Positions 1 through 64,000 of a stretch of DNA of 64,000 nucleotides are shown piece after piece; the stretch's first letter is position 1, and each line of letters opens with the position of its first letter. Location: assembly GCF_018128245.1 (NCBI RefSeq), contig NZ_CP072378.1:682001-746000 (forward strand), in the 5' to 3' direction. Position numbers and translations under genes: made by a program. The notes beneath the pieces were generated by a model. That model searched no databases. It saw nothing but the letters and a program-made list of their open reading frames with translations, and had not been told where the DNA came from. This DNA comes from Leptotrichia sp. oral taxon 221 (lineage in GTDB: Bacteria; Fusobacteriota; Fusobacteriia; Fusobacteriales; Leptotrichiaceae).

Positions 1-519
1 CATTGTTTCTTGTTATTTACATCTTATAGTATGATGAATTATTTGTATAATAAGATAGTAAGAACTTTTAGTAAAAACGAATATACGATTATTAGACAAA
101 ATGATTATCCAAGACATGAAATGATAGAAATTTTTAAACATTCTAAAAATCCGATATTGCTTGGAACGGATAGTTTTTGGGAAGGTGTAGATGTTCAAGG
201 AGATCAGTTAAAGTCAGTAATTATCGTGAAATTGCCATTTAAAGTGCCTAATGATCCAGTAACAGAATCGATAATTGAAAATATTAAAAATAATGGACAA
301 AATCCATTTAATGATTATCAAGTGCCACAAGCGGTTATAAAATTTAAACAAGGAATTGGTAGATTAATTAGAAGTAAAACAGATTATGGTAATATTATTA
401 TTTTAGATAATAGAATTATTAAAAAATATTATGGAAGGAAATTTTTAGAGACATTGCCTAAAAATGCTATAAAAGATAGTAAAGATAATATTTTGAAATT
501 AATGAAATCTGGGAAATAA
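1..519 (+). CDS. dinG: DinG-family ATP-dependent helicase, C-terminal part (5' truncated by window edge)
   Basis: The reading frame is open from base 1 and ends with TAA at 519, so only about the last 172 residues are present. The visible part is the second RecA-like domain of a superfamily 2 XPD/DinG helicase. It shows the FTSY segment, then GTDSFWEGVDVQG (the motif V region) and QGIGRLIRS (motif VI, with the arginine finger). Known DinG proteins unwind DNA or R-loops 5'-3' and some carry an N-terminal exonuclease domain; that half lies outside the window, so the subtype cannot be decided. The next gene starts 13 bases later behind a good ribosome binding site, so the two are probably co-transcribed. 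Confidence 0.85.
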   Translation, partial: HCFLLFTSYSMMNYLYNKIVRTFSKNEYTIIRQNDYPRHEMIEIFKHSKNPILLGTDSFWEGVDVQGDQLKSVIIVKLPFKVPNDPVTESIIENIKNNGQNPFNDYQVPQAVIKFKQGIGRLIRSKTDYGNIIILDNRIIKKYYGRKFLETLPKNAIKDSKDNILKLMKSGK

Positions 520-532
520 AGGGAGGATAAAA

Positions 533-2611
533 ATGAATTTTAATATACTAGGCCGAGAATTTCTTTTTGAAATGAAAGATAATAGAAATCGAGATACTAG
601 AAATAATGTAAAAAATACTATTCGAAAAAATAAGGGTAAATTTATTTATAGATTTTTACTATTATCGATAATATTTTTTATATTTGGAATTTTCGTAGAA
701 GCAATTCGATTAAAACCAAATTATACGGTTGGAAGTATAGCAGAATCAGATATAATCGCTTACAAAAATGTAACTTATTCTGTTGATTTGCTAGATGATA
801 ATATTCAAGATAAAATTTTTAGAAATACAACGCCAGAGTATGATAAAATCCCAGAAGTTAATAAAGAAACGCGAATTGCGATTAACGAATTTTTTAGGGA
901 TTTGAGAGAGACTAAATTTTATAATGATGACGACATTAAGAAATTTATACAATCAAGGAAGTATAATTTAACAGTAGAAGATGTAAAAAAAATACTAATT
1001 AGAGTAGAAGATCCAAGTTATCTTGTAAATATTTCTGATATTGTTTCTGAAATTTATGATGAGGGAATTATAAGGACAGAGGATTTTCCTCGAATAATAA
1101 GAGAAAAAGAGATTAGAGCTGATAATTTAGATTTAAAATTCTTGAAAAATTTTATAAAGCCAAATTTGAAATTAAATGAACAAGAAACTGAGAAAAAAAT
1201 TGCTGATAATATTGCTTCTCTTAAAGACAGAGAAGTGAATATTTATAAAGGGGATACAATTGTAAAAAAAGGCGATATCATAGATAATGACGCCTATTTG
1301 AAATTGGAAAAGTTAGGAATGGTAAGAGGTGGAGCTAAGATTATAAAAATAACGGGATTAGTGATAACTTTTATTATATTAATCGCTCTATTATATACGA
1401 TTTTAAAAAGAAATTGTAAGGAATTAATGGAATCCAATGTTTTCTATCCAATGTTAATAACGATAATATTTTTAGATGTATTGTATATAATTTTTTTAAA
1501 GAATAATTATTTTACATACATATTGCCATTTGCGATGTTGCCTTTGATAGGAACGATATTGGGTGGTAGGTTATTTTCATTTGTGTTGACATTTACAAAT
1601 ATACTTGTTTTATCGCGAGAGGAATCTTGGCTTTTAGTGATGATTGCAGTTGCATTGGTTGCAATATATAAAGCTGACAATCTTACAAGTAGAAGTGATA
1701 TTATAAAAATAAGTTTATTTCTTGGAATATTTCAAGCAGTTGTTTCAGTTAGTTATGGACTTGTAAATCAGTTAAATCTCGTATTGTTGATGACGATTAT
1801 AATTTTTTCAGTATTTGGAGGACTTATAACAGGTGTAATTTCGTTAGGAGTGTTGCCGTATTTTGAAAACACGTTTGATATTTTGACGAACATGCGGTTG
1901 CTGGAATTAAGTGATTTTTCGCATACGTTATTGAAACAATTGTTGGTAAAAGCGCCTGGAACATTTCATCATAGCATAATGGTTGGTGCATTGGCAGAAA
2001 GTGGAGCTGAAGCGATTAATGCGAACGCTACATTTGCTAGAATTGCCTCATATTATCATGATATTGGAAAAATGAAGAGACCAGAATTTTTTGTGGAAAA
2101 TCAAAAAGGTGGAGAAAATCCTCACAATAAGACAAAACCATCTTTAAGTGCATTAATATTGACTTCGCATACAAAAGACGGATACATTATGGGAAAACAA
2201 AATAAATTGCCAAAAGAAATTTTAGATGTAATATTAGAGCACCATGGTACTACTTTAGTTCAATTTTTCTATTATAAGGCTTTGGAAAATGGAGAAAAAG
2301 TTGTTGAAAGTAATTTTAGATATAGTGGTCCAAAACCGAAAACTAAAGAATCAGGAATTATTTTGATGGCAGATACTGTTGAGGCGGCTGTAAGAACATT
2401 AGAGGATAAAAGTAGAGAAGGTATCGAGAATTTTATTAGATATTTGATAAGAACGAAAATAGATGATAATCAGTTGAGCGACTCAGCATTGACTTTAGGA
2501 GAGATTGAAAAGGTTATACAAGCATTTGTAAATACATTGCAAGGAGTATACCACGAAAGAATTAAATATCCTAAATTAGATGAAAGAAGAAAAAAGAAAA
2601 TTGAAAAATAG
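533..2611 (+). CDS. pgpH: PgpH-like 7TM-HD cyclic-di-AMP phosphodiesterase
   Basis: This 692-residue membrane protein has the layout of the 7TMR-HD (YqfF/PgpH) family. A short cytosolic N-terminus and first membrane helix (about residues 45-60) are followed by a large extracytoplasmic domain (to about 265), a block of seven hydrophobic helices (about 270-450) and a cytosolic HD domain. The HD domain shows HHSIMVGALAE and then YYHDIGK, the metal-binding HD motif. Family members hydrolyse the second messenger cyclic-di-AMP to pApA and affect osmotic and cell-wall homeostasis. The gene sits between dinG and ybeY; a pgpH-ybeY-dgkA order is common in Firmicutes, which supports the call. The start ATG follows GGGAGG at good spacing. 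Confidence 0.92.
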   Translation: MNFNILGREFLFEMKDNRNRDTRNNVKNTIRKNKGKFIYRFLLLSIIFFIFGIFVEAIRLKPNYTVGSIAESDIIAYKNVTYSVDLLDDNIQDKIFRNTTPEYDKIPEVNKETRIAINEFFRDLRETKFYNDDDIKKFIQSRKYNLTVEDVKKILIRVEDPSYLVNISDIVSEIYDEGIIRTEDFPRIIREKEIRADNLDLKFLKNFIKPNLKLNEQETEKKIADNIASLKDREVNIYKGDTIVKKGDIIDNDAYLKLEKLGMVRGGAKIIKITGLVITFIILIALLYTILKRNCKELMESNVFYPMLITIIFLDVLYIIFLKNNYFTYILPFAMLPLIGTILGGRLFSFVLTFTNILVLSREESWLLVMIAVALVAIYKADNLTSRSDIIKISLFLGIFQAVVSVSYGLVNQLNLVLLMTIIIFSVFGGLITGVISLGVLPYFENTFDILTNMRLLELSDFSHTLLKQLLVKAPGTFHHSIMVGALAESGAEAINANATFARIASYYHDIGKMKRPEFFVENQKGGENPHNKTKPSLSALILTSHTKDGYIMGKQNKLPKEILDVILEHHGTTLVQFFYYKALENGEKVVESNFRYSGPKPKTKESGIILMADTVEAAVRTLEDKSREGIENFIRYLIRTKIDDNQLSDSALTLGEIEKVIQAFVNTLQGVYHERIKYPKLDERRKKKIEK

Positions 2612-2632
2612 AAGGAAAGAGAGAGAATAAAG

Positions 2633-3097
2633 ATGTTAGAGTTAGATATAACTTATGAAATTGAAAAAGTTGATGAGTTTTTTGATGAAGATAAAATTAC
2701 TGAATTTGTGAGTTTTATTTTGGAAAAAGAGTTTGGAGATGAAGTTCAAGAGAAGGAATATTATTTGTCGCTAATGATTACTACAAATGAAGCGATTCGA
2801 AAGATTAATAGAGAATATAGAGACAAGGATATGCCGACAGATGTAATTTCTTTTGCCTATAACGAAACTGAGAATATTGGGCCTATGAATGTGCTTGGAG
2901 ATATTGTAATTTCGATGGATAGAGTTAGAGAGCAATCTAGCGAGTATGGTCATTCAGACGAAAGGGAATTTTATTATGTTCTTTGCCACGGAATGTTACA
3001 TTTATTAGGGTATGACCACATTGAAGAAGAAGATAAAAGAGTTATGAGAAAAAGAGAAGAAGAAATTTTAGAAAAATTTAATTATGTTAGAAATTAA
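2633..3097 (+). CDS. ybeY: Endoribonuclease YbeY (16S rRNA maturation)
   Basis: A 154-residue protein of the UPF0054/YbeY family. The diagnostic zinc motif HGMLHLLGYDH lies at about residues 119-129, with His119, His123 and His129 as ligands. An upstream block around MPTDVISFAY also matches the family. YbeY is a single-strand endoribonuclease needed for 16S rRNA 3'-end maturation and 70S quality control. It starts 21 bases after pgpH behind a GGAAAGAGAG-type site, and length and context (pgpH before, dgkA after) are typical. Nothing unusual was seen. Confidence 0.95.
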   Translation: MLELDITYEIEKVDEFFDEDKITEFVSFILEKEFGDEVQEKEYYLSLMITTNEAIRKINREYRDKDMPTDVISFAYNETENIGPMNVLGDIVISMDRVREQSSEYGHSDEREFYYVLCHGMLHLLGYDHIEEEDKRVMRKREEEILEKFNYVRN

Positions 3098-3151
3098 GAT
3101 TATGAAAACAAAAAGTAAAAATTAGACTTTCAGTTTTAGAAAGGAGAAGAA

Positions 3152-3958
3152 ATGAAAGATAAAAAAAGTTTAAAAGAGAGATTCAAACTTTTTAATAGAC
3201 ATCGATATGAATGGGATGTAAAAAAAGAAAGAGAAAGAGATAGAAGAATTATAGACAGTTTTAATTTTGCGATTGAAGGATTGACGGCTGCGATTAGAAA
3301 TGAAAAGCATATGAAAGTTCATATTATAGCATCGATTATAATTGTAATTTTGGCGATAGTTACTAATGCAAGTAAAGTAGAAATTTTGATAATTTCATTA
3401 TCGGTTTCATTTGTGATAATTACTGAGTTAATGAATACGTCGGTTGAGGCTTTGGTAGATATGGTTTCGCCTGAAAGACATCCACTTGCAAAATTGGCAA
3501 AAGATGTGGCAGCAGGAGCGGTTTTAGTGGCAGCGATAAATGCACTTTGTGTAGGATACTTATTATTTTACGATAAATTATTGGATATCTTTGATAGTAA
3601 AGATATGCTTCATACGATTGCGGCTAGAAAAGGAAATGTTTCAATTTTAATTATAATTTTAGTTGCAATTTTAGTAATAATAATAAAATCATTGTTTAAT
3701 AAAGGGACTCCGCTTGAAGGTGGAATGCCTAGTGGTCACAGTGCTATAGCATTTGCTGTATTTGGTATACTTTTGTATATGACTTCTGATGTAAGAATTT
3801 TGGGATTGGCATTTTTCATGGCATTGTTAGTTGCTCAAAGTAGAGTAAAAGCTGGGATTCATAGTTTTAAAGAAGTGCTTGCTGGAGGATTTTTAGGATT
3901 TGTAGTAGCAACTTCAATAATGTTTTTTTTAGCTAGTTTTGGGATATTATATAATTGA
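3152..3958 (+). CDS. Fusion of undecaprenol/diacylglycerol kinase (DgkA) with a PAP2 phosphatase domain
   Basis: Two membrane enzymes occur in one 268-residue chain. Residues about 35-140 are DgkA-like, with the catalytic-type segment ELMNTSVEALVD (about 92-103) and the KLAKDVAAGAVL helix. Residues about 165-268 are a PAP2-type phosphatase, with GMPSGHSA (about 191-198) and SRVKAGIHSFKEVLAG (about 230-245), which correspond to PAP2 motifs C2 and C3. Gram-positive-type DgkA phosphorylates undecaprenol and PAP2 proteins dephosphorylate lipid phosphates, so the chain carries opposing lipid-phosphate activities; that they share a substrate is inference. The classic first PAP2 motif (KX6RP) is not obvious. 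It ends the dinG-pgpH-ybeY cluster. Confidence 0.88.
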   Translation: MKDKKSLKERFKLFNRHRYEWDVKKERERDRRIIDSFNFAIEGLTAAIRNEKHMKVHIIASIIIVILAIVTNASKVEILIISLSVSFVIITELMNTSVEALVDMVSPERHPLAKLAKDVAAGAVLVAAINALCVGYLLFYDKLLDIFDSKDMLHTIAARKGNVSILIIILVAILVIIIKSLFNKGTPLEGGMPSGHSAIAFAVFGILLYMTSDVRILGLAFFMALLVAQSRVKAGIHSFKEVLAGGFLGFVVATSIMFFLASFGILYN

Positions 3959-4025
3959 TTAAATATTTTAAATAAAAAATATTAAAAAAATAAAAAAAAC
4001 TATTTTAAAATTAAAAGAGATAAGG

Positions 4026-4031
4026 TATAAT
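4026..4031 (+). promoter_or_regulatory. -10 element upstream of ppaC
   Basis: TATAAT lies 42 bases before the ppaC start. The -35 region at the right distance (4003-4008, TTTTAA) is poor, so the call rests mostly on the perfect -10 hexamer in a gene-free gap. Confidence 0.45.
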
Positions 4032-4073
4032 GATAAAGTAAATTTATAAAAATAAAAAAATTAGGAGGAAAAG

Positions 4074-4994
4074 ATGTCAATATTAGTTTTTGGACACAAA
4101 AATCCAGATACAGATACAATTTGTTCAGCAATTGCTTATGCTGAATTAAAAAATAAATTAGGAAAAGATGTAAAACCAGTAAGATTAGGAGAAATTAACG
4201 AAGAAACAAAATATGTTTTAGATTATTTTAAAGTTGAAAAACCTGAATTAGTTGAAAATGTAGCTGGAAAAGAAATTATTTTAGTGGATCACAACGAAAG
4301 AACTCAAACTGCTGACGGATTTGAAGAAGCAAAAGTTTTAGAATTAATTGATCACCACAGAATTTCTAACTTTAATGTAGACGAACCATTAATGGTAAGA
4401 ATGGCACCAGTAGGATGTACTGCAACAATTATTTTAGGAATGTACAAAGAAAATGAATTAGTTCCTTCAAAAGAAGTGGCAGGATTAATGTTAAGTGCAA
4501 TTATTTCTGATACATTATTATTCAAATCTCCAACTTGTACAGTATGTGATGTGAAAGCTGGAAAAGAATTGGCTGAAATAGCAGGAGTAAATTTAGAAGA
4601 ATACGGATTGGAAATGTTAAAAGCAGGAACAGCATTAGGAAACAAATCTGAAGCTGAATTAATTAACATGGATATGAAAGTATTTGAAATTGACGGTAAA
4701 AAAATTGGGGTAGCTCAAGTAAATACTGTTAATGAAGAAGAAGTTTTAAAAAGAGAAGCTAAATTAGTTGAAGAAATTAAAAAAATTAGCTCAGAAAAAG
4801 GATTAGAATTTTTCATGTTTGTTATAACTAATATTTTAACAAATGATTCCGTTGCAATTGTTACAGGAAATGGAAATGATTATATTGAAAAAGCGTTTAA
4901 TTCTAAAGTTGAAAATGGATTGGTAACTTTAAAAGGAGTAGTTTCTAGAAAAAAACAAATTATTCCACCATTGACAAAAGCAATCCAAAGTTAA
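4074..4994 (+). CDS. ppaC: Manganese-dependent inorganic pyrophosphatase (family II)
   Basis: This 306-residue protein is a DHH/DHHA2 phosphoesterase of the family II pyrophosphatase type. Metal ligands are visible in order: GHKNPDTDT (His8, Asp12, Asp14), DHN (about 72-74) and DHH (about 93-95). The C-terminal DHHA2 domain ends with SRKKQIIPPL, the family's substrate-binding SRKKQ signature. The enzyme hydrolyses pyrophosphate to phosphate in the cytosol and pulls biosynthetic reactions forward. No CBS or DRTGG insert is present, so this is the simple, non-nucleotide-regulated form. It has its own putative promoter and an AGGAGG ribosome site. Confidence 0.96.
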   Translation: MSILVFGHKNPDTDTICSAIAYAELKNKLGKDVKPVRLGEINEETKYVLDYFKVEKPELVENVAGKEIILVDHNERTQTADGFEEAKVLELIDHHRISNFNVDEPLMVRMAPVGCTATIILGMYKENELVPSKEVAGLMLSAIISDTLLFKSPTCTVCDVKAGKELAEIAGVNLEEYGLEMLKAGTALGNKSEAELINMDMKVFEIDGKKIGVAQVNTVNEEEVLKREAKLVEEIKKISSEKGLEFFMFVITNILTNDSVAIVTGNGNDYIEKAFNSKVENGLVTLKGVVSRKKQIIPPLTKAIQS

Positions 4995-5023
4995 AGTAGA
5001 GTTTTAAAGAAGGAAAAAATAGA

Positions 5024-5377
5024 ATGTCAATAGTAAAATTAAAAAAAAGAGAAGAGTTGAGAATTTTATTCGGAGTTAGATTGCCAGATATCGTTATGGG
5101 TTTGTATAAAGAGATGAAAAATACAAAACGTTCAAACGAGGTTATACGAGAAATTTTGAATATGGATCCAAAAAGGGTATTTACTGTAGTTGATGTCCAA
5201 TATGGAAGTGGCGAAGAAGCATTACTTCTTGTAATCTATGATAATTTAATGGAAGAAAGAGAGCTTTTAAAATATAATTTAGAAGTAGATAAATTCGATT
5301 TTAGAATTTTAGAGTTTGATTTTAATAATAAAATTGATGTGGAAGAATTGATTTTAAGAGTGAAAAGAAGTTTTTAG
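5024..5377 (+). CDS. Hypothetical protein, 117 aa
   Basis: I do not recognise this protein. It starts 29 bases after ppaC behind an AAGAAGGA site, so it probably shares the ppaC transcript. The sequence is soluble-looking and mixed alpha/beta, with no signal peptide, no Cys and no clear motif. It has a basic start (KLKKREELR) and an acidic centre (GSGEEALLLVIYDNLMEERE). Real coding is supported by the ribosome site, a sensible size and A/T-rich codon use like its neighbours. No function is proposed. Confidence 0.7.
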   Translation: MSIVKLKKREELRILFGVRLPDIVMGLYKEMKNTKRSNEVIREILNMDPKRVFTVVDVQYGSGEEALLLVIYDNLMEERELLKYNLEVDKFDFRILEFDFNNKIDVEELILRVKRSF

Positions 5378-5443
5378 AAAGGAAAAGGCAATAAAAATAG
5401 TTAAAATTTTTATTAGCTACAAAATTTGCCGACATTAGGATTT

Positions 5444-6130
5444 ATGAGAAAAATAGTGATGTTAGTAGGTATTTTGTTATTGTTAATTTTAAATATAGGA
5501 AATGCGAAAACTGTAAAATCTCAAAAAAAATCAAAGTCAAAATCAGAAACAAAACAAAAAGTTGATAAAAAAGAAGATAAAGCTAATGAAAAGTTTTTGA
5601 AAGAGATGGAAGATTTTAGAATGGAAGCAGTTATTAGAACGACAAAAGGAGATATAAATGTATTTTTATATCCAGAAGCTGCTCCTAAAAATGTGGCAAA
5701 TTTTGTATTCCTGGCTAAAAATGGATTTTATGATGGATTATCTTTTAGTAAAATAACGTTTCCAGAGGCTATTGTACAAGGTGGCGACCCAGTTGGAGAT
5801 GGAACAGGTGGAACAGGATATTTAGTAAATGATGAAATTGTTAAATGGTTAAATTTTAATACAGAAGGTATGTTAGCAATGGCAAATAAAGGACCTAATA
5901 CTAATAGTAGCCAATTTTTCTTCACTGCTATACCTGCACCTAAATTTAATGGGAAATACACTATAATAGGTGGAACCAAAACAAAAGATGATTTAAATAT
6001 AATAAAATCTTTGAAAATAGAAGATAAAATCATAACAATTGATATAAAAGGTTATAAAATAAACGACTTTTTAAATTACTTTTCAAAAGAAACTAAAGAA
6101 TGGTCTTCATTTTTGAGAAGTTACAGATAG
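5444..6130 (+). CDS. Secreted cyclophilin-type peptidyl-prolyl isomerase
   Basis: The cyclophilin domain (about residues 55-205) includes TTKGDINVFLYPEAAPKNV, FVFLAKNGFYDG, VQGGDP and NSSQFFFT, matching the short bacterial PpiA/B class. It interconverts cis and trans prolyl bonds during protein folding. The N-terminus from ATG 5444 (MRKIVMLVGILLLLILNIGNA) is a clear Sec signal, followed by a Lys-rich linker, so it should act outside the cytosol, in the periplasm. A TTG at 5426 in the same frame is possible, but the ATG start gives a proper signal peptide and sits just after AGGA. The canonical catalytic Arg of the FHR motif appears replaced (FSKITFPE), so isomerase activity may be reduced. 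Confidence 0.85.
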   Translation: MRKIVMLVGILLLLILNIGNAKTVKSQKKSKSKSETKQKVDKKEDKANEKFLKEMEDFRMEAVIRTTKGDINVFLYPEAAPKNVANFVFLAKNGFYDGLSFSKITFPEAIVQGGDPVGDGTGGTGYLVNDEIVKWLNFNTEGMLAMANKGPNTNSSQFFFTAIPAPKFNGKYTIIGGTKTKDDLNIIKSLKIEDKIITIDIKGYKINDFLNYFSKETKEWSSFLRSYR

Positions 6131-6235
6131 GATTAAAAATAGTTATAATAAGTGTTGTGATTTGTAATTAATAAAAGTTATAGTTAAAAAATAAAAAAAT
6201 ATATTTTAAAATTATTTATGTAGGAGGAGATTCAG

Positions 6236-7225
6236 ATGAAAAAAATTATGAGAGGTGTACTGTTATTCGGTATGTTAGGAGGCATGCTAATGTCATGTGG
6301 AAATAAAAATGAAGGAGCTCAAAATACTCAAAGTAAAAGTAGTTCTAAGTCAGAAAAGGTTTTTAGGATAGGATTATCGCAAATTGTAGACCATCCAGCA
6401 TTAAATGCTGCGAAAAAAGGATTTAAAGATGCTTTGGAAAAGGCAGGAGTTAAAGCAGAGTACGATGATAAAATAGCTAATAATGATATGGGTGCTCAAA
6501 CATTGATAATGCAACAGTTTTCGTCAGATAAAAAGGATTTAGTATTTGCAGTTACAACGCCAACAGCTCAAGCAGCTAAAAATCAGGTGGATAAATCAAT
6601 ACCAGTCGTATTTGCGTCGGTAACGGATCCTAAAAGTGCAGGATTAGAAGGAATTCCAAATGTTACAGGAACAAGTGGAGCAGCTCCGATTAATGAAAAT
6701 CTTAAATTAATGAGAAAAATATTTCCAAAAGCAAAAAATATAGGTATAATTTATAATTCATCTGAACAAAATTCAGTTTCTGAAGTAAATAATTTGAAAA
6801 AATTAGCTAAAGAAAATGGTTTTAATGTTGTTGATAAAGCGATAACAAATGGGACAGAACTTTTAGCAGCAGCAAATATAATTTCTAAAGAAATAGATAT
6901 TTATTATGCAACTCAAGACAACACAGTTGCATCATATTTTGCAGCATTGTTAGACGTTTTAAATAAAGCGAAAGTTCCAGTATTTGCAACAAATGATGTT
7001 TACAGTAATGCAGGTGCATTTATTTCTCAAGGTACGACAGATTATGGAATTGGTTACCGTTCAGGAGAAATTGCAGCAGAAATTTTATTAAAAGGTAAAA
7101 AACCGAGTGATTTCCCAATAGAAACTGTAAAAGATTTACAAATAAAAGTTAGTAAATCTAATATGGAATTTTTGGGGATAAAATTACCTAAAGATGTTGA
7201 AAGTCAAGTAATATTTACTAAATAG
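6236..7225 (+). CDS. ABC transporter substrate-binding lipoprotein (TrpX/PF04392-like)
   Basis: A 329-residue lipoprotein with a signal peptide and lipobox LMSC (Cys at about residue 21). It belongs to the periplasmic binding family once called ABC sugar-binding, which includes TrpX-type tryptophan/tyrosine binders. Blocks typical of the family are QIVDHPALNAAKKGFKDAL, VFAVTTPTAQAA, PVVFASVTDP and GIIYNSSEQNS. It should capture a small ligand, plausibly an aromatic amino acid, for an ABC importer. The permease and ATPase genes that normally follow are absent: the next gene is typA, after a hairpin. A weak TTGTGA (6155) / TTATAG (6178) pair with a 17-base spacer may be its promoter. Confidence 0.85.
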   Translation: MKKIMRGVLLFGMLGGMLMSCGNKNEGAQNTQSKSSSKSEKVFRIGLSQIVDHPALNAAKKGFKDALEKAGVKAEYDDKIANNDMGAQTLIMQQFSSDKKDLVFAVTTPTAQAAKNQVDKSIPVVFASVTDPKSAGLEGIPNVTGTSGAAPINENLKLMRKIFPKAKNIGIIYNSSEQNSVSEVNNLKKLAKENGFNVVDKAITNGTELLAAANIISKEIDIYYATQDNTVASYFAALLDVLNKAKVPVFATNDVYSNAGAFISQGTTDYGIGYRSGEIAAEILLKGKKPSDFPIETVKDLQIKVSKSNMEFLGIKLPKDVESQVIFTK

Positions 7226-7236
7226 AAAATTTTGAT

Positions 7237-7302
7237 ATAGGAATGTTTCATAAAGTGGACAAAATAATTTTCAATTTATGATACATTCCTATTCTATTTT
7301 TT
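7237..7302 (+). terminator. Inverted repeat with T-rich 3' side after the binding-protein gene
   Basis: Arms 7237-7254 and 7275-7292 are 18 bases each with one mismatch, separated by a 20-base loop, and are followed by a CTATTTTTT run. This fits an intrinsic terminator for the upstream gene. The long loop is unusual and leaves open a small mobile or palindromic repeat. Confidence 0.6.
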
Positions 7303-7386
7303 CCATAAAATTTCTAAAGTAATTTTTTCTTTAGAAAAAAGTTTAAACAAAAAATAAAAATGTATTTTTATTTTTTTAAAAAATAT

Positions 7387-7394
7387 GTTATAAT
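7387..7394 (+). promoter_or_regulatory. Extended -10 promoter of typA
   Basis: TGTTATAAT (TGn plus a perfect -10, with the TG at 7387) lies about 110 bases upstream of typA. No good -35 is seen at 17 bases, which is usual when the TGn extension carries recognition. Confidence 0.55.
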
Positions 7395-7466
7395 ACTCTA
7401 TAAAATTATGAATTTTAAAATTTTTTTGATATTAATTTTATAAAATTTAAAAGATAGAAAAATATT

Positions 7467-7508
7467 AAGGAGGAATATAGGCGATAAAGTTCGCTTGAAA
7501 CGAGAATG
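7467..7508 (+). promoter_or_regulatory. Distant ribosome binding site with a small hairpin before the typA start
   Basis: A near-perfect AAGGAGGA (7467-7474) is 31 bases from the typA ATG (7506), far beyond the usual 5-10. A small hairpin (GGCGA/TCGCT, 7480-7484 with 7491-7495) lies between. An in-frame TAA at 7485-7487 excludes a longer protein, and no start codon lies in frame between that stop and 7506. Folding would shorten the effective distance, but a standby or regulated site is also possible. Confidence 0.4.
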
Positions 7509-9329
7509 AGTAATAAAATAAAAAATATAGCAATAATTGCTCACGTAGACCACGGTAAGACAACATTAGTGGATGCGTTATTGAAGCAATCAGGAACGTT
7601 TGGAGAACATGAAAAAGTTGATGAAAGAGTAATGGATAGTGATGATTTAGAAAAAGAAAGAGGAATAACAATCTTTTCAAAAAATGCGTCAATTCATTAT
7701 GGTGGTTATAAAATAAATGTAGTAGATACTCCAGGACATGCTGATTTTGGTGGAGAAGTACAAAGAATCTTAAAAATGGTTGATTCAGTGTTGTTATTAG
7801 TAGATGCATTTGAAGGAGTAATGCCTCAAACTAAATATGTATTGAAACAAGCATTAGAACATGGTTTGAGACCAATTGTTGTTGTAAATAAAATAGATAG
7901 ACCAAATTCTGATCCAGATGCTGTTGTTGATTCTGTATTCGATTTATTTGTTGAATTGGGAGCAAATGACGCACAATTGGATTTCCCAGTAGTTTATGCT
8001 TCTGCAAAAAATGGATTTGCTAAACTTGAATTAGAAGATGCAGATAAAGATATGAAACCTTTATTCGAAATGATTTTAAAACACGTTGAAGATCCAGAAG
8101 GTGACGAAAACGAACCTTTACAAATGCTAATTACTAATACAGAATATGACGAATATGTAGGTAAATTGGGGACAGGAAGAATTTATAACGGAAAAGTTGA
8201 AAAAAATGGCGACATAACTTTAATTAAAAGAGACGGAGAAATGGTAAACGCTAAAGTTACTAGAATTTATGGTTATGATGGATTGAAAAAAGTGGAAATG
8301 GAAGAAGCATCAGCTGGAGATATCGTAACTGTGGCAGGAATTGAAAAAATTGATATAGGAGAAACAGTTGCAGATAGAAATAATCCAAAACCACTTCCAT
8401 TAATTGATATTGATGAACCTACATTAGCAATGACTTTTGTTGTAAATGATTCGCCATTTGCTGGAAAAGACGGAAAATTTGTAACGTCTAGAAACATTTT
8501 GGAAAGATTACAAAAAGAAGTAAATCATAATGTAAGTATGAGATTAGAAATGACTGATTTGCCAGATGCCTTTATAGTTAAAGGAAGGGGAGAACTTCAA
8601 TTATCAATATTATTAGAAAATATGAGAAGAGAAGGATACGAGGTAGCTGTATCTAAACCAGAAGTAATTTATAAAGAAAAAAATGGACAAAAAATGGAAC
8701 CTATAGAATTGGCAATTATTGATGTTGCAGATGAATTTGTAGGAGTTGTTATTGAAAAATTAGGATTGAGAAAAGGTGAAATGGTAAATATGGTTCAAGG
8801 AACAGATGGTTATACTAGACTTGAATTTAAAGTGCCTTCAAGAGGATTAATTGGATTTAGAAATGAATTTTTAACAGAAACTAGAGGTACAGGAATTTTA
8901 AATCATTCATTCTTTGAATATGAACCATTTAAAGGTGAAGTAACTGGAAGAAGAAGAGGAGTTCTTATTGCAATGGAATCAGGAACAAGTTTAGGTTACT
9001 CATTGAATAACTTACAGCCAAGAGGAATTTTATTTATTGGGCCTGGTGTAGAAGTATATGAAGGAATGATCGTTGGAGAACATTCAAGAGAAAATGATTT
9101 AGTTGTAAATGTTTGTAAAGGGAAAAAACTTACAAATATGAGGGCAGCTGGAAGTGACGATGCAGTGAAATTAGCACCTCCAAAAGAATTTACACTTGAA
9201 TTGGCATTAGAATATATTGAAAATGATGAGTTAGTTGAAATTACACCAAACTTTATTAGATTGAGAAAAAAATATTTGAACGCTAACGAAAGAAAAAAAT
9301 ATGAAAATGGAACTACAAGTAGAGTTTAA
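7506..9329 (+). CDS. typA: Ribosome-associated translational GTPase TypA/BipA
   Basis: A 607-residue translation-factor GTPase of typical TypA length. The G1 loop AHVDHGKTT (about 12-20), G2 region [11 protein letters not shown]3 DTPGHADFG and G4 NKIDRPN are all intact. They are followed by EF-G-like domains II, III and V and the TypA-specific C-terminal domain ([30 protein letters not shown]). TypA binds 70S ribosomes and aids ribosome assembly and stress growth. It is monocistronic, with a TGTTATAAT promoter and an unusually distant ribosome binding site. Confidence 0.97.
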
Positions 9330-9457
9330 TTTGAAATTTTAATTTGAGAAATCATTAATTTAAAAGATGGTAAAAGTTTTTTATTTTATTTTTAAAAATA
9401 AGAAAAAACAAAAAACAAGATATTATAAAAATAAAATATGAAAAAGTAGAAAAAGAC

Positions 9458-9486
9458 TTGACAAATAAAGACTTATTTATTATAAT
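9458..9486 (+). promoter_or_regulatory. Consensus promoter of rpmF
   Basis: TTGACA (9458-9463), a 17-base spacer and TATAAT (9481-9486) form a perfect sigma70 promoter before the ribosomal gene rpmF. It is the strongest promoter in the window. Confidence 0.85.
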
Positions 9487-9571
9487 ATCTTGTATAATAT
9501 TTTAAAGAAAGCAAATTGCATAAATATGCTTACTTATTACATACCAATTATTGGAAAGGAGTCGGTAAACA

Positions 9572-9763
9572 ATGGCAGTACCTAAGAAAAGAACTTCAAA
9601 AGCAAAAAGAAATATGAGAAGATCTCATGATTCAATTTCTGCTCCAAGCATTATCGTAGAAGCTGATGGAACAGTAAGAAGACCTCATAGATTAAATTTA
9701 AAAACAGGAGTATATAGAGGTAGACAAATTTTAGCAACTGAAGAAGAAACAACAGTTGAATAA
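9572..9763 (+). CDS. rpmF: 50S ribosomal protein L32
   Basis: A 63-residue basic protein beginning MAVPKKRTSKAKRNMRRSHD, the classic L32 N-terminus, with CPNCGEP-type cysteines absent. It is therefore the zinc-independent (C-minus) form. L32 is a structural component of the large ribosomal subunit near the peptidyl-transferase region. In many bacteria it follows yceD (DUF177) and precedes plsX; here it stands alone between its own consensus promoter and a strong terminator. Confidence 0.97.
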   Translation: MAVPKKRTSKAKRNMRRSHDSISAPSIIVEADGTVRRPHRLNLKTGVYRGRQILATEEETTVE

Positions 9764-9769
9764 TAATAG

Positions 9770-9797
9770 AGCAAGATATGAAGGTCTTGCTTTTTTA
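9770..9797 (+). terminator. Intrinsic terminator of rpmF
   Basis: AGCAAGA / TCTTGCT arms (9770-9776 and 9785-9791) with an 8-base loop run straight into TTTTTT. Confidence 0.85.
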
Positions 9798-9921
9798 TTT
9801 ATAAATTCTATTAATAATCGTCTTGGTTATATTTTTTTTATTTTATCAGCAATTCAATAAGAGATATTGAAATTTTTATTATATCACTAGAAAAATACTA
9901 CTTTATAAAAAATTGTATGTG

Positions 9922-9930
9922 TGTTATAAT
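9922..9930 (+). promoter_or_regulatory. Extended -10 promoter before the 9962 gene
   Basis: TGTTATAAT stands 31 bases upstream of the TTG start at 9962. The -35 region is weak. Confidence 0.5.
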
Positions 9931-9961
9931 TGTAAAAAATTATATTAAAAAGGTGATAATT

Positions 9962-10867
9962 TTGAGAAAAAATAAAATAATTAATTTATTAATTTTTATT
10001 TTGATTTCAAACGTTTTATTAGCTGAAAATAGTAATAAAAAAAAGAAAATTTCAGATGAAGCAGTAAAGGTTGAAATAATTATTAATAAAAAAGATGAAT
10101 CAAGCAGGAATGATTATCTTGAAGAAAGTAATAATGAAGAAAGAGAAGCAGGATACATCTATTTAGATGAAGACGATACAGATGTAAAAGAAGTAAAAAA
10201 AGAAAATAAGGTAATTAATAAACTTGATAAATTTATTAGGAAAATAGATGAAAAAGTTAATCCGACATTGAAATTTTATGTACCAGCATCTTATGGAACT
10301 TGGTATTTGATAAAAACAACAGATCCTCAAGAAGCAAATTTTCAAAATGTAAGATATAATTTTGCACAAGAAATGAATGGTTACAGAATTACAAGAGATT
10401 ATTTTATTCCAGCGAACCAAATTTGGGTTGAAAATAATGAAAGAGCTTGGATTAAAGAAGAGAGAGGGAAAGTTTATTTAAGTACAGAGGCTAAATTATT
10501 TAAGAGCTTTAAAAATGAAATTCTTTTTTTTGATAGAAAATACAAATACATGGTTATAAGGTATCAAGATACAGGAGTTGTTAGAGTGTTTTCAAGAGAG
10601 CCAGACGATGATGTAGATTTGGAAGGAAATGAAAAGTCTGAGTACGAATCAATCTTAAAAGTGATTCCAAATTTGAAAGATGTAGAATATGATACTACAT
10701 TGAGAAATGATGAAATTGAAAAATCAAGGAAAGAGTATATTGAACAGGAAAGAGCAAGATTGATTGAAGAAGAAATTAATGCGGATCCAGAGAAATTCTT
10801 TCAAATAGATACGGGTATAAAATCAAAAACAAAAAAAATTAAAGAAAAAAAATCTAAAAATAAATAA
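9962..10867 (+). CDS. Secreted hypothetical protein, about 301 aa
   Basis: Not recognised. The TTG at 9962 is chosen as start because AAGGTGAT lies just before it and it gives a clean signal peptide (MRKNKIINLLIFILISNVLLA). The upstream ATG at 9917 would put the -10 element inside the gene. The mature protein begins with a highly charged Lys/Glu/Asp stretch, then a globular part (GTWYLIKTTDPQEANF to VVRVFSREPDDD) rich in aromatic residues, and ends in a Lys/Glu-rich coiled-coil-like tail. The probable location is the periplasm. It heads a run with mltG (20 bases downstream), tilS and ftsH, so a role in the envelope is possible but unproven. Confidence 0.75.
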   Translation: MRKNKIINLLIFILISNVLLAENSNKKKKISDEAVKVEIIINKKDESSRNDYLEESNNEEREAGYIYLDEDDTDVKEVKKENKVINKLDKFIRKIDEKVNPTLKFYVPASYGTWYLIKTTDPQEANFQNVRYNFAQEMNGYRITRDYFIPANQIWVENNERAWIKEERGKVYLSTEAKLFKSFKNEILFFDRKYKYMVIRYQDTGVVRVFSREPDDDVDLEGNEKSEYESILKVIPNLKDVEYDTTLRNDEIEKSRKEYIEQERARLIEEEINADPEKFFQIDTGIKSKTKKIKEKKSKNK

Positions 10868-10887
10868 TAAAAATGTATTGGAGAGTT

Positions 10888-11838
10888 ATGAAAAAATTAC
10901 TTAAAATATCGAATATTGTTATTTTTATACTTTTAATGATGTTTCTAATGTTCTTTTTAAGTTTTTTTATTGGGAAAAAAGAGTATAAAAATGTGCATGT
11001 AAATGTAAAAAAAGGAACAACATTTCAACAAATTTATAAAGAGTTGAAATTAAATTATGGGATAATGGATAGATTGTATTTGAAAACAAAAGGTAAAAAT
11101 ACAAATTTAAAAATTGGAACTTATAAATTTGATGGGAAGTTTTCAAAATATGAAATTATTAGAAAAATAAAAAATAGTGAAACTAATGGAATAAGATTGA
11201 CGATTCCTGAAGGATTTACAACAAAACAAATATATGAAAGAATGGATGCGTTGGGATTAGGTTCAAGAGAAGAAATAGAGAATGTATTGAAAACCGTAGA
11301 TTTTCCGTATCCACATGAAGGAAATAATTTTGAAGGATATTTTTATCCAGAAACTTATATTTTTAATGAAAATGTAACGACTGAACAAGTAGTAAAAACT
11401 ATCTTAAATGAATTTTTGAAGAAATTTCCTCCAGAAAAATATCCAAATAAAGCAGAATTTTATAATAATTTGAAATTGGCATCTATTGTAGAAGCTGAAG
11501 TTCCAAATAATGCTGATAAATCTAAAGTTGCAGGATTATTTAAAAAACGTTTAGAAAAAGGAATGAGATTGGAATCGGATGCGACATTGAAATATGAATT
11601 GGGAAGACAAGCGTTAAGAGGTGAATTGAAAAATACAAACACACCATATAATTCGTATAAAACAAAAGGGTTACCACCAACTCCAATTGGAAATCCACCT
11701 TATGAAACAGTAAAAATTGTTGAAGATGCTGTTGGAGGCGATGACTTATTTTTCTTTACTTATAGAGGAAAGACTTATTATTCGAAGACTCACGAAGAAC
11801 ATCTGAAAAAGAGAAGAGAAAGTGGGCAATTAAAATAA
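10888..11838 (+). CDS. mltG: Endolytic murein transglycosylase MltG (YceG family)
   Basis: About 316 residues with one N-terminal membrane helix (VIFILLMMFLMFFLSFFIG) and a LysM-like region (GTTFQQIYKELKLN). The YceG catalytic domain shows ASIVEAEVPNNADKSKVAGLF, whose first Glu matches the catalytic residue of the family, and RLESDATLKYELG and PYNSYKTKGLPPTPIGNP, both YceG signatures. MltG cleaves nascent peptidoglycan strands at the membrane. The ATG at 10888 follows GGAG closely; an in-frame ATG at 10873 exists but lacks a site. Just downstream of the unknown secreted protein and upstream of tilS. Confidence 0.93.
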   Translation: MKKLLKISNIVIFILLMMFLMFFLSFFIGKKEYKNVHVNVKKGTTFQQIYKELKLNYGIMDRLYLKTKGKNTNLKIGTYKFDGKFSKYEIIRKIKNSETNGIRLTIPEGFTTKQIYERMDALGLGSREEIENVLKTVDFPYPHEGNNFEGYFYPETYIFNENVTTEQVVKTILNEFLKKFPPEKYPNKAEFYNNLKLASIVEAEVPNNADKSKVAGLFKKRLEKGMRLESDATLKYELGRQALRGELKNTNTPYNSYKTKGLPPTPIGNPPYETVKIVEDAVGGDDLFFFTYRGKTYYSKTHEEHLKKRRESGQLK

Positions 11839-11859
11839 TTTTAGGAATAGGGAAGAAAA

Positions 11860-13236
11860 ATGCTGGATTTTAAAAGATTTTCAAAGCAACTAAAAAATTT
11901 AAAAAGAGAAGAAATTATAAAAAAAAATGATAAAATATTAATTGCTTTTTCTGGTGGACCAGATTCAGTATTTCTATTTTATTTATTGAGTTATTTGAAA
12001 AGTGAGTACAATCTTGAATTAGCATTAATGTATGTAAATCATAATTTGCGATCAGATGTTGATAATGATTTAAATTTTGTGAAGGATTTTTCTAAAAAAA
12101 ATGATGTAAAATTGTATATTGAAAGCGTTGATGTGAATAGTCATTCAAAAAAAATGAAGAAATCCATCGAGTTAGCGGCTAGAGAATTGAGATACGAAGC
12201 ATTGGAAAAGGTTTTTCAAAAAGAAGGATTTACGAAAATAGCAACAGGTCATAATTTAGATGATAATGTGGAGACCTTTATTTTTAGGCTTTTGAGAGGA
12301 ACGTCTATTAGAGGGTTGAAAGGGATACCGAGAGTTAGAAAGAATATAATTAGACCGATATTACAATTTGAAAAAAAAAATATTGTTAATTTTTTAGAAG
12401 AATTGAATCAAAAATTTATTATTGATTATACAAATAATGAAATTGATTATACGAGGAATTTTATTAGGAATGAGGTTTTTCCTAAATTTATCCAAATAAA
12501 TCCGAGATTTAAAGACAAGATTAATAATTTGATTTTAGAAATAAATGATAGAGATAAAAATGTGAAAGTTCAAAATGTTGAAGTGAGCATATCGAAGGAT
12601 AAGTTCGTTCGATATCTTGAAAATGAAGGTGTTAAAGAGATTTCAAGAGAGAAAATTAATAAAATTTATGAAATTATTTTTAATAAAAATGGATTGATAG
12701 ATTCAAAGGGTTCGAAGGAATTTTATTTGGGAAATGGTAAAATTTTGCAAAAAAAATATGGGCAATTAAAAGTAGTTGAAAAAGAAGAAAAAAAAGATTA
12801 TAATATTGAAGTGATTATTAAGAAAAATCAAAGTGTTGAGTGGTATAATTACGAGATAATATTGTATGAAAATTTTGAAATTTTTGAAAAAGAATTTTTG
12901 AAAAAAAATAGTCAAGAATATAATTATTATGAGATAGAATCAGATTTAGAAATAGGTAAATTAGTCGTTAGAAGTAGAAAAGCTGGAGATACAATATTAG
13001 GTAAAAATTCTGAACATCAAAAAATAAAAAAAATTCTAATAGATGAAAAGATACCTAAGTGGGAGCGTGATAAAATTCCAATTATTGAAAATATCAATGA
13101 TGTGGAGGATGGAGATAAGAGAGAAATCTTATTAGTTTTAAATATAAAGAGTTCTAAATTTTTGAAAAAAGTAGAATTTAATATGTTAGGAAAAGAGAAA
13201 AGAATATTGATAATAGGGAGGAAAGATGGAAGATAA
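11860..13236 (+). CDS. tilS: tRNA(Ile)-lysidine synthase
   Basis: A 458-residue N-type ATP pyrophosphatase. The PP-loop motif AFSGGPDS lies at about residues 29-36, followed by YVNHNLR and ATGHNLDDNVETFIFRLLRG, both TilS signatures. The C-terminal domain carries the RSRKAGDTI and KKILIDEKIPKWERDKIPII blocks. TilS converts C34 of the minor isoleucine tRNA to lysidine so that it reads AUA, an essential step in an A/T-rich genome full of AUA codons. The last 11 bases overlap ftsH, a tilS-ftsH pairing found in many bacteria. Confidence 0.95.
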   Translation: MLDFKRFSKQLKNLKREEIIKKNDKILIAFSGGPDSVFLFYLLSYLKSEYNLELALMYVNHNLRSDVDNDLNFVKDFSKKNDVKLYIESVDVNSHSKKMKKSIELAARELRYEALEKVFQKEGFTKIATGHNLDDNVETFIFRLLRGTSIRGLKGIPRVRKNIIRPILQFEKKNIVNFLEELNQKFIIDYTNNEIDYTRNFIRNEVFPKFIQINPRFKDKINNLILEINDRDKNVKVQNVEVSISKDKFVRYLENEGVKEISREKINKIYEIIFNKNGLIDSKGSKEFYLGNGKILQKKYGQLKVVEKEEKKDYNIEVIIKKNQSVEWYNYEIILYENFEIFEKEFLKKNSQEYNYYEIESDLEIGKLVVRSRKAGDTILGKNSEHQKIKKILIDEKIPKWERDKIPIIENINDVEDGDKREILLVLNIKSSKFLKKVEFNMLGKEKRILIIGRKDGR

Positions 13237-15496
13237 AAACAGAAATGATATAAAAAGAAGATTAGAAGAGTTACGAAAAGAAAATAACAGAAAAAATGAT
13301 TCAAAAGATGACGGTAATAAATCACCATTTGGATCACCATTAGTATTTTTTACAATTATATTAATAGCGTTTACATTTATTTTCTATGGGTCAATACAAG
13401 AGTATTTTCAACCAAAGAAAAATATAACGTATAGTGAATTTGTAAATAAAATTAAAGATGGAAGTTTTAGTGAAATTCAAGAAAAAGATGACAGATTACT
13501 TTCGAAAGTTAGAGAAGGAAATCAAGATGTGTATTATTACACAAAAAAGATAACTGAAAGAGTGGGAAATGACCCAATAATTGTCCAAGCAATAGCTAAT
13601 AACAAAGTAAAAGTTACATCTTTACCACCATCAGGAAGTGGATTATTTATGGCACTTTTAATTAATTTATTACCAATGGTGTTAATGATTGGACTAATGG
13701 TTTATCTTGCTAAAAAAATGATGGATGGTTCTCAAGGCGGACCTGGAAATATGTTTGGATTTGGTAAGTCTCGTGCTGATAAAATGGATAAAAAACCAGA
13801 TGTTAAATTTGATGATGTTGCTGGTGTAGATGGAGCTAAAGAAGAATTAAAAGAAGTTGTAGATTTCTTAAAAAATCCAGAAAAATATACAAAAGCTGGA
13901 GCAAGAGTTCCAAAAGGAGTTTTATTATTAGGAAGACCTGGTACTGGAAAAACATTACTAGCAAAAGCAGTAGCTGGAGAATCAGGAGCATCGTTCTTTA
14001 GTATTTCAGGATCTGAATTTGTAGAAATGTTTGTCGGAGTTGGAGCTTCAAGAGTAAGAGACTTGTTTGAAAAAGCTAAAAAATCTACTCCATCAATTAT
14101 TTTTATAGATGAAATTGATGCTATCGGTAGAAGAAGAAGTGCTGGGAAAAATAGTGGAAGTAATGATGAAAGAGAACAAACTTTAAATCAATTATTAGTT
14201 GAAATGGATGGATTTGATACTGATACAAAAGTTATAGTTTTAGCTGCTACAAATAGAGAAGATGTGTTAGATTCTGCATTATTAAGAGCAGGTAGATTTG
14301 ATAGAAGAGTAACTGTTGATGCACCTGATTTACAAGGTAGAATCGCTATTTTAAAGGTTCATTCTAGAAATAAAAAACTTGCAGCTGATGTAAGATTAGA
14401 AGATATTGCGAAAATAACTCCAGGATTTGTTGGAGCAGATATTGCAAACTTATTAAATGAAGCAGCAATTTTAGCAGCTAGAAGATCTTCTGACACAATT
14501 ACAATGGAAGATTTAGATGAAGCAGTAGATAAAATTGGAATGGGTCTTGGTCAAAAAGGTAAGATTATTAAACCAGAAGAAAAAAGATTGTTGGCATATC
14601 ATGAAGCAGGACATGCTGTAATGACAGAGTTAACACCAGGAGCAGATCCAGTGCATAAAGTAACAATTATTCCAAGAGGAGATGCAGGTGGATTTATGAT
14701 GCCGCTTCCTGAAGAAAAATTAGTTACAACAAGTAGAGAAATTTTAGCTGAAATTAAAGTTTTATTCGGTGGTAGAGCTGCAGAAGAATTAGTGTTAGAA
14801 GATATTAGTACAGGAGCATATTCTGATATAAAACGAGCAACTCAATTAGCAAGAACATATGTTGAAAGAGTTGGAATGAGTAAAAATTTAGGACCTATAA
14901 ATTTTGAAAATTCTGAAGAAGAATTCTCATTTACTACGAATAAAAGTGATGAAACTGTTAGAGAAATTGATTTAGAAATCAGAAAAATATTAACAGATGA
15001 GTATTTAAAAACTTTAAATACTTTAAGAGAAAATAGAGAAAAACTTGAAAATGTAGCACAGTTATTATTGAAAAAAGAAACTATAACAGGAGAAGCTGTA
15101 AGAAAAATAATTGCAGGAGCTACATTTGAAGATATTTTAGCTGAAGAAGCACAAATTTCAGAAAAGAAAGATGAGCAACAATTTCAAGAAAAAATATTGG
15201 AAACTGTTGAAGAAGTAGATGAAATTGTTGAAGAACAAGATAATACAAAAGAAACAGAAGAATTGAAGACAGAAATTGAAGAAAATCAGCAAGATATAAT
15301 AAAATTAGAAGAAGATATCGTTGAAGATTTAAAAAAAGAAAAAGAAAATTCTGAAGATCCTGAAAGTTCAGATGAAGATAATTCAGATGATTCGAATAAT
15401 TCAGATGATTTTGATAATGGAGATACTCCAAAACAGCAAGAAGAAAATGTGGAAAAGAAAGAGAAAAAAATAGATATTCCAGATTTTATGAAATAA
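13226..15496 (+). CDS. ftsH: ATP-dependent zinc metalloprotease FtsH with acidic C-terminal tail
   Basis: A 756-residue membrane AAA+ protease, longer than the usual 610-700. Two membrane helices (about 38-57 and 139-161) flank a short periplasmic domain. Walker A is GRPGTGKT (about 236-243), Walker B IIFIDE (291-296), and the second region of homology ends with GRFDRR. The zinc site is HEAGH (459-463) with Asp533 as likely third ligand. The Walker A proline of the usual GPPGTGKT is an arginine. Residues about 640-756 form an extra, strongly acidic Glu/Asp/Ser/Asn tail that ends in a basic KKEKKIDIPDFMK segment. FtsH degrades misassembled membrane proteins and short-lived regulators. It overlaps tilS by 11 bases. 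Confidence 0.96.
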   Translation: MEDKNRNDIKRRLEELRKENNRKNDSKDDGNKSPFGSPLVFFTIILIAFTFIFYGSIQEYFQPKKNITYSEFVNKIKDGSFSEIQEKDDRLLSKVREGNQDVYYYTKKITERVGNDPIIVQAIANNKVKVTSLPPSGSGLFMALLINLLPMVLMIGLMVYLAKKMMDGSQGGPGNMFGFGKSRADKMDKKPDVKFDDVAGVDGAKEELKEVVDFLKNPEKYTKAGARVPKGVLLLGRPGTGKTLLAKAVAGESGASFFSISGSEFVEMFVGVGASRVRDLFEKAKKSTPSIIFIDEIDAIGRRRSAGKNSGSNDEREQTLNQLLVEMDGFDTDTKVIVLAATNREDVLDSALLRAGRFDRRVTVDAPDLQGRIAILKVHSRNKKLAADVRLEDIAKITPGFVGADIANLLNEAAILAARRSSDTITMEDLDEAVDKIGMGLGQKGKIIKPEEKRLLAYHEAGHAVMTELTPGADPVHKVTIIPRGDAGGFMMPLPEEKLVTTSREILAEIKVLFGGRAAEELVLEDISTGAYSDIKRATQLARTYVERVGMSKNLGPINFENSEEEFSFTTNKSDETVREIDLEIRKILTDEYLKTLNTLRENREKLENVAQLLLKKETITGEAVRKIIAGATFEDILAEEAQISEKKDEQQFQEKILETVEEVDEIVEEQDNTKETEELKTEIEENQQDIIKLEEDIVEDLKKEKENSEDPESSDEDNSDDSNNSDDFDNGDTPKQQEENVEKKEKKIDIPDFMK

Positions 15497-15597
15497 TTTT
15501 TAAAAAGTTTATTTTTGATTGATAAAAAAGATAAATTATTTTTTAAAAAGCAAAAAGATTTAGTAAGAAGAGAATGTAAAATATAGAAATTAATTGA

Positions 15598-15670
15598 GAA
15601 CTCTCCAAATGAAAGTTTTTTAAGGTAGTGATTTAAATGAAACTTGATAAACTGTAAAAATGGAGAGTTC
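15598..15670. repeat. Long-loop inverted repeat
   Basis: GAACTCTCCA (15598-15607) and TGGAGAGTTC (15661-15670) are perfect 10-base complements 53 bases apart. No T-run follows, so it is not a simple terminator. It may be a small RNA structure or the ends of a degenerate element. Confidence 0.5.
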
Positions 15671-15842
15671 ATTGTTTATTTAGTGTAAATTGATTTAATA
15701 GGAAGGTAGTAAGAAGTCTCCAACTTCCAAAAATCAGAGTAGTTCACTAAAGATTCATAAAAAATATAAATGTTTTGTAAATTTAAATAATTAACAAATT
15801 ATGTATTTTTTATATTTGTTGTGAAAAAAAAATCACAAAATA

Positions 15843-15871
15843 TTTACACTTTCAAAATCATGTGGTATAAT
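15843..15871 (+). promoter_or_regulatory. Promoter of the ankyrin gene
   Basis: TTTACA (15843-15848), 17 bases and an extended -10, TGGTATAAT (-10 at 15866-15871). The start codon follows within about 10 bases of the likely +1, so the leader is very short. Confidence 0.75.
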
Positions 15872-15887
15872 TATAGTGAGGTAAGAT

Positions 15888-16640
15888 ATGAGATGTCTAA
15901 AATTAAGAAATAGGTTTATTTTTTTTTCAGTAAAATTGATAATTTTTTGTTTATTCTTTATACAACTACAAAGTTTATTTTCATACACTAGAGATTTGGA
16001 ATTAGTTACTTTAAAAAAGGAAATAGATGAAAAAGAGAATGAATTAAAATTATTATTCAATGCGATTAGGAAAAAAAATAATAAATATGTTATTTATAGG
16101 ATGGATTTAAGAGAAAATACACTAAGAAAGTCACCTAATGAAACTAAAATAAATAGAAGTGAAGTTTATGGTCCGTTAGATGATGACATATATACCTTGA
16201 TAGGACGAAAAGAATTAATCAATGTTAATGAAAAAAGCCTAGATGGATATACACCTTTAGTTGTTGCGATTGAATCTAATAATAATGATTTAGTTAAAAT
16301 ATTTTTAGAAAATAATGCAGATTTAAGAGTTAAGCATCCAATTTTAAATAGGACTGTGTTAGGAACAGCTGCCTATTATGAAAATTTGGAAGCAGCAGAG
16401 CTATTATTGAAAAAAAATCCTCGATTAATCAATATTAAGAGTCAATATGATGGTTGGAATGCACTTCAAGATGCAACTTTAAAATCGAATACAGAAATAG
16501 TGAAGTTATTATTAAAATATGGAGCAAATCCAATGCAGAAAGATAATCATGGAGGAGATGCAATGGATATGGCAACTGATTTTGGAAAAGGTGAGATAGT
16601 AAAATTGTTTAGAGATAGTATAAAATCTAAGCGGAAATAA
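15888..16640 (+). CDS. Exported ankyrin-repeat protein
   Basis: A 250-residue protein. An N-terminal hydrophobic segment (about residues 10-30, IFFSVKLIIFCLFFIQLQSLFS) suggests export or a membrane anchor. Ankyrin-type repeats occupy about residues 120-245; recognisable units are DGYTPLVVAIESNNNDLVKIFLENNADL, TVLGTAAYYENLEAAELLLKKNP, GWNALQDATLKSNTEIVKLLLKYGANP and GGDAMDMATDFGKGEIVKLF. Such repeats bind proteins; no enzymatic domain is seen and the partner is unknown. The gene has its own strong promoter and a very short leader. ptsI follows 56 bases later and could share the transcript. Confidence 0.85.
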   Translation: MRCLKLRNRFIFFSVKLIIFCLFFIQLQSLFSYTRDLELVTLKKEIDEKENELKLLFNAIRKKNNKYVIYRMDLRENTLRKSPNETKINRSEVYGPLDDDIYTLIGRKELINVNEKSLDGYTPLVVAIESNNNDLVKIFLENNADLRVKHPILNRTVLGTAAYYENLEAAELLLKKNPRLINIKSQYDGWNALQDATLKSNTEIVKLLLKYGANPMQKDNHGGDAMDMATDFGKGEIVKLFRDSIKSKRK

Positions 16641-16696
16641 TTGATATTCTAAATAAATTTGTTTTTTATAAAATATTATATATAGAGGAGAAGAAT

Positions 16697-18403
16697 ATGA
16701 AAAGATTAACAGGAATTGGAGCTTCAGAAGGAGTAGCTATAGGGAAAGTATTACTTTTTACAGAAGAGGAAATGATTATACCAGAAGTAAAAGATGAAAA
16801 TTCAACAATTGAAGCAGAATTAACAAAATTAGAAGATGGTTTAAAAAAATCAAAAACTCAACTAATTGCTATTAGAGAAAAAGTAAAAGAAAAAATGGGT
16901 GAAGATAAAGCAGCGATTTTTGATGGTCATATAATGCTTCTTGAAGATGAAGATTTGATCATGGAAGTAGAAGATAAAATTAAAGGTGAAGGATTACCAG
17001 CAGCAAAAGCTTTACATGATGGAATTAATGAATATTGTGAAATGATATCAAAATTAGATGATCCTTATTTAAGAGAAAGAGCTGCAGATTTACAAGATAT
17101 AGGTAAAAGATGGTTGAAAAACTTATTAGGTATTAGAATAAAAGATTTAAGTGACTTAGAGCCTAATACAGTAGTTGTAACTTATGATTTGACACCATCA
17201 GATACAGCTCAATTAGATTTAGAAAATTGTGTTGGTTTCTTGACTGAAGTTGGTGGAAAAACAGCTCACTCAGCTATAATGGCTAGATCATTGGAATTAC
17301 CTGCAGTAGTTGGAATTAAAGGTGTTCTTAATGAAGTGAAAGAAGGAGAAACAGTAATTATGGATGGAGAAGAAGGAGAATTATTCTTAGATCCTTCACC
17401 AGAATTAATTGCAGAATATGTTGCTAAAAAAGAAAAATTAGCTGCAGAAAAAGAAGAATTGAAAAAATTAATTTCAGAAGAAGCAGTTACAACTGATGGA
17501 AGAAAAGTAGATATTTGGGGGAATATCGGAAGTCCTAATGATGTTGATGCTGTAATAGCTTCAGGAGCAACTGGAATTGGATTATATAGAACAGAATTCT
17601 TATTTATGAACTCTGATCACTTCCCAACAGAAGAAGAACAATATGAAGCATATAAAGTTGTAGTTCAAAAAATGCAAGGAAAACCAGTTACAATAAGAAC
17701 AATGGATATCGGTGGAGATAAAGAATTACCTTATTTAGACTTACCAAAAGAAATGAACCCATTCTTAGGATATAGAGCAATCAGAATTTCATTAGAAAAT
17801 AAAGATATGTTCAAAACACAATTGAAAGCAATCTTAAGAGCGTCTCATTATGGTCAAATAAAAATTATGTATCCAATGATAAGTTCTGTTAATGAAATAA
17901 GAAAAGCTAATGAAATTTTAGAAGAATGTAAAAATGAATTAGATGAAATTGGTCAATTGTTCGATAGAAATATAAAAGTTGGAATAATGGTTGAAACTCC
18001 ATCAACAGCAATTATAGCTTACAAATTCGCTAAAGAAGTAGATTTCTTCTCAATTGGAACTAACGATTTAACTCAATATTTCTTGGCTGTAGATAGAGGA
18101 AATGAAATGGTATCAGCTTTATATAACTCATTTAACCCAGCAGTATTAGAAGCTATTCAAAAAGTAATTGACGCAGCACATAATGCAGGTATTAGTGTAA
18201 GTATGTGTGGAGAATTTGCTGGAGATAAAAAGGCTACTAAATTATTATTAGGAATGGGACTTGATTCATTCAGTATGAGTGCTTCATCAACATTACAAGT
18301 TAAGAAAATTATTAGAAGCAGTAGTTATGCAGAAGCTCAAAAATATAGAGATATTATCTTACAACAAGATACACCAGCAGAAGTATTAGAAAAATTGTTA
18401 TAA
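16697..18403 (+). CDS. ptsI: PTS enzyme I (phosphoenolpyruvate-protein phosphotransferase)
   Basis: A 568-residue cytosolic protein of normal enzyme I length. It takes phosphate from PEP onto a histidine and passes it to HPr. The active-site loop GGKTAHSAIMARSLELPAVVG holds the phospho-acceptor His191. The PEP-binding barrel shows GIGLYRTEFLFM, GIMVETPSTAI, DFFSIGTNDLTQYFLAVDR and SMCGEFAGD with its catalytic Cys. No N-terminal GAF domain is present, so this is the sugar PTS form and not PtsP. The usual ptsH neighbour is missing and must lie elsewhere. It probably serves the fructose EIIABC encoded at 51889. Confidence 0.97.
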   Translation: MKRLTGIGASEGVAIGKVLLFTEEEMIIPEVKDENSTIEAELTKLEDGLKKSKTQLIAIREKVKEKMGEDKAAIFDGHIMLLEDEDLIMEVEDKIKGEGLPAAKALHDGINEYCEMISKLDDPYLRERAADLQDIGKRWLKNLLGIRIKDLSDLEPNTVVVTYDLTPSDTAQLDLENCVGFLTEVGGKTAHSAIMARSLELPAVVGIKGVLNEVKEGETVIMDGEEGELFLDPSPELIAEYVAKKEKLAAEKEELKKLISEEAVTTDGRKVDIWGNIGSPNDVDAVIASGATGIGLYRTEFLFMNSDHFPTEEEQYEAYKVVVQKMQGKPVTIRTMDIGGDKELPYLDLPKEMNPFLGYRAIRISLENKDMFKTQLKAILRASHYGQIKIMYPMISSVNEIRKANEILEECKNELDEIGQLFDRNIKVGIMVETPSTAIIAYKFAKEVDFFSIGTNDLTQYFLAVDRGNEMVSALYNSFNPAVLEAIQKVIDAAHNAGISVSMCGEFAGDKKATKLLLGMGLDSFSMSASSTLQVKKIIRSSSYAEAQKYRDIILQQDTPAEVLEKLL

Positions 18404-18421
18404 TTTAAAGTAAATAAATAT

Positions 18422-18444
18422 AAGACCTGATTTTTTCAGGTCTT
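18422..18444 (+). terminator. Hairpin after ptsI
   Basis: AAGACCTGA and TCAGGTCTT (9-bp perfect stem, 5-base T-rich loop). The U-tract after it is interrupted (CTTGCTTTT), so termination may be partial, allowing read-through into the next gene, which has no clear promoter of its own. Confidence 0.7.
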
Positions 18445-18483
18445 CTTGCTTTTATGAAATTAGATTTTAAGAGGAGAATAAAT

Positions 18484-19038
18484 ATGGAAAGAAAAAAAGT
18501 TGCGTTATTTTTAACTAATGGATTTGAAGAATTAGAGGCATTGGCACCAGTAGATTTGATGAGAAGAGCTAATATTGAAGTTAATACGATTTCTATAAAT
18601 CAGGAAAAAGAAGTAGTAAGTTCTCGTAAGATTACTGTATTGGCAGATAAAATAATAAAAGATGTGAATTTTGATGAATATGAAATGGTAGTTTTACCTG
18701 GGGGACCTGGGACAAAAAATTATTTCGAATCTAAAGAAGTTTTAGAAATAGTAAAAAAGTTTGCTGAAAATAAAAAAGTTGGAGCGATTTGTGCAGCACC
18801 GACTGTGTTGGCTTCGTTAGGAATATTGGAAAATAGAAAAGCAATCTGTTTTCCAGCATGTGAACCTGATTTAGAACAAGGGAAAGCTATTTTGACTAGA
18901 GAAGCAGTTGTTAAAGATGGGAATATTATTACAAGTAGAGGAGCAGGAACAGCTATAGATTTTGGGTTAGCTTTAATTAAAGAACTTTTGGGGGAAGAAA
19001 TTTCTGAAAAGATTGGAAAAGAAATTGTTTATTATTAA
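18484..19038 (+). CDS. DJ-1/PfpI family protein
   Basis: A 184-residue protein of the DJ-1/ThiJ class. The nucleophile elbow GAICAAPTVLA places the reactive Cys at about residue 103, and the Glu of GFEELEALAPVD (about 13-24) would hold the cysteine as in DJ-1. Members act as chaperones, deglycase/glyoxalase-like enzymes or oxidative-stress sensors; which applies here is unknown. The ATG at 18484 is chosen because AAGAGGAG precedes it. An in-frame ATG at 18454 lies too close to the ptsI hairpin to have a site. Confidence 0.9.
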   Translation: MERKKVALFLTNGFEELEALAPVDLMRRANIEVNTISINQEKEVVSSRKITVLADKIIKDVNFDEYEMVVLPGGPGTKNYFESKEVLEIVKKFAENKKVGAICAAPTVLASLGILENRKAICFPACEPDLEQGKAILTREAVVKDGNIITSRGAGTAIDFGLALIKELLGEEISEKIGKEIVYY

Positions 19039-19076
19039 TGTTTTTATAAAAAAATACAGTTTTATCGTGTTTTACG

Positions 19077-19105
19077 TTTACAAAAAATTAAACTTATGGT
19101 ACAAT
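19077..19105 (+). promoter_or_regulatory. Promoter of rsmH
   Basis: TTTACA (19077-19082), 17-base spacer and extended -10 TGGTACAAT (-10 at 19100-19105). Confidence 0.7.
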
Positions 19106-19179
19106 ACTTATTATAATTAATACGGTAGTCAAATATTTATAGATAGAATATAGAATAAAAGAAAGGAAGGAGGTCTTAA

Positions 19180-20106
19180 GTGGATTACCATAAGCCCGTT
19201 TTGTATGATGAAACAATTGAAAATATAATAACTGACGGAAGAGCTGTTTATGTAGATTGTACTTTAGGTGGTGGCGGACATACGGAAGGAATTTTAAAAA
19301 ATTCTTCAGCAGATTCTAAAGTTATAGGGATAGATCAAGATATAGAAGCAATTAATTTTTCAAAAGAGAGATTGAAAGATTATAAAGATAAATTAGAGAT
19401 GTTTCAAGATAATTTTAAAAATTTAGACACTGTGATTTATTTAGCTGGATATGATAAAGTAGATAGAATTTTAATGGATATAGGAGTTTCGTCCAATCAA
19501 TTGGACAATGTTGAAAGAGGATTTTCATATAGATTTGAAGCAAAACTTGATATGAGAATGAACAAAGAATTAGAGGTTAGTGCTTACGATGTTGTAAATA
19601 AATTTTCTGAAAAGGAAATAGCAGATATCATTTATAAATATGGAGAAGAGCCAAAATCTAGAAGAATTGCTAGAAATATAGTTGAATATAGAAAAAATAA
19701 AGATATTGAAACAACTACTGAATTAGCAGATATTGTTATAAAATCTATAGGAAAAAGCATGAAGAGACATCCTGCTAAAAGGACTTTTCAAGCAATTAGG
19801 ATATTTGTAAATAAAGAGTTAGAAGTACTAACAGAAACTTTAGATAAGGCAATTAATTTATTAAATCCAAAAGGAAGGTTATTGGTTATTACATTTCATT
19901 CTTTGGAAGATCGTATAGTAAAGGAAAAATTCAGAGAATTTGAGAATCCATGTACATGTCCTTCAGACATACCAATATGCGTGTGTAATAAAAAAAGTTT
20001 AGGTAAAGTAATAACGAGAAAACCGATAGTTGCAAAAAAAGAGGAGTTAGAAATGAATAATAGAGCACATTCGGCAAAATTAAGAATATTTGAAAGGGGT
20101 GAATAA
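19180..20106 (+). CDS. rsmH: 16S rRNA (cytosine1402-N4)-methyltransferase
   Basis: A 308-residue RsmH/MraW protein. The start is GTG at 19180, 6 bases after AGGAGG, giving the typical MDYHKPVLYDETI opening. The SAM-binding DCTLGGGGHTEGIL, the LMDIGVSSNQLD and RGFSYRFEAKLDMRMN blocks and RTFQAIRIFVNKELE are all diagnostic. The enzyme methylates N4 of C1402 in the ribosomal decoding centre. It normally sits at the head of the division/cell-wall cluster after mraZ. Here mraZ is absent and only an ftsL-like gene follows. Confidence 0.96.
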   Translation: MDYHKPVLYDETIENIITDGRAVYVDCTLGGGGHTEGILKNSSADSKVIGIDQDIEAINFSKERLKDYKDKLEMFQDNFKNLDTVIYLAGYDKVDRILMDIGVSSNQLDNVERGFSYRFEAKLDMRMNKELEVSAYDVVNKFSEKEIADIIYKYGEEPKSRRIARNIVEYRKNKDIETTTELADIVIKSIGKSMKRHPAKRTFQAIRIFVNKELEVLTETLDKAINLLNPKGRLLVITFHSLEDRIVKEKFREFENPCTCPSDIPICVCNKKSLGKVITRKPIVAKKEELEMNNRAHSAKLRIFERGE

Positions 20107-20110
20107 AGGG

Positions 20111-20539
20111 ATGAGTAGTGGTACAAGAAAGAAAAAATTACAAATGATGGATTTTCCCGATATTCCAAAAACAACTACAAATAATGTATCTCAAAATTAC
20201 AATACATTTTCAAATGATTGGTCAACATCAAAAATAAAAAAGAGAAAAGTTACTAAAAATGTTAATGGTTTTAATAGAACGAAAGTAATAATTGGAGTTT
20301 TCTACATAATGATAGTAGTGGTTGCTGCAATGATTATGACTAATGCGTCTAATGGTGTAGATAAATTAGGTAGAGAAAAAAATGCTAAACAAAAAGAATT
20401 AAATGAATTAAAAACTAATGTAGAAAATCTTGAAAATGAAACTATATCAAAAAATGATTTCGCACAAAAAAAAGAAGAAGCTATAAGACAAGGTTTTGTT
20501 GAAAAGAATTCATTAAAATATATTAGATTAGATAAGTAA
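20111..20539 (+). CDS. FtsL-like small membrane protein
   Basis: About 142 residues with a basic cytosolic N-terminus, one membrane helix (VIIGVFYIMIVVVAAMIMTN, about residues 62-81) and a heptad-like coiled coil behind it (REKNAKQKELNELKTNVENLENE). That topology and the position immediately after rsmH match the division protein FtsL/DivIC. Sequence identity in this family is low, so the call rests on topology and context. ATG 20111 is used because AGGGGTGA precedes it; a TTG at 20090 would overlap rsmH and lacks a site. Confidence 0.65.
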   Translation: MSSGTRKKKLQMMDFPDIPKTTTNNVSQNYNTFSNDWSTSKIKKRKVTKNVNGFNRTKVIIGVFYIMIVVVAAMIMTNASNGVDKLGREKNAKQKELNELKTNVENLENETISKNDFAQKKEEAIRQGFVEKNSLKYIRLDK

Positions 20540-20547
20540 ATGAAAAT

Positions 20548-20598
20548 ACGATAGATTAAGGTTGTTATGAAAATGACTTTAGGCTATCGTCTTTTTTT
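20548..20598 (+). terminator. Terminator after the ftsL-like gene
   Basis: ACGATAG (20548-20554) and CTATCGT (20584-20590) close a long loop, followed by CTTTTTTT. It separates the division genes from the V-ATPase promoter. Confidence 0.7.
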
Positions 20599-20677
20599 AG
20601 AAAAAATTAGAATTCAAGAAATTGTAATAAATTCAATTAAATTCTTAAAACTTAAGACATTTTCAAAGATATAATTC

Positions 20678-20706
20678 TTGACAGAATTATAAAAAAGTGG
20701 TATTAT
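20678..20706 (+). promoter_or_regulatory. Promoter of the V-ATPase operon
   Basis: TTGACA (20678-20683), a 17-base spacer and TATTAT (20701-20706), with TGG just before it as a TGn extension. Confidence 0.75.
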
Positions 20707-20710
20707 TTTT

Positions 20711-20726
20711 ATGACTGATTAGTCAT
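20711..20726. promoter_or_regulatory. Palindrome at the V-ATPase transcription start (possible operator)
   Basis: ATGACTGATTAGTCAT has perfect 6-base arms with a 4-base centre and begins 5 bases after the -10, covering the expected +1. Its TGACT-N4-AGTCA core resembles TetR-family operators. A T-run follows it, so a transcript-start hairpin or attenuator is the alternative. Confidence 0.45.
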
Positions 20727-20803
20727 TTTTTTGTCATATTATTTTTTTGATAAATTAAATGATAATTAGTAAAATTCAAATTTGTTAGAAGGAGGTATAA
20801 ATC

Positions 20804-21115
20804 TTGGCAGAAGAAGTTTTAAAAAAGATACAAAAAGCAGAAAAAGAAGCTGATGAAATTATATTAAAAGCCAGTGAAGAATCTAAAAATATTGCAAAAG
20901 AAACTGATCAAAAGATTAAAGAAGATGGTAATAAAATAATTTCAGATTTAAAAACTGAATTGAAACAATTGAAAGAAAAAACAGTTGAAGAAGCTAATAA
21001 ATCTGTAGATATTCTCCTTGCTAAAGAAGAGGAAAATATAAAAGATATATTGAATGTCGATAATAAAAAAATTGACGAAATAGCAAATATATTAAGAGAG
21101 AGGGTTGTGAAATAA
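20804..21115 (+). CDS. ntpF: V-type ATPase peripheral stalk subunit (NtpF / G-H type)
   Basis: A 103-residue, almost wholly alpha-helical, Lys/Glu/Ala-rich coiled coil. First gene of the V-ATPase operon, as ntpF is in Enterococcus hirae. It should pair with subunit E to form the peripheral stalk that holds the A/B head against rotation. It starts with TTG at 20804, 7 bases after AGGAGGT. Its TAA shares the A with the next ATG (TAATG), so it is translationally coupled to ntpI. Sequence alone is low in information; position decides the call. Confidence 0.85.
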   Translation: MAEEVLKKIQKAEKEADEIILKASEESKNIAKETDQKIKEDGNKIISDLKTELKQLKEKTVEEANKSVDILLAKEEENIKDILNVDNKKIDEIANILRERVVK

Positions 21116-23067
21116 TGTCAATAGTAAAAATGAGTAAATTTAATTTAATTGCTTTTGCTTCACAAAAAGCCCCACTTCTAAAAAGTTTACAACAATTTAA
21201 AGAAGTAGAATTTGATGATATTCAGATTGAAGAAAAAGAAGATGAAACAATTTTATTGAAAAAAGTAAATAATAATGAGGAATTGACTAGAATAGATGAA
21301 CGTTTAACAACGGTAGATACAGCTATTCAGCTTTTACAAAAATATCATCCAGTAGATAAAAGTTTAAAAGCAATTATGAGAGGGAATGATAACTATACTT
21401 TTAATGAGTTATCAGAAAAAGCTCGAACATATGATTGGAAAACAGTAGCATATAATTTAAAAGATTTGGGAGTAAGATACTCAAATGTAAAATCAAAAAT
21501 TTCTAAAAAATATTCAGAAATTGAAGATCTTTCAATTTGGAATAGATTGGATATAAATCCTCAAGAATTGAAGAAATTAAAAAATGTAACAAGTTATTTA
21601 GGGAGTATTCCTATTAAATTAAAAAATTCGTTTATTGATAAAATTAGCGAGTTAAAATATACTTATTACGAAGAATTAAAAATAACGAAAGAAGATGTTT
21701 ATTATTTAGTTATTTCAGATAAATCTAATGAAGAAAAAGAAAAATTAGATGAAGTTTTTAGAAATAGTAGTTTTAGTTTGGCAGAATTGAATATTGATAA
21801 AGAACCAAATAGTTATATTTCAGATATTAAAAAAGAAATTGAGCAATTAAAGGTTACTAAAAGAGGATTAAAAAAAGAAATTAAAAATTATCTCGATGAC
21901 TTACCACACTTAGAAGCTATTTATGAGTATTTAAGAAATAAAAAACTTAGAATAGAAACTATGGAGAATTTAGCACAAACTGAGAAAACTTGTGTTATAA
22001 AAGGTTGGGTTCCAACTGGTAAGTTAAGTGTATTTGAAAAAACTATTAAATCGGAAGTGGGAGATAATTACTATTTGAAGACACAGGAAGCAGATAGAGA
22101 TGATTCTGAAGTACCGATAAAATTAAAAAATGGGAAAATTGCAAGTGCATTTGAAAGTTTAACAGGAATGTATGCATATCCTAAATATAATGAAATTGAT
22201 CCAACACCATTCTTAACACCGTTTTATATAGTGTTCTTTGGAATGATGGGAGCAGATGTTGGATATGGATTAGTATTATTACTAGGAACTTTATTTGTAT
22301 TGAAATGTATGAATTTAAATAAAAGTAATAGATTATTTGTAAAATTCTTTTTCTATTTAAGTTTTTCAGTTATAATTTGGGGATTGATTTATGGTTCTTA
22401 TTTTGGATTGCCATTAGTAAAAGGACTTATAGATCCTGGAAAAGATTATAACAAATTATTAGTTGGTTCTGTGTTATTTGGAATAGTGCATATTTTCTTT
22501 GGATTGGCGTTAAAAGCATATTTGTTAATAAAAGCGAAAAAACCAATGGAAGCTGTGTATGATGTACTATTTTGGTATATGACACTAACTGGAGGAATGC
22601 TTTACTTATTGTTTAAGATGACAAACTTAAATCCGACTGTTGCTACAGTTTCAGGAATTATTGCTGTAATTGGAATGATTGGAATTGTATTGACTGGTGG
22701 AAGAGAAGCTAAAAGTGTTGGAGCGAAATTAGGAGGCGGATTGTATAGCCTTTATGGAATCTCAAGTTATGTTGGAGATTTTGTATCGTATTCGAGATTG
22801 ATGGCTTTAGGACTTTCTGGAGGATTTATAGCTCAAGCAATTAATATGATTATTGGAATGGTATCAGGTTCATGGATTGGATTAATATTTGTTCCGATTA
22901 TATTTGTATGTGGACATTTCTTTAATATGTTCTTATCGTTCTTAGGTGGATATGTTCATACTTCAAGACTTATGTATGTAGAATTTTTTGGTAAGTTTTA
23001 TGAAGGTGGAGGAAAACCATTTAGAGACTTTAGAACAGATAGTAAATATATAAATATAGAAGATTAA
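21115..23067 (+). CDS. ntpI: V-type ATPase subunit I (a subunit, ion channel/stator)
   Basis: A 650-residue two-part protein. The N-terminal half (to about 340) is soluble and helical and would bind the peripheral stalks. The C-terminal half has about seven to eight membrane helices, starting near FLTPFYIVFFGMMGADVGYGLVLLLGT. The SYVGDFVSYSRLMALGLSGGFIAQAIN segment (about 550-580) carries the essential stator Arg, in YSRLMALGLSG. Together with the K ring it forms the ion path. It follows ntpF with a one-base overlap. Confidence 0.95.
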   Translation: MSIVKMSKFNLIAFASQKAPLLKSLQQFKEVEFDDIQIEEKEDETILLKKVNNNEELTRIDERLTTVDTAIQLLQKYHPVDKSLKAIMRGNDNYTFNELSEKARTYDWKTVAYNLKDLGVRYSNVKSKISKKYSEIEDLSIWNRLDINPQELKKLKNVTSYLGSIPIKLKNSFIDKISELKYTYYEELKITKEDVYYLVISDKSNEEKEKLDEVFRNSSFSLAELNIDKEPNSYISDIKKEIEQLKVTKRGLKKEIKNYLDDLPHLEAIYEYLRNKKLRIETMENLAQTEKTCVIKGWVPTGKLSVFEKTIKSEVGDNYYLKTQEADRDDSEVPIKLKNGKIASAFESLTGMYAYPKYNEIDPTPFLTPFYIVFFGMMGADVGYGLVLLLGTLFVLKCMNLNKSNRLFVKFFFYLSFSVIIWGLIYGSYFGLPLVKGLIDPGKDYNKLLVGSVLFGIVHIFFGLALKAYLLIKAKKPMEAVYDVLFWYMTLTGGMLYLLFKMTNLNPTVATVSGIIAVIGMIGIVLTGGREAKSVGAKLGGGLYSLYGISSYVGDFVSYSRLMALGLSGGFIAQAINMIIGMVSGSWIGLIFVPIIFVCGHFFNMFLSFLGGYVHTSRLMYVEFFGKFYEGGGKPFRDFRTDSKYINIED

Positions 23068-23097
23068 TTAAATTTAGTTAAATATTTGAAAAAATAA

Positions 23098-23613
<516 letters not shown>

Positions 23614-23637
23614 TTAAAATTGAAAGGATGTGAAGAA

Positions 23638-24192
23638 ATGTCTAATTTGGATAATTTAACATCAAAAATATTAAATGATGCAAAAATCAAAGCAGATGAA
23701 ATAGTGAAAGCAGCTCAAAAAACGGCAGCTGAAAAATATAAAAAAGAAATTGGAAAGTATAATTCTCAAAAAGCATCATTGGAGGAAAGTGCAGTTAGAG
23801 ATAGAGATTTAGCTGTAGAAAGAATAAAATCAGGTGCTAGCTTGAAAATAAGAAATGAAAAATTAAAAGCAAAACAACAAGTTATTGATAAAGTAATCAA
23901 TAGATTGAGAGAAAAACTTTTAAATATGAATGAAGCAGAATATATAGATTACATGAAAAAAAATCTAGATAATTCTTCTTTAAATAAAAATCAAAAGTTA
24001 ATTGTTAAAAAAGAATTTTTAAGAAAAGTAAAAAAAGAATTTCCAAATGCAAATATTTCTGAAAAAGAATTTGTAAATTCAGGATTTATTTTGGAAGAAA
24101 ATGGAGTTCAAGAAAATTATACATTTGAAGTTAAATTAGAATTTATGAGAGATGATTTAGAAGTTCAAATTTCTCAACTTCTTTTTTCATAA
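23638..24192 (+). CDS. ntpE: V-type ATPase subunit E
   Basis: About 184 residues. The N-terminal two thirds is a long charged helix (KILNDAKIKADEIVKAAQKTAAEKYKKEI and on), and the C-terminal part is a mixed globular domain, as in subunit E of the peripheral stalk. ATG 23638 is taken because AAAGGATGTGA precedes it; a TTG at 23620 in the same frame would put the ribosome site inside the gene. Placed between K and C as in the ntp operon. Confidence 0.9.
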   Translation: MSNLDNLTSKILNDAKIKADEIVKAAQKTAAEKYKKEIGKYNSQKASLEESAVRDRDLAVERIKSGASLKIRNEKLKAKQQVIDKVINRLREKLLNMNEAEYIDYMKKNLDNSSLNKNQKLIVKKEFLRKVKKEFPNANISEKEFVNSGFILEENGVQENYTFEVKLEFMRDDLEVQISQLLFS

Positions 24193-24220
24193 GAATTCAT
24201 AAGAGTAAGGGAGATATTAA

Positions 24221-25222
24221 ATGAATAGAATGGATTACGGACGTAGTGTCGTAACGGTTAGAGTTTTAGAAAAAAAACTTTTGACTAAAAATAAGCTAGA
24301 TAGAATGATTGATGCTGAAACTCCCGAAGAAGTATTAAAATTATTGGGAGATACAGAATATTCTCAAAATATGTCTGATATTCAAAATGCTCAAGATTAT
24401 GAAGTGATATTGAAAAGAGAAACTGAAAGAGTGTTTAATCTAGTTAGAGAATTAAGTAATGATACTGAAATAGTTGACATACTTTCTTTAAAATATGATT
24501 ATCATAATCTAAAAGTATTATTAAAAGGAAGATTGTCTGGGAATGATTTTTCGTATTTGTTGATGGATGCAGGTACTCAGAAAGCAGATAAATTAAAATT
24601 AAGATTTGATACGAAACATTATAGTGAATTTCCAGATGAGTTTTCTAAAGCAATTAACGAGGTAGAAAAAGATTTTGATGAGAAAAAAGATCCACAAAGA
24701 ATAGATATTATAGTAGATAAATACTATTATATAAATTTACTTCGTATTGCAAGAAAGGTCAATGTGCCTTTAATAACTAATTATGTTGAAGGACTTGTTG
24801 ATTTTCAAAATATAATAACTTTGTTTAGAGTGAAAAAACAACATAGAGATATGAAATTTTTAGAAACAGTTGTTCATGAAGGTGGAACAATTCCTAAAAA
24901 TAAAATTGTTGCTTCATTGAATGATACGCCAGAAGTTATAGCACAAAATTTTAGAAGAGAAAAATTAGGTGCATTTTTAGTGGAAGGTGTGGAAGCATTC
25001 AATGAAAGTAAGAGATTATCAGAATTTGAGAAAATAAGTGATAATTATTTGATGGAGCTAAATAAAGAGTCTAAATATGTAGTATTTGGGCCTGAACCAT
25101 TATTTACATACTTAGTTGCAAAAGAAAGAGAAATTAATGCGTTAAGAATGATAATGGTTAGTAAAATAAATAATATTAGTTCTGATAAAATAAAAGGAAG
25201 GCTGCGTGAGACATATGCATAA
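24221..25222 (+). CDS. ntpC: V-type ATPase subunit C (d subunit, central stalk socket)
   Basis: A 333-residue soluble helical protein of the V-ATPase C/d family, with the typical MDYGRSVVTVRVLEKKLL opening and the SLKYDYHNLKVLLKGRL and PLFTYLVAKEREINALRMIMVSKIN blocks. It links the K ring to the central D-F shaft. The length matches E. hirae NtpC. Its last 17 bases overlap the start of the next gene. Confidence 0.93.
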   Translation: MNRMDYGRSVVTVRVLEKKLLTKNKLDRMIDAETPEEVLKLLGDTEYSQNMSDIQNAQDYEVILKRETERVFNLVRELSNDTEIVDILSLKYDYHNLKVLLKGRLSGNDFSYLLMDAGTQKADKLKLRFDTKHYSEFPDEFSKAINEVEKDFDEKKDPQRIDIIVDKYYYINLLRIARKVNVPLITNYVEGLVDFQNIITLFRVKKQHRDMKFLETVVHEGGTIPKNKIVASLNDTPEVIAQNFRREKLGAFLVEGVEAFNESKRLSEFEKISDNYLMELNKESKYVVFGPEPLFTYLVAKEREINALRMIMVSKINNISSDKIKGRLRETYA

Positions 25223-25523
25223 AGTAGGTGTAGTAGGAGATAAAGATTCTATTTTAGCTTTTAAGGCTTTAGGTGTAGATGTGTATCCAGTCGTGACTAA
25301 AGAAGAAGCAAGAAAAAGAATTGATAGTTTGGCTAATGAGAAATATGGTATAATATTTGTTACTGAACAAGTAGCCGCATTAGTAGAAGAAACTGTTGAG
25401 AGATATAATAAAGAATTAACACCAGCGATTATATTGATACCAAATAACCAAGGAAGTTTAGGTATTGGATTGAGTAAAATAGATGAATATGTTGAAAAAG
25501 CAATAGGATCGAACATATTCTAA
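25206..25523 (+). CDS. ntpG: V-type ATPase subunit F (NtpG, central shaft)
   Basis: A 105-residue Rossmann-like protein (HKVGVVGDKDSILAFKALGVDVYPV, then YGIIFVTEQVA) of the V-ATPase F family, which caps the central shaft with subunit D. Start choice: GTG at 25206 is 4 bases after AGGAAGG, while the in-frame ATG at 25215 is 13 bases away. GTG is preferred, but both lie inside the end of ntpC, so translation is coupled. Confidence 0.92.
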   Translation: MRHMHKVGVVGDKDSILAFKALGVDVYPVVTKEEARKRIDSLANEKYGIIFVTEQVAALVEETVERYNKELTPAIILIPNNQGSLGIGLSKIDEYVEKAIGSNIF

Positions 25524-25544
25524 TGTGGAAAGGAGCAGATATTC

Positions 25545-27317
25545 TTGAAAGTAGGAAAAATAATAAAAGTTTCAGGACCTTTAGTTGTTGCTGAAGGTAT
25601 GGATGAAGCAAATGTATATGACGTTGTAAAAGTATCCGATAGTAAACTGATTGGAGAAATAATTGAAATGAGAGGAGACAGGGCTTCTATACAGGTTTAT
25701 GAAGAAACTGTAGGTATAGGACCTGGAGAACCAGTTTATTCGACTGGAGAACCTCTTAGTGTTGAGTTGGGACCAGGGTTGCTAGAAGCTATGTTTGATG
25801 GGATTCAAAGACCTTTGAAGGAATTCCAGGAAAAAGCAGGAGACTTTTTGAATAAAGGGGTAGAAGTACCTTCATTAAATAGAGAGAAAAAATGGGATTT
25901 TGAACCAGTAGCCTCAGTAGGAGATAAAGTTGAAGCTGGAGATATAATAGGAACTGTTCAAGAAACAGCAGTGGTTAATCATAAAATTATGATTCCATAC
26001 GGTGTAAAAGGAACAATAAAATTTATTAAAAAAGGAAGTTTTACGGTAGTTGAAACAGTTGCTGTAATTGAAACTCCAAAAGGTGATGTGGAAGTACAAA
26101 TGATGCAAAAATGGCCTGTAAGAAGAGGTAGAAAATATGCTAAAAAATTGAATCCAGAAGCACCATTAATAACAGGACAAAGAGTCATCGATACATTTTT
26201 CCCAGTAACAAAAGGTGGAACTGCCTGTGTACCAGGACCATTCGGATCAGGAAAAACAGTAGTGCAACACCAAATGGCAAAATGGGCAGATGCTCAAATA
26301 ATTGTTTATGTAGGATGTGGAGAACGTGGAAATGAGATGACAGACGTTCTTATGGAATTCCCTGAAATAATAGATCCTAAAACTGGAGAATCATTAATGA
26401 AAAGAACAGTATTAATTGCAAATACTTCAAATATGCCAGTTGCGGCAAGGGAAGCGAGTATTTATACTGGAATTACAATTGCTGAGTACTTTAGGGATAT
26501 GGGATATTCAGTAGCAATAATGGCTGATTCTACATCAAGATGGGCAGAGGCATTAAGAGAAATGTCAGGAAGACTTGAAGAAATGCCAGGAGATGAAGGA
26601 TATCCAGCATACTTAGGTTCAAGAGCAGCTGAGTTTTATGAAAGAGCTGGACACGTTGTTTGTTTAGGAAAAGATGAAAGAGAAGGAGCATTAACAGTTA
26701 TTGGTGCGGTTTCTCCTCCAGGTGGAGATATTTCAGAACCAGTTTCGCAAGCAACATTGAGAATTGTTAAAGTGTTCTGGGGATTAGATGCAAACTTGGC
26801 TTACAGAAGACATTTCCCAGCAATTAACTGGTTGAATTCGTATACATTGTATCAAACAAAAGTTGATGGATGGATGGATAAAAATATAGGTCCAGCATTC
26901 TCAAAAAATAGAGCTAGAGCGATGGCTTTATTACAAGAAGAAAATAGTTTACAAGAAATTGTAAGATTGGTTGGTAAAGATACTTTATCTGAAAAAGATC
27001 AATTGAAATTAGAAGTAGCTAAATCAATAAGAGAAGATTATTTACAACAAAATGCATTTATGGAATCTGATACATATACTTCATTAGAAAAACAAGAAAA
27101 AATGCTAGCTTTAGTTTTAAAATTCTATGATGAAGGTAATAGAGGATTAGAACATGGAGCATATTTGAATGAAATTGCTTCACTTGAAGTAAGAGATAGA
27201 ATAGCGAGAGCTAAATACTTACCAGAAGATGAATTATTCAAAATTGATGAAATTGGAAAAGAATTAGAAAATGCAATAGATGATCTTATAGCAAAAGGAG
27301 GTGCATTAGATGCTTAA
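25545..27317 (+). CDS. ntpA: V-type ATPase catalytic subunit A
   Basis: A 590-residue catalytic subunit. The P-loop GPFGSGKT is at about residues 231-238, after the non-homologous insert (about 110-200) that distinguishes V-type A subunits from F-type beta. The arginine-containing and catalytic regions ([34 protein letters not shown]) are intact. It hydrolyses ATP in the head of the pump. TTG start at 25545, preceded by AAAGGAG. It overlaps ntpB by 8 bases. Confidence 0.98.
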
Positions 27318-28689
27318 GGAATACAAAACTATAACTGAAGTAGTAGGACCTTTGATGGTAGTTGAAGGTGTTGAAGGAATAAAATATTATGAATTAGTTG
27401 ATATTGAAACTCAAACTGGAGAATTAAGAAGAGGTAGGGTCCTTGAAGTAAATGGAGATAAAGCAATGGTTCAATTATTTGAAAACTCTGCTGGATTAAA
27501 TTTGAAAGATTCAAAAGTTAGATTTTTAGGAAGACCTTTATCATTGGGTGTATCTGAAGATATGATAGGAAGAGTATTTGATGGAATGGGTAGACCAAAA
27601 GATAATGGTCCAAAAATTATTCCAGAAAAAACATTAGATATTGAAGGAACTGCGATTAATCCAGTTTCCAGAGATTACCCTTCAGAGTTTATTCAAACAG
27701 GAATTTCTGCAATTGACGGATTGAATACATTGGTTAGAGGACAAAAATTACCAATATTCTCTGGTTCAGGGATGCCACATGCTGACTTAGCAGCACAAAT
27801 AGCTAGACAAGCCAGAGTACTTGGTACTGATTCAAAATTTGCGGTTGTATTTGGTGCGATTGGGATAACTTTTGAAGAAGCACAATTCTTTATTGATGAC
27901 TTCAAAAAAACAGGAGCAATTGATAGAACTGTATTATTTATGAACTTAGCTAATGATCCAGCAATTGAAAGAATTGCAACACCAAGAATGGCACTTACGT
28001 GTGCAGAATATTTAGCATTTGAAAAAGGTATGCACGTGTTAGTAATTTTAACAGATTTGACTAACTATTGTGAAGCGTTGAGGGAAGTATCAGCAGCTAG
28101 AAAAGAAGTTCCAGGAAGAAGAGGATATCCAGGATACTTGTATACCGATTTATCAACTTTATATGAAAGAGCAGGAAGAATTAAAGGTAGAGAAGGTTCA
28201 ATAACACAAATACCAATATTAACAATGCCAGAAGATGATAAAACGCATCCAATTCCAGATTTGACTGGATATATAACAGAAGGGCAGATTATTTTATCAA
28301 GGGAATTGTATAAACAAAACTTGATGCCACCAATTGATGTATTGCCGTCACTTTCAAGATTGAAAGATAAAGGGATAGGTAAAAATAAAACTAGAGAAGA
28401 TCATGCAGATACGATGAATCAATTATTTGCGGCTTATGCGACAGGAAAAGAAGCAAAAGAATTAGCAGTAATTCTAGGAGAATCTGCATTATCAGATACA
28501 GATAAGGCGTTTGTTAAATTTACGAATGCGTTTGAAGAAAAATATGTAGCTCAAGGATTTGAAACAAACAGAACGATAGAAGAAACTTTAAACTTAGGTT
28601 GGGAATTATTAAAAATATTACCTAGAACAGAATTAAAAAGAATTAGAGATGAATATTTGGAAAAATATCTACCAGCAGGAGATGAATAA
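27310..28689 (+). CDS. ntpB: V-type ATPase subunit B
   Basis: A 459-residue regulatory head subunit. It has the beta-barrel opening ([20 protein letters not shown]), no true P-loop ([19 protein letters not shown] instead of GxxxxGKT), and the arginine-finger region near [19 protein letters not shown]-like [12 protein letters not shown]. Such B subunits complete the catalytic interface with A. Starts inside the end of ntpA with GGAGGTG just before the ATG. Length and order are standard. Confidence 0.98.
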
Positions 28690-28691
28690 TT

Positions 28692-29333
28692 ATGGCAAGA
28701 TTAAATGTCAATCCTACTAGGATGGAGTTATCTAAGTTAAAGATTCGTTTGAAAACAGCATCAAGTGGGCACAAATTGTTAAAAGATAAACAAGATGAGC
28801 TTATGAGACAATTTATTGAAATGATTAAGCAAAATAAAAAGTTGCGTGAAAAAGTTGAAGTAAGACTACAAGATTCATTCAAAGATTTTCTTTTAGCGAG
28901 AGGTGTAATGTCAGATGAAATGCTTGAAAATGCGATCGCATATCCAAAAGAAAAAATTAGTGTGAATATCACTAAAAAAAATATTATGAGTGTTAATGTT
29001 CCTAAAATGGAATTTATTAGAGATGAAACAAGTGCCGAAGGTTCGATATATCCTTATGGGTATGCTCAAACATCAGCTGATTTGGATGATGCAATTGATG
29101 GATTAAGCAATGTAATGTCTGAGTTATTAGAATTGTCTGAAATTGAAAAAGCGTGTCAATTAATGGCGGATGAAGTTGAAAAAACAAGACGTCGTGTTAA
29201 TGCTTTGGAATATAGAACGATACCTCAGTTAAAAGAAACAATAAGATTTATCCAAATGAAATTGGATGAAAATGAACGTGGAAGTATAACTAGATTAATG
29301 AAAGTAAAAGATATGATGGCTAATGCACAGTAA
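28692..29333 (+). CDS. ntpD: V-type ATPase subunit D (central rotor shaft)
   Basis: A 213-residue protein with long N- and C-terminal helices ([65 protein letters not shown]) that form the antiparallel coiled-coil axle of the pump. RVNALE is a family signature. It begins two bases after the ntpB stop and ends the operon; no strong terminator follows before the rpsO promoter. Confidence 0.95.
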
Positions 29334-29369
29334 GTGAAGAAAAATTCCTAACTTTCCAAAACTTTTTTC

Positions 29370-29398
29370 TTTACAAAAACTGTAAATTATGATATCAT
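29370..29398 (+). promoter_or_regulatory. Promoter of rpsO
   Basis: TTTACA (29370-29375), 17-base spacer, extended -10 TGATATCAT (-10 at 29393-29398). Confidence 0.65.
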
Positions 29399-29419
29399 AA
29401 CAAAGGTAATTTAATCTAT

Positions 29420-29442
29420 GAATATAAGTTGCCACTATATTC
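29420..29442 (+). ncRNA. Leader hairpin of rpsO (possible S15 autoregulatory site)
   Basis: GAATATA (29420-29426) and TATATTC (29436-29442) form a perfect 7-bp stem with a 9-base AGTTGCCAC loop in the untranslated leader, 20 bases before the ribosome site. S15 represses its own mRNA through leader structures in several phyla; the assignment here is by analogy. Confidence 0.4.
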
Positions 29443-29480
29443 TTGGATTGGATAATATATAATTAGGAGGAAATTAAACA

Positions 29481-29744
29481 ATGGCAATGAGATCAAAACA
29501 AGAAATTATTGAAGAATTTGGAAAAAATGCACAAGATACTGGATCTGCAGAAGTTCAAGTAGCTTTATTAACAGAAAGAATTAACCATTTAACAGGACAC
29601 TTGAAAGTTCATTTTAAAGATGTTCACTCAAGAGTTGGATTATTAAAAATGGTTGGTAAAAGAAGAAGATTATTAAACTACATTAAAAATAGAAATGTTG
29701 ATGATTACAGAAACTTAATCGAAAGATTAGGAATCAGAAAATAG
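29481..29744 (+). CDS. rpsO: 30S ribosomal protein S15
   Basis: An 87-residue S15 with the family blocks [23 protein letters not shown] and [23 protein letters not shown]15 binds the central domain of 16S rRNA early in small-subunit assembly. The gene has its own promoter, a structured leader, AGGAGG at good spacing and a strong terminator, so it is monocistronic; the usual pnp partner is not adjacent. Confidence 0.98.
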
Positions 29745-29758
29745 CAAAAGTAAATTGA

Positions 29759-29787
29759 AGCTATCTCGATTTGAGGTAGCTTTTTTT
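29759..29787 (+). terminator. Intrinsic terminator of rpsO
   Basis: AGCTATCTC / GAGGTAGCT form a 9-bp stem (one G-U pair) with a 5-base loop, followed by seven T. Confidence 0.88.
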
Positions 29788-29829
29788 GATATAAATTTGA
29801 TAAAAGTTATAGAAGAAATTATAAAAAAA

Positions 29830-29838
29830 TGTTATAAT
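29830..29838 (+). promoter_or_regulatory. Extended -10 promoter before the LpxL-like gene
   Basis: TGTTATAAT just after the rpsO terminator and about 100 bases before the next start codon; no good -35 at the normal distance. Confidence 0.5.
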
Positions 29839-29940
29839 TTTAAAAAATAAATATTTTAATAGATACTTTTTAGAGATAACCATAACAAGTAAGAACTATT
29901 ATGAGAATATTTATTATTTAGAAAAATTGGAGATTGTGAT

Positions 29941-30798
29941 ATGAAATATACATTTAGTGAAAATATTCAAGGATTTTTAGTGATTGGAATAAGAAAAATT
30001 CTATCTTTTATTCCGCTAAAAATGAGGTATAAATTTTTTGAAAATTTAGGGTTGTTGGCTTATTACTTGATAAAGAAAAGAAGAGAGTTAACGATTGATA
30101 ATATTAAAAATGCATTTCCTGAAAAAAGTGAGAAGGAAGTTATTGAAATTGCAAAAGGTTCTTATAAAACGATGGGAAAAATGATAATGACGTCGATTTA
30201 TTTGGAAGAAATTACGAAAAACGGGAATACAATTGTGGAAAATGAAGAATTGATGCTTGAGGCGTGTTCTCGTTCAGAAAAAGCTGTGATTATTGTTTCG
30301 TTACATTTAGGTGGATTTGAAGCTGGAAGTGTTATGCGAAATATTCGAAAATTTTATGCAGTATTTAGACGACAGAAAAATAGGAAATTAAATGATTTGA
30401 TGACAAAATGGAGAGAAGAAGGAGGACTTAATTCATTGCCATTGAAAGATACAGATGCTTTGAATAAGGCTTTAGGAGAGAAATGTATGATAGCATTGGC
30501 TTCAGATCATCATGGATCAGGTGTTGAGATTCAATTTTTTGGAAGACCAGTTGAAGCTGTAACTGGCCCTGCCTTATTAGGGTTTAAAAATAAGACTCCG
30601 TTGATTTTGACTTATGCAGTGTTTGAAGACAATGTAATTAAAATAAAAAATAAGAAAATTTTAGAAATAGAGAAAAAAGGAAAATTAAAAGAAACAATGC
30701 AATACAATATGCAAAAGATTTTCCATGAATTTGAAGAAATCATAAGAGAATATCCAGATCAGTATATGTGGCAACATAAAAGATGGAGAAAAAAATAA
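29941..30798 (+). CDS. Lipid A biosynthesis lauroyl/acyl-transferase (LpxL/HtrB family)
   Basis: A 285-residue membrane-associated acyltransferase. The HX4E catalytic motif is HLGGFE (His122, Glu127), followed by FRRQKNRKLNDLMTKWR and a later ALASDHHGSG...FFGRPVEAVTGPALLG block, which are LpxL/LpxM-type signatures. The family adds secondary acyl chains to Kdo-lipid A at the inner membrane. With waaA at 36442 it shows that the organism makes lipopolysaccharide, i.e. has an outer membrane. Which acyl chain is added cannot be told. Confidence 0.9.
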   Translation: MKYTFSENIQGFLVIGIRKILSFIPLKMRYKFFENLGLLAYYLIKKRRELTIDNIKNAFPEKSEKEVIEIAKGSYKTMGKMIMTSIYLEEITKNGNTIVENEELMLEACSRSEKAVIIVSLHLGGFEAGSVMRNIRKFYAVFRRQKNRKLNDLMTKWREEGGLNSLPLKDTDALNKALGEKCMIALASDHHGSGVEIQFFGRPVEAVTGPALLGFKNKTPLILTYAVFEDNVIKIKNKKILEIEKKGKLKETMQYNMQKIFHEFEEIIREYPDQYMWQHKRWRKK

Positions 30799-30815
30799 AA
30801 AATTAATTCACAGAC

Positions 30816-30844
30816 TTGAATATAAAAAAAAAGTGTGATAAAAT
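30816..30844 (+). promoter_or_regulatory. Promoter before the 130-aa lipoprotein
   Basis: TTGAAT (30816-30821), 17-base spacer, extended -10 TGATAAAAT (-10 at 30839-30844). Confidence 0.6.
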
Positions 30845-30874
30845 TATAAGGTAGACTTTTTGGAGGGAAAATAG

Positions 30875-31267
30875 ATGAAAAAATATTTATTTTTACCAAT
30901 TTTATTAATTTTTATGAGCTGTACATCATTAAATGCATCTACTACAGTAACGGAAACTAGTAAAATTAGTAATGAGATTACAACTGTAATCGAAGAATTA
31001 AAAGAAGTTGCAAGTTTAAATGAATATGATAAATTAGAAAACTTTTTTTTACCTACATTAAAAAATAAATATGTTGTTAAACAGCTTAAACAATATAATC
31101 TTTCAAATTTAACATTAGTATTTTCAGAAATTGATGTTATTTCAAAAGATAAGGCAAAAGGGACAATGGTAGTAAATTATGGTTCAGAGAGTAATTATTT
31201 TAAAATAACTTGGAAAATTTCTAATGATGGAAGTTGGAAAATTGCTGATGTAGTTGAAAAAAAATAG
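30875..31267 (+). CDS. Small lipoprotein of unknown function, 130 aa
   Basis: The N-terminus MKKYLFLPILLIFMSC carries a lipobox (FMSC, Cys at about residue 16), so it is probably lipid-anchored. The mature part has one region like an NTF2/DUF4878-type fold (LKEVASLNEYDKLENFFLP, then WKISNDGSWKIADVVEKK), where a small alpha/beta cone domain ends in a SWKIxxV strand; this is a weak resemblance. It lies 12 bases before rny and behind its own promoter, so rny is probably transcribed with it. Confidence 0.75.
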   Translation: MKKYLFLPILLIFMSCTSLNASTTVTETSKISNEITTVIEELKEVASLNEYDKLENFFLPTLKNKYVVKQLKQYNLSNLTLVFSEIDVISKDKAKGTMVVNYGSESNYFKITWKISNDGSWKIADVVEKK

Positions 31268-31279
31268 GAAAGGAGAAAA

Positions 31280-32854
31280 ATGAGCATATCAATAGTTATA
31301 TTGTTGATTGTTATTTTTTCTTTTTTAGCTTTTTTCATAGCTTATTTTTTTGGAAGCTCGATTTTTAAAAAGAAATATGGAGAATTGAGTGAATTAGAGC
31401 TAAGAATAATTGATGCAAAAAGAAGATTGGAATCATCAAAAAAAGAAGTTGAAAGAGAAATAGAATCGTTTAGAAAAGAAGAAACATTAAAAGTAAAAGA
31501 AGAACTGCTTAATGAAAAGAAAATAGCAGATGAAGAAATAAAAAAAATGAAATCTGAAATTGCTTTAAAAGAAGAAAGAATTGTAAAAAAAGAAGAAATT
31601 TTAGAGGGAAAAACAGAAAGATTAGAAGAAAAAGAATTCAAAATCGAAAGACATCGTGAAAAATTATCAAGAAAAGAAAATGAATTGAATGAATTGATTT
31701 CTAAGGAAGAGAAAGAGTTAGAAAGAATATCAGAATTGACGAAGGAAGATGCAGCTAAGATAATTCTTACTAAATTGGAAAATGAATTAGATCATGATAA
31801 AGCAGTTTTAATAAGAGATTTTGAGCATAATTTGGATAGAGAGAAAGACAGAATTTCCAAGAGAATTATTTCTACAGCTATTGGGAAAGCAGCTCCTGAT
31901 TATGTTATAGATTCGACAATTTCAGTTATTCAGTTGCCAAGTGAAGAGATGAAAGGTAGAATAATTGGAAGAGAAGGAAGAAATATTAGAGCAATTGAAG
32001 CAGCTACAGGAGTGGATTTGATTATAGATGATACGCCTGAAGCAGTTGTTTTATCATCATTTGATGGTGTTAGAAGAGAAGTGGCTAGAATTGCATTAGA
32101 AAAATTAATTTCTGATGGTAGAATTCATCCAACTAAAATAGAAGAAGTGGTTGCAAAAGCTCAAGGTGAAGTTGATGAAAGTATTTTAGATGCAGCAGAA
32201 CAAGCTATTTTAGAAGTTGGAATTCCTACATTGCCAAGAGAAGTGTTAAAAGTATTAGGAAGATTGAAATTTAGAACATCATTTGGACAAAATATTTTAC
32301 AACATTCAATTGAAGTAGCACATATTGCTACGGCACTTGCGGCAGAAGTTGGTGCTAATGTGGAAGTGGCTAAGAGAGCAGCTTTGTTGCATGATATCGG
32401 TAAGGCATTTTCTCATGAACAAGAAGGATCGCATGCTTTAAATGGTGGAGAATTCTTGAGAAAATTCTCTAAAGAAAATGAGATTGTTATAAATGCTGTA
32501 GAAGCGCATCACAATGAAGTAGAGCAATTGAGTATTGAAGCTGTGTTAGTTCAAGCTGCAGACTCGATATCAGCATCAAGACCAGGAGCTAGAAGAGAAA
32601 CATTGTCTAATTATTTGAAGAGATTGGAACAATTGGAGGAAATAGCAAATAGTCATGAAGGAATTGAAAGCTCGTATGCAATACAAGCTGGAAGAGAATT
32701 GAGATTGATTGTTCATCCAGATAAAATTGATGATGATAAAGCTACGATTTTGTCTAGGGAAGTTGCTAAGGAAATTGAAGAAAAAATGCAATATCCAGGA
32801 CAAATTAGAGTAACTGTAATAAGAGAAACAAGAGCGGTTGAATACGCAAAATAA
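31280..32854 (+). CDS. rny: Ribonuclease Y
   Basis: A 524-residue endoribonuclease that starts mRNA decay. An N-terminal membrane helix (about 4-25) is followed by a long charged coiled coil (about 30-200), a KH RNA-binding domain (MKGRIIGREGRNIRAIEAATGVDLIIDD, about 220-247) and an HD domain (HSIEVAHIATALAAEVG, then AALLHDIGKA, about 340-375) that holds the catalytic metal. Length and order are typical. The membrane anchor puts it at the inner face of the inner membrane. ymdB, its frequent neighbour in Firmicutes, follows after one gene. Confidence 0.97.
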   Translation: MSISIVILLIVIFSFLAFFIAYFFGSSIFKKKYGELSELELRIIDAKRRLESSKKEVEREIESFRKEETLKVKEELLNEKKIADEEIKKMKSEIALKEERIVKKEEILEGKTERLEEKEFKIERHREKLSRKENELNELISKEEKELERISELTKEDAAKIILTKLENELDHDKAVLIRDFEHNLDREKDRISKRIISTAIGKAAPDYVIDSTISVIQLPSEEMKGRIIGREGRNIRAIEAATGVDLIIDDTPEAVVLSSFDGVRREVARIALEKLISDGRIHPTKIEEVVAKAQGEVDESILDAAEQAILEVGIPTLPREVLKVLGRLKFRTSFGQNILQHSIEVAHIATALAAEVGANVEVAKRAALLHDIGKAFSHEQEGSHALNGGEFLRKFSKENEIVINAVEAHHNEVEQLSIEAVLVQAADSISASRPGARRETLSNYLKRLEQLEEIANSHEGIESSYAIQAGRELRLIVHPDKIDDDKATILSREVAKEIEEKMQYPGQIRVTVIRETRAVEYAK

Positions 32855-32865
32855 ATAAAAATAAT

Positions 32866-32896
32866 AAACTGTCTTTAAATAGGGCAGTTTTATTAT
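32866..32896 (+). terminator. Terminator after rny
   Basis: AAACTGTC / GGCAGTTT stem (8 bp, one G-U) with a TTTAAATAG loop, then TTTTATTATTATT. Confidence 0.7.
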
Positions 32897-32967
32897 TATT
32901 TATTAATGTTTTATTAAATATAAAAGATGTAATATTATAATAAAAGTAGAGTAATGGAAGGAGGAAA

Positions 32968-33447
32968 ATGATAAGACAAGCATTAGAAAAAGATGTAGAA
33001 AAAATAGGAAAATTGATGTACCAAATTCATAAAGTTCATTCTGATGGAAGACCAGATATATTTGTGGTTGGAGATAGAAAACTTAGTGATGATGAATTAA
33101 AAAATCTTATAGAAGATTATGAAATGAGACCAGTTTTCGTTTATACAGATGATAATGATGAGGTTTTAGGATACATCATGTGTCAATATGAAGAGACAGG
33201 CGGTGGGAATGCTTTAGTTGCTAGAAAAGTATTATATATAGATGATTTTTGTGTGGATGAAAGTGCTAGAGGACAGCAAATTGGAACGAAATTGTATAAT
33301 TTTGTGACAGAGGTAGCTAAAAATAATGGATGCCAGAGCATAACTTTACATGTTTGGAATTTTAACGAAGGTGCAAAGAAATTTTATGAAAAAATAGGTT
33401 TTAAACCATTGAAAATATTGATGGAAAGAAAATTAGAAAGTGAGTAA
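32968..33447 (+). CDS. GNAT-family N-acetyltransferase
   Basis: A 159-residue single-domain GNAT protein. The acetyl-CoA pyrophosphate-binding motif A is YIDDFCVDESARGQQIGTKLYNFV (about 90-113, with RGQQIG), and motif B is ITLHVWNFNEGAKKFYEKIGFKP (about 127-149). The N-terminus IRQALEKDVEKIGKLMYQIH is the usual GNAT first strand-helix. The substrate cannot be inferred. GGAGG precedes the ATG, and the following gene starts two bases after the stop. Confidence 0.9.
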   Translation: MIRQALEKDVEKIGKLMYQIHKVHSDGRPDIFVVGDRKLSDDELKNLIEDYEMRPVFVYTDDNDEVLGYIMCQYEETGGGNALVARKVLYIDDFCVDESARGQQIGTKLYNFVTEVAKNNGCQSITLHVWNFNEGAKKFYEKIGFKPLKILMERKLESE

Positions 33448-33449
33448 AA

Positions 33450-34229
33450 ATGAAAGTATTAATAATAGGAGATATTGTAGGACAACCAGGTAGAAATATT
33501 TTGTTTAAATTTTTAGAAAAAAGAAAACAGAATTATGATTTTATAATTGTAAATGGAGAAAATTCAGCTGGAGGTTTTGGAATTAATATAAAAATAGCTG
33601 AACAATTTTTTCAAAGAGGTGCAGATGTAATTACTTTGGGGAATCACAGTTGGGATAAAAGAGAGATTTATCCTTATATAAATGAGCACAAAAATTTGAT
33701 TAGACCACTTAATTTTGCAAAAGGTGCACCAGGAAATGGGTATACGATAGTTGAGAAAAATGGGATTAAAGTAGCAGTTATTAATGCGCAAGGAAAGGTG
33801 TTTATGCCACCTATAGCTTGTCCATTTTTAGCAGTTGAGGAAGTTTTACCTGAAATAAAAGAGAAGACAGATATTATAATTCTTGATTTTCATGGTGAGG
33901 CGACTTCTGAAAAACAAGCGATGGGATGGAATTTGACTGGAAAAGTATCGGTTGTTTACGGTACGCATACTCATACGCAAACTGCTGACGAGAGAATTTT
34001 ACCAGGAGGAACTGCTTATATTTCTGATGTTGGAATGACTGGTGGACATGATGGAATTTTAGGAATGAATAGACGAGAAAGTATTCAAAAGTTCAAAGAT
34101 GGAATGCCAGCAAGATATTCTGTTTGTGAGGAAAATCCTAGAATAAATGGGATAGAAGTAGAAATTGATGAAAAAACTGGAAAAGCAATTTCTATAGAGA
34201 GAGTAAACATGGGATACAATGAAGTTTAA
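33450..34229 (+). CDS. YmdB-family metallophosphoesterase
   Basis: A 259-residue protein of the TIGR00282/YmdB family. Metal-ligand motifs are visible in order: GDIVGQPGR (Asp8), NGENSAGGFG (Asn/Glu around 36-38), GNHSWD (about 67-72), DFHGEATSEK and GTHTHTQTADERILP. B. subtilis YmdB is a phosphodiesterase with activity on 2',3'-cyclic nucleotides that affects biofilm gene expression. It lies two genes after rny, similar to the ymdA(rny)-ymdB order. Confidence 0.92.
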   Translation: MKVLIIGDIVGQPGRNILFKFLEKRKQNYDFIIVNGENSAGGFGINIKIAEQFFQRGADVITLGNHSWDKREIYPYINEHKNLIRPLNFAKGAPGNGYTIVEKNGIKVAVINAQGKVFMPPIACPFLAVEEVLPEIKEKTDIIILDFHGEATSEKQAMGWNLTGKVSVVYGTHTHTQTADERILPGGTAYISDVGMTGGHDGILGMNRRESIQKFKDGMPARYSVCEENPRINGIEVEIDEKTGKAISIERVNMGYNEV

Positions 34230-34271
34230 GAAAAAGGTAAGAATGAAAATTTATGAAATGAGAAGGTAAAA

Positions 34272-35192
34272 ATGAATTGGATTAAAGTAAAAATAGATTA
34301 TTTTTCTAATACATTAGAAGAGACAAAATCAAAATTAATAAATATGTTTGAAGAGATTGGAATTAAGCAAATAGAAGTAATCGATTATTTTTCAGATAAT
34401 TCTCTTGATTACAATATTAACTTCAAGAAAAAAAGTGAAATTTGGAGTATAATTGGTTATATTGTTAACAATAGATTTTCTAAGCTAAAATTAAATATTA
34501 TTTCTGATAAATTGAAAGAGTTTTCTTTGGATGATGAAGAATTTATGTATGAAATTTATACTTCTGAATGTAGTGATGATGATTGGAAAGATGAGTGGAA
34601 AAAATATTTTCATACTGTGAATATAACAGATAATATAATAATTAAGCCTAGTTGGGATGATTATGAAGCTAGTGAAGGAGAAACTGTGATAGAAATTGAT
34701 CCAGGAATGGCTTTTGGGACCGGGACTCATGAAACAACGGCTTTATGTGTGGAATTTTTAGAAAAATATGTTCCAGGGAAGAAGAAATTGCTTGATATAG
34801 GTTGTGGTTCAGGGATTTTGATGTTAATCGGTAAGATACTAGGAGTAGAAAAGGTTGTTGGAATTGATATTGATAGCAATGTAAAAGATGTTGTAATTGA
34901 AAATTTTGAGAAAAATAATATAAAAGATAATTATGAAATTATAATTGGTGACTTGGTTGAAGATATTAATGAAAAATATGATTTAGTTGTATCAAATATT
35001 TTGGTTGATGTTTTGACAGAATTATTGGAAAATATTGAGAAAACGCTAGAAAAAGGAGCGACAATTATTTTTTCTGGGATAATAAAAGATAAAGAAGAGG
35101 AATTTTTAAGAAAAACAAAAGAGCATAATTTAATTGAAATTGATAGAAATGAGAAGAATAATTGGGTTTCATTAGTTTTTAAATATAATTAA
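34272..35192 (+). CDS. prmA: Ribosomal protein L11 methyltransferase
   Basis: A 306-residue SAM-dependent methyltransferase. The N-terminal substrate domain precedes the diagnostic DPGMAFGTGTHETT (about 140-153) and motif I LLDIGCGSGIL (about 173-183), then VGIDID and VSNILVDVL, the PrmA-type NPF-like catalytic-loop position. PrmA trimethylates ribosomal protein L11; the modification is dispensable in most bacteria. It starts 42 bases after ymdB, in the same apparent operon. Confidence 0.94.
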   Translation: MNWIKVKIDYFSNTLEETKSKLINMFEEIGIKQIEVIDYFSDNSLDYNINFKKKSEIWSIIGYIVNNRFSKLKLNIISDKLKEFSLDDEEFMYEIYTSECSDDDWKDEWKKYFHTVNITDNIIIKPSWDDYEASEGETVIEIDPGMAFGTGTHETTALCVEFLEKYVPGKKKLLDIGCGSGILMLIGKILGVEKVVGIDIDSNVKDVVIENFEKNNIKDNYEIIIGDLVEDINEKYDLVVSNILVDVLTELLENIEKTLEKGATIIFSGIIKDKEEEFLRKTKEHNLIEIDRNEKNNWVSLVFKYN

Positions 35193-35241
35193 ATAAACTA
35201 AACAATAAAATTATTTTAAAATAGAAAAAATAGGAGAAAAA

Positions 35242-35895
35242 ATGATAATTGCAATTGATGGACCTGCTGGGAGCGGAAAAAGTACGATTTCTAAACTTGT
35301 AGCGAAAGATTTAGACTTAATTTATCTTGATACTGGAGCAATGTATCGTCTTGTAACTTTAAAGGCTTTAAAAATGGGTATCTTAGATGAAAATTTAGAA
35401 AATTTGGATAAAATAAATGAATTGCTTGATAATTTGGAGATTGATATTCGAGAGGATGGATTTTATCTAGATGGTGTTGATGTGAGTGAGGAAATTAGAA
35501 AGCCGATTGTTTCGGAAAATGTGTCTAAAATAGCTGCTATTAAGGAAGTAAGAATAAAAATGGTTGATTTACAAAGGGCATTTTCTAAGGCAAAAAATGT
35601 TATTTTGGATGGAAGAGATATTGGAACAGTTGTTTTTCCAAATGCCGACTTAAAGGTTTTCTTGGTGGCGGATGCTAGAGAGAGAGCGAATAGACGTTAT
35701 AAAGAATTGACTGAAAAGGGAGAAAATGTTTCTTTGGAAGAGATTTATCAAAATATATTGATGAGAGATAAAATTGATTCTACAAGAGAAGAGGCACCTT
35801 TAAAAAAAGCTGAAGATGCAGTGGAAGTAGATACAACTTCTAAAAATATAGATGAGGTTAAGGAAAAAATATTGAATTTATACAAAAATTTGTAA
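35242..35895 (+). CDS. cmk: Cytidylate kinase
   Basis: A 217-residue nucleoside monophosphate kinase. P-loop GPAGSGKST (residues 7-15), LDTGAMYRLVTLKAL (acceptor base site) and DGRDIGTVVFPNADLKVFLVAD are cmk signatures, and the LID region RDKIDSTREEAPLKKAEDAVEVDTT is complete. It phosphorylates CMP and dCMP for nucleotide recycling. AGGAG lies before the ATG; it ends the run that starts with the GNAT gene. Confidence 0.97.
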   Translation: MIIAIDGPAGSGKSTISKLVAKDLDLIYLDTGAMYRLVTLKALKMGILDENLENLDKINELLDNLEIDIREDGFYLDGVDVSEEIRKPIVSENVSKIAAIKEVRIKMVDLQRAFSKAKNVILDGRDIGTVVFPNADLKVFLVADARERANRRYKELTEKGENVSLEEIYQNILMRDKIDSTREEAPLKKAEDAVEVDTTSKNIDEVKEKILNLYKNL

Positions 35896-35951
35896 AAAAT
35901 TAAAAAAATGGTTGCAAAGTTTAATAAAATTTGATATAAATAAAAAAATAC

Positions 35952-35979
35952 TGGACAAATACTGAAAATAGTGTATAAT
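35952..35979 (+). promoter_or_regulatory. Promoter of the HU gene
   Basis: TGGACA (35952-35957), 16-base spacer, TATAAT (35974-35979) directly preceded by TG. Confidence 0.6.
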
Positions 35980-36020
35980 AGTTAAGGTATTTAGATAAAT
36001 AATTTTGGAGGTAAAATAAT

Positions 36021-36299
36021 ATGTCAAAAAAAGAATTTGTAGATGCTTACGCAAAAGCAACAGGAGAAACTAAAAAAAGAGCAGAGGAATTAATTAATCA
36101 ATTTCTAGAAACAGTTGAAGAAGCTTTGGTTAACGAAGAAACAGTTCAATTTGTTGGATGGGGAACATTTGGAGTACATGAAAGAAAAGAAAGAGTAGGA
36201 AGAAACCCTCAAAGTGGAAAAGAAATCAAAATTGCTGCTAAAAAAGTAGTTAGATTCAAAGTTGGTAAAAAATTAGCTGATAAAGTAGCTGCTAAATAG
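36021..36299 (+). CDS. hup: HU-family DNA-binding protein
   Basis: A 92-residue histone-like protein. The N-terminal helical body SKKEFVDAYAKATGETKKRAEELINQFLETVEEAL and the GWGTFGVHERKERVGRNPQSGKEIKI beta arm with the RNPQSG tip are classic HU; the tip proline intercalates into bent DNA. It forms dimers that compact and bend the chromosome. Monocistronic, with its own promoter and a strong terminator, and GGAGG before the start. Confidence 0.97.
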   Translation: MSKKEFVDAYAKATGETKKRAEELINQFLETVEEALVNEETVQFVGWGTFGVHERKERVGRNPQSGKEIKIAAKKVVRFKVGKKLADKVAAK

Positions 36300-36318
36300 T
36301 TTTAAAACTTAATTGATA

Positions 36319-36365
36319 AAAACTATTTCAAGATGACAGTATTCATTGAGAAATAGTTTTTTTAT
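36319..36365 (+). terminator. Intrinsic terminator of hup
   Basis: AAAACTATTTC (36319-36329) and GAAATAGTTTT (36350-36360), 11-bp perfect stem with a 20-base loop, running into T. Confidence 0.8.
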
Positions 36366-36441
36366 TTATGTAATAATTCTATATAAATTATTAATTTTGA
36401 ATTGGCGAAAAAATGAGGTAGAATTGTACTGGAGGGAAAAA

Positions 36442-37734
36442 ATGTTAGTATATAATTTTTTGAGATATTTATTGTACATAGCAATATTTTTTGTATCGTT
36501 TTTTAATAAGAAATTATCGAGATTTATAAAAAAAAGATTGTTTCAAAATATTGAAAATAAAAACTTCTCTTCTAAAGATGTAATTTTAGTGCATATGTCT
36601 TCAGTTGGAGAGTTTAATTTATCGAAAGAATTGATTGAGGAGTTGCTACGAAAGGGAGAGAGAGTTTTAATTTCTGTTATGACTGATACAGGTTATAATG
36701 CTGTGAAAAAGGCATATGACAGTAATGAAAATGTAGAGATAATATATTTTCCTTTGGATGATTTGTTTGTTATAAAAAGAATATTTGAGAAATTTAATGT
36801 AAAAAAAGTGATAATTATCGAGACGGAAATATGGCCAAATCTTTATTATTTTGCACAGAAAAAGTCGCAATTGTATATTGTGAATGGTCGATTAACTGAA
36901 AAGAAAATGAAATCGTATTTAAAAATGAAATTTTTAGTAAAAAAAGTTTTGAATAGTGCGAAACGAATAATGGTTCAAAGTAAAGAAGATAAAGGGAGAT
37001 ATTTGCGATTGGGGATAAATGAGAATAAAATTAAGGTTTACAAAAATTTGAAGTATTCGATAAAATATGAAAAAATATCTGAGGAGAAAAAAGAAAAATA
37101 TTATCGGAATTGCGTGAATAGAGACAAAAAAATTATTGTTTGTGGAAGTACAAGACCAGGTGAAGAGAAAATATGGTTAGAGGTGTTTTCTGCAATAAAT
37201 AAGAATGATGAGTATCAATTGGTGATAGTTCCTAGACATTTGGAAAGAGTGCAGGAAATTGAAGATGAAATAAAGCGATTATTTTCAGAGAATGATTATG
37301 AATTGTTTTCTAAAATTCAGAATTTTGAATTAGAGGGGAATATCGACTCGGAAGATATTTTGAAAAGGAAAACAGATAAAAATGAAAAGAAAATTTTTGA
37401 GAAGAAAAAAATAGTTTTAGTTGATAAGATGGGAGTTTTGAGAGATTTTTATCAACTGGCAGATTATGTGTTTGTAGGAGGAACACTGGTTAATATTGGT
37501 GGTCATTCGATATTAGAACCGCTTTATTATAACAAAGTGCCGATTATTGGTAAATATTATCAGAATATTGAGGAAATTGTTAATGAGGCACGGAAAATGA
37601 ATTATGTGAAGATTGTTGAAAATGAAGATGATATTATAGAAAGTATAAAAAGTGAAGAGATTTTAGATACATCGAAGTTTTTTGAAAAAAATAATGAGCT
37701 TGAGAAGATTGTGAAAGAGCTTTATTGTGATTAA
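36442..37734 (+). CDS. waaA: 3-deoxy-D-manno-octulosonic acid (Kdo) transferase
   Basis: About 430 residues, normal for WaaA/KdtA. An N-terminal membrane anchor (LLYIAIFFVSFF) is followed by a GT-B glycosyltransferase: HMSSVGEFNLSKELIEELL, VKKVIIIETEIWPNLYYFAQKK (the ETEIWPN signature), GSTRPGEEKIWLEVF and FVGGTLVNIGGHSILEPLYYNK, where activated Kdo binds. It transfers Kdo from CMP-Kdo to lipid A precursor. The ATG at 36442 follows TGGAGGG; the upstream in-frame ATG at 36346 lies inside the hup terminator. Good evidence for an LPS-bearing outer membrane. Confidence 0.94.
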   Translation: MLVYNFLRYLLYIAIFFVSFFNKKLSRFIKKRLFQNIENKNFSSKDVILVHMSSVGEFNLSKELIEELLRKGERVLISVMTDTGYNAVKKAYDSNENVEIIYFPLDDLFVIKRIFEKFNVKKVIIIETEIWPNLYYFAQKKSQLYIVNGRLTEKKMKSYLKMKFLVKKVLNSAKRIMVQSKEDKGRYLRLGINENKIKVYKNLKYSIKYEKISEEKKEKYYRNCVNRDKKIIVCGSTRPGEEKIWLEVFSAINKNDEYQLVIVPRHLERVQEIEDEIKRLFSENDYELFSKIQNFELEGNIDSEDILKRKTDKNEKKIFEKKKIVLVDKMGVLRDFYQLADYVFVGGTLVNIGGHSILEPLYYNKVPIIGKYYQNIEEIVNEARKMNYVKIVENEDDIIESIKSEEILDTSKFFEKNNELEKIVKELYCD

Positions 37735-37789
37735 AATAAAAAAAAATCTTGTTGTTTAAAAATTAAAAGTTTTTGAGAAAGGAAGAGTT

Positions 37790-38518
37790 TTGGAAAATAA
37801 TATGGATGAAAAAAATGAAATGTTAAAAGATAAAAAAGGGAAGGAAATTTGGGAGTATTTTTTTGAGAAACCTAAAAAAAATTATAATAAGTATATGTTT
37901 GAAATGGTGAATTATCCAGATCATTTGATGTTTGATAATGAAGAAGTTGACAGCTATAAAGGTAAATGGAATGAGTTTTTTAATAATGAAAACGACATTT
38001 ATTTGGAAATTGGTTGTGGAAGTGGGAATTTTACGGTAAAAAATGCTGAGGAATTTTTAGATAGAAATTATATTGCTTTGGAATTGAGATTTAAAAGATT
38101 GGTGTTAGGAGCTAGAAAAGCTGAAAAAAGAGGATTAAAGAATATTTTGTTCATTAGAAAAAGAGGAGAAACTATTCTTGATTTTTTTGCAGAAAATGAG
38201 GTTAGTGGGGTTTATATTAATTTTCCTGATCCTTGGGAAGGTGAGGAACATAAAAGAGTTATCTCAGAAGGGTTATTTGATAAATTAGATGTTATTTTAA
38301 AAGAAAATGGGAAATTGTTCTTTAAAACAGATCATCAGCAATATTATGAGGATGTTTTAGAATTAGTAAATGGATTGGATAAATATGAGGTTGTTTATCA
38401 TACAGATGATTTGCATAATTCTGAAAAGGCATCTGAAAACATTAGGACTGAGTTTGAGCAAATGTTTTTAAGTAAACATAATATGAATATAAAATATATT
38501 GAAATTTTGAAAAAATAG
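37790..38518 (+). CDS. trmB: tRNA (guanine-N7-)-methyltransferase
   Basis: A 242-residue TrmB. SAM motif LEIGCGSGNFTVKNAEEF (about 66-83), YIALELRFKRLVLGARKAEKRGLKN, VYINFPDPW (catalytic Asp region) and the C-terminal TEFEQMFLSKHNMNIKYIEI are diagnostic. It makes m7G46 in the variable loop of tRNAs. The TTG at 37790 sits about 4 bases after AAAGGAAG and is preferred; the in-frame ATG at 37802 would be 16 bases away. Confidence 0.95.
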   Translation: MENNMDEKNEMLKDKKGKEIWEYFFEKPKKNYNKYMFEMVNYPDHLMFDNEEVDSYKGKWNEFFNNENDIYLEIGCGSGNFTVKNAEEFLDRNYIALELRFKRLVLGARKAEKRGLKNILFIRKRGETILDFFAENEVSGVYINFPDPWEGEEHKRVISEGLFDKLDVILKENGKLFFKTDHQQYYEDVLELVNGLDKYEVVYHTDDLHNSEKASENIRTEFEQMFLSKHNMNIKYIEILKK

Positions 38519-38550
38519 GGGATTAAAGGTGTTTTTTTGAGGTTTGGATT

Positions 38551-38567
38551 TTATAGTATGACTATAA
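38551..38567. promoter_or_regulatory. Perfect palindrome overlapping a -10 element before the DUF2339 gene
   Basis: TTATAGT-ATG-ACTATAA (7-base arms, 3-base centre) overlaps TATAAT at 38563-38568. A repressor operator is plausible; the -35 is poor. Confidence 0.4.
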
Positions 38568-38587
38568 TTTGAAAAAGGAGTTTTGCT

Positions 38588-41158
38588 ATGGTTGATAAGA
38601 TGAAAGAGTTGAAAAAGCTTGAGAACAAGTATAATGAAATGGAACAATTAAATTCGGAAATAAATTTAGTGATAAAAAGTTTAAAAAAATCAGCTGAAAT
38701 TAACCGTGAAAATGAGCTTCTTGAGGAAAAAGCTGAACTTGAAAAGAAATTAGTGGAAATCACTGAAAATTTGAAGAAAAAAGAAAAAGAGTTGGAAAAT
38801 TTTAAAAATAATAATTCTATTTTGATTGAAGAATTGAAGGATGCTAAGAGGGCAAAAACGAATAATGAAATAAATAAATTTCAGATATTTGTTGCGGATA
38901 AGGTGAATGTGGAGCTAGAAAAAGGAATAAATAAAAAAATTTCGGATTATTCTAAAACTATGAGTGAAAAAATAAAGATGACAGAAAAAGTTTTGGAAAA
39001 TGATTTTTCTGAAAATGCTAGAGTTCTAAAAAAGGAATTGGAAGATTTGAATGTGAAGATTGCGAAATTTGTGGAAGAAAGTAGTGAGAAAACAGAGACA
39101 CAAAAGCAATTTTTATTGGAAAATTCTTCGGTTTTTCATAATAAAATAAGAGAAGAAGCGAAAATGAAGGGGAATGAATTTTTATTTGAGAAAGAGAAAA
39201 CTAGATTTGTTTATGAAAAATTTATTGGGTTAAAAGGATTTAATTTTTTAGGAATAATTTCTATATTTTTAGGTGTATTTTTAATTTTTAGAACACAATT
39301 TGTGAAAATATTTTCAAATAATTATGTAAAAAGTACGGGTGCATATTTACTTGGAATGGCATTTTTATTTGTTGGAGAAAGATTTTATCAGAAAAATAAG
39401 AAACAATTTGCAGTTGGATTAATTGGTGGTGGGATTGGAATTTTATATTTGACGACTTTGCTTTCTACGATTCGTTTGAAATTGTTTCCGATGCCAGTGG
39501 GCCTTCTAATTTCGATAATATTGACAGCACTTGTAGTTGTATTGTCATTGAGATACGATAATCAAGTGATTGGAATTCTGTCGTTAATTGGTGGATATTT
39601 GCCGTATGGAGCGTATATTTGGATTAATAAAAGTAATGTTCAAATTTATTATTTGATTGTGTACTCGTTGATTTTACAGGGAACTGTGCTTGGAATTAGT
39701 TGGAAAAAAGATTGGATTGTAAATAAAATATTTGGATTTGTAATTGGAAGTTTCAATATGATTGGACTTGTGTATTATTTGAATAATAAACTAAATAAAG
39801 ATATAGTTGCGTTTGTATACATATTGATTTTTACAACTGCGTATACATTTATTTTCTTAAATTCTTATAAAAAAGAAAATAGGAAAATTAATTTTATAGA
39901 CTATTTTTTAGTAAGTCTAAATTTAATTGTAAAATTTTCGTTAATTTATAGTTTATTTGATAAAAATACACCGTCAATTGTGAAAACGGTATTAGTTGGT
40001 GGAGTTGGAATTATATACGGATTTTTTGGAGAAAAACTTAAAGAGAATAGAATTTCAAAAATATTTAATATTGTTGCACTTGGAAGTTTTATATTAATTA
40101 TTCCTTTGATTGTGCCGAAAAACTTGGTTGTATTGGCTTGGGGAATGGAAGCTGTTTTACTTTATTATTTATATAAAAAATATGAAAGTAAGGAGTTAAA
40201 ATATGGATTTTTGGCGATTTATTGTGTTGCCTTTCTAAGTGGATTCTTAATACGGGAAGCTCATTATTTTTTAGGAAATTTGCAAGATTTTATGAATATT
40301 TCACTTTCTTTTGTTGTTTATTTTATGTTAAGAGAAAAAATATATCATGGAATATTAAAAGTACTTCTAGGAGTTTTTAAGTACATAATTTTTATTTATA
40401 GCATGAGTTTTGTTTCAAATTTATTTTCAGATATTGTTTGGGATTTGAAAATAAAGGTTTTGGAAGATAGTATAAGTTTAATTAATAACGCAGTAATGCT
40501 AATAATACCAATAATAATATATCTTTTAAGAGAAGTTACATACAAAATGAAAAAATTAAATGATAAATTCAGTCTGAAGTTTTTGGTTATAATGGAGATT
40601 GTTTACTTAATGTTTATAAATTTATGTAATAATTTTCTTTTTATAGCGGATACGGAACCGTATCAAAAAACTTTGGGAGATATTGTAGGAATTATAATAT
40701 TAATTATAACGAATATTTATTTATTTGCTGCAACACGAACAGATTTTCATTTTTTAATTTTTAAAAAACCTGAAAAACATCATTTTTGGATTTTAGGAGA
40801 GATGATTTATATTTTACTTGTTTCAAATGTGATTATGGATAATTTAAATTTAGTTGGAGATGGATTGTATTTAAGTATTTTAGGACTTTTAATTTGTGGA
40901 TATCTGGTTTGGAAAGGATTTAAGACACCGAATAAAAATGTTAGAAGAATTGGACTTGGAATCGGAATCGTTTTTGTATTTAAGAGCTTTTTTGTAGATT
41001 TTATGAAATTTGATAGTTCGTTTAGATTAGTTGCATATTTTGTGATGGGAGCGATTTTGATTGGGACTTCTTACATCTATCAATCTGCATTAAAAAATTT
41101 AGATAAAGTTTTAAAAGAAGAAGTTGAAAAAAATAGCGAAAAAGAGAAAATTAAATAA
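38588..41158 (+). CDS. DUF2339 multi-pass membrane protein
   Basis: An 856-residue integral membrane protein. The first 200 residues are a charged coiled coil (KELKKLENKYNEMEQLNSEI onward) and residues about 215-840 contain some 20 hydrophobic helices in Gly-rich order (FNFLGIISIFLGVFLIFRTQFV, LGMAFLFVGERFYQKNKKQFAVGLIGGGIGILYLTT). That layout matches the DUF2339 family, whose function is not known. In other bacteria it is often next to DUF3999, as here (26 bases downstream). Confidence 0.82.
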   Translation: MVDKMKELKKLENKYNEMEQLNSEINLVIKSLKKSAEINRENELLEEKAELEKKLVEITENLKKKEKELENFKNNNSILIEELKDAKRAKTNNEINKFQIFVADKVNVELEKGINKKISDYSKTMSEKIKMTEKVLENDFSENARVLKKELEDLNVKIAKFVEESSEKTETQKQFLLENSSVFHNKIREEAKMKGNEFLFEKEKTRFVYEKFIGLKGFNFLGIISIFLGVFLIFRTQFVKIFSNNYVKSTGAYLLGMAFLFVGERFYQKNKKQFAVGLIGGGIGILYLTTLLSTIRLKLFPMPVGLLISIILTALVVVLSLRYDNQVIGILSLIGGYLPYGAYIWINKSNVQIYYLIVYSLILQGTVLGISWKKDWIVNKIFGFVIGSFNMIGLVYYLNNKLNKDIVAFVYILIFTTAYTFIFLNSYKKENRKINFIDYFLVSLNLIVKFSLIYSLFDKNTPSIVKTVLVGGVGIIYGFFGEKLKENRISKIFNIVALGSFILIIPLIVPKNLVVLAWGMEAVLLYYLYKKYESKELKYGFLAIYCVAFLSGFLIREAHYFLGNLQDFMNISLSFVVYFMLREKIYHGILKVLLGVFKYIIFIYSMSFVSNLFSDIVWDLKIKVLEDSISLINNAVMLIIPIIIYLLREVTYKMKKLNDKFSLKFLVIMEIVYLMFINLCNNFLFIADTEPYQKTLGDIVGIIILIITNIYLFAATRTDFHFLIFKKPEKHHFWILGEMIYILLVSNVIMDNLNLVGDGLYLSILGLLICGYLVWKGFKTPNKNVRRIGLGIGIVFVFKSFFVDFMKFDSSFRLVAYFVMGAILIGTSYIYQSALKNLDKVLKEEVEKNSEKEKIK

Positions 41159-41184
41159 AATTTACTTAAATGGAGTGAATGGAA

Positions 41185-42360
41185 ATGAAAAATATTAATA
41201 AATTGATAATTTCTTTATTTTTATTAACGGTAGCTCAAATTTTATCGAGTCAATACTATAAAGATATTAATTTAAAAGGGAATTTGAAATATAAACAATT
41301 CTATATAACAGAAGATATTTATGAAAACAGTAAAAATCATTTAGATGATATAAGAATAGTTGACAAAAATGGGAAAGAAGTTCCATTTGTGATTGAAAAT
41401 GAAGAAAGTCAAAGGAAACAAAGTGAGAATGTTGTTGCACAGGCAAAAATTTCTGAGAGAATTGTAAAAAGTGATAGAATTGAATTTGTTGTGAAATTTA
41501 ATTCGCAAAATCCAAATGAAGATTTAATTGGAAATATTTTAGAGATAATTTCAAAAGAAAATTTTTATACAAAATATGAGTTATTTGGAAGCTATAATGG
41601 TAAAAATTGGGATAAAATAGTAGCTGGAGAGATTTATAAAACACCTGATAAGCAGAATTTGACAATAAAATTTAATGAGAAAAAATATGAATACTACAAA
41701 ATTGTAACACCAATTGATAAGGGAAATATTTTTGATGAAGCGGTTTTGAAATATTTTAATCCAAAAACTGAAAGTGTGAAAATGGTTGAGACAAATTTGC
41801 CGTTTGAAGTTGAAGAAAAAGAAAAGACAACACTTTTAAAAATTAAAACAAAAAATTTGCCATTAAAAACGGTTAGTATCGATGTAGCAGATGATGAATT
41901 TCGTCGAGAATATAATGTTTCAGATGGAACGAAATATTACGAAAGTGGACATATTTTTAAAATTCCTGGATCTAAAAGTAGTTTGGAAATTAATGTTGAA
42001 GAAGTTTCTGGAGAAGATTCTATAATTATTGAAATTGAAAATGAAGATAATAAGCCACTAAAAATAAAAGGTATAAAAGGAAAATATATTTTGGAAAAAA
42101 TTGTATTTAAAGCTACAGAAAATGGTGGATACAAAATAATTTTCGGGAATGAAAATTTAGGAAAATTGAATTACGATTTGGCACAAATTAATGATATGAT
42201 AAAAGATAGAGATTTTGTAGATTTGGGAACTTTGAATAAGATTGAGGGCAAAGTAGCTAAAAATCCAAAAGATTTTTCAGTTTATTATAATATTTTTATT
42301 GGGATTATTGCTATTTTGTTAGTTGTATTTATGGCTCGAAAAATTGGGAAAAAGGAGTAA
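41185..42360 (+). CDS. DUF3999-like exported protein with C-terminal anchor
   Basis: About 391 residues. A signal peptide (MKNINKLIISLFLLTVAQILSSQ) is followed by a beta-rich part (DINLKGNLKYKQFYITEDIYENSKNHLDDIRIVDKNGKEVPFVIE) and a discoidin-like section (YTKYELFGSYNGKNWDKIV). A C-terminal helix (NIFIGIIAILLVVFMARKIGKKE) provides a membrane anchor. The layout and pairing with DUF2339 support DUF3999; function is unknown. ATG 41185 is preferred, as it is about 6 bases after GGAGTGA, while the ATG at 41179 abuts it. hipA-like gene follows 3 bases after the stop. Confidence 0.78.
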   Translation: MKNINKLIISLFLLTVAQILSSQYYKDINLKGNLKYKQFYITEDIYENSKNHLDDIRIVDKNGKEVPFVIENEESQRKQSENVVAQAKISERIVKSDRIEFVVKFNSQNPNEDLIGNILEIISKENFYTKYELFGSYNGKNWDKIVAGEIYKTPDKQNLTIKFNEKKYEYYKIVTPIDKGNIFDEAVLKYFNPKTESVKMVETNLPFEVEEKEKTTLLKIKTKNLPLKTVSIDVADDEFRREYNVSDGTKYYESGHIFKIPGSKSSLEINVEEVSGEDSIIIEIENEDNKPLKIKGIKGKYILEKIVFKATENGGYKIIFGNENLGKLNYDLAQINDMIKDRDFVDLGTLNKIEGKVAKNPKDFSVYYNIFIGIIAILLVVFMARKIGKKE

Positions 42361-42363
42361 ATT

Positions 42364-43629
42364 ATGAAAAAAATATATCAGCTAAAAAATAAAAATATTC
42401 CTTTAATAGATTTTTCATTTCAAGCAGAATTGACAGAGATGGGTTGGAGTGAGAAATTTGAAATTTTGTGGGTGAATGAAGAGCAAAAAAACATGTTACC
42501 GATATGGCTTGATTTAGAAGATGATGAATGTATAAAAAAATTTGTGAAAAGTAGGAAAATTCCAAATAATAGGAAACATAAGCAAGAATTAATGGAAGTA
42601 ATGAAAGAAGATAATTTAATGAGTTATGTAGATACAACGTTTGCATTGTCTTTGAATGATAGTTTTTGGATTATACCATTACCTATTGAAATTAAAGATC
42701 TTAATAAAAATTGTGTTATAAAAATTGGAGAAAATATTTCATTAGAAACTATAGAAAAAATTAATGAAGTGGGTGATAGTTTTAGATGGGAAGAGTATAA
42801 TCTTTATGAAAATAATTTTAATGAAAAAATTGGATTAATTGCTTTTGAGGGTGGTTCGTATAAAAGTGATGAATTTTTAAAAACGCCTGAATATACAACA
42901 GAAGGAATGTTAGAGAAACGTTGGATTAGAGAAAATGAAAAAATTTATTTAATTAAAGGAAGCTCGAATCTTTCTTATGATTATTATTTGCAATGTGATT
43001 ATGGCGGAATTGAGCCATATTTAGAATTTTATACAAATCAAGTTGAATCGCTTTTTGAGTTTGAAAGCATTAAATATGAGGTTTTTGAATATCGAAAAAG
43101 GTTAGTTTCCAAGTGTGAGTTGTTTACAAATGAGAATTTTGGTTATGTTCCGATGTATAAATTAATAGGAAATGAAAAAGAATATTTAAAAAAAGCGATT
43201 GAAATTTATGGGATAGAAAATTTTCAAGATTTAATGATTTTCGATGTAATTATTGGAAATACTGATAGGCATTTTGGGAATTTTGGTATGATTATTAATA
43301 ATGATACCAATAAAATTGTTAAAACGGCTCCAATTTTCGACAACGGACATTCTTTTTTGAATAATATTCCTCTAAAAGATTTAATGGAATTTCAAAAAAA
43401 AGAGATCGTAGAAAAATATATTTATGAAAAATCAACCCCATTTAATATCAGACTCATTGATATATTGAAGTTATATTTGAAAGAGAGACACATTAAGATT
43501 TTAGAAAAATTAATAGATTTTCAATTTGAAAAGCATCCAAAGTATAATGTAGAGGACGAGGCTTTGGAGATGTACGGTGAGTATGTAAAATTTGTTGCTA
43601 AAAAAGGGATAGAAATTTTAAAAAATTAA
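42364..43629 (+). CDS. HipA-like kinase-fold protein without HipB
   Basis: A 421-residue protein. The C-terminal half carries a HipA/CtkA-type catalytic core: VIIGNTDRHFGNFGMIIN (catalytic Asp and Asn loop, about residues 296-313) and APIFDNGHSFLNN (metal-binding Asp, about 322-334), with the nucleotide-binding GGSYKSDEF and IYLIKGSSNLSYD regions before it. The N-terminal 150 residues are unfamiliar. HipA kinases phosphorylate glutamyl-tRNA synthetase in toxin-antitoxin pairs, but no small HTH antitoxin gene is adjacent; instead it is the third gene of a DUF2339-DUF3999 operon. So a stand-alone protein kinase role is as likely. Confidence 0.75.
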   Translation: MKKIYQLKNKNIPLIDFSFQAELTEMGWSEKFEILWVNEEQKNMLPIWLDLEDDECIKKFVKSRKIPNNRKHKQELMEVMKEDNLMSYVDTTFALSLNDSFWIIPLPIEIKDLNKNCVIKIGENISLETIEKINEVGDSFRWEEYNLYENNFNEKIGLIAFEGGSYKSDEFLKTPEYTTEGMLEKRWIRENEKIYLIKGSSNLSYDYYLQCDYGGIEPYLEFYTNQVESLFEFESIKYEVFEYRKRLVSKCELFTNENFGYVPMYKLIGNEKEYLKKAIEIYGIENFQDLMIFDVIIGNTDRHFGNFGMIINNDTNKIVKTAPIFDNGHSFLNNIPLKDLMEFQKKEIVEKYIYEKSTPFNIRLIDILKLYLKERHIKILEKLIDFQFEKHPKYNVEDEALEMYGEYVKFVAKKGIEILKN

Positions 43630-43757
43630 AAAGTATATAAATTTAAGAGTTGAGTATAAGATAGTCATAGTTTTTGAGTTTTATTTTAAAGCAGTTTTAC
43701 TATATATAAATTGAAATATGAACTGAGTTTCAAAAAAGATAACTTTAGATATAGAAA

Positions 43758-43821
43758 AGGGAAAATCGTATAAGAATAGGAAAAATATAAATTTTGTTCT
43801 TATGAGAAATTCCCTTTTTTT
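43758..43821. terminator. Terminator between convergent HipA-like and histidine kinase genes
   Basis: Imperfect 19-base arms (43758-43776 and 43797-43815) with internal mismatches, followed by TTTTTTT on the plus strand and a shorter T-rich side on the minus. It can serve the convergent genes on both sides. Confidence 0.6.
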
Positions 43822-43907
43822 GTTGTGTACGCATTTACATAAAATTGTATATACAGTATTCTAAATAAGACTATTTTCTGTTTAAAAAGTAAATAAAAAT
43901 TTAAAAA

Positions 43908-45671
43908 TTATTTTAAATTTTGATACGGAAAATCAAATAAAAATAAAGTTCCTTTACCTAATTTACTAGTAGCTTTGACTTTTATATTATGTCTTTTAGC
44001 TATTTGTTGTGCAATATTAAGACCTAATCCCATTCCTTCTTTATTCTTTTGATCAGTCGATTTATAAAAACGATCAAAAATATTTTTGAGAGATTCTTCA
44101 GAAATTCCACAACCTTCGTCTTGAATATTTAATCTACAAAAAGTTTGATGGTCGCTTAGATTTAGTTTTATTTCTTTTCCTTCATCTGAAAATTTGATAG
44201 CATTATCAATGATAATTATTATCATTTGACGTATTCGCTGATAATCACCAGAAAAATAATATTCGTTATCGGTCGTAAACGAAATTTGAATGCTTTTTTT
44301 CTTAGCAAGTTGTCGCATACTTCTAACAGCATCATTTATTACAACAGGCAAATTAATTTCATTTTTCTGAATAGAAAAATCAGGATTTTGAAGTTTAGTC
44401 AAATCAATTAAATCATTAACTAAATGTTGTAAGTGAATACTGTCAGATAAAATTTGTTTGTGATATTCGGTTAATTTATCTTTATCTGTAATAATTCCAT
44501 CGCAAATTGCTTCGATTGAACCACGGATAACAGTAATTGGCGTTCTTAATTCATGCGAAATATTTGTAATAAAGTCACTTCTCATTTTTTCAAAACGCTC
44601 ACTTTCTTTTGAACTGATGTACAATCTTTCCGAAAGTTCATCCATCGTTCGAGCCAATTCTCCAATTTCATCTTTTTGTTTAACTTCCGTTTTAACATTG
44701 TAATTTCCTTTTTTTAAAAGTAAGGCGGTTTTTCGGATTTTGCTTAATGGTTTTGTAAAACTTAAAGAAAGTAATACAGCACTGATAATAGATAAAATTA
44801 AAGCAATAATGATGCTAATAATAAGCGTATAAATTCCACTTTTTAGAGAATCTGAAATATCAGAAACAGGAGCATGAAGCAGTACTGCTCCAACAATTGA
44901 ATTATCCTTTTTAGAAAAAATTGGTGCTGCAACTGTAATTGATTTATTATCTAAAAATTCATTGAAATTTTCAGTTGTATTAACCCTTCCATTCAAAGAT
45001 TCCTTTATTGCATTTTCCGCATTTGGTGGTAAACTTCTGTAGGATGTCGGTGCATCTGAATAATTGTGACCTTGTATAATATCGCCAGTTTTTGCATCCA
45101 CAAACCAAATTTCTCCCATTGCAATATCCTCAAACATTTTCATATTTCTTCGTCTTTCATGATGCGAATTTTCTGAAAACCCTTTGTTTTCCTTGCTTTC
45201 TATAGATTCCTCTTGAGAATTTTTATTAGTATCAAGAATTTCTTCATTAGTCATCAATTCTTCCTCAAAAAAATCATTTTGTGATGAAAGCAAATTAGAA
45301 TTTTCAAAAGTTAAATTTTTATTTTTGAAGGTTTCTAAATCTTTAATATTGAGAACAGGAGTATATTGTTCAAATTCAAATTTTTGTTTTTTTTCATAAA
45401 TTTTATCTTTTTTCTGAAAATTAGGGTCATCTGAAAGTCTTTTAGATAGCCTAAATTCTCGATCGCCATACCATAAAACTGAAATAGTATCAGCAATTTT
45501 TAGTGCTCTTTTTTCTAAAATAGCTTTATTAAAATTAATAGTATTTCTCACAAACATATAGGCAAACAAACTACCTAAAAATATAGAAAAAATCACAAGT
45601 GAAATTGTAAAATACAAAATCAGCTTATTAAGAATTTTGTTTTTTAAATTAATTTTCCTTAAAATTTTCAT
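43908..45671 (-). CDS. Sensor histidine kinase
   Basis: A 587-residue two-helix membrane kinase. TM1 is at about 17-40, an extracytoplasmic sensor about 41-278 and TM2 about 280-305. Then HAMP (about 306-360), the dimerisation helix with ITNISHELRTP (phospho-His373), and an HATPase domain with N box MIIIIIDNAIKFSDEG and G boxes DEGCGIS and GMGLGLNIAQQI. The sensor contains a long Glu/Asn/Lys-rich insert (about 85-180), which is unusual. The ligand is unknown. It lies 78 bases after the response regulator, in the same transcript. Confidence 0.94.
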   Translation of the reverse strand: MKILRKINLKNKILNKLILYFTISLVIFSIFLGSLFAYMFVRNTINFNKAILEKRALKIADTISVLWYGDREFRLSKRLSDDPNFQKKDKIYEKKQKFEFEQYTPVLNIKDLETFKNKNLTFENSNLLSSQNDFFEEELMTNEEILDTNKNSQEESIESKENKGFSENSHHERRRNMKMFEDIAMGEIWFVDAKTGDIIQGHNYSDAPTSYRSLPPNAENAIKESLNGRVNTTENFNEFLDNKSITVAAPIFSKKDNSIVGAVLLHAPVSDISDSLKSGIYTLIISIIIALILSIISAVLLSLSFTKPLSKIRKTALLLKKGNYNVKTEVKQKDEIGELARTMDELSERLYISSKESERFEKMRSDFITNISHELRTPITVIRGSIEAICDGIITDKDKLTEYHKQILSDSIHLQHLVNDLIDLTKLQNPDFSIQKNEINLPVVINDAVRSMRQLAKKKSIQISFTTDNEYYFSGDYQRIRQMIIIIIDNAIKFSDEGKEIKLNLSDHQTFCRLNIQDEGCGISEESLKNIFDRFYKSTDQKNKEGMGLGLNIAQQIAKRHNIKVKATSKLGKGTLFLFDFPYQNLK

Positions 45672-45749
45672 AAACTTCCTTAAATAAATATTTAAAATTT
45701 ACATTTTTTTGGAATGTATAAACCAGTCGAGTATTTTCAATTATAAAAA

Positions 45750-46457
45750 TTACAGGGTTTCAAATTTATAACCAACGCCCCAAATAGTCTTAATTCCCCA
45801 ATTATTGTGAGGATAATTATCTAATTTTGAACGCAATCGTTTAATGTGAGAATCAACAGTCCGACTATCTCCAAAATAGTCAAATCCCCAAATAGCATCA
45901 AGCAAATCATCTCTAGTAAAAACTTTTTTCTGATTATTTGCTAATGTCCAAAGAATTTCGATTTCTTTTTTTGTCAAAGAAACATCTTGGCTATTAATTG
46001 AAACTGTAAAATCATTTAAATTAATAATTAAGTTATCGAAAGTAAAGATTTTAGGATCATTATTAGTGTTATTAGAAGGTGTGTCATTTGGAACAATTCT
46101 TCTTAAAACAGCATTTATTCTAGCAATAACCTCTCCTGGAGAAAATGGTTTCACAATATAATCATCAGCACCAATTTCAAGGCCCATTATTTTTTCGTAA
46201 TCTTCACCTTTCGCAGTAACCATTATAATTGGAATATTTGAAATCGAACGAATTTTTTTACAAACTTCAAATCCATCTTTTTTTGGCATCATCACATCCA
46301 ATAAAATAATATCAAAATTATTATTTTTATCAGTAAACATATTAAGAGCTTCTTCTCCATCGTATGCAACTGATACGCTAAAACCATATTTTTTAGCATA
46401 TTCAGATAAAATTGAAACAATCTGTTTATTATCATCAGCAATAAGTATATTATACAT
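45750..46457 (-). CDS. OmpR/PhoB-family response regulator
   Basis: About 235 residues. The receiver domain has the acidic pair IADDNK (Asp8, Asp9), phospho-Asp54 in ILLDVMMP and the switch Lys in TAKGED. The C-terminal winged helix (about 135-235, VSLTKKEIEILWTLANN then RTVDSHIKRLRSKLD and TIWGVGYKFE) marks the OmpR class. ATG at 46457 is chosen from the conserved MYNILIADD opening. The only good ribosome site (AAAGGAG, 46493-46499 on this strand) is about 35 bases away, with a small hairpin between, as in typA. It is expressed before the histidine kinase. Confidence 0.93.
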   Translation of the reverse strand: MYNILIADDNKQIVSILSEYAKKYGFSVSVAYDGEEALNMFTDKNNNFDIILLDVMMPKKDGFEVCKKIRSISNIPIIMVTAKGEDYEKIMGLEIGADDYIVKPFSPGEVIARINAVLRRIVPNDTPSNNTNNDPKIFTFDNLIINLNDFTVSINSQDVSLTKKEIEILWTLANNQKKVFTRDDLLDAIWGFDYFGDSRTVDSHIKRLRSKLDNYPHNNWGIKTIWGVGYKFETL

Positions 46458-46582
46458 AACTATTTTGAGAATACTTTTGAAAAGTAGACTCACTCCTTTC
46501 TTAAAATCTAATATAAAATTTAGTAAATTATTCTCATATAATGAAACATGAGATTCTTTTGATAAAACTATAACTTTTTTAT

Positions 46583-46591
46583 ATTTTAGCA
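46583..46591 (-). promoter_or_regulatory. Possible promoter of the two-component operon
   Basis: Reading on the minus strand, an extended -10 TGCTAAAAT is about 125 bases before the response-regulator start. The -35 (TTCTTT, 46606-46611) is weak. It faces away from, and nearly abuts, the plus-strand promoter at 46614-46642. Confidence 0.35.
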
Positions 46592-46613
46592 TAAAAGGTT
46601 TGAAAAAAGAATA

Positions 46614-46642
46614 TTGATTTTTTTATTAAATTTTGCGATAAT
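46614..46642 (+). promoter_or_regulatory. Promoter of the 39-aa lipoprotein
   Basis: TTGATT (46614-46619), 17-base spacer, extended -10 TGCGATAAT (-10 at 46637-46642). Divergent from the two-component operon. Confidence 0.5.
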
Positions 46643-46692
46643 ATAAGACGAATGAAAATAATATAAAGTTTAAAAAGGAGTGAATTTTAAAA

Positions 46693-46812
46693 ATGAAGAG
46701 AAACTTAATATTAGCGATTTTAATGGGATGTTTGATTGGGATGTTGACTTCTTGTGTGAGTGAGCAAACTAAAATAAAAAGAGATATAGAAAGAATGGCG
46801 AATAGAAGCTAA
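46693..46812 (+). CDS. Small lipoprotein, 39 aa
   Basis: A short open frame that starts with ATG at 46693, 12 bases after AAGGAG, and ends at TAA 46812. The translation begins with a signal peptide (MKRNLILAILMGCLIGM) and lipobox LTSC (Cys at residue 21), leaving an 18-residue charged mature peptide. It has the form of a small entericidin-like or Lpp-like lipoprotein, but no family is recognised. Lies between the divergent two-component operon and the DXS-like gene. The promoter and lipobox support a real gene. Confidence 0.65.
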   Translation: MKRNLILAILMGCLIGMLTSCVSEQTKIKRDIERMANRS

Positions 46813-46835
46813 TTTTTTTTGAAAATAAAAAAAAC

Positions 46836-46866
46836 TTGACTTGGAGTCTACTCCAACCTGTATAAT
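46836..46866 (+). promoter_or_regulatory. MerR-type promoter with operator in a 19-bp spacer
   Basis: TTGACT (46836-46841) and TATAAT (46861-46866) are 19 bases apart, instead of 17. The spacer region holds a dyad, TTGGAGTCTACTCCAA (46841-46856), of two 7-base arms with a CT centre. A 19-bp spacer with a centred dyad is the hallmark of promoters activated by MerR-family regulators. The regulator gene is not in the window. Confidence 0.7.
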
Positions 46867-46911
46867 GTGCACAAATGAATCATTAGACAATTAAGGAAAG
46901 GAAGTAAATTA

Positions 46912-48687
46912 ATGATATTAGACAAAATTAATAGTCCAAAAGATTTAAAAAATTTAAAAAGAGAAGAATTGATTGAATTAGCGGCTGATATAAGAAAAGC
47001 ATTATTAAATAGATTGACGAATTATCCTAAAGGAGGACATGTTGGTCCTAATTTTGGTGTGGTTGAAATGACGATTGCTTTGCATTATGTGTTTAATTCG
47101 CCAATTGATAAAATTGTGTTTGATGTGTCGCATCAAGCTTATCCACATAAAATTTTAACAGGGAGAAAAGATGGATTTCTTTACGAGGATAAATTTAAAA
47201 CTGTTAATGGGTATACTGACCAAGATGAAAGTGAGCATGATTTCTTTAGAGTTGGACATACTTCAACATCAGTTAGTTTAGCGACAGGACTTGCAAAAGC
47301 TAGAGATTTGAGAGGTGCTAAAGAGAATATAATTGCATTGATTGGAGATGGTTCGTTAAGTGGAGGACTTGCTTATGAAGGATTGAGTAATGCTGCTGAA
47401 CAAGGAGGAAATCTGATAATTATTGCGAATGACAATGATCAGTCAATTGCGGAAAATCATGGTGGATTGTATAAAAATTTAAGGGAATTGAGAGAAAGTA
47501 ATGGTGAGGCACCAAACAATTTCTTTAAATCACTTGGTTTGGATTATAGATATGTGGCCGATGGACATGATATTAATAAATTGATTGAAGTATTTGAAGA
47601 AGTGAGAGATATCGATCATCCAATAGTTTTACATATTCATACAATAAAAGGAAAAGGATTGCCATATGCTGAAAAAGATAGAGAACCTTGGCATTATAAT
47701 TCAAACTTTGATCCAAAAACAGGTGAACCAAAAACTAAACCTGAACCAAAAGAGGACTTTGGAACAATAACATTTGATTTCTTGACAGATAAAATGGAAA
47801 AAGATCTGACAGTTACATTTATTAATGCTGGTGTTCCTATGGGATTTGGATTTACAAAAGACAGAAGAGAAAAATTGGATAAATTGAGAAAACAATATGT
47901 TGATGTTGGAATTGCTGAAGAACATGCGACAACCTTTTCATCAGGAATGGCAACAAATGGTGCAAAACCAGTATTTGGTGTAATTAGTACTTTTGTTCAA
48001 AGAACTTACGACCAAATATCTCATGATATTGCAATAAATAAAGCACCAACAGTTACTTTAGTATTTGGTGGGACATTAAAAGGTATGAACGATGTAACAC
48101 ATTTGGGATACTTTGACATACCAATGATTTCAAATATACCGAATATCGTGTATTTGGCACCAACTACAAAAGAAGAATACTTAGCAATGCTTGACTGGGC
48201 GATTGATCAAAATGAAAATCCAGTATTTATAAAAGTGCCTGGTGGAGCAGTTCAACATTCTGAAACTGATGTGGATAAAGATTATTCTAACTTGAATAGC
48301 TACAAAGTTGTGGAAAAAGGGAAAGATGTGGCGATTGTCGGATTGGGAGAATTTTTTGCGTTAGGTAAAGAAGTGAAGGAATTGTTGAAAAAAAAAGCTG
48401 GAATTGACGCAACATTAATAAATCCTAGATTTATAAGTGGTCTTGATGAAAATTTATTGAATGAATTAAAACAAAATCATAAATTAGTAGTTACATTGGA
48501 AAGTGGTCAAAAAGAAGGTGGATTTGGAACGAAAATTTCTAGTTTCTATGGTACTTCTGACATGAAAGTGCTTAATGTAGGTGCTAAAAAAGAATTTACT
48601 GATGAAGTTCCTTATGATGTATTTTTTGAGGAAAATAGACTTACGAAAGAACAAATTGTTGAGGATATTTTAGAAGCATTAAAATAG
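46912..48687 (+). CDS. DXS-like thiamine diphosphate-dependent enzyme (probably not a true DXP synthase)
   Basis: A 591-residue transketolase-superfamily protein closest in appearance to 1-deoxy-D-xylulose-5-phosphate synthase. It keeps the family start (HYVFNSP, DVSHQAYPHKILTGR), the ThDP motif GDGSLSGG (about 145-152) with NDN (173-175), and the catalytic Glu336 in GIAEEHATTF. It differs where true DXS holds glyceraldehyde-3-phosphate. Against the E. coli sequence as I remember it, Arg398, Arg420, Asp427 and Arg478 align with Gly386, Ser407, Thr419 and Gly444, and the RGESEYD arginine is missing. It also lacks a segment after the NDN motif. So a different acceptor substrate is likely. It is monocistronic behind a MerR-type promoter. 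Confidence 0.8.
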   Translation: MILDKINSPKDLKNLKREELIELAADIRKALLNRLTNYPKGGHVGPNFGVVEMTIALHYVFNSPIDKIVFDVSHQAYPHKILTGRKDGFLYEDKFKTVNGYTDQDESEHDFFRVGHTSTSVSLATGLAKARDLRGAKENIIALIGDGSLSGGLAYEGLSNAAEQGGNLIIIANDNDQSIAENHGGLYKNLRELRESNGEAPNNFFKSLGLDYRYVADGHDINKLIEVFEEVRDIDHPIVLHIHTIKGKGLPYAEKDREPWHYNSNFDPKTGEPKTKPEPKEDFGTITFDFLTDKMEKDLTVTFINAGVPMGFGFTKDRREKLDKLRKQYVDVGIAEEHATTFSSGMATNGAKPVFGVISTFVQRTYDQISHDIAINKAPTVTLVFGGTLKGMNDVTHLGYFDIPMISNIPNIVYLAPTTKEEYLAMLDWAIDQNENPVFIKVPGGAVQHSETDVDKDYSNLNSYKVVEKGKDVAIVGLGEFFALGKEVKELLKKKAGIDATLINPRFISGLDENLLNELKQNHKLVVTLESGQKEGGFGTKISSFYGTSDMKVLNVGAKKEFTDEVPYDVFFEENRLTKEQIVEDILEALK

Positions 48688-48733
48688 GAATTTGAGTAAT
48701 AGACATATAAAAAAGTGGAATAAAAGCAATAAA

Positions 48734-48764
48734 AAACGCTCTTGATATTTAGTTAAGAGCGTTT
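48734..48764. terminator. Bidirectional terminator between the DXS-like gene and htrA
   Basis: AAACGCTCTT (48734-48743) and AAGAGCGTTT (48755-48764), 10-bp perfect stem with an 11-base loop. A-rich on the left and T-rich on the right, so it can stop both convergent genes. Confidence 0.88.
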
Positions 48765-48777
48765 CTTTTTGTAATTT

Positions 48778-49905
48778 TTATCTATTTACAGGTCTAGCAT
48801 TTTGATAATTAAATGGTTCCAATTTAACATTTAATGTTTTTTCAGTTCCATTTGAGTAAACTTTAAGATTTAATACATCTCCTGTTTTCTTAGCAGCAAG
48901 TTCTCCAACAAATGAACCAGCAGAAGTTACTTTTTTACCATTTATTTCAAGGATAACATCATTTGGTTTAATACCGTATTTAGCAGCAGCAGAACCGTTG
49001 TAAACAGCAGTAATCATAACTCCAGTAGCTGAAGGAATGTTTCTTTGTTTTCTAATTTCAGGTGTTAATTCTGAAATAGAAATTCCTAAATAAGGTCTTT
49101 CGTATTTTCCAGTTCTAATAATAGAATCTTTTACCGTTGTAACAAGGTTTGAAGGAATTGCAAAACTTAATCCTACACTTCCACCATTAGGTGAGTAAAT
49201 TGCAGTGTTAACTCCAACAACGTCTCCATTAATATTTAATAAAGGTCCTCCACTATTTCCTTGGTTTACAGCAGCATCAGTTTGAATGAAATTTTCTACT
49301 TGCTCAATACCAAGCGAACTTCTACCAGACGCTCCAATAACTCCAACAGTCATAGAACTATTAAGTCCTAAAGGATTTCCAAAAGCAATTGCCCAGTTTC
49401 CAATTTTAATGTTGTCTGAATTAGCAAATTTTAATGGTTTGAAAGTTTTATTCGAGTTAATTTTTAAAACGGCAATATCAACTTCAGGTGATGTTCCCAC
49501 TAATTTTGCTGAATATTCTTCTCCATCTGAGAGTTTTACGAAAATTTCATCAGCTCCATCAATAACGTGATTATTTGTAACAACGTAACCATTTTCTGAA
49601 GTGATAAATCCTGAACCTAAACTTCCTGATTCTCTTCTTTCTTGTCTTCTACCAGAAGTTCCAAATAAAAACGCTTCTAGAGGATTGTAAGTATTTACAA
49701 TAAGTGTTTTTTTTGTACGGATGTTAACTACAGAATCTTTAGCCTTTTCATAAACGTTAGAAAAAGCATCTTGTATTCCATAAAGACTGCTAGAAACATT
49801 TGATGATTGAGGTCTAGCAACTTGTTGAGAATTAGTTGTAGTCTCAGCACTAGCCCCCAAAGCTGTTATTAAAAATGAAGTTGTTAATACTTTTTTTAAA
49901 TTCAT
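48778..49905 (-). CDS. HtrA/Deg-family periplasmic serine protease
   Basis: A 375-residue trypsin-like protease with a Sec signal (MNLKKVLTTSFLITALGASA). The catalytic triad is His113 (TNNHVIDGA), Asp143 (VDIAVLKI) and Ser218 (GNSGGPLLN). One PDZ domain follows (about 265-360, YLGISISELTPEIR to ILEINGKKV), so it resembles DegS/HhoA-type layout, not two-PDZ DegP; but it is soluble, with a cleavable signal. Substrates are unfolded envelope proteins; it may help with quality control of outer-membrane proteins such as the large adhesin. A good minus-strand promoter precedes it. Confidence 0.93.
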   Translation of the reverse strand: MNLKKVLTTSFLITALGASAETTTNSQQVARPQSSNVSSSLYGIQDAFSNVYEKAKDSVVNIRTKKTLIVNTYNPLEAFLFGTSGRRQERRESGSLGSGFITSENGYVVTNNHVIDGADEIFVKLSDGEEYSAKLVGTSPEVDIAVLKINSNKTFKPLKFANSDNIKIGNWAIAFGNPLGLNSSMTVGVIGASGRSSLGIEQVENFIQTDAAVNQGNSGGPLLNINGDVVGVNTAIYSPNGGSVGLSFAIPSNLVTTVKDSIIRTGKYERPYLGISISELTPEIRKQRNIPSATGVMITAVYNGSAAAKYGIKPNDVILEINGKKVTSAGSFVGELAAKKTGDVLNLKVYSNGTEKTLNVKLEPFNYQNARPVNR

Positions 49906-49943
49906 AATAATACTCCTTTATATTTTTTTAGTTTAATATTCGC

Positions 49944-49958
49944 TTGTAATTATTCGAA
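49944..49958. promoter_or_regulatory. Fur-family-like box downstream of the htrA -10 (imperfect)
   Basis: TTGTAATTATTCGAA matches the perfect palindrome found at 55361-55375 in 13 of 15 bases. It abuts the -10 element of htrA (49958-49963, minus strand), a position suited to repression. Confidence 0.3.
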
Positions 49959-49986
49959 TTATAACATGAATAGACTATAATGTTAA
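49958..49986 (-). promoter_or_regulatory. Promoter of htrA
   Basis: Reading on the minus strand: TTAACA (49981-49986), 17-base spacer, extended -10 TGTTATAAT (-10 at 49958-49963), about 50 bases before the start codon. Confidence 0.65.
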
Positions 49987-50083
49987 TAGATGTTTATTAG
50001 AAAATAATGTGTAAAATGATAAATCAAAATTACTTTTGTGAAAAAAATTTTTTGAAAAAAAATGAAAAAAATTTAAAAAAAAG

Positions 50084-50112
50084 TTGACAATTTTTGAAAA
50101 TCAAGGTATATT
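50084..50112 (+). promoter_or_regulatory. Promoter of the fructose operon
   Basis: TTGACA (50084-50089), 17-base spacer, TATATT (50107-50112). Confidence 0.75.
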
Positions 50113-50117
50113 TTAGT

Positions 50118-50132
50118 GTACAACAAATGTAC
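50118..50132. promoter_or_regulatory. Inverted repeat at the start site of fruR (candidate FruR operator)
   Basis: GTACA-ACAAA-TGTAC begins 6 bases after the -10 and covers the likely +1. A DeoR-family repressor is encoded directly downstream, so autorepression is plausible. Confidence 0.45.
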
Positions 50133-50166
50133 GATTTTAAAATATTTTAAGATAGGAAACCAAATA

Positions 50167-50901
50167 ATGTTAGAAATAGAAAGATTTGAAAAAATTTTAT
50201 TAGAATTGGAAAAAAGAGGAAGACTTTCATATCAAGAATTGGATGAACTTATAGATGTATCAAATTCAACAATCAGAAGAGATGTAGAAAAAATGTACTC
50301 AAATGGGTTACTTACAAAGATAAAAGGTGGAGTTGCACAAATTAAAAGATTGAATTTCGATTTAGATGTAATGGATAGGTTTAATGAAAATATATCTGAA
50401 AAGAAAAAAATTGCTGAAAAAGCAGCAAAAATTATAAAAAAAGGCGATTTCATATATTTGGATGCAGGAACAACTATATTCTATGTAATTGAAAAATTGA
50501 AGGATTTAGATGTAACTGTTGTGACTAATGGATTAATGCATTTAGAGGAACTAATGAAATATAAAATCAAAACTGTCGTTTTAGGTGGAGAAATAAAAGG
50601 GCAAACAGGGGCAATTGTTGGTGTAGAAGCTATTAATTTCATATCTAAGTATAGATTTGACAAATGCTTTTTAGGGACTAATGGAATAAGTTTGGATACG
50701 GGATTTACAACACCAGAAGTAAATGAAGCGTATTTGAAAAAAAAGGCAATTGAATTGTCTGAAGAAAGTTTCGTTTTGGCGGACAAAAGAAAATTTAATA
50801 GAGTTTCAAATATTAATTTTTCTTCGTTTAAAGAATGTAAAATAATTACGTCAAAAGAGGCAATTAAAGAAAATAATAGATATAAAAAATATTTTTATTA
50901 A
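50167..50901 (+). CDS. fruR: DeoR-family transcriptional repressor of the fructose operon
   Basis: About 244 residues. The N-terminal winged helix-turn-helix is RLSYQELDELIDVSNSTIRRDVEKM (about 17-41). The C-terminal DeoRC sensor domain includes GDFIYLDAGTTIFYVIEKL, VVLGGEIKGQTGAIVG and KCFLGTNGISLDTGFTTPEVNEAYLKKKAI, the usual sugar-phosphate binding fold. ATG 50167 is preferred (AGGA 9 bases upstream); the in-frame ATG at 50116 lies almost on the -10. Position at the head of fruK-fruA marks it as FruR-type, presumably relieved by fructose-1-phosphate. Confidence 0.92.
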   Translation: MLEIERFEKILLELEKRGRLSYQELDELIDVSNSTIRRDVEKMYSNGLLTKIKGGVAQIKRLNFDLDVMDRFNENISEKKKIAEKAAKIIKKGDFIYLDAGTTIFYVIEKLKDLDVTVVTNGLMHLEELMKYKIKTVVLGGEIKGQTGAIVGVEAINFISKYRFDKCFLGTNGISLDTGFTTPEVNEAYLKKKAIELSEESFVLADKRKFNRVSNINFSSFKECKIITSKEAIKENNRYKKYFY

Positions 50902-50922
50902 TAAATTTTAAGGAGGAAAAAG

Positions 50923-51840
50923 ATGATTTATACATTGACTCTAAACCCAGCGTTAGATTACGACATGTATTTGGAAAATGAATTGGAAGCAGAAAACTTG
51001 AATCTTGCAAAAGAGGTAAATTACAGAGCAGGTGGAAAAGGAATTAATGTTTCAAAAGTTTTGAAAAACTTAGGAATTGAATCTACAGCGATAGGATATG
51101 TTGCAGGATTTGTAGGAGATTTCATTGTAAAAGATTTACAAAAAGATGGAATAAAATCAGAATTTGTAGAATTAGATGGAATTACAAGAATTAATGTAAA
51201 AGTTAATGGAAACGACAAAGAAACAGAATTAACTGGAGTTTCGCCAAAAATAACAGATGAAAAATTACAAGAATTAGTAAAGAAAATGGCTGACTTGAAA
51301 GATGGAGACATTTTGGTATTATCTGGAAGTATCCCTTCATCTATTAGTAACAAAATTTATAAAGAATTATCAGAAAATGTAAAAGCAAATGTAGAAATAG
51401 TGCTTGACACAAGAGGAAACTTATTGCAAGACAATATTCATAACAATCTTTTCGTTAAACCAAATATTCATGAATTAAGAGATATGTTTGGTGAAAAATT
51501 AGAAACTAAACAGGAAATTGTTGAAAAATGTAAATATTTCTTGGATAGAGGGGTAAAAAATGTAATTTTATCTCGTGGTGGAGATGGAGCTTTGCTTGTA
51601 AATAAAGAATTTGTATTGGAAGCTAGTGTTCCTAAAGGGAAATTGATTAATTCTATTGGAGCTGGAGATTCGATGGTAGCAGGATTTGTGGCAGGATTTG
51701 TTAAAGGAATGTCTACAGAAGATGCTTTCAAATTGGCAGTGGCTTCAGGAAGTGCGACAGCTTATTCTTATGGAATGGCAGAAAAAGATTTAGTTGATAA
51801 ATTGTATAGCGAAATTGAAATTTTAAAAGAAAATTTATAA
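50923..51840 (+). CDS. fruK: 1-phosphofructokinase
   Basis: A 305-residue PfkB-family sugar kinase. The first signature is GGKGINVSKVLKNLG (about 38-52), and the second GAGDSMVAGFVAGF (about 247-260) contains the catalytic Asp of GAGDS. The start TLTLNPALDYDMYLE is typical of FruK/LacC. It phosphorylates fructose-1-phosphate to fructose-1,6-bisphosphate. Placed between the repressor and the fructose PTS transporter, and AGGAGG precedes its ATG. Confidence 0.95.
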   Translation: MIYTLTLNPALDYDMYLENELEAENLNLAKEVNYRAGGKGINVSKVLKNLGIESTAIGYVAGFVGDFIVKDLQKDGIKSEFVELDGITRINVKVNGNDKETELTGVSPKITDEKLQELVKKMADLKDGDILVLSGSIPSSISNKIYKELSENVKANVEIVLDTRGNLLQDNIHNNLFVKPNIHELRDMFGEKLETKQEIVEKCKYFLDRGVKNVILSRGGDGALLVNKEFVLEASVPKGKLINSIGAGDSMVAGFVAGFVKGMSTEDAFKLAVASGSATAYSYGMAEKDLVDKLYSEIEILKENL

Positions 51841-51888
51841 AATTATTAAAAATTAAAATATAAAAATAAAAAAGAAAGGTGGAAAGAT

Positions 51889-53838
51889 ATGAGAATATCA
51901 GATTTACTAATTAAAGATAGAATAAACCTAGATGTTCAAGCAAATGACAAGCCTAGCCTTATTAGAGAACTTGCAAAATTGCATGAAAAAACAGGTGTGT
52001 TAAATGACTATGAAGGTTATGTTGAAGCATTGGAGGCTAGAGAAGCACAAAGTTCAACAGGTATTGGTGAAGGGATTGCAATTCCTCATGCAAAAACAAA
52101 ATATGTAAAAGAACCTGCACTTGCAATGGGAAGAAAAACGAGTGGGATTGATTATCAATCATTAGATGATGAACCAGCAACATTGTTCTTTATGATTGCT
52201 GCACCAGATGGAGCGAATAATACTCACATCGAAACATTAGCTAGACTTTCACAATTATTATTGGATGATGACTTTAAAGCGGCTTTGGAAAAAGCTCCAA
52301 CAGCAGATGCAGTTTTAGATATTATTAATAAAACAGAAGCAGAAAAATTTCCAGATGAAGCTAAAAAAGAAGAAGTAAAAGAAGCACCAGTGGCTAATTC
52401 TACATCTTCAGGTGACGAACCTTACATTATCGCAGCAACAGCTTGTCCAACAGGAATTGCACATACATATATGGCAGCGGCAGCATTGAAAAAAGCAGCT
52501 GAAGAAATGGGAGTAAAAATTAAAGTAGAAACAAATGGAGCAGACGGTAGAAAGGACATATTGACAAGTGACGACATCAAAAAAGCAAAAGGTGTTATCT
52601 TGGCGATAAATAGAAATATCGAAGTTGATAGATTTGATGGAAAACCATTGATTCAAGTGGAAGCAAAAGAAGGAATTAATAATGCAAAAGAATTAATTCA
52701 AAAAGTTTTAGATGGAAAAGCACCTATTTTCCATGCGAGTGGTTCTTCAAAAGATTCTTCAGGTGACGAAGCTTCTAGTGATAAAAAAGGACTTTATAAA
52801 CACTTATTAAGTGGGGTTTCTTACATGTTACCATTGGTAATAAGTGGAGGAATTTTAATTGCGTTGGCATTTTTAGTTGATACATTGGCAGGAAATGCGA
52901 ATGTTGGTGGAGGATTTGGTTCAACATCTCCATTTGCAAGTATGTTAATGACAGTTGGTAAAGCGGCATTTGGATTATTTATACCAATCTTAGGTGGATA
53001 TATTGCTTATAGTATTAGTGAAAGAGCTGCATTGACTCCAGGATTAGTAGCAGGTATGTTGGCAACAGTACCGTTAGTAAAAGATGGTCCAACATCAGGA
53101 TTTATTGGAGCGTTATTAGGTGGATTCTTAGCAGGTTATGTTGTTAAATTCTTAATAAAAGCATTAGATGGATTACCAAAAACATTAAATGGATTGAAAA
53201 TGATTTTATTATACCCAGTATTGTCAGTATTGATTACAGGTGTGTTAATGATGTTAGTAATTAATCCGATTGCAACAATTATAAACAGCGGTTTGAATAA
53301 CTGGTTAAACTCAATGAGCGGAACAAGTGCAGTATTATTAGGATTGATTTTAGGTGGAATGATGGCGGTAGATATGGGAGGACCTGTTAATAAAGCAGCT
53401 TACGTATTTGGTTCAGGTTCACTTGCAGCGACAATGACTACAGGAGGAAGTATTCCAATGGCAGCAGTTATGGCTGGAGGAATGGTACCACCTATCGCAA
53501 TTGCATTAGCATCAACAATATTTAAAAATAAATTTACTGAACAAGAAAGAGAAGCAGGACTTACAAACTACATCATGGGATTCTCATTCATTACAGAAGG
53601 TGCAATTCCTTATGCAGCAGCAGATCCAAAAGCAGTTATTCCAGCGAGTGTTGTAGGTTCAGCAATTGCAGGAGCTTTAGTTGGATTATTTGGAATTAAA
53701 ATTCCAGCACCTCATGGAGGAATATTAGTAATGTTCTTGAGTAATAATTTCTTTATGTATTTGATAGCAGTTGTAATTGGTGCGATTGTATCAGCAGTAT
53801 TGTTAGGATTGTTAAAGAAAAAGGTAGATGAAAAATAA
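51889..53838 (+). CDS. fruA: Fructose-specific PTS enzyme IIABC
   Basis: A 649-residue three-domain transporter in the order IIA-IIB-IIC. IIA (about 1-150) has phospho-His67 in GIAIPHAKT. IIB (about 178-275) has phospho-Cys186 in ATACPTGIAHTYMAA. IIC (about 295-649) has eight or more membrane helices with ISERAALTPGLVAGML and DMGGPVNKAAYVFG. The linkers (about 155-177 and 278-292) are Ala/Glu/Ser-rich. It imports fructose as fructose-1-phosphate using phosphate passed from enzyme I through HPr. Last gene of fruRKA. Confidence 0.97.
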   Translation: MRISDLLIKDRINLDVQANDKPSLIRELAKLHEKTGVLNDYEGYVEALEAREAQSSTGIGEGIAIPHAKTKYVKEPALAMGRKTSGIDYQSLDDEPATLFFMIAAPDGANNTHIETLARLSQLLLDDDFKAALEKAPTADAVLDIINKTEAEKFPDEAKKEEVKEAPVANSTSSGDEPYIIAATACPTGIAHTYMAAAALKKAAEEMGVKIKVETNGADGRKDILTSDDIKKAKGVILAINRNIEVDRFDGKPLIQVEAKEGINNAKELIQKVLDGKAPIFHASGSSKDSSGDEASSDKKGLYKHLLSGVSYMLPLVISGGILIALAFLVDTLAGNANVGGGFGSTSPFASMLMTVGKAAFGLFIPILGGYIAYSISERAALTPGLVAGMLATVPLVKDGPTSGFIGALLGGFLAGYVVKFLIKALDGLPKTLNGLKMILLYPVLSVLITGVLMMLVINPIATIINSGLNNWLNSMSGTSAVLLGLILGGMMAVDMGGPVNKAAYVFGSGSLAATMTTGGSIPMAAVMAGGMVPPIAIALASTIFKNKFTEQEREAGLTNYIMGFSFITEGAIPYAAADPKAVIPASVVGSAIAGALVGLFGIKIPAPHGGILVMFLSNNFFMYLIAVVIGAIVSAVLLGLLKKKVDEK

Positions 53839-53866
53839 ATTTTACTTTATTTTAAATATATTTTAT

Positions 53867-53895
53867 TTGTATTTTAAAAGAAAATGTGTTAAAAT
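53867..53895 (+). promoter_or_regulatory. Promoter of the SemiSWEET gene
   Basis: TTGTAT (53867-53872), 17-base spacer, extended -10 TGTTAAAAT (-10 at 53890-53895). Confidence 0.6.
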
Positions 53896-53924
53896 AATAT
53901 TTAAATAAAATATAGGAGGCAAAA

Positions 53925-54182
53925 ATGAGCGACAAAAATTTAAAAATCATAGGATGGCTTGGAACTGCACTTTCAGTAATAATGTATGTATCGTATGTTC
54001 CTCAAATAATGGGAAATTTACAAGGACATAAAACATTTTTCTTACAACCTTTAGCTGCAACAATTAACTGTGCAATATGGACAAGCTATGGGCTTCTGAA
54101 AAAAGAAAAAGATTATCCATTGTCAGCAGCAAATTTACCAGGAGTAATTTTTGGATTTTTAGCAACAGTTACAGCATTTTAA
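53925..54182 (+). CDS. SemiSWEET sugar transporter
   Basis: An 85-residue, three-helix membrane protein of the SWEET/PQ-loop superfamily. Helix 1 ends with YVSYVPQIMGN (PQ motif, Pro26-Gln27). Helix 2 carries NCAIWTSYG (Asn48, Trp52) and helix 3 SAANLPGVIFGF (Asn70); the Trp and Asn line the sugar pocket in known SemiSWEETs. It works as a homodimer and moves sugars down a gradient. It has its own promoter but lies just after the fructose PTS operon. Substrate unknown. Confidence 0.93.
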   Translation: MSDKNLKIIGWLGTALSVIMYVSYVPQIMGNLQGHKTFFLQPLAATINCAIWTSYGLLKKEKDYPLSAANLPGVIFGFLATVTAF

Positions 54183-54217
54183 TGAGATAAATAATTATTT
54201 GAAAAAAGAAAATAAAG

Positions 54218-54253
54218 AAATCACGGTTGAGAAATTGACTGTGATTTTTTTTT
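54218..54253 (+). terminator. Terminator after the SemiSWEET gene
   Basis: AAATCACGGT and ACTGTGATTT pair (with one G-U), followed by a run of T. Confidence 0.82.
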
Positions 54254-54300
54254 GAAATTGGAAATTTTATTCAAAAAATTATAAAAAAGATAAAAAAATG

Positions 54301-54328
54301 TTGACTTTGTCTATAAAAAAGGTATAAT
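54301..54328 (+). promoter_or_regulatory. Promoter of the acid phosphatase gene
   Basis: TTGACT (54301-54306), 16-base spacer, TATAAT (54323-54328). Confidence 0.7.
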
Positions 54329-54415
54329 TTTACTGCTAAAAGGTAACAAAAGAGAAATATTTGTTATTTTGATAAAATAGTAAAAAAATTAAAAAAATAT
54401 ATAGGAGGAAATGTT

Positions 54416-55138
54416 ATGAAAAAGGCATTATTATTTTTATTTGCTGCATCTGTAATATTTGCAGCAGGACCAAAAGTTCCTTATACTCACGAAGGATTTT
54501 ATTCGACAGATAAAGTTCAGAAGGCTGTTCATTTTGTATCTGTTGACGATATTAAGAAAAGTTTAGAAGGGAAAGGGCCTATTAATGTAAGTTTTGATAT
54601 TGATGATACATTGGTGCATTCAAGCGGTTACTTTAATTACGGGCAATATCATTTCCAAATTCCAGGAGATAAAAGAGGAGCTGCAAGTTATTTGTATAAT
54701 CAAAAATTTTGGGATTATGTTGCTGAAAACGGAGATGAACACTCTATTCCAAAACAATCTGCAAAAGATTTAATTAAAATGCATTTGGAAAGAGGAGATC
54801 ACATATTTTTCATTACAGGAAGAACAAAACATTCAAAAGATAAAAACTATACTTCAACAAAATTATCAAAAACATTGCAAAGATACTTTGATTTGCCAAA
54901 AGAAGTTTACGTAGAATATACAGCTGATACTCCGACAGGTGGCTACAAATATGATAAATCATATTATATGAAAAAACACAATGTTTCAATTCACTACGGT
55001 GACAGCGACGATGATATTTTAGCTGCAAGAGAATTAGGAATTCGTGGAATAAGAGTTCAAAGAGCTTACAATTCTACAAATCCTCAAAAAATGAATGGTG
55101 GATATGGAGAAGAAGTTTTAATAAATTCAGCTTGGTAG
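54416..55138 (+). CDS. aphA: Class B acid phosphatase (AphA-type), secreted
   Basis: A 240-residue HAD-superfamily phosphatase with a Sec signal (MKKALLFLFAASVIFAAG). The class B motif SFDIDDTLVHSSG places the nucleophile Asp61 and acid Asp63; later motifs are FITGRTKHSKD and HYGDSDDDILAARELGIRGIRVQRA. It hydrolyses phosphomonoesters such as nucleotides in the periplasm, releasing phosphate and nucleosides. It is monocistronic, between a promoter and a strong terminator. Confidence 0.93.
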   Translation: MKKALLFLFAASVIFAAGPKVPYTHEGFYSTDKVQKAVHFVSVDDIKKSLEGKGPINVSFDIDDTLVHSSGYFNYGQYHFQIPGDKRGAASYLYNQKFWDYVAENGDEHSIPKQSAKDLIKMHLERGDHIFFITGRTKHSKDKNYTSTKLSKTLQRYFDLPKEVYVEYTADTPTGGYKYDKSYYMKKHNVSIHYGDSDDDILAARELGIRGIRVQRAYNSTNPQKMNGGYGEEVLINSAW

Positions 55139-55186
55139 AAAAAAAGTAAAAATTTTTAATTATATAATTGGATAAATTTATTTAAT

Positions 55187-55209
55187 AAGGGAGTTATGGC
55201 TCCCTTTTT
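55187..55209 (+). terminator. Terminator of aphA
   Basis: AAGGGAG / CTCCCTT, 7-bp perfect stem with a 6-base loop, then TTT. Confidence 0.85.
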
Positions 55210-55232
55210 ATTCAAATTAGAAAAAATTTTTG

Positions 55233-55261
55233 TTGTAAAGAAAAGCTAAAAATGATATAAT
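55233..55261 (+). promoter_or_regulatory. Promoter of the large adhesin gene
   Basis: TTGTAA (55233-55238), 17-base spacer, extended -10 TGATATAAT (-10 at 55256-55261). The transcript would have a leader of about 220 bases. Confidence 0.7.
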
Positions 55262-55289
55262 GTAACACAAAGAAAAGTACAATCTTGTA

Positions 55290-55338
55290 GGCCAATCCGT
55301 CTAAATAGATTAGTAAGAAAATTTAGACAAGGTTGGCT
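55290..55338 (+). ncRNA. Long hairpin in the adhesin leader
   Basis: GTCTAAAT (55299-55306) pairs with ATTTAGAC (55321-55328). After a one-base bulge on the left and two on the right, GCCAA and CC pair with GG and TTGGC (55331-55337). In total 15 pairs enclose a 14-base loop. No U-tract follows, so it is not a terminator; it looks like a leader RNA element. Confidence 0.5.
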
Positions 55339-55358
55339 ATATTTATGGGAAAATATTA

Positions 55359-55377
55359 GTTTGTAATTATTACAAAC
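55359..55377. promoter_or_regulatory. Fur-family-like 7-1-7 palindrome in the adhesin leader
   Basis: GTTTGTAATTATTACAAAC is a perfect palindrome with a one-base centre. The core TTGTAAT-T-ATTACAA has the 7-1-7 form and TAATNATTA centre of Fur, Zur and PerR boxes. It lies about 100 bases downstream of the promoter, so it may block elongation, serve a second promoter or fold in the RNA. Confidence 0.45.
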
Positions 55378-55487
55378 AAACAATGGATAATTTTTTGCAA
55401 ATGAAAAGATTGTTAAAAATATTAAGAAATAATGAAAATTTTAAATGAAATTGTTGTAGAAAAGTAAATATTAAAGAGGAGTGGTCT

Positions 55488-58400
55488 ATGAATAATAATT
55501 TGATTCAAGCAAAGAAAGATTTAAAGGCTTTTGTTAAAAGAGCTAAGAATGTTAAATATACAGAATCGTTACTATTTTCTTATTTAGTAACGGGATTGAT
55601 TACGTTTTCTATTGGGATAAATACGTCTTCGAGTGTACTGTATGAGCGTATGAATAAAGAGCTTATAATGTCAGCAGAGCAGACGCGGAATGTAATTAAG
55701 AAGAAGAAAAAAGAAAATGAAGAATCAATAGAAGATTTAAATTTAGAATTAATTGAATTGATGGAACAAGGAGATCAAGTTGTAAAATCGCCTTGGAGTT
55801 CTTGGCAATATGGTGTGAATACGTTTATGTCAAGTAGTAATGGGACTTACAAAGGAAGAGGAGATAAAGCTGAAAAATATCGTTATAATGGAATTTATAC
55901 TCGTGGAAATTGGGCTGAAGCGGGAGTTTTATCTAGTAGAAGATACGGAGTTTCATCATTGAGTACACTAATGGATTCAAGAAATTATGGATTGGCTTCG
56001 TTATTACACGTGCAAGAACCTGAAGTGGAAATCCAAATCATGGCAAACGTACGTCCAAAATCAGTTACAAAAGAGGAAATTACTATCAATCCTCAAATTG
56101 ATATGCCAAGACCAGTGGTAAAACCAGCGATTAATTTGAATGTGACTAAACCGATAAGTGCACCGAATTTAAAATTTCCAAATGTTAAACCAATTAATAT
56201 TGATATAAAAGATCCAATACCACCAAGTGCACCAAAGGTAATTGGAGCACCGAATATAAATATTAATTTAGCAGCACCAACTGTTACATTAAATCTTGGA
56301 GCACCTGAAACACCAAATATAAGTATTAATGTAACGCCACCAGAAATCAAACCTTTGACAATTAATAAACCTAATGAGGTAAAATTACCAACAATAAATG
56401 CTCCTGTGATATCACCAATTAAGTTTTCTATTGATCCTACAGGAGATGCTAAATATAAAAACTCAAGTTGGAAAAATTGGTCTAATGGAGATAGAAATAA
56501 AATACATAATATTACTGAATTAAAAAATAGAGATTATATAACTTTAAGTTCAGATTATATTAGTAAAGCAACAGTAGATAATACATATACATTTAACGTT
56601 GTAGCAAATAATAATAGAGCGTTCGTTTTAGATGAGGCAGCTGATAAACAATCGTTTACAAGTAAAGCAACTATTAATCTTAAAGGAAGTCAAAATGTTG
56701 CAATTGATATTCAAGGTACTCATGGTTCAGGAAAAAGTGGAACAATGAATGGGAAGTTGCTGGAAGCTATTAATGAAGGTAAGATTATAGGTGAAAAAAC
56801 AACTGCTAATACGAAAAATCAAGTTGCTTTTGGATTTAACAATCCAGATGCTTCAGACAATAAAACTTTGACTAAGATGATAAATAGAGGAGAAATCACA
56901 TTAAAATCAGATGAAAGTGCAGCTTTTCAGTTAAAACCAGAAGATCCACGAAATTGGAACCCAAATAATTGGAATGCAGCTCCAACTAGAATTGATTATA
57001 AAAAAGAAGACCCTAAGCGTGGAAAAGTTGCTATGCAAGCTATTAATGAAAAAGAAATAAATATAGAAGGAAATAATAGTTTCGGTATAACAACAGTTTA
57101 TAATGAAGGTCTTCCTATAAATTTTTTTAATAATAAAAGTATTTATAAAAATTTAAATTCAGAAGTAGAACTTACTGATGAATTGAATCATACGTCAAAT
57201 AAAGCACGTGTAAGACCGGGAGGAGAATTTGGAAATACAACAGTTTCAGGTTTTACAAGTGGAGTTTATAATGAGAGTACAGGAAAAATTAATATAAAAG
57301 GTGAAAATAGTATTGCTATTGGGTTATTACATGATATCCAAGAAGCTAAAATTGATGGAGAAATAAATATCTATTCGAAAAAAGGAGTAGGAGTATTTAC
57401 AGGAGTTCCAGTAGGATTACCTACTGCAGCAACACCTGATTTTGTTGAATTAAAAGGTAAAATTAACATAAAAGAAAATGCAGAAAATGCAGTAGGAGCT
57501 TATGTTGGAGAAACTTCAGTTGATTTAAATGATGGGAAATTAAATGGAAGTAACGGTTCAGTTAGTCGTAAATACTTAAGATCTGGAGATATAAAATCTA
57601 ATACAGGATCAATTATCACAGTAGAAGGTAAAACAAATTATGGATTTGTAGTTAATAATAATTCAAATTACTCTAAATTTCCTGGAGCTTTAGATGATAT
57701 GCAACAGGGAACAGATAAATCTAAATATGGTAGAGGTATAAATGAAGGAAGAATTAATGTCGAAGGAGAAACTTCAGTAGGTTTTGCATTGATAAAAGGT
57801 GGAAATTCTTCAAATAGTGGAACAATAAGTGTTAAACCTAGTTCAATAAAATCAGTAGGTTTTTATGGAGAACAAGATAAATTTGATAACTCAGGAACTA
57901 TCGAAGTTACAACAGCCAAAAATACCCGTAATACTGCTGTAGCGTTAGATGGAAACAGTAATAAGATTACTTTCAACAATACTGGTAATATATACATTAA
58001 TGCAAATAAAAATTCAAATACAAATTTAGTAGGTAATACAAATACAGGAGTTTATGCAAAAGGTACATATGAATTTAATCATACTGGCGGAGAAGTTATA
58101 GTTGGTAAAAATGCAACTGGATTTTATGTTAAGGATTCTACTGGAATAGTAAATATTAAAGCACCTGTTAAACTAGAAGAAAGTGGTACTGGAGTAGACA
58201 GTGGAACAACAATTGGATTTTATTCAGATGGTAATGCAAATGTTAATTTTGGAACAGGTTCAGAGTTAACAATTGGAAAAGGAGCTATAGGGCTTTATTC
58301 GGAAGATTCATCAAGATTTGCTGATACATTTAAAATAAACTCAGGTGAGAAATTGGATGTTTCTCTTGGTGAAAATTCAGCCTTTGGGTTTGTTAGTGGA

Positions 58401-61400
58401 AATACTACAAGTCCATCTTTAAAGAAATTTTTGAATAATAATCCAACAAACAATAAGATAAATATAACAAATTTTGGAAAAGGTGCAACAATATTTTTTG
58501 CAAGTGATTCTGGAAATGCAATTTTAGATGGAGATTATACTATTACCAATGGTGGAAATCCTTCAACTTCAGTTTTATCTGCCAATAATAATTCAACTGT
58601 AGGAATTAAAAATGGTGTGAAACTAATTACAAATACTCAAGTTGGACTTGTTGCGACAAAAGGAGCAAATACAGGAGATACACCTTCTACAGCTAAAAAT
58701 GAAGGAATTTTAGAATCTTCAAGAACTTCTGGAGTAGGAATTTATGCTAATGAAAGTAATGGTCAAAATGCAGGTACTGGTAAAATAATAATGAAAGAAT
58801 CTGGTTCTGTAGGTATTTTAGGATTGGAAGATTCTGAATTAACAAACGCTTCAGGTGGGGAAATTACAGTTAAAAAAGCTTCTTCTGCTGGAATATATGC
58901 AGAAAATAGTAATGTAACAAATAGTGGAACTATAACTACAGAAGATGAAAAATCAGCTGGAATATTTTCAAAATCTTCATCAGCTTCTGACAAAACTGTT
59001 AAAAATTCAGGTAATATTAAAATTACTGGTTCAGGAAAAACTAAAAATGCAGGAATTTATGGAGAATTAGTTAGTACGGCAACTGGTAAATTAACTTTAA
59101 TAAATGAAACTGGTGGAAATATTGAAGTTTCAACGGGAGAATCAGTAGGAATATTTGGTAAGAATGGAACATCTAGTAAAAATAATTTTGTAATAGATAA
59201 TGAAGATAAAGTTACAATGAAAGTTGATTCATCAGTAGGAATTCTGGCTGAAAAGGCAAAAGTAACAAATGAGTCATCAGGAATAGTTAAAATAGAAGGT
59301 AAAAAATCAGTAGGAATATTTGGTAAAGAAGGTTCTGAGATTGAGAATAATGGAAACATTTTGGCAACAAGTACGGATCCTAATTCGGCTTCAGTAGGAA
59401 TATTGTCAGATGGTGGAAAAGCAACTAATAAAAAGAAAATAGAAATGTCAGGTGGAAAATCTGCTGGAATGATGGGAATAAATGATGCTGAAATAATAAA
59501 TGATGTTTCTTCTGCAGAAATTATAATGAATAAAACAGGTTCAGCAGGAATTTATACACAAAATAGTAATGCTACAAATAGAGGTATGATTAACTTAAAA
59601 GAAAATGAATCAGCAGGAATTTATGCACAAAATACTTCGGCAAAAGATTATATACTTAATAATTCGGGGACTATTAATGCTGAAAAAGAAAAAAGTATTG
59701 GGATGTATGCAAATGTAAATAAAAATACATTAGTTACACCAGCTGTTACACCTGGAATAACTACAATGAATAATAGTGGGACTATTCATTTAAAAGATGA
59801 AAGTTCAGTAGGAATGTATATAAAAAATGAGTTAGATGATAGAACAAAAGCTGTAATAAATAATAATGTATCTAATGGTATAATCAAAATAGACAAAGCT
59901 GAATCAGTAGGGATAATGGCAGATACAGCAACTGTTCAAAATGATGGAATAATTGAAGTAAAGGATAATAAATCAGCAGGGATTTATGCAATTGATAATT
60001 CTTATGTTACTAATAATGCAGATATTACTACAGAAGGAGAAAAATCAGCAGGAATTTATATAAGTGATAGTGATGTTGTGAATAATGCAAATAAAACAAT
60101 CACTGTAGATAAAAATAAGTCAGCAGGGATATATGGTAAATTTAAAAATGATAAAGATCACACAATTACAAATAGTGGAATAATTACTTTAGCAACAAGT
60201 AATTCTGAAAAAGGAAGTGCAGGAATTTATGGTGAATTGGAATCTGGAGCTACAAAGACACTTTCTATTGGAAATTCAACTGGTTCAATAATAAATGTTG
60301 GTATGAAAGAATCGGTTGGGATTTATGCTAAAAATTCTTCAACAAATGGAAAAGGAAATCTAATAGTTGATAATAGTGGTACAGTTATAACTTCAAAAGA
60401 AAAATCAGTTGGAATATTTGGTGAGAAAGTTACTGTTGCAAATAATAAAACCATAGAAGTGAATGGACAAGAATCTATTGGAATCTTTGGAGAATTAGGA
60501 TCAGAAATAAAAAATACTTCAACTAATGAAGGAATTAAAGTTACTGGTGAAAGTTCAACAGGAATGTATGCTACAGGTTTAGGAACAACTGGAGAAAATA
60601 CAGGGAAAATTGTTTTATCTGGAGAAAGAGCTACAGGAATGGGTGCAGCTGATAGTGCAGTTATAACCAATGAAAAGGAAATTTCTGGAACAGTTAAAAA
60701 TGTAATTGGAATGTACGGTACAGATAGTGGAACACAAGTTAAAAATAGAAAAGATATTAAGTTATTAAAAGAAAATTCAACAGGAATATTCGCTAAAGAC
60801 GATGCTGTAGCAGAAAATGAAAGTAATGGAAATATTGAAATAGCAGAAAAAAATTCAGTAGGTATGTTTGGACTTGCAAGTTCTACATCAAAGAAAATAA
60901 ATTTAACAAATACAGGAACTATAACTTTAAAAGGGAAAGAATCAACAGGAATTTTTGCTAGTAATGCTGAAAGTGCTACTGGAAGTGGTATTTATTCAGG
61001 ATCAGTTGCTAATTCATCTATAAAAAATACAGGAACTATAACTTTAGATGCTGAAAAGACAGTTGGGATTTATACACCGAAATCTACTATTTCTAAAGTA
61101 GGAAATATCACAATGACTAAAAATGCTAATTCATCAGTTGCAGTTTATCTTACTCAAGAAGCAACAGCAGATGGAACAGGTGCTGTAATTAATTTAAATG
61201 ATAAATCACAAAATCAAGTGGCTTATTATATTAAAGGTAAAGGAACAATATCGAATTCTATTGGAAATATTAATGGTTATGGTGTCGGAGTTTATTTAGA
61301 TGGAACAGATAATACGGGAGCACCACTTTTAACAGCTACAAAATTGAATGCACCAACTCTTGATTTTGTAAGTGGAAGTACTACGCAAGGAAAAGGAATA

Positions 61401-64000
61401 ATAGGATTAGTATTGAAAGGAAATACTGACATTTCAAGTTACACTAATGGAATAAAAGTAGGAGACACAGATGGTAATTTTTATGCAGTAGGACTTTACA
61501 CTGATAATCAAGGAACTTCAACAACACCAAAAGCAATTACAACAGCTATCACGACTGGAGCAAATGGAGTAGGATTGATTGCTGAAAATGGAAGTAATCT
61601 TGCTTATACTGGAACTATGACTATTGGAGATGGAAAAGATGCTGGAACGGGTATTTATGTTGGAAATAATGGAACAAGTGGGACACCTAATCCTTCAAAA
61701 GTGACAGTAACTGGGACAACAATTAATTTAAATGGTTCAAACGGAGTAGGAGCTATAGTAACTACAGATTCTACAGTTAATATAGATGGAACAACAACAA
61801 TTAATTTCGAAGGTGATGGAGTAGGAGTTTATGGACAAAAAGGAGCTCATGTCACTAATAGTGCTGTATTGAATACAAAAGGACATTCTGTTGAAAGAAC
61901 GAGAGTTACTGAAGGAAGTTCTATAATTGCAGCAAATTTAACAGGAGCGGCAGCGGCAGATAGTGGAAATATAATTTCACACGTTATAAACGGAGAAACA
62001 GTAGTAAATCCAGGAATTACTGTTGAAGCAAAATCTGGAACACAAAATATTATTGGACTTATGGCAGATGGTATTAAAAATCCTAGTCCAACTCATACAT
62101 CTTGGAAAGGAGATGTTGATTACGAAGCTATAAATGATGGAAAAATTGATTTATCAAATGCAACTACAAGTACTGCAATGTATCTTGATTCTTCAAGAGG
62201 AATTAACAAAGACGAAATTGCTGTAGGAAATAAATCTACTGGAATTTATGGAGTTTACAATGATACAACATCAATTTATAGTGATGCAGTAGCTGGAACT
62301 AAAAATGAAGGAAAAATCATGACAACTGCTGGTTCTAAGATAAAAATTGGAGATGAATCATCAGCAATTTATGCGATTGATTTTGATAAAGTTGAAAATA
62401 ATGGAAGCATAACTGGGGGAGATAAATCAGTTGGAATTTTTGCAAAAAATACGACTGGATTATCAACTGCTAAAAATATAGATGTTACAAATACAGGAAA
62501 TATCACATTAGGAAAAGGATCAGCAGGAATTTACATTACGCCTGAAACTAGAAATAATCCTAATGCAACAGTTGTAAATAGTGGGAATATCACAGTTGGA
62601 GATTCAATATTGAATGCGAGTGGAGTTGCTACTTCAACTTCTGTGGGAATTTATGCAACAAATAAAACTAATTTGACAACTACAGGAAATATTACAGTTG
62701 GAAATAAAGGGTTTGCATTGTATGGAAATGATTCTAACTTGACTGTAAATGGTGGAAATTATAACTTTGCGAATAGTGGAAGTTTGGCGTACTTAGAAAA
62801 TGGTTCAGTATTGGATTATAATAATACAGGAACATTGACAACATCTTCAGAACCAATGTTATACATTATTGACAGTAAAGCGAATATGAATAATAACGAT
62901 ATTGTTGTGTCTGCGAATGGAACTGGAGTTTACATGACTGGAAACTCGACTTTCAGTGGATGGAATAACATGACTTTAAATAGTGGATCTACTGGAATTT
63001 ATGTGGAAAATTCAAAGGCTACGATAGACGGTAAAAATATTACTGGAACGGCTAATAAAGCAAAAGGAATTGTTGCGATAAACTCAGATGTTACGAATAA
63101 AGCAAATATGCAATTTAGTGATGATGATTCAATTGGAATTTTCTCAAGAAATAATTCAGGAAGTGCAAAAAATATTGTAAATACTGGAAATATTGATATT
63201 ACTGGAGAGCGTTCAATCGCAGCATATTTAGAGGGGACATCGGATCAAACATTTGAAAATAGCGGAACAATAAATGTTGATAAAACAACGACTTCTGTGA
63301 GAAATGATTCGACAGTAGGAATTTATGCACAAAATGGTTCAAAAATAAATATTAAAAATAGTGGAACAATAAATGTTGGAGAGTCTTCATTTGGAATTTA
63401 TTCATTAAGTGAAAATGGAAATGTGGAAACAGCTGGAAGTTCAGTAATCAATGTTGCCGATAAAGCAATTGGTATTTACAAAAAAGGTGGAACTGCAAAT
63501 ATTGGTGGAATAATTAATGTTGCGAATCATACAGCTACTGATCCAAATAGTGAACCAGTAGGAATTTACGGATCAAGCGGAGTAACTGTTACAGACACTA
63601 CAACAAACTTCAATGTTGGAGATAAATCTTACGGTGTAATTTTAGCTAATCCAGGAATTGGAAAAACAAATGTTTACTCAAATTCGGCTTCGTCGAATAT
63701 AACTTTAGGAAAAGAATCAACATTTATTTACACTGAAGGGGCCTCTAATGTTACAAATAATGCAACAATGACATCTGGAACTAATGATAAGATTATTGCT
63801 ATTTATGGAAAAGATGGAGCGAATATTGTAAATAACGGAATGATTGACTTGTCGAATGGAATTGGAAACCAAGGGATTCTTGTGACAGGAGCTTCAAATG
63901 CAGTAAATAGAGGAGTAATAAAAGTTGGAAAAACAGATAATTCTGATCCAAATAACATTGTTTATGGAATAGGAATGGCAGCAATTAATGGAGCTAGTAT
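55488..64000 (+). CDS. Giant autotransporter-type adhesin (3' end outside the window)
   Basis: An open frame of at least 2837 codons with no stop before the window edge; the ATG at 55488 follows AGAGGAG. The N-terminus resembles the autotransporter-associated N-terminal domain of Fusobacteria: basic/helical, then one hydrophobic stretch (about 28-48, an unusual long signal region), then a charged coiled coil with five Lys (71-75). A proline-punctuated segment (about 200-312) follows. From about residue 590 onward come dozens of beta-helix repeats with the consensus SxGIYA ... TNxGxI, 22-30 residues apart. The C-terminal beta-barrel must lie downstream. It should be exported through the outer membrane and mediate adhesion. 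Leader elements suggest regulated expression. Confidence 0.85.
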   Translation, partial: MNNNLIQAKKDLKAFVKRAKNVKYTESLLFSYLVTGLITFSIGINTSSSVLYERMNKELIMSAEQTRNVIKKKKKENEESIEDLNLELIELMEQGDQVVKSPWSSWQYGVNTFMSSSNGTYKGRGDKAEKYRYNGIYTRGNWAEAGVLSSRRYGVSSLSTLMDSRNYGLASLLHVQEPEVEIQIMANVRPKSVTKEEITINPQIDMPRPVVKPAINLNVTKPISAPNLKFPNVKPINIDIKDPIPPSAPKVIGAPNININLAAPTVTLNLGAPETPNISINVTPPEIKPLTINKPNEVKLPTINAPVISPIKFSIDPTGDAKYKNSSWKNWSNGDRNKIHNITELKNRDYITLSSDYISKATVDNTYTFNVVANNNRAFVLDEAADKQSFTSKATINLKGSQNVAIDIQGTHGSGKSGTMNGKLLEAINEGKIIGEKTTANTKNQVAFGFNNPDASDNKTLTKMINRGEITLKSDESAAFQLKPEDPRNWNPNNWNAAPTRIDYKKEDPKRGKVAMQAINEKEINIEGNNSFGITTVYNEGLPINFFNNKSIYKNLNSEVELTDELNHTSNKARVRPGGEFGNTTVSGFTSGVYNESTGKINIKGENSIAIGLLHDIQEAKIDGEINIYSKKGVGVFTGVPVGLPTAATPDFVELKGKINIKENAENAVGAYVGETSVDLNDGKLNGSNGSVSRKYLRSGDIKSNTGSIITVEGKTNYGFVVNNNSNYSKFPGALDDMQQGTDKSKYGRGINEGRINVEGETSVGFALIKGGNSSNSGTISVKPSSIKSVGFYGEQDKFDNSGTIEVTTAKNTRNTAVALDGNSNKITFNNTGNIYINANKNSNTNLVGNTNTGVYAKGTYEFNHTGGEVIVGKNATGFYVKDSTGIVNIKAPVKLEESGTGVDSGTTIGFYSDGNANVNFGTGSELTIGKGAIGLYSEDSSRFADTFKINSGEKLDVSLGENSAFGFVSGNTTSPSLKKFLNNNPTNNKINITNFGKGATIFFASDSGNAILDGDYTITNGGNPSTSVLSANNNSTVGIKNGVKLITNTQVGLVATKGANTGDTPSTAKNEGILESSRTSGVGIYANESNGQNAGTGKIIMKESGSVGILGLEDSELTNASGGEITVKKASSAGIYAENSNVTNSGTITTEDEKSAGIFSKSSSASDKTVKNSGNIKITGSGKTKNAGIYGELVSTATGKLTLINETGGNIEVSTGESVGIFGKNGTSSKNNFVIDNEDKVTMKVDSSVGILAEKAKVTNESSGIVKIEGKKSVGIFGKEGSEIENNGNILATSTDPNSASVGILSDGGKATNKKKIEMSGGKSAGMMGINDAEIINDVSSAEIIMNKTGSAGIYTQNSNATNRGMINLKENESAGIYAQNTSAKDYILNNSGTINAEKEKSIGMYANVNKNTLVTPAVTPGITTMNNSGTIHLKDESSVGMYIKNELDDRTKAVINNNVSNGIIKIDKAESVGIMADTATVQNDGIIEVKDNKSAGIYAIDNSYVTNNADITTEGEKSAGIYISDSDVVNNANKTITVDKNKSAGIYGKFKNDKDHTITNSGIITLATSNSEKGSAGIYGELESGATKTLSIGNSTGSIINVGMKESVGIYAKNSSTNGKGNLIVDNSGTVITSKEKSVGIFGEKVTVANNKTIEVNGQESIGIFGELGSEIKNTSTNEGIKVTGESSTGMYATGLGTTGENTGKIVLSGERATGMGAADSAVITNEKEISGTVKNVIGMYGTDSGTQVKNRKDIKLLKENSTGIFAKDDAVAENESNGNIEIAEKNSVGMFGLASSTSKKINLTNTGTITLKGKESTGIFASNAESATGSGIYSGSVANSSIKNTGTITLDAEKTVGIYTPKSTISKVGNITMTKNANSSVAVYLTQEATADGTGAVINLNDKSQNQVAYYIKGKGTISNSIGNINGYGVGVYLDGTDNTGAPLLTATKLNAPTLDFVSGSTTQGKGIIGLVLKGNTDISSYTNGIKVGDTDGNFYAVGLYTDNQGTSTTPKAITTAITTGANGVGLIAENGSNLAYTGTMTIGDGKDAGTGIYVGNNGTSGTPNPSKVTVTGTTINLNGSNGVGAIVTTDSTVNIDGTTTINFEGDGVGVYGQKGAHVTNSAVLNTKGHSVERTRVTEGSSIIAANLTGAAAADSGNIISHVINGETVVNPGITVEAKSGTQNIIGLMADGIKNPSPTHTSWKGDVDYEAINDGKIDLSNATTSTAMYLDSSRGINKDEIAVGNKSTGIYGVYNDTTSIYSDAVAGTKNEGKIMTTAGSKIKIGDESSAIYAIDFDKVENNGSITGGDKSVGIFAKNTTGLSTAKNIDVTNTGNITLGKGSAGIYITPETRNNPNATVVNSGNITVGDSILNASGVATSTSVGIYATNKTNLTTTGNITVGNKGFALYGNDSNLTVNGGNYNFANSGSLAYLENGSVLDYNNTGTLTTSSEPMLYIIDSKANMNNNDIVVSANGTGVYMTGNSTFSGWNNMTLNSGSTGIYVENSKATIDGKNITGTANKAKGIVAINSDVTNKANMQFSDDDSIGIFSRNNSGSAKNIVNTGNIDITGERSIAAYLEGTSDQTFENSGTINVDKTTTSVRNDSTVGIYAQNGSKINIKNSGTINVGESSFGIYSLSENGNVETAGSSVINVADKAIGIYKKGGTANIGGIINVANHTATDPNSEPVGIYGSSGVTVTDTTTNFNVGDKSYGVILANPGIGKTNVYSNSASSNITLGKESTFIYTEGASNVTNNATMTSGTNDKIIAIYGKDGANIVNNGMIDLSNGIGNQGILVTGASNAVNRGVIKVGKTDNSDPNNIVYGIGMAAINGAS
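57240..64000 (+). repeat. Beta-helix repeat array in the adhesin gene
   Basis: The coding sequence keeps returning to TCAGCAGGAATTTATG-like DNA (Ser-Ala/Val/Thr-Gly-Ile-Tyr/Phe) followed by an Asn-Gly/Ser-Gly-x-Ile strand. One exact spacing is 69 bases (23 codons) between copies at 59541 and 59610. Repeats are most regular from about 58700 to 61000 and looser on either side. Confidence 0.8.

Follow-up and report, generated by a model that had tools for sequence, protein, structure and literature searches.

The window analysed here, i.e. the whole 64-kb stretch of DNA from Leptotrichia sp. oral taxon 221, carries a gene for a DXS-like ThDP enzyme that is probably a separate enzyme handling an aldehyde other than glyceraldehyde-3-phosphate, perhaps a toxic one. 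The protein belongs to a subfamily that has lost several acceptor-binding and gating residues of DXP synthase (DXS), the genome encodes none of the DXP consumers that were searched for, and the gene follows a promoter sequence of the MerR/NmlR type, which is also distributed upstream of related genes. The best explanation of these observations, held at somewhat short of an even chance, is a carbonyl-stress ThDP carboligase that acts on an unphosphorylated aldehyde and is not a DXP synthase of the isoprenoid or vitamin pathway in this organism. The sequence family is already known as an NCBI DXS subfamily, with a solved structure; what is new here is the predicted MerR/NmlR-type promoter before the DXS-like gene.

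DXS is the first enzyme of the MEP pathway, where it starts the common route to vitamins and isoprenoids, and is an antibiotic target. The protein encoded in the window has the three DXS domains in the order DXP_synthase_N, Transket_pyr and Transketolase_C, and the limits of the open reading frame given by the initial annotation proved exact (Table 1). Among the NCBIfam profiles, it scores 898.7 bits with the subfamily model NF008968 (PRK12315; cut-off 510), of which it is thus a member, 642.6 bits with NF003933 (cut-off 395) and 477.2 bits with the dxs model TIGR00204 (cut-off 465.95). NF008968 has the same product name as DXS. The initial annotation had supposed that such genes are routinely annotated as dxs, and this agrees with the scores over the NCBI dxs cut-offs and with other records: a relative occurs in nine records of a plasmid collection, eight of which annotate it, always as DXP synthase (8/8), and the depositors of the PDB entry 9kpq, 62% identical to the window protein, also chose the name DXP synthase. 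Metabolic models and drug-target lists built on this name would credit a MEP step to mevalonate users, or a second DXS to bacteria that already own one. In the open-access literature, no functional test of the NF008968 subfamily, no paper on it or on its control by NmlR and no paper naming 9KPQ was recognised.

Table 1. Features of the DXS-like locus (positions in the window; residue counts are rows of the alignment)
Feature	Position	Strand	Basis or remark
Predicted MerR/NmlR-type promoter, TTGACT - 19-nt spacer - TATAAT	46836..46866	+	Ends 45 nt before start codon
Perfect 7-bp inverted repeat TTGGAGT-CT-ACTCCAA, putative NmlR operator	46841..46856	+	Sequence and related sites upstream of relatives
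DXS-like ThDP enzyme gene, NF008968/PRK12315 subfamily, 591 aa	46912..48687	+	ORF, domains and profile scores
Codon of D93 (E. coli R99, gating network)	47188..47190	+	R in 22/22 canonical, 0/90 subfamily (K in 1)
Codon of G386 (E. coli R420, GAP binding)	48067..48069	+	R in 22/22 canonical, 2/90 subfamily
Codons of N393-D394 (E. coli D427-G428)	48088..48093	+	Acidic residue shifted one place
Codon of G444 (E. coli R478, GAP binding)	48241..48243	+	R/K in 22/22 canonical, 2/90 subfamily
Terminator-like hairpin with T-run, 13-pair stem	48734..48764	+	3' of DXS-like gene

The window protein, the proteins of 88 related loci and 9kpq (90 subfamily rows) were aligned with 22 canonical DXS, a narrow set made of 21 fusobacterial sequences, nine of which were used in one earlier alignment, and E. 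coli b0420. The 88 loci are L016 to L104 (n = 89) without L060, which has no ORF in the cluster. Columns H80, D152, N181, H299, E370, R398 and H431 (E. coli numbering) are kept in 90/90 subfamily rows and 22/22 canonical rows, and H49 in 89/90 subfamily rows, the remaining one having a gap. The ThDP motifs and the catalytic Glu336, which corresponds to E370, are therefore kept, as the initial annotation had stated, so that domain architecture and catalytic residues are those of a DXP synthase. The protein is only 34% identical to E. coli DXS, with which it shares the domain order, the ThDP motifs, the catalytic Glu, H49, H80, H299, H431 and R398, but it lacks R420, R478, D427 and R99. The loop after the NDN motif, noticed earlier as shortened, has 33 residues in 90/90 subfamily rows against 65–68 in 22/22 canonical rows (65 in E. 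coli).

The substitutions proposed by the initial annotation need partial revision. It had paired Arg398 with Gly386 and counted it as lost, which is wrong: R398 aligns with R364 and is retained in 90/90 rows. Gly386 is in fact the partner of Arg420, and Asn393 that of Asp427; the loss of both residues holds, their former pairing with Ser407 and Thr419 does not, as the E. coli partners of S407 and T419 are R441 and D453 (R in 1/22 and D in 1/22 canonical rows). Both the pairing of Arg478 with Gly444 and its loss are confirmed. Realignment restores one arginine elsewhere (R398) and neither R420 nor R478, and the conclusion built on the earlier pairings outlives their correction. The arginine of RGESEYD (R110), whose absence had been taken as the loss of a hallmark, is replaced by Pro in 21/22 canonical rows and is no general DXS feature in this set, and the replacement of R99 by D93 had been overlooked. 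Asp occupies the D427 column in 22/22 canonical rows and 1/90 subfamily rows. The near-universal loss of R420, D427 and R478 in 90 rows indicates a family trait rather than a chance event in a single gene. By eye, R420 and D427 are also present in four other PDB chains, whose residue at R478 is R or K and which read R, R, K and R at R99. The entry 9kpq, which is 88% identical to a protein of a Bacteroides MAG and belongs to the same subfamily and clade as the window protein, has W, N, A and E at the E. coli 420, 427, 478 and 99 columns; it differs from the window protein by a Trp at the place of R420 (Gly in the window) and by a Tyr at Y392 (Ile in the window). The place of R420 is itself variable (W in 34, T in 15 and G in 11 of the 90 rows), which hints that subfamily members may differ in substrate.

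Published work gives roles to these residues. According to the available parts of three papers (PMC11019550, PMC11908136, PMC12633525), R420 and R478 of DXS bind D-GAP (the Km of R478A for D-GAP being 1400 µM), turnover by R420A of E. coli DXS is extremely inefficient, lactyl-ThDP is activated without trigger in D427A and H431A, and triggers can include aldehydes other than GAP. The available part of PMC12633525 describes a network H431-D427-R99-H49-H299 that holds lactyl-ThDP until the trigger binds; network variants show early activation and a 2-carbon product with an activity only moderately off that of the wild type, as is the case of E. coli R99A and D427A. The DXS of D. radiodurans has a Lys at the place of R99 (PMC11019550, available part). 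Since R99A and D427A are still active, losing only R99 and D427 would not abolish DXS activity. In the window protein, both positions of the GAP-binding arginines hold Gly (G386, G444) and the network has lost D427 and R99 while keeping its three His. Taken with the published roles, the absence of R420, R478, R99 and D427 leads us to expect poor GAP binding and a weaker gate on pyruvate decarboxylation.

Two features of the alignment could be read as signs of another donor (ketose or hydroxypyruvate), i.e. of a transketolase-like enzyme by which a sugar would be cleaved and not built. The Y392 column is variable (I358 in the window protein, Tyr in 23/90 subfamily rows), and an invariant Asp is newly present at column 428 (Asp394, 90/90 subfamily rows against 0/22 canonical ones, which have Gly there; 92/95 when five plasmid copies are added). 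This reading appears distinctly improbable, as the network histidines H49, H299 and H431 are retained, the best score with the transketolase models is far under the cut-off (89.2 bits against 488) and no sugar catabolic operon recurs around the gene.

The genome to which the window belongs (2.08 Mb in two contigs, 99.86% complete) contains no match to Dxr, ThiG or PdxJ and holds HMG-CoA reductase. A second, canonical dxs, suggested earlier as a check, was looked for and is likewise absent from this genome; the only other matches of the DXS search, L002 and L003, look by eye like a split transketolase and a pyruvate dehydrogenase E1 beta, respectively. Among 40 genomes (this one and relatives), the same 21 hold Dxr and canonical DXS, Dxr being above the cut-off in 20 and a fragment in one (G001). 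The subfamily gene is found in 10/40 genomes: two (G032 and G036) carry both this gene and Dxr, and the eight others, without Dxr, all hold HMG-CoA reductase (8/8). Only one of these eight, G002, has a full-length ThiG; its DXS-like protein is 88% identical to that of the window, canonical DXS was not found in it and, by eye, its thi operon has a transposase-like ORF interrupting thiD, and thiH is spread over two frames. Among 22 named isolates carrying the subfamily gene, canonical DXS is also present in 20 and Dxr in 21. The two isolates in which canonical DXS was not found are Enterococcus cecorum, which has no Dxr either, and Allisonella histaminiformans, which holds Dxr and two DXS-like genes. 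In 12 genomes of the Allisonella family, searched with DXS queries at E up to 1e-60, full-length canonical DXS occurs in none (0/12), subfamily-like matches occur in three and neither DXS type is found in nine.

These data bear on the alternative that the protein is a genuine DXP synthase whose acceptor pocket has been rebuilt and whose product, DXP (or 1-deoxyxylulose), serves a purpose unrecognised in this genome. The combination of Dxr with only DXS-like proteins in Allisonella means that some subfamily members may make DXP, which is the strongest argument against denying DXS activity to the subfamily as a whole. The co-occurrence of ThiG with only a DXS-like protein in G002, the scores over the NCBI DXS equivalog cut-offs, the name given to 9kpq by its depositors, and the activity retained by E. 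coli variants (much in R99A and D427A, some in R478A; PMC11019550 and PMC12633525, available parts) go in the same direction. We nevertheless regard this alternative as unlikely: the genome of the window lacks Dxr, ThiG and PdxJ, most of the named carriers own a canonical DXS as well, and the GAP arginines are gone in nearly all members, and E. coli R420A turns over extremely inefficiently (the three papers cited above). Moreover, the nine other Allisonella-family genomes with no canonical or full-length DXS-like match (DXS queries, E 1e-60) imply that the subfamily protein is not simply filling a DXS gap there.

A scan of the genomes of 84,980 species yielded at least 540 stretches with a relative, and those examined among the best 80 of these at least 540 stretches all fall within the subfamily. 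The titles of the best 80 name Bacteroidota, Bacillota, Fusobacteriota, Melainabacteria, Alphaproteobacteria, a Treponema and an Elusimicrobia MAG; many come from gut or rumen, and several are MAGs, whose assignment may err. A Collinsella copy of the gene was also seen. In a tree obtained by a quick search, in which E. coli sits on a long branch flagged by the tree program, one branch separates the 90 subfamily rows from the 22 canonical rows (SH-aLRT 100). The earlier view of a group separate from DXS is therefore upheld as a single clade without the GAP-phosphate arginines. Phyla are mixed inside this clade, which suggests horizontal transfer of the subfamily.

The sequence upstream of the gene may link it to stress. 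A spacer of 19–20 bp is a mark of promoters controlled by MerR regulators (PMC5045206, available part), and the promoter of the window combines a spacer of this length with a dyad lying in it, as would a promoter of the NmlR regulon; the inverted repeat starts at the final -35 base and runs into the spacer. A promoter pattern generalised from the relatives and the window site, with up to three mismatches allowed, matches once in the 64-kb window (0.01 expected by shuffling) and, with one mismatch, once in the 2.08-Mb genome, at this very site, the reversed control likewise matching once. Over 24 genomes, there are 26 matches against one for the reversed control. Since the motif was initially derived from the site in the window, the window brings no independent support and it is the other loci that count.

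Enough upstream sequence for the site search was available for 85 of the 88 loci. An operator matching at 14/16 positions or more lies within 500 nt upstream of 14/85 subfamily genes and of 7/948 other ORFs (at least 150 aa; p 2e-11). The -10 hexamer, which is outside the search pattern, is present with at least 4/6 matches at the right distance in 20 of the 21 best sites (at least 12/16) that left space for this check, against a background of 9%; L055, whose site has neither -35 nor -10, was dropped. Fourteen loci have a site without an adjacent MerR gene, 33/88 have either the MerR gene or the site, and 55/88, some of them cut by contig ends, have neither. Eight loci came later from the plasmid collection, H8 being left out as a near copy of H7. 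Among them, L180 has a 14/16 site, L186 a 13/16 site (its copy is annotated as shorter) and L184 a 14/16 site that precedes a flavodoxin gene, a MerR gene (by eye) and the DXS-like gene, and no site was found in L179, L181, L182, L183 and L185 (5/8).

Among the ten genomes that carry the gene (this one and nine relatives), all four with a strong NmlR homologue (E <1e-35) have a site of at least 12/16, against one of the six others (p 0.024, with post hoc thresholds); without the window, the figures are 3/3 against 1/6 (p 0.048, calculated by hand). G002 lacks both a strong NmlR homologue and a site, only the left half being found at the same place. No MerR gene adjoins the DXS-like gene in the genome of the window, where the closest NmlR homologue is encoded 0.4 Mb away (C1:314271-314615; E 3.3e-39, 134 bits against an NCBI cut-off of 175) and no NmlR-type site was seen before the gene of this homologue.

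The genes that follow such sites in fusobacterial genomes were identified by Pfam as the first gene within 300 nt downstream of each of the 26 sites (L167 by eye). They encode iron alcohol dehydrogenases (3), aldo/keto reductases (3), flavodoxins or FMN reductases (4) and short-chain dehydrogenases (2), i.e. together 12/26, as well as MerR (3) and LysR (1) regulators and the DXS-like enzyme of the window (1). Single cases are an alpha/beta hydrolase, a DUF362 protein, a DHODB-like flavoprotein and a histidine phosphatase, the gene of which has a MerR gene after it. Of the remaining sites, L174 precedes a short ORF left without Pfam scan, and L157, L159, L172 and L176 have no ORF there.

Elsewhere in the subfamily, the regulator itself is encoded next door. 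A MerR regulator gene is the immediate neighbour of the subfamily gene in 19/88 loci, which amounts to 19/167 adjacent ORFs against 3/1074 others (Fisher p 1e-14); related loci are non-independent in this test, the state changing at least 13 times on the tree. Three of these MerR neighbours were scanned and have the NCBI NmlR model as best match, under its cut-off. In 22/22 MerR proteins, as read by eye from the alignment, a Cys is found at the column of residue 52 in L016, the number of the AdhR cysteine. The available part of PMC4776306 assigns a sensing role to Cys52/54 of NmlR/AdhR-type MerR proteins and reports that regulators of the NmlR clade are believed to be sensors of carbonyl or oxidative stress, that pneumococcal NmlR has no formaldehyde phenotype and that gonococcal NmlR is linked with thiol stress. 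A response to aldehydes is therefore not general in this clade, which counts against the carbonyl-stress reading. The loci described here resemble the NmlR/AdhR regulons of H. influenzae, N. meningitidis and B. subtilis in having a MerR protein with a conserved Cys, those regulons having carbonyl-handling targets, but differ from them in that the targets named in this part of the source, i.e. alcohol dehydrogenase, esterase, carboxymuconolactone decarboxylase and cysteine proteinase, include no ThDP enzyme (PMC4776306). The promoter evidence makes a small reactive aldehyde more likely as the substrate. The promoter also offers a cheap and direct functional test, i.e. finding which compound induces the gene.

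An alternative that we judge quite unlikely is an ungated pyruvate decarboxylase or acetoin-forming enzyme, which would be a fermentative outlet under stress and not an aldehyde scavenger. The loss of R99 and D427 should ease the decarboxylation of lactyl-ThDP, the corresponding E. coli variants yielding a 2-carbon product (PMC12633525, available part), and an annotated acetolactate decarboxylase gene lies near the subfamily gene in Selenomonas (L186). However, this is a single case, with the two genes on opposite strands, and an NmlR-type promoter suggests that the signal is a reactive carbonyl or thiol stress.

For the carbonyl-stress carboligase that we favour, the following course of events can be proposed. 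An NmlR-type MerR regulator, predicted to bind the operator, would switch the gene on. The conserved His/Glu machinery would take pyruvate, the presumed donor, onto ThDP, and the loss of R99 and D427 would loosen the gating of decarboxylation by glyceraldehyde-3-phosphate. The hydroxyethyl group would then be joined to a small aldehyde without phosphate, such as methylglyoxal, formaldehyde, glycolaldehyde or acetaldehyde, both the aldehyde and the direction of the reaction being conjectural. The product, an alpha-hydroxyketone, would be less reactive and could be reduced further by reductases belonging to the same regulon, and the purpose of the whole would be detoxification. If this carboligase reading is true, it adds a C-C bond-forming route to the removal of reactive aldehydes by bacteria, and offers biocatalysis natural DXS relatives with varied acceptor pockets. 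A wider proposal, possible but rather doubtful, is that the subfamily represents an unrecognised arm of bacterial carbonyl-stress defence, in which an NmlR-controlled ThDP carboligase would dispose of reactive aldehydes by joining them to pyruvate through a C-C bond and not by redox or thiol chemistry. This arm would have spread by horizontal transfer in gut, rumen and other bacteria, with records in at least seven phyla, and would have been filed as DXP synthase, in the PDB included.

Beyond MerR genes, the surroundings of the subfamily gene vary. In the stretches of nine relatives the context is variable and no operon partner recurs; across the 88 loci, no kinase, isomerase or transporter family recurred conspicuously enough to favour a sugar-catabolic role, and the neighbour clusters present in at least four loci, which were listed, included an ABC-type ATPase and a MATE-like transporter at varied distances. 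An AraC regulator gene adjoins the subfamily gene in five loci, all from Bacteroidota (p 0.003). Genes for aldo/keto reductase (3/167 adjacent ORFs against 7/1074 others, p 0.14), flavodoxin, LysR and sugar O-acetyltransferase show no significant enrichment beside it in the 88 loci (p 0.14–0.64), and so only the link with MerR and, weakly, that with AraC are used here. Individual arrangements include an aldo/keto reductase gene that shares 4 nt with the subfamily gene in L064 and L075, which are related Oscillospiraceae MAGs, and another just upstream of the subfamily gene in Lactobacillus amylolyticus. In the window, the DXS-like gene, followed by the terminator-like hairpin, looks monocistronic. 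A divergent two-component pair, identified by eye, lies upstream of it.

No canonical full-length DXS was found in any of the 12 genomes of the Allisonella family that were searched (Allisonella histaminiformans and 11 others), although Dxr is present in A. histaminiformans. In G002, the relative whose DXS-like protein is 88% identical to that of the window, thiazole synthesis looks decayed, judging from its gene sequences, because a transposase-like ORF interrupts thiD and the thiH-like gene is split over two frames, both as read by eye.

Coordinates of the features described
Feature	Location	Strand	Remarks
Thiamine operon thiD, thiE, thiC, thiF, thiG, thiH-like	L148 (G002) 3742-10875		Gene labels by eye, ThiG excepted
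Transketolase, apparently two separate genes	L002 (window's own genome) 1420-3180		273 + 308 aa
Second MerR gene, divergent from short-chain dehydrogenase gene	L150 (window's own genome) 6456-7848
39-codon ORF	Window 46693-46812	+	Read by eye

Two genes of the window's own genome look to encode transketolase together. The same genome carries a weaker NmlR-type site (11/16) between the second MerR gene and its divergent neighbour, and G006 has a similar MerR/short-chain dehydrogenase pair that also comes with such a site (L163). The 39-codon ORF lies in the stretch that separates the DXS-like gene from the divergent response regulator gene. By eye it has a lipoprotein-like signal (LTSC) as well as a sequence resembling a ribosome-binding site. 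The Fusobacterium vincentii record containing the plasmid-collection locus L184 (NZ_CP084075.1) is labelled plasmid but, given its 2.1-Mb size, is probably the chromosome.
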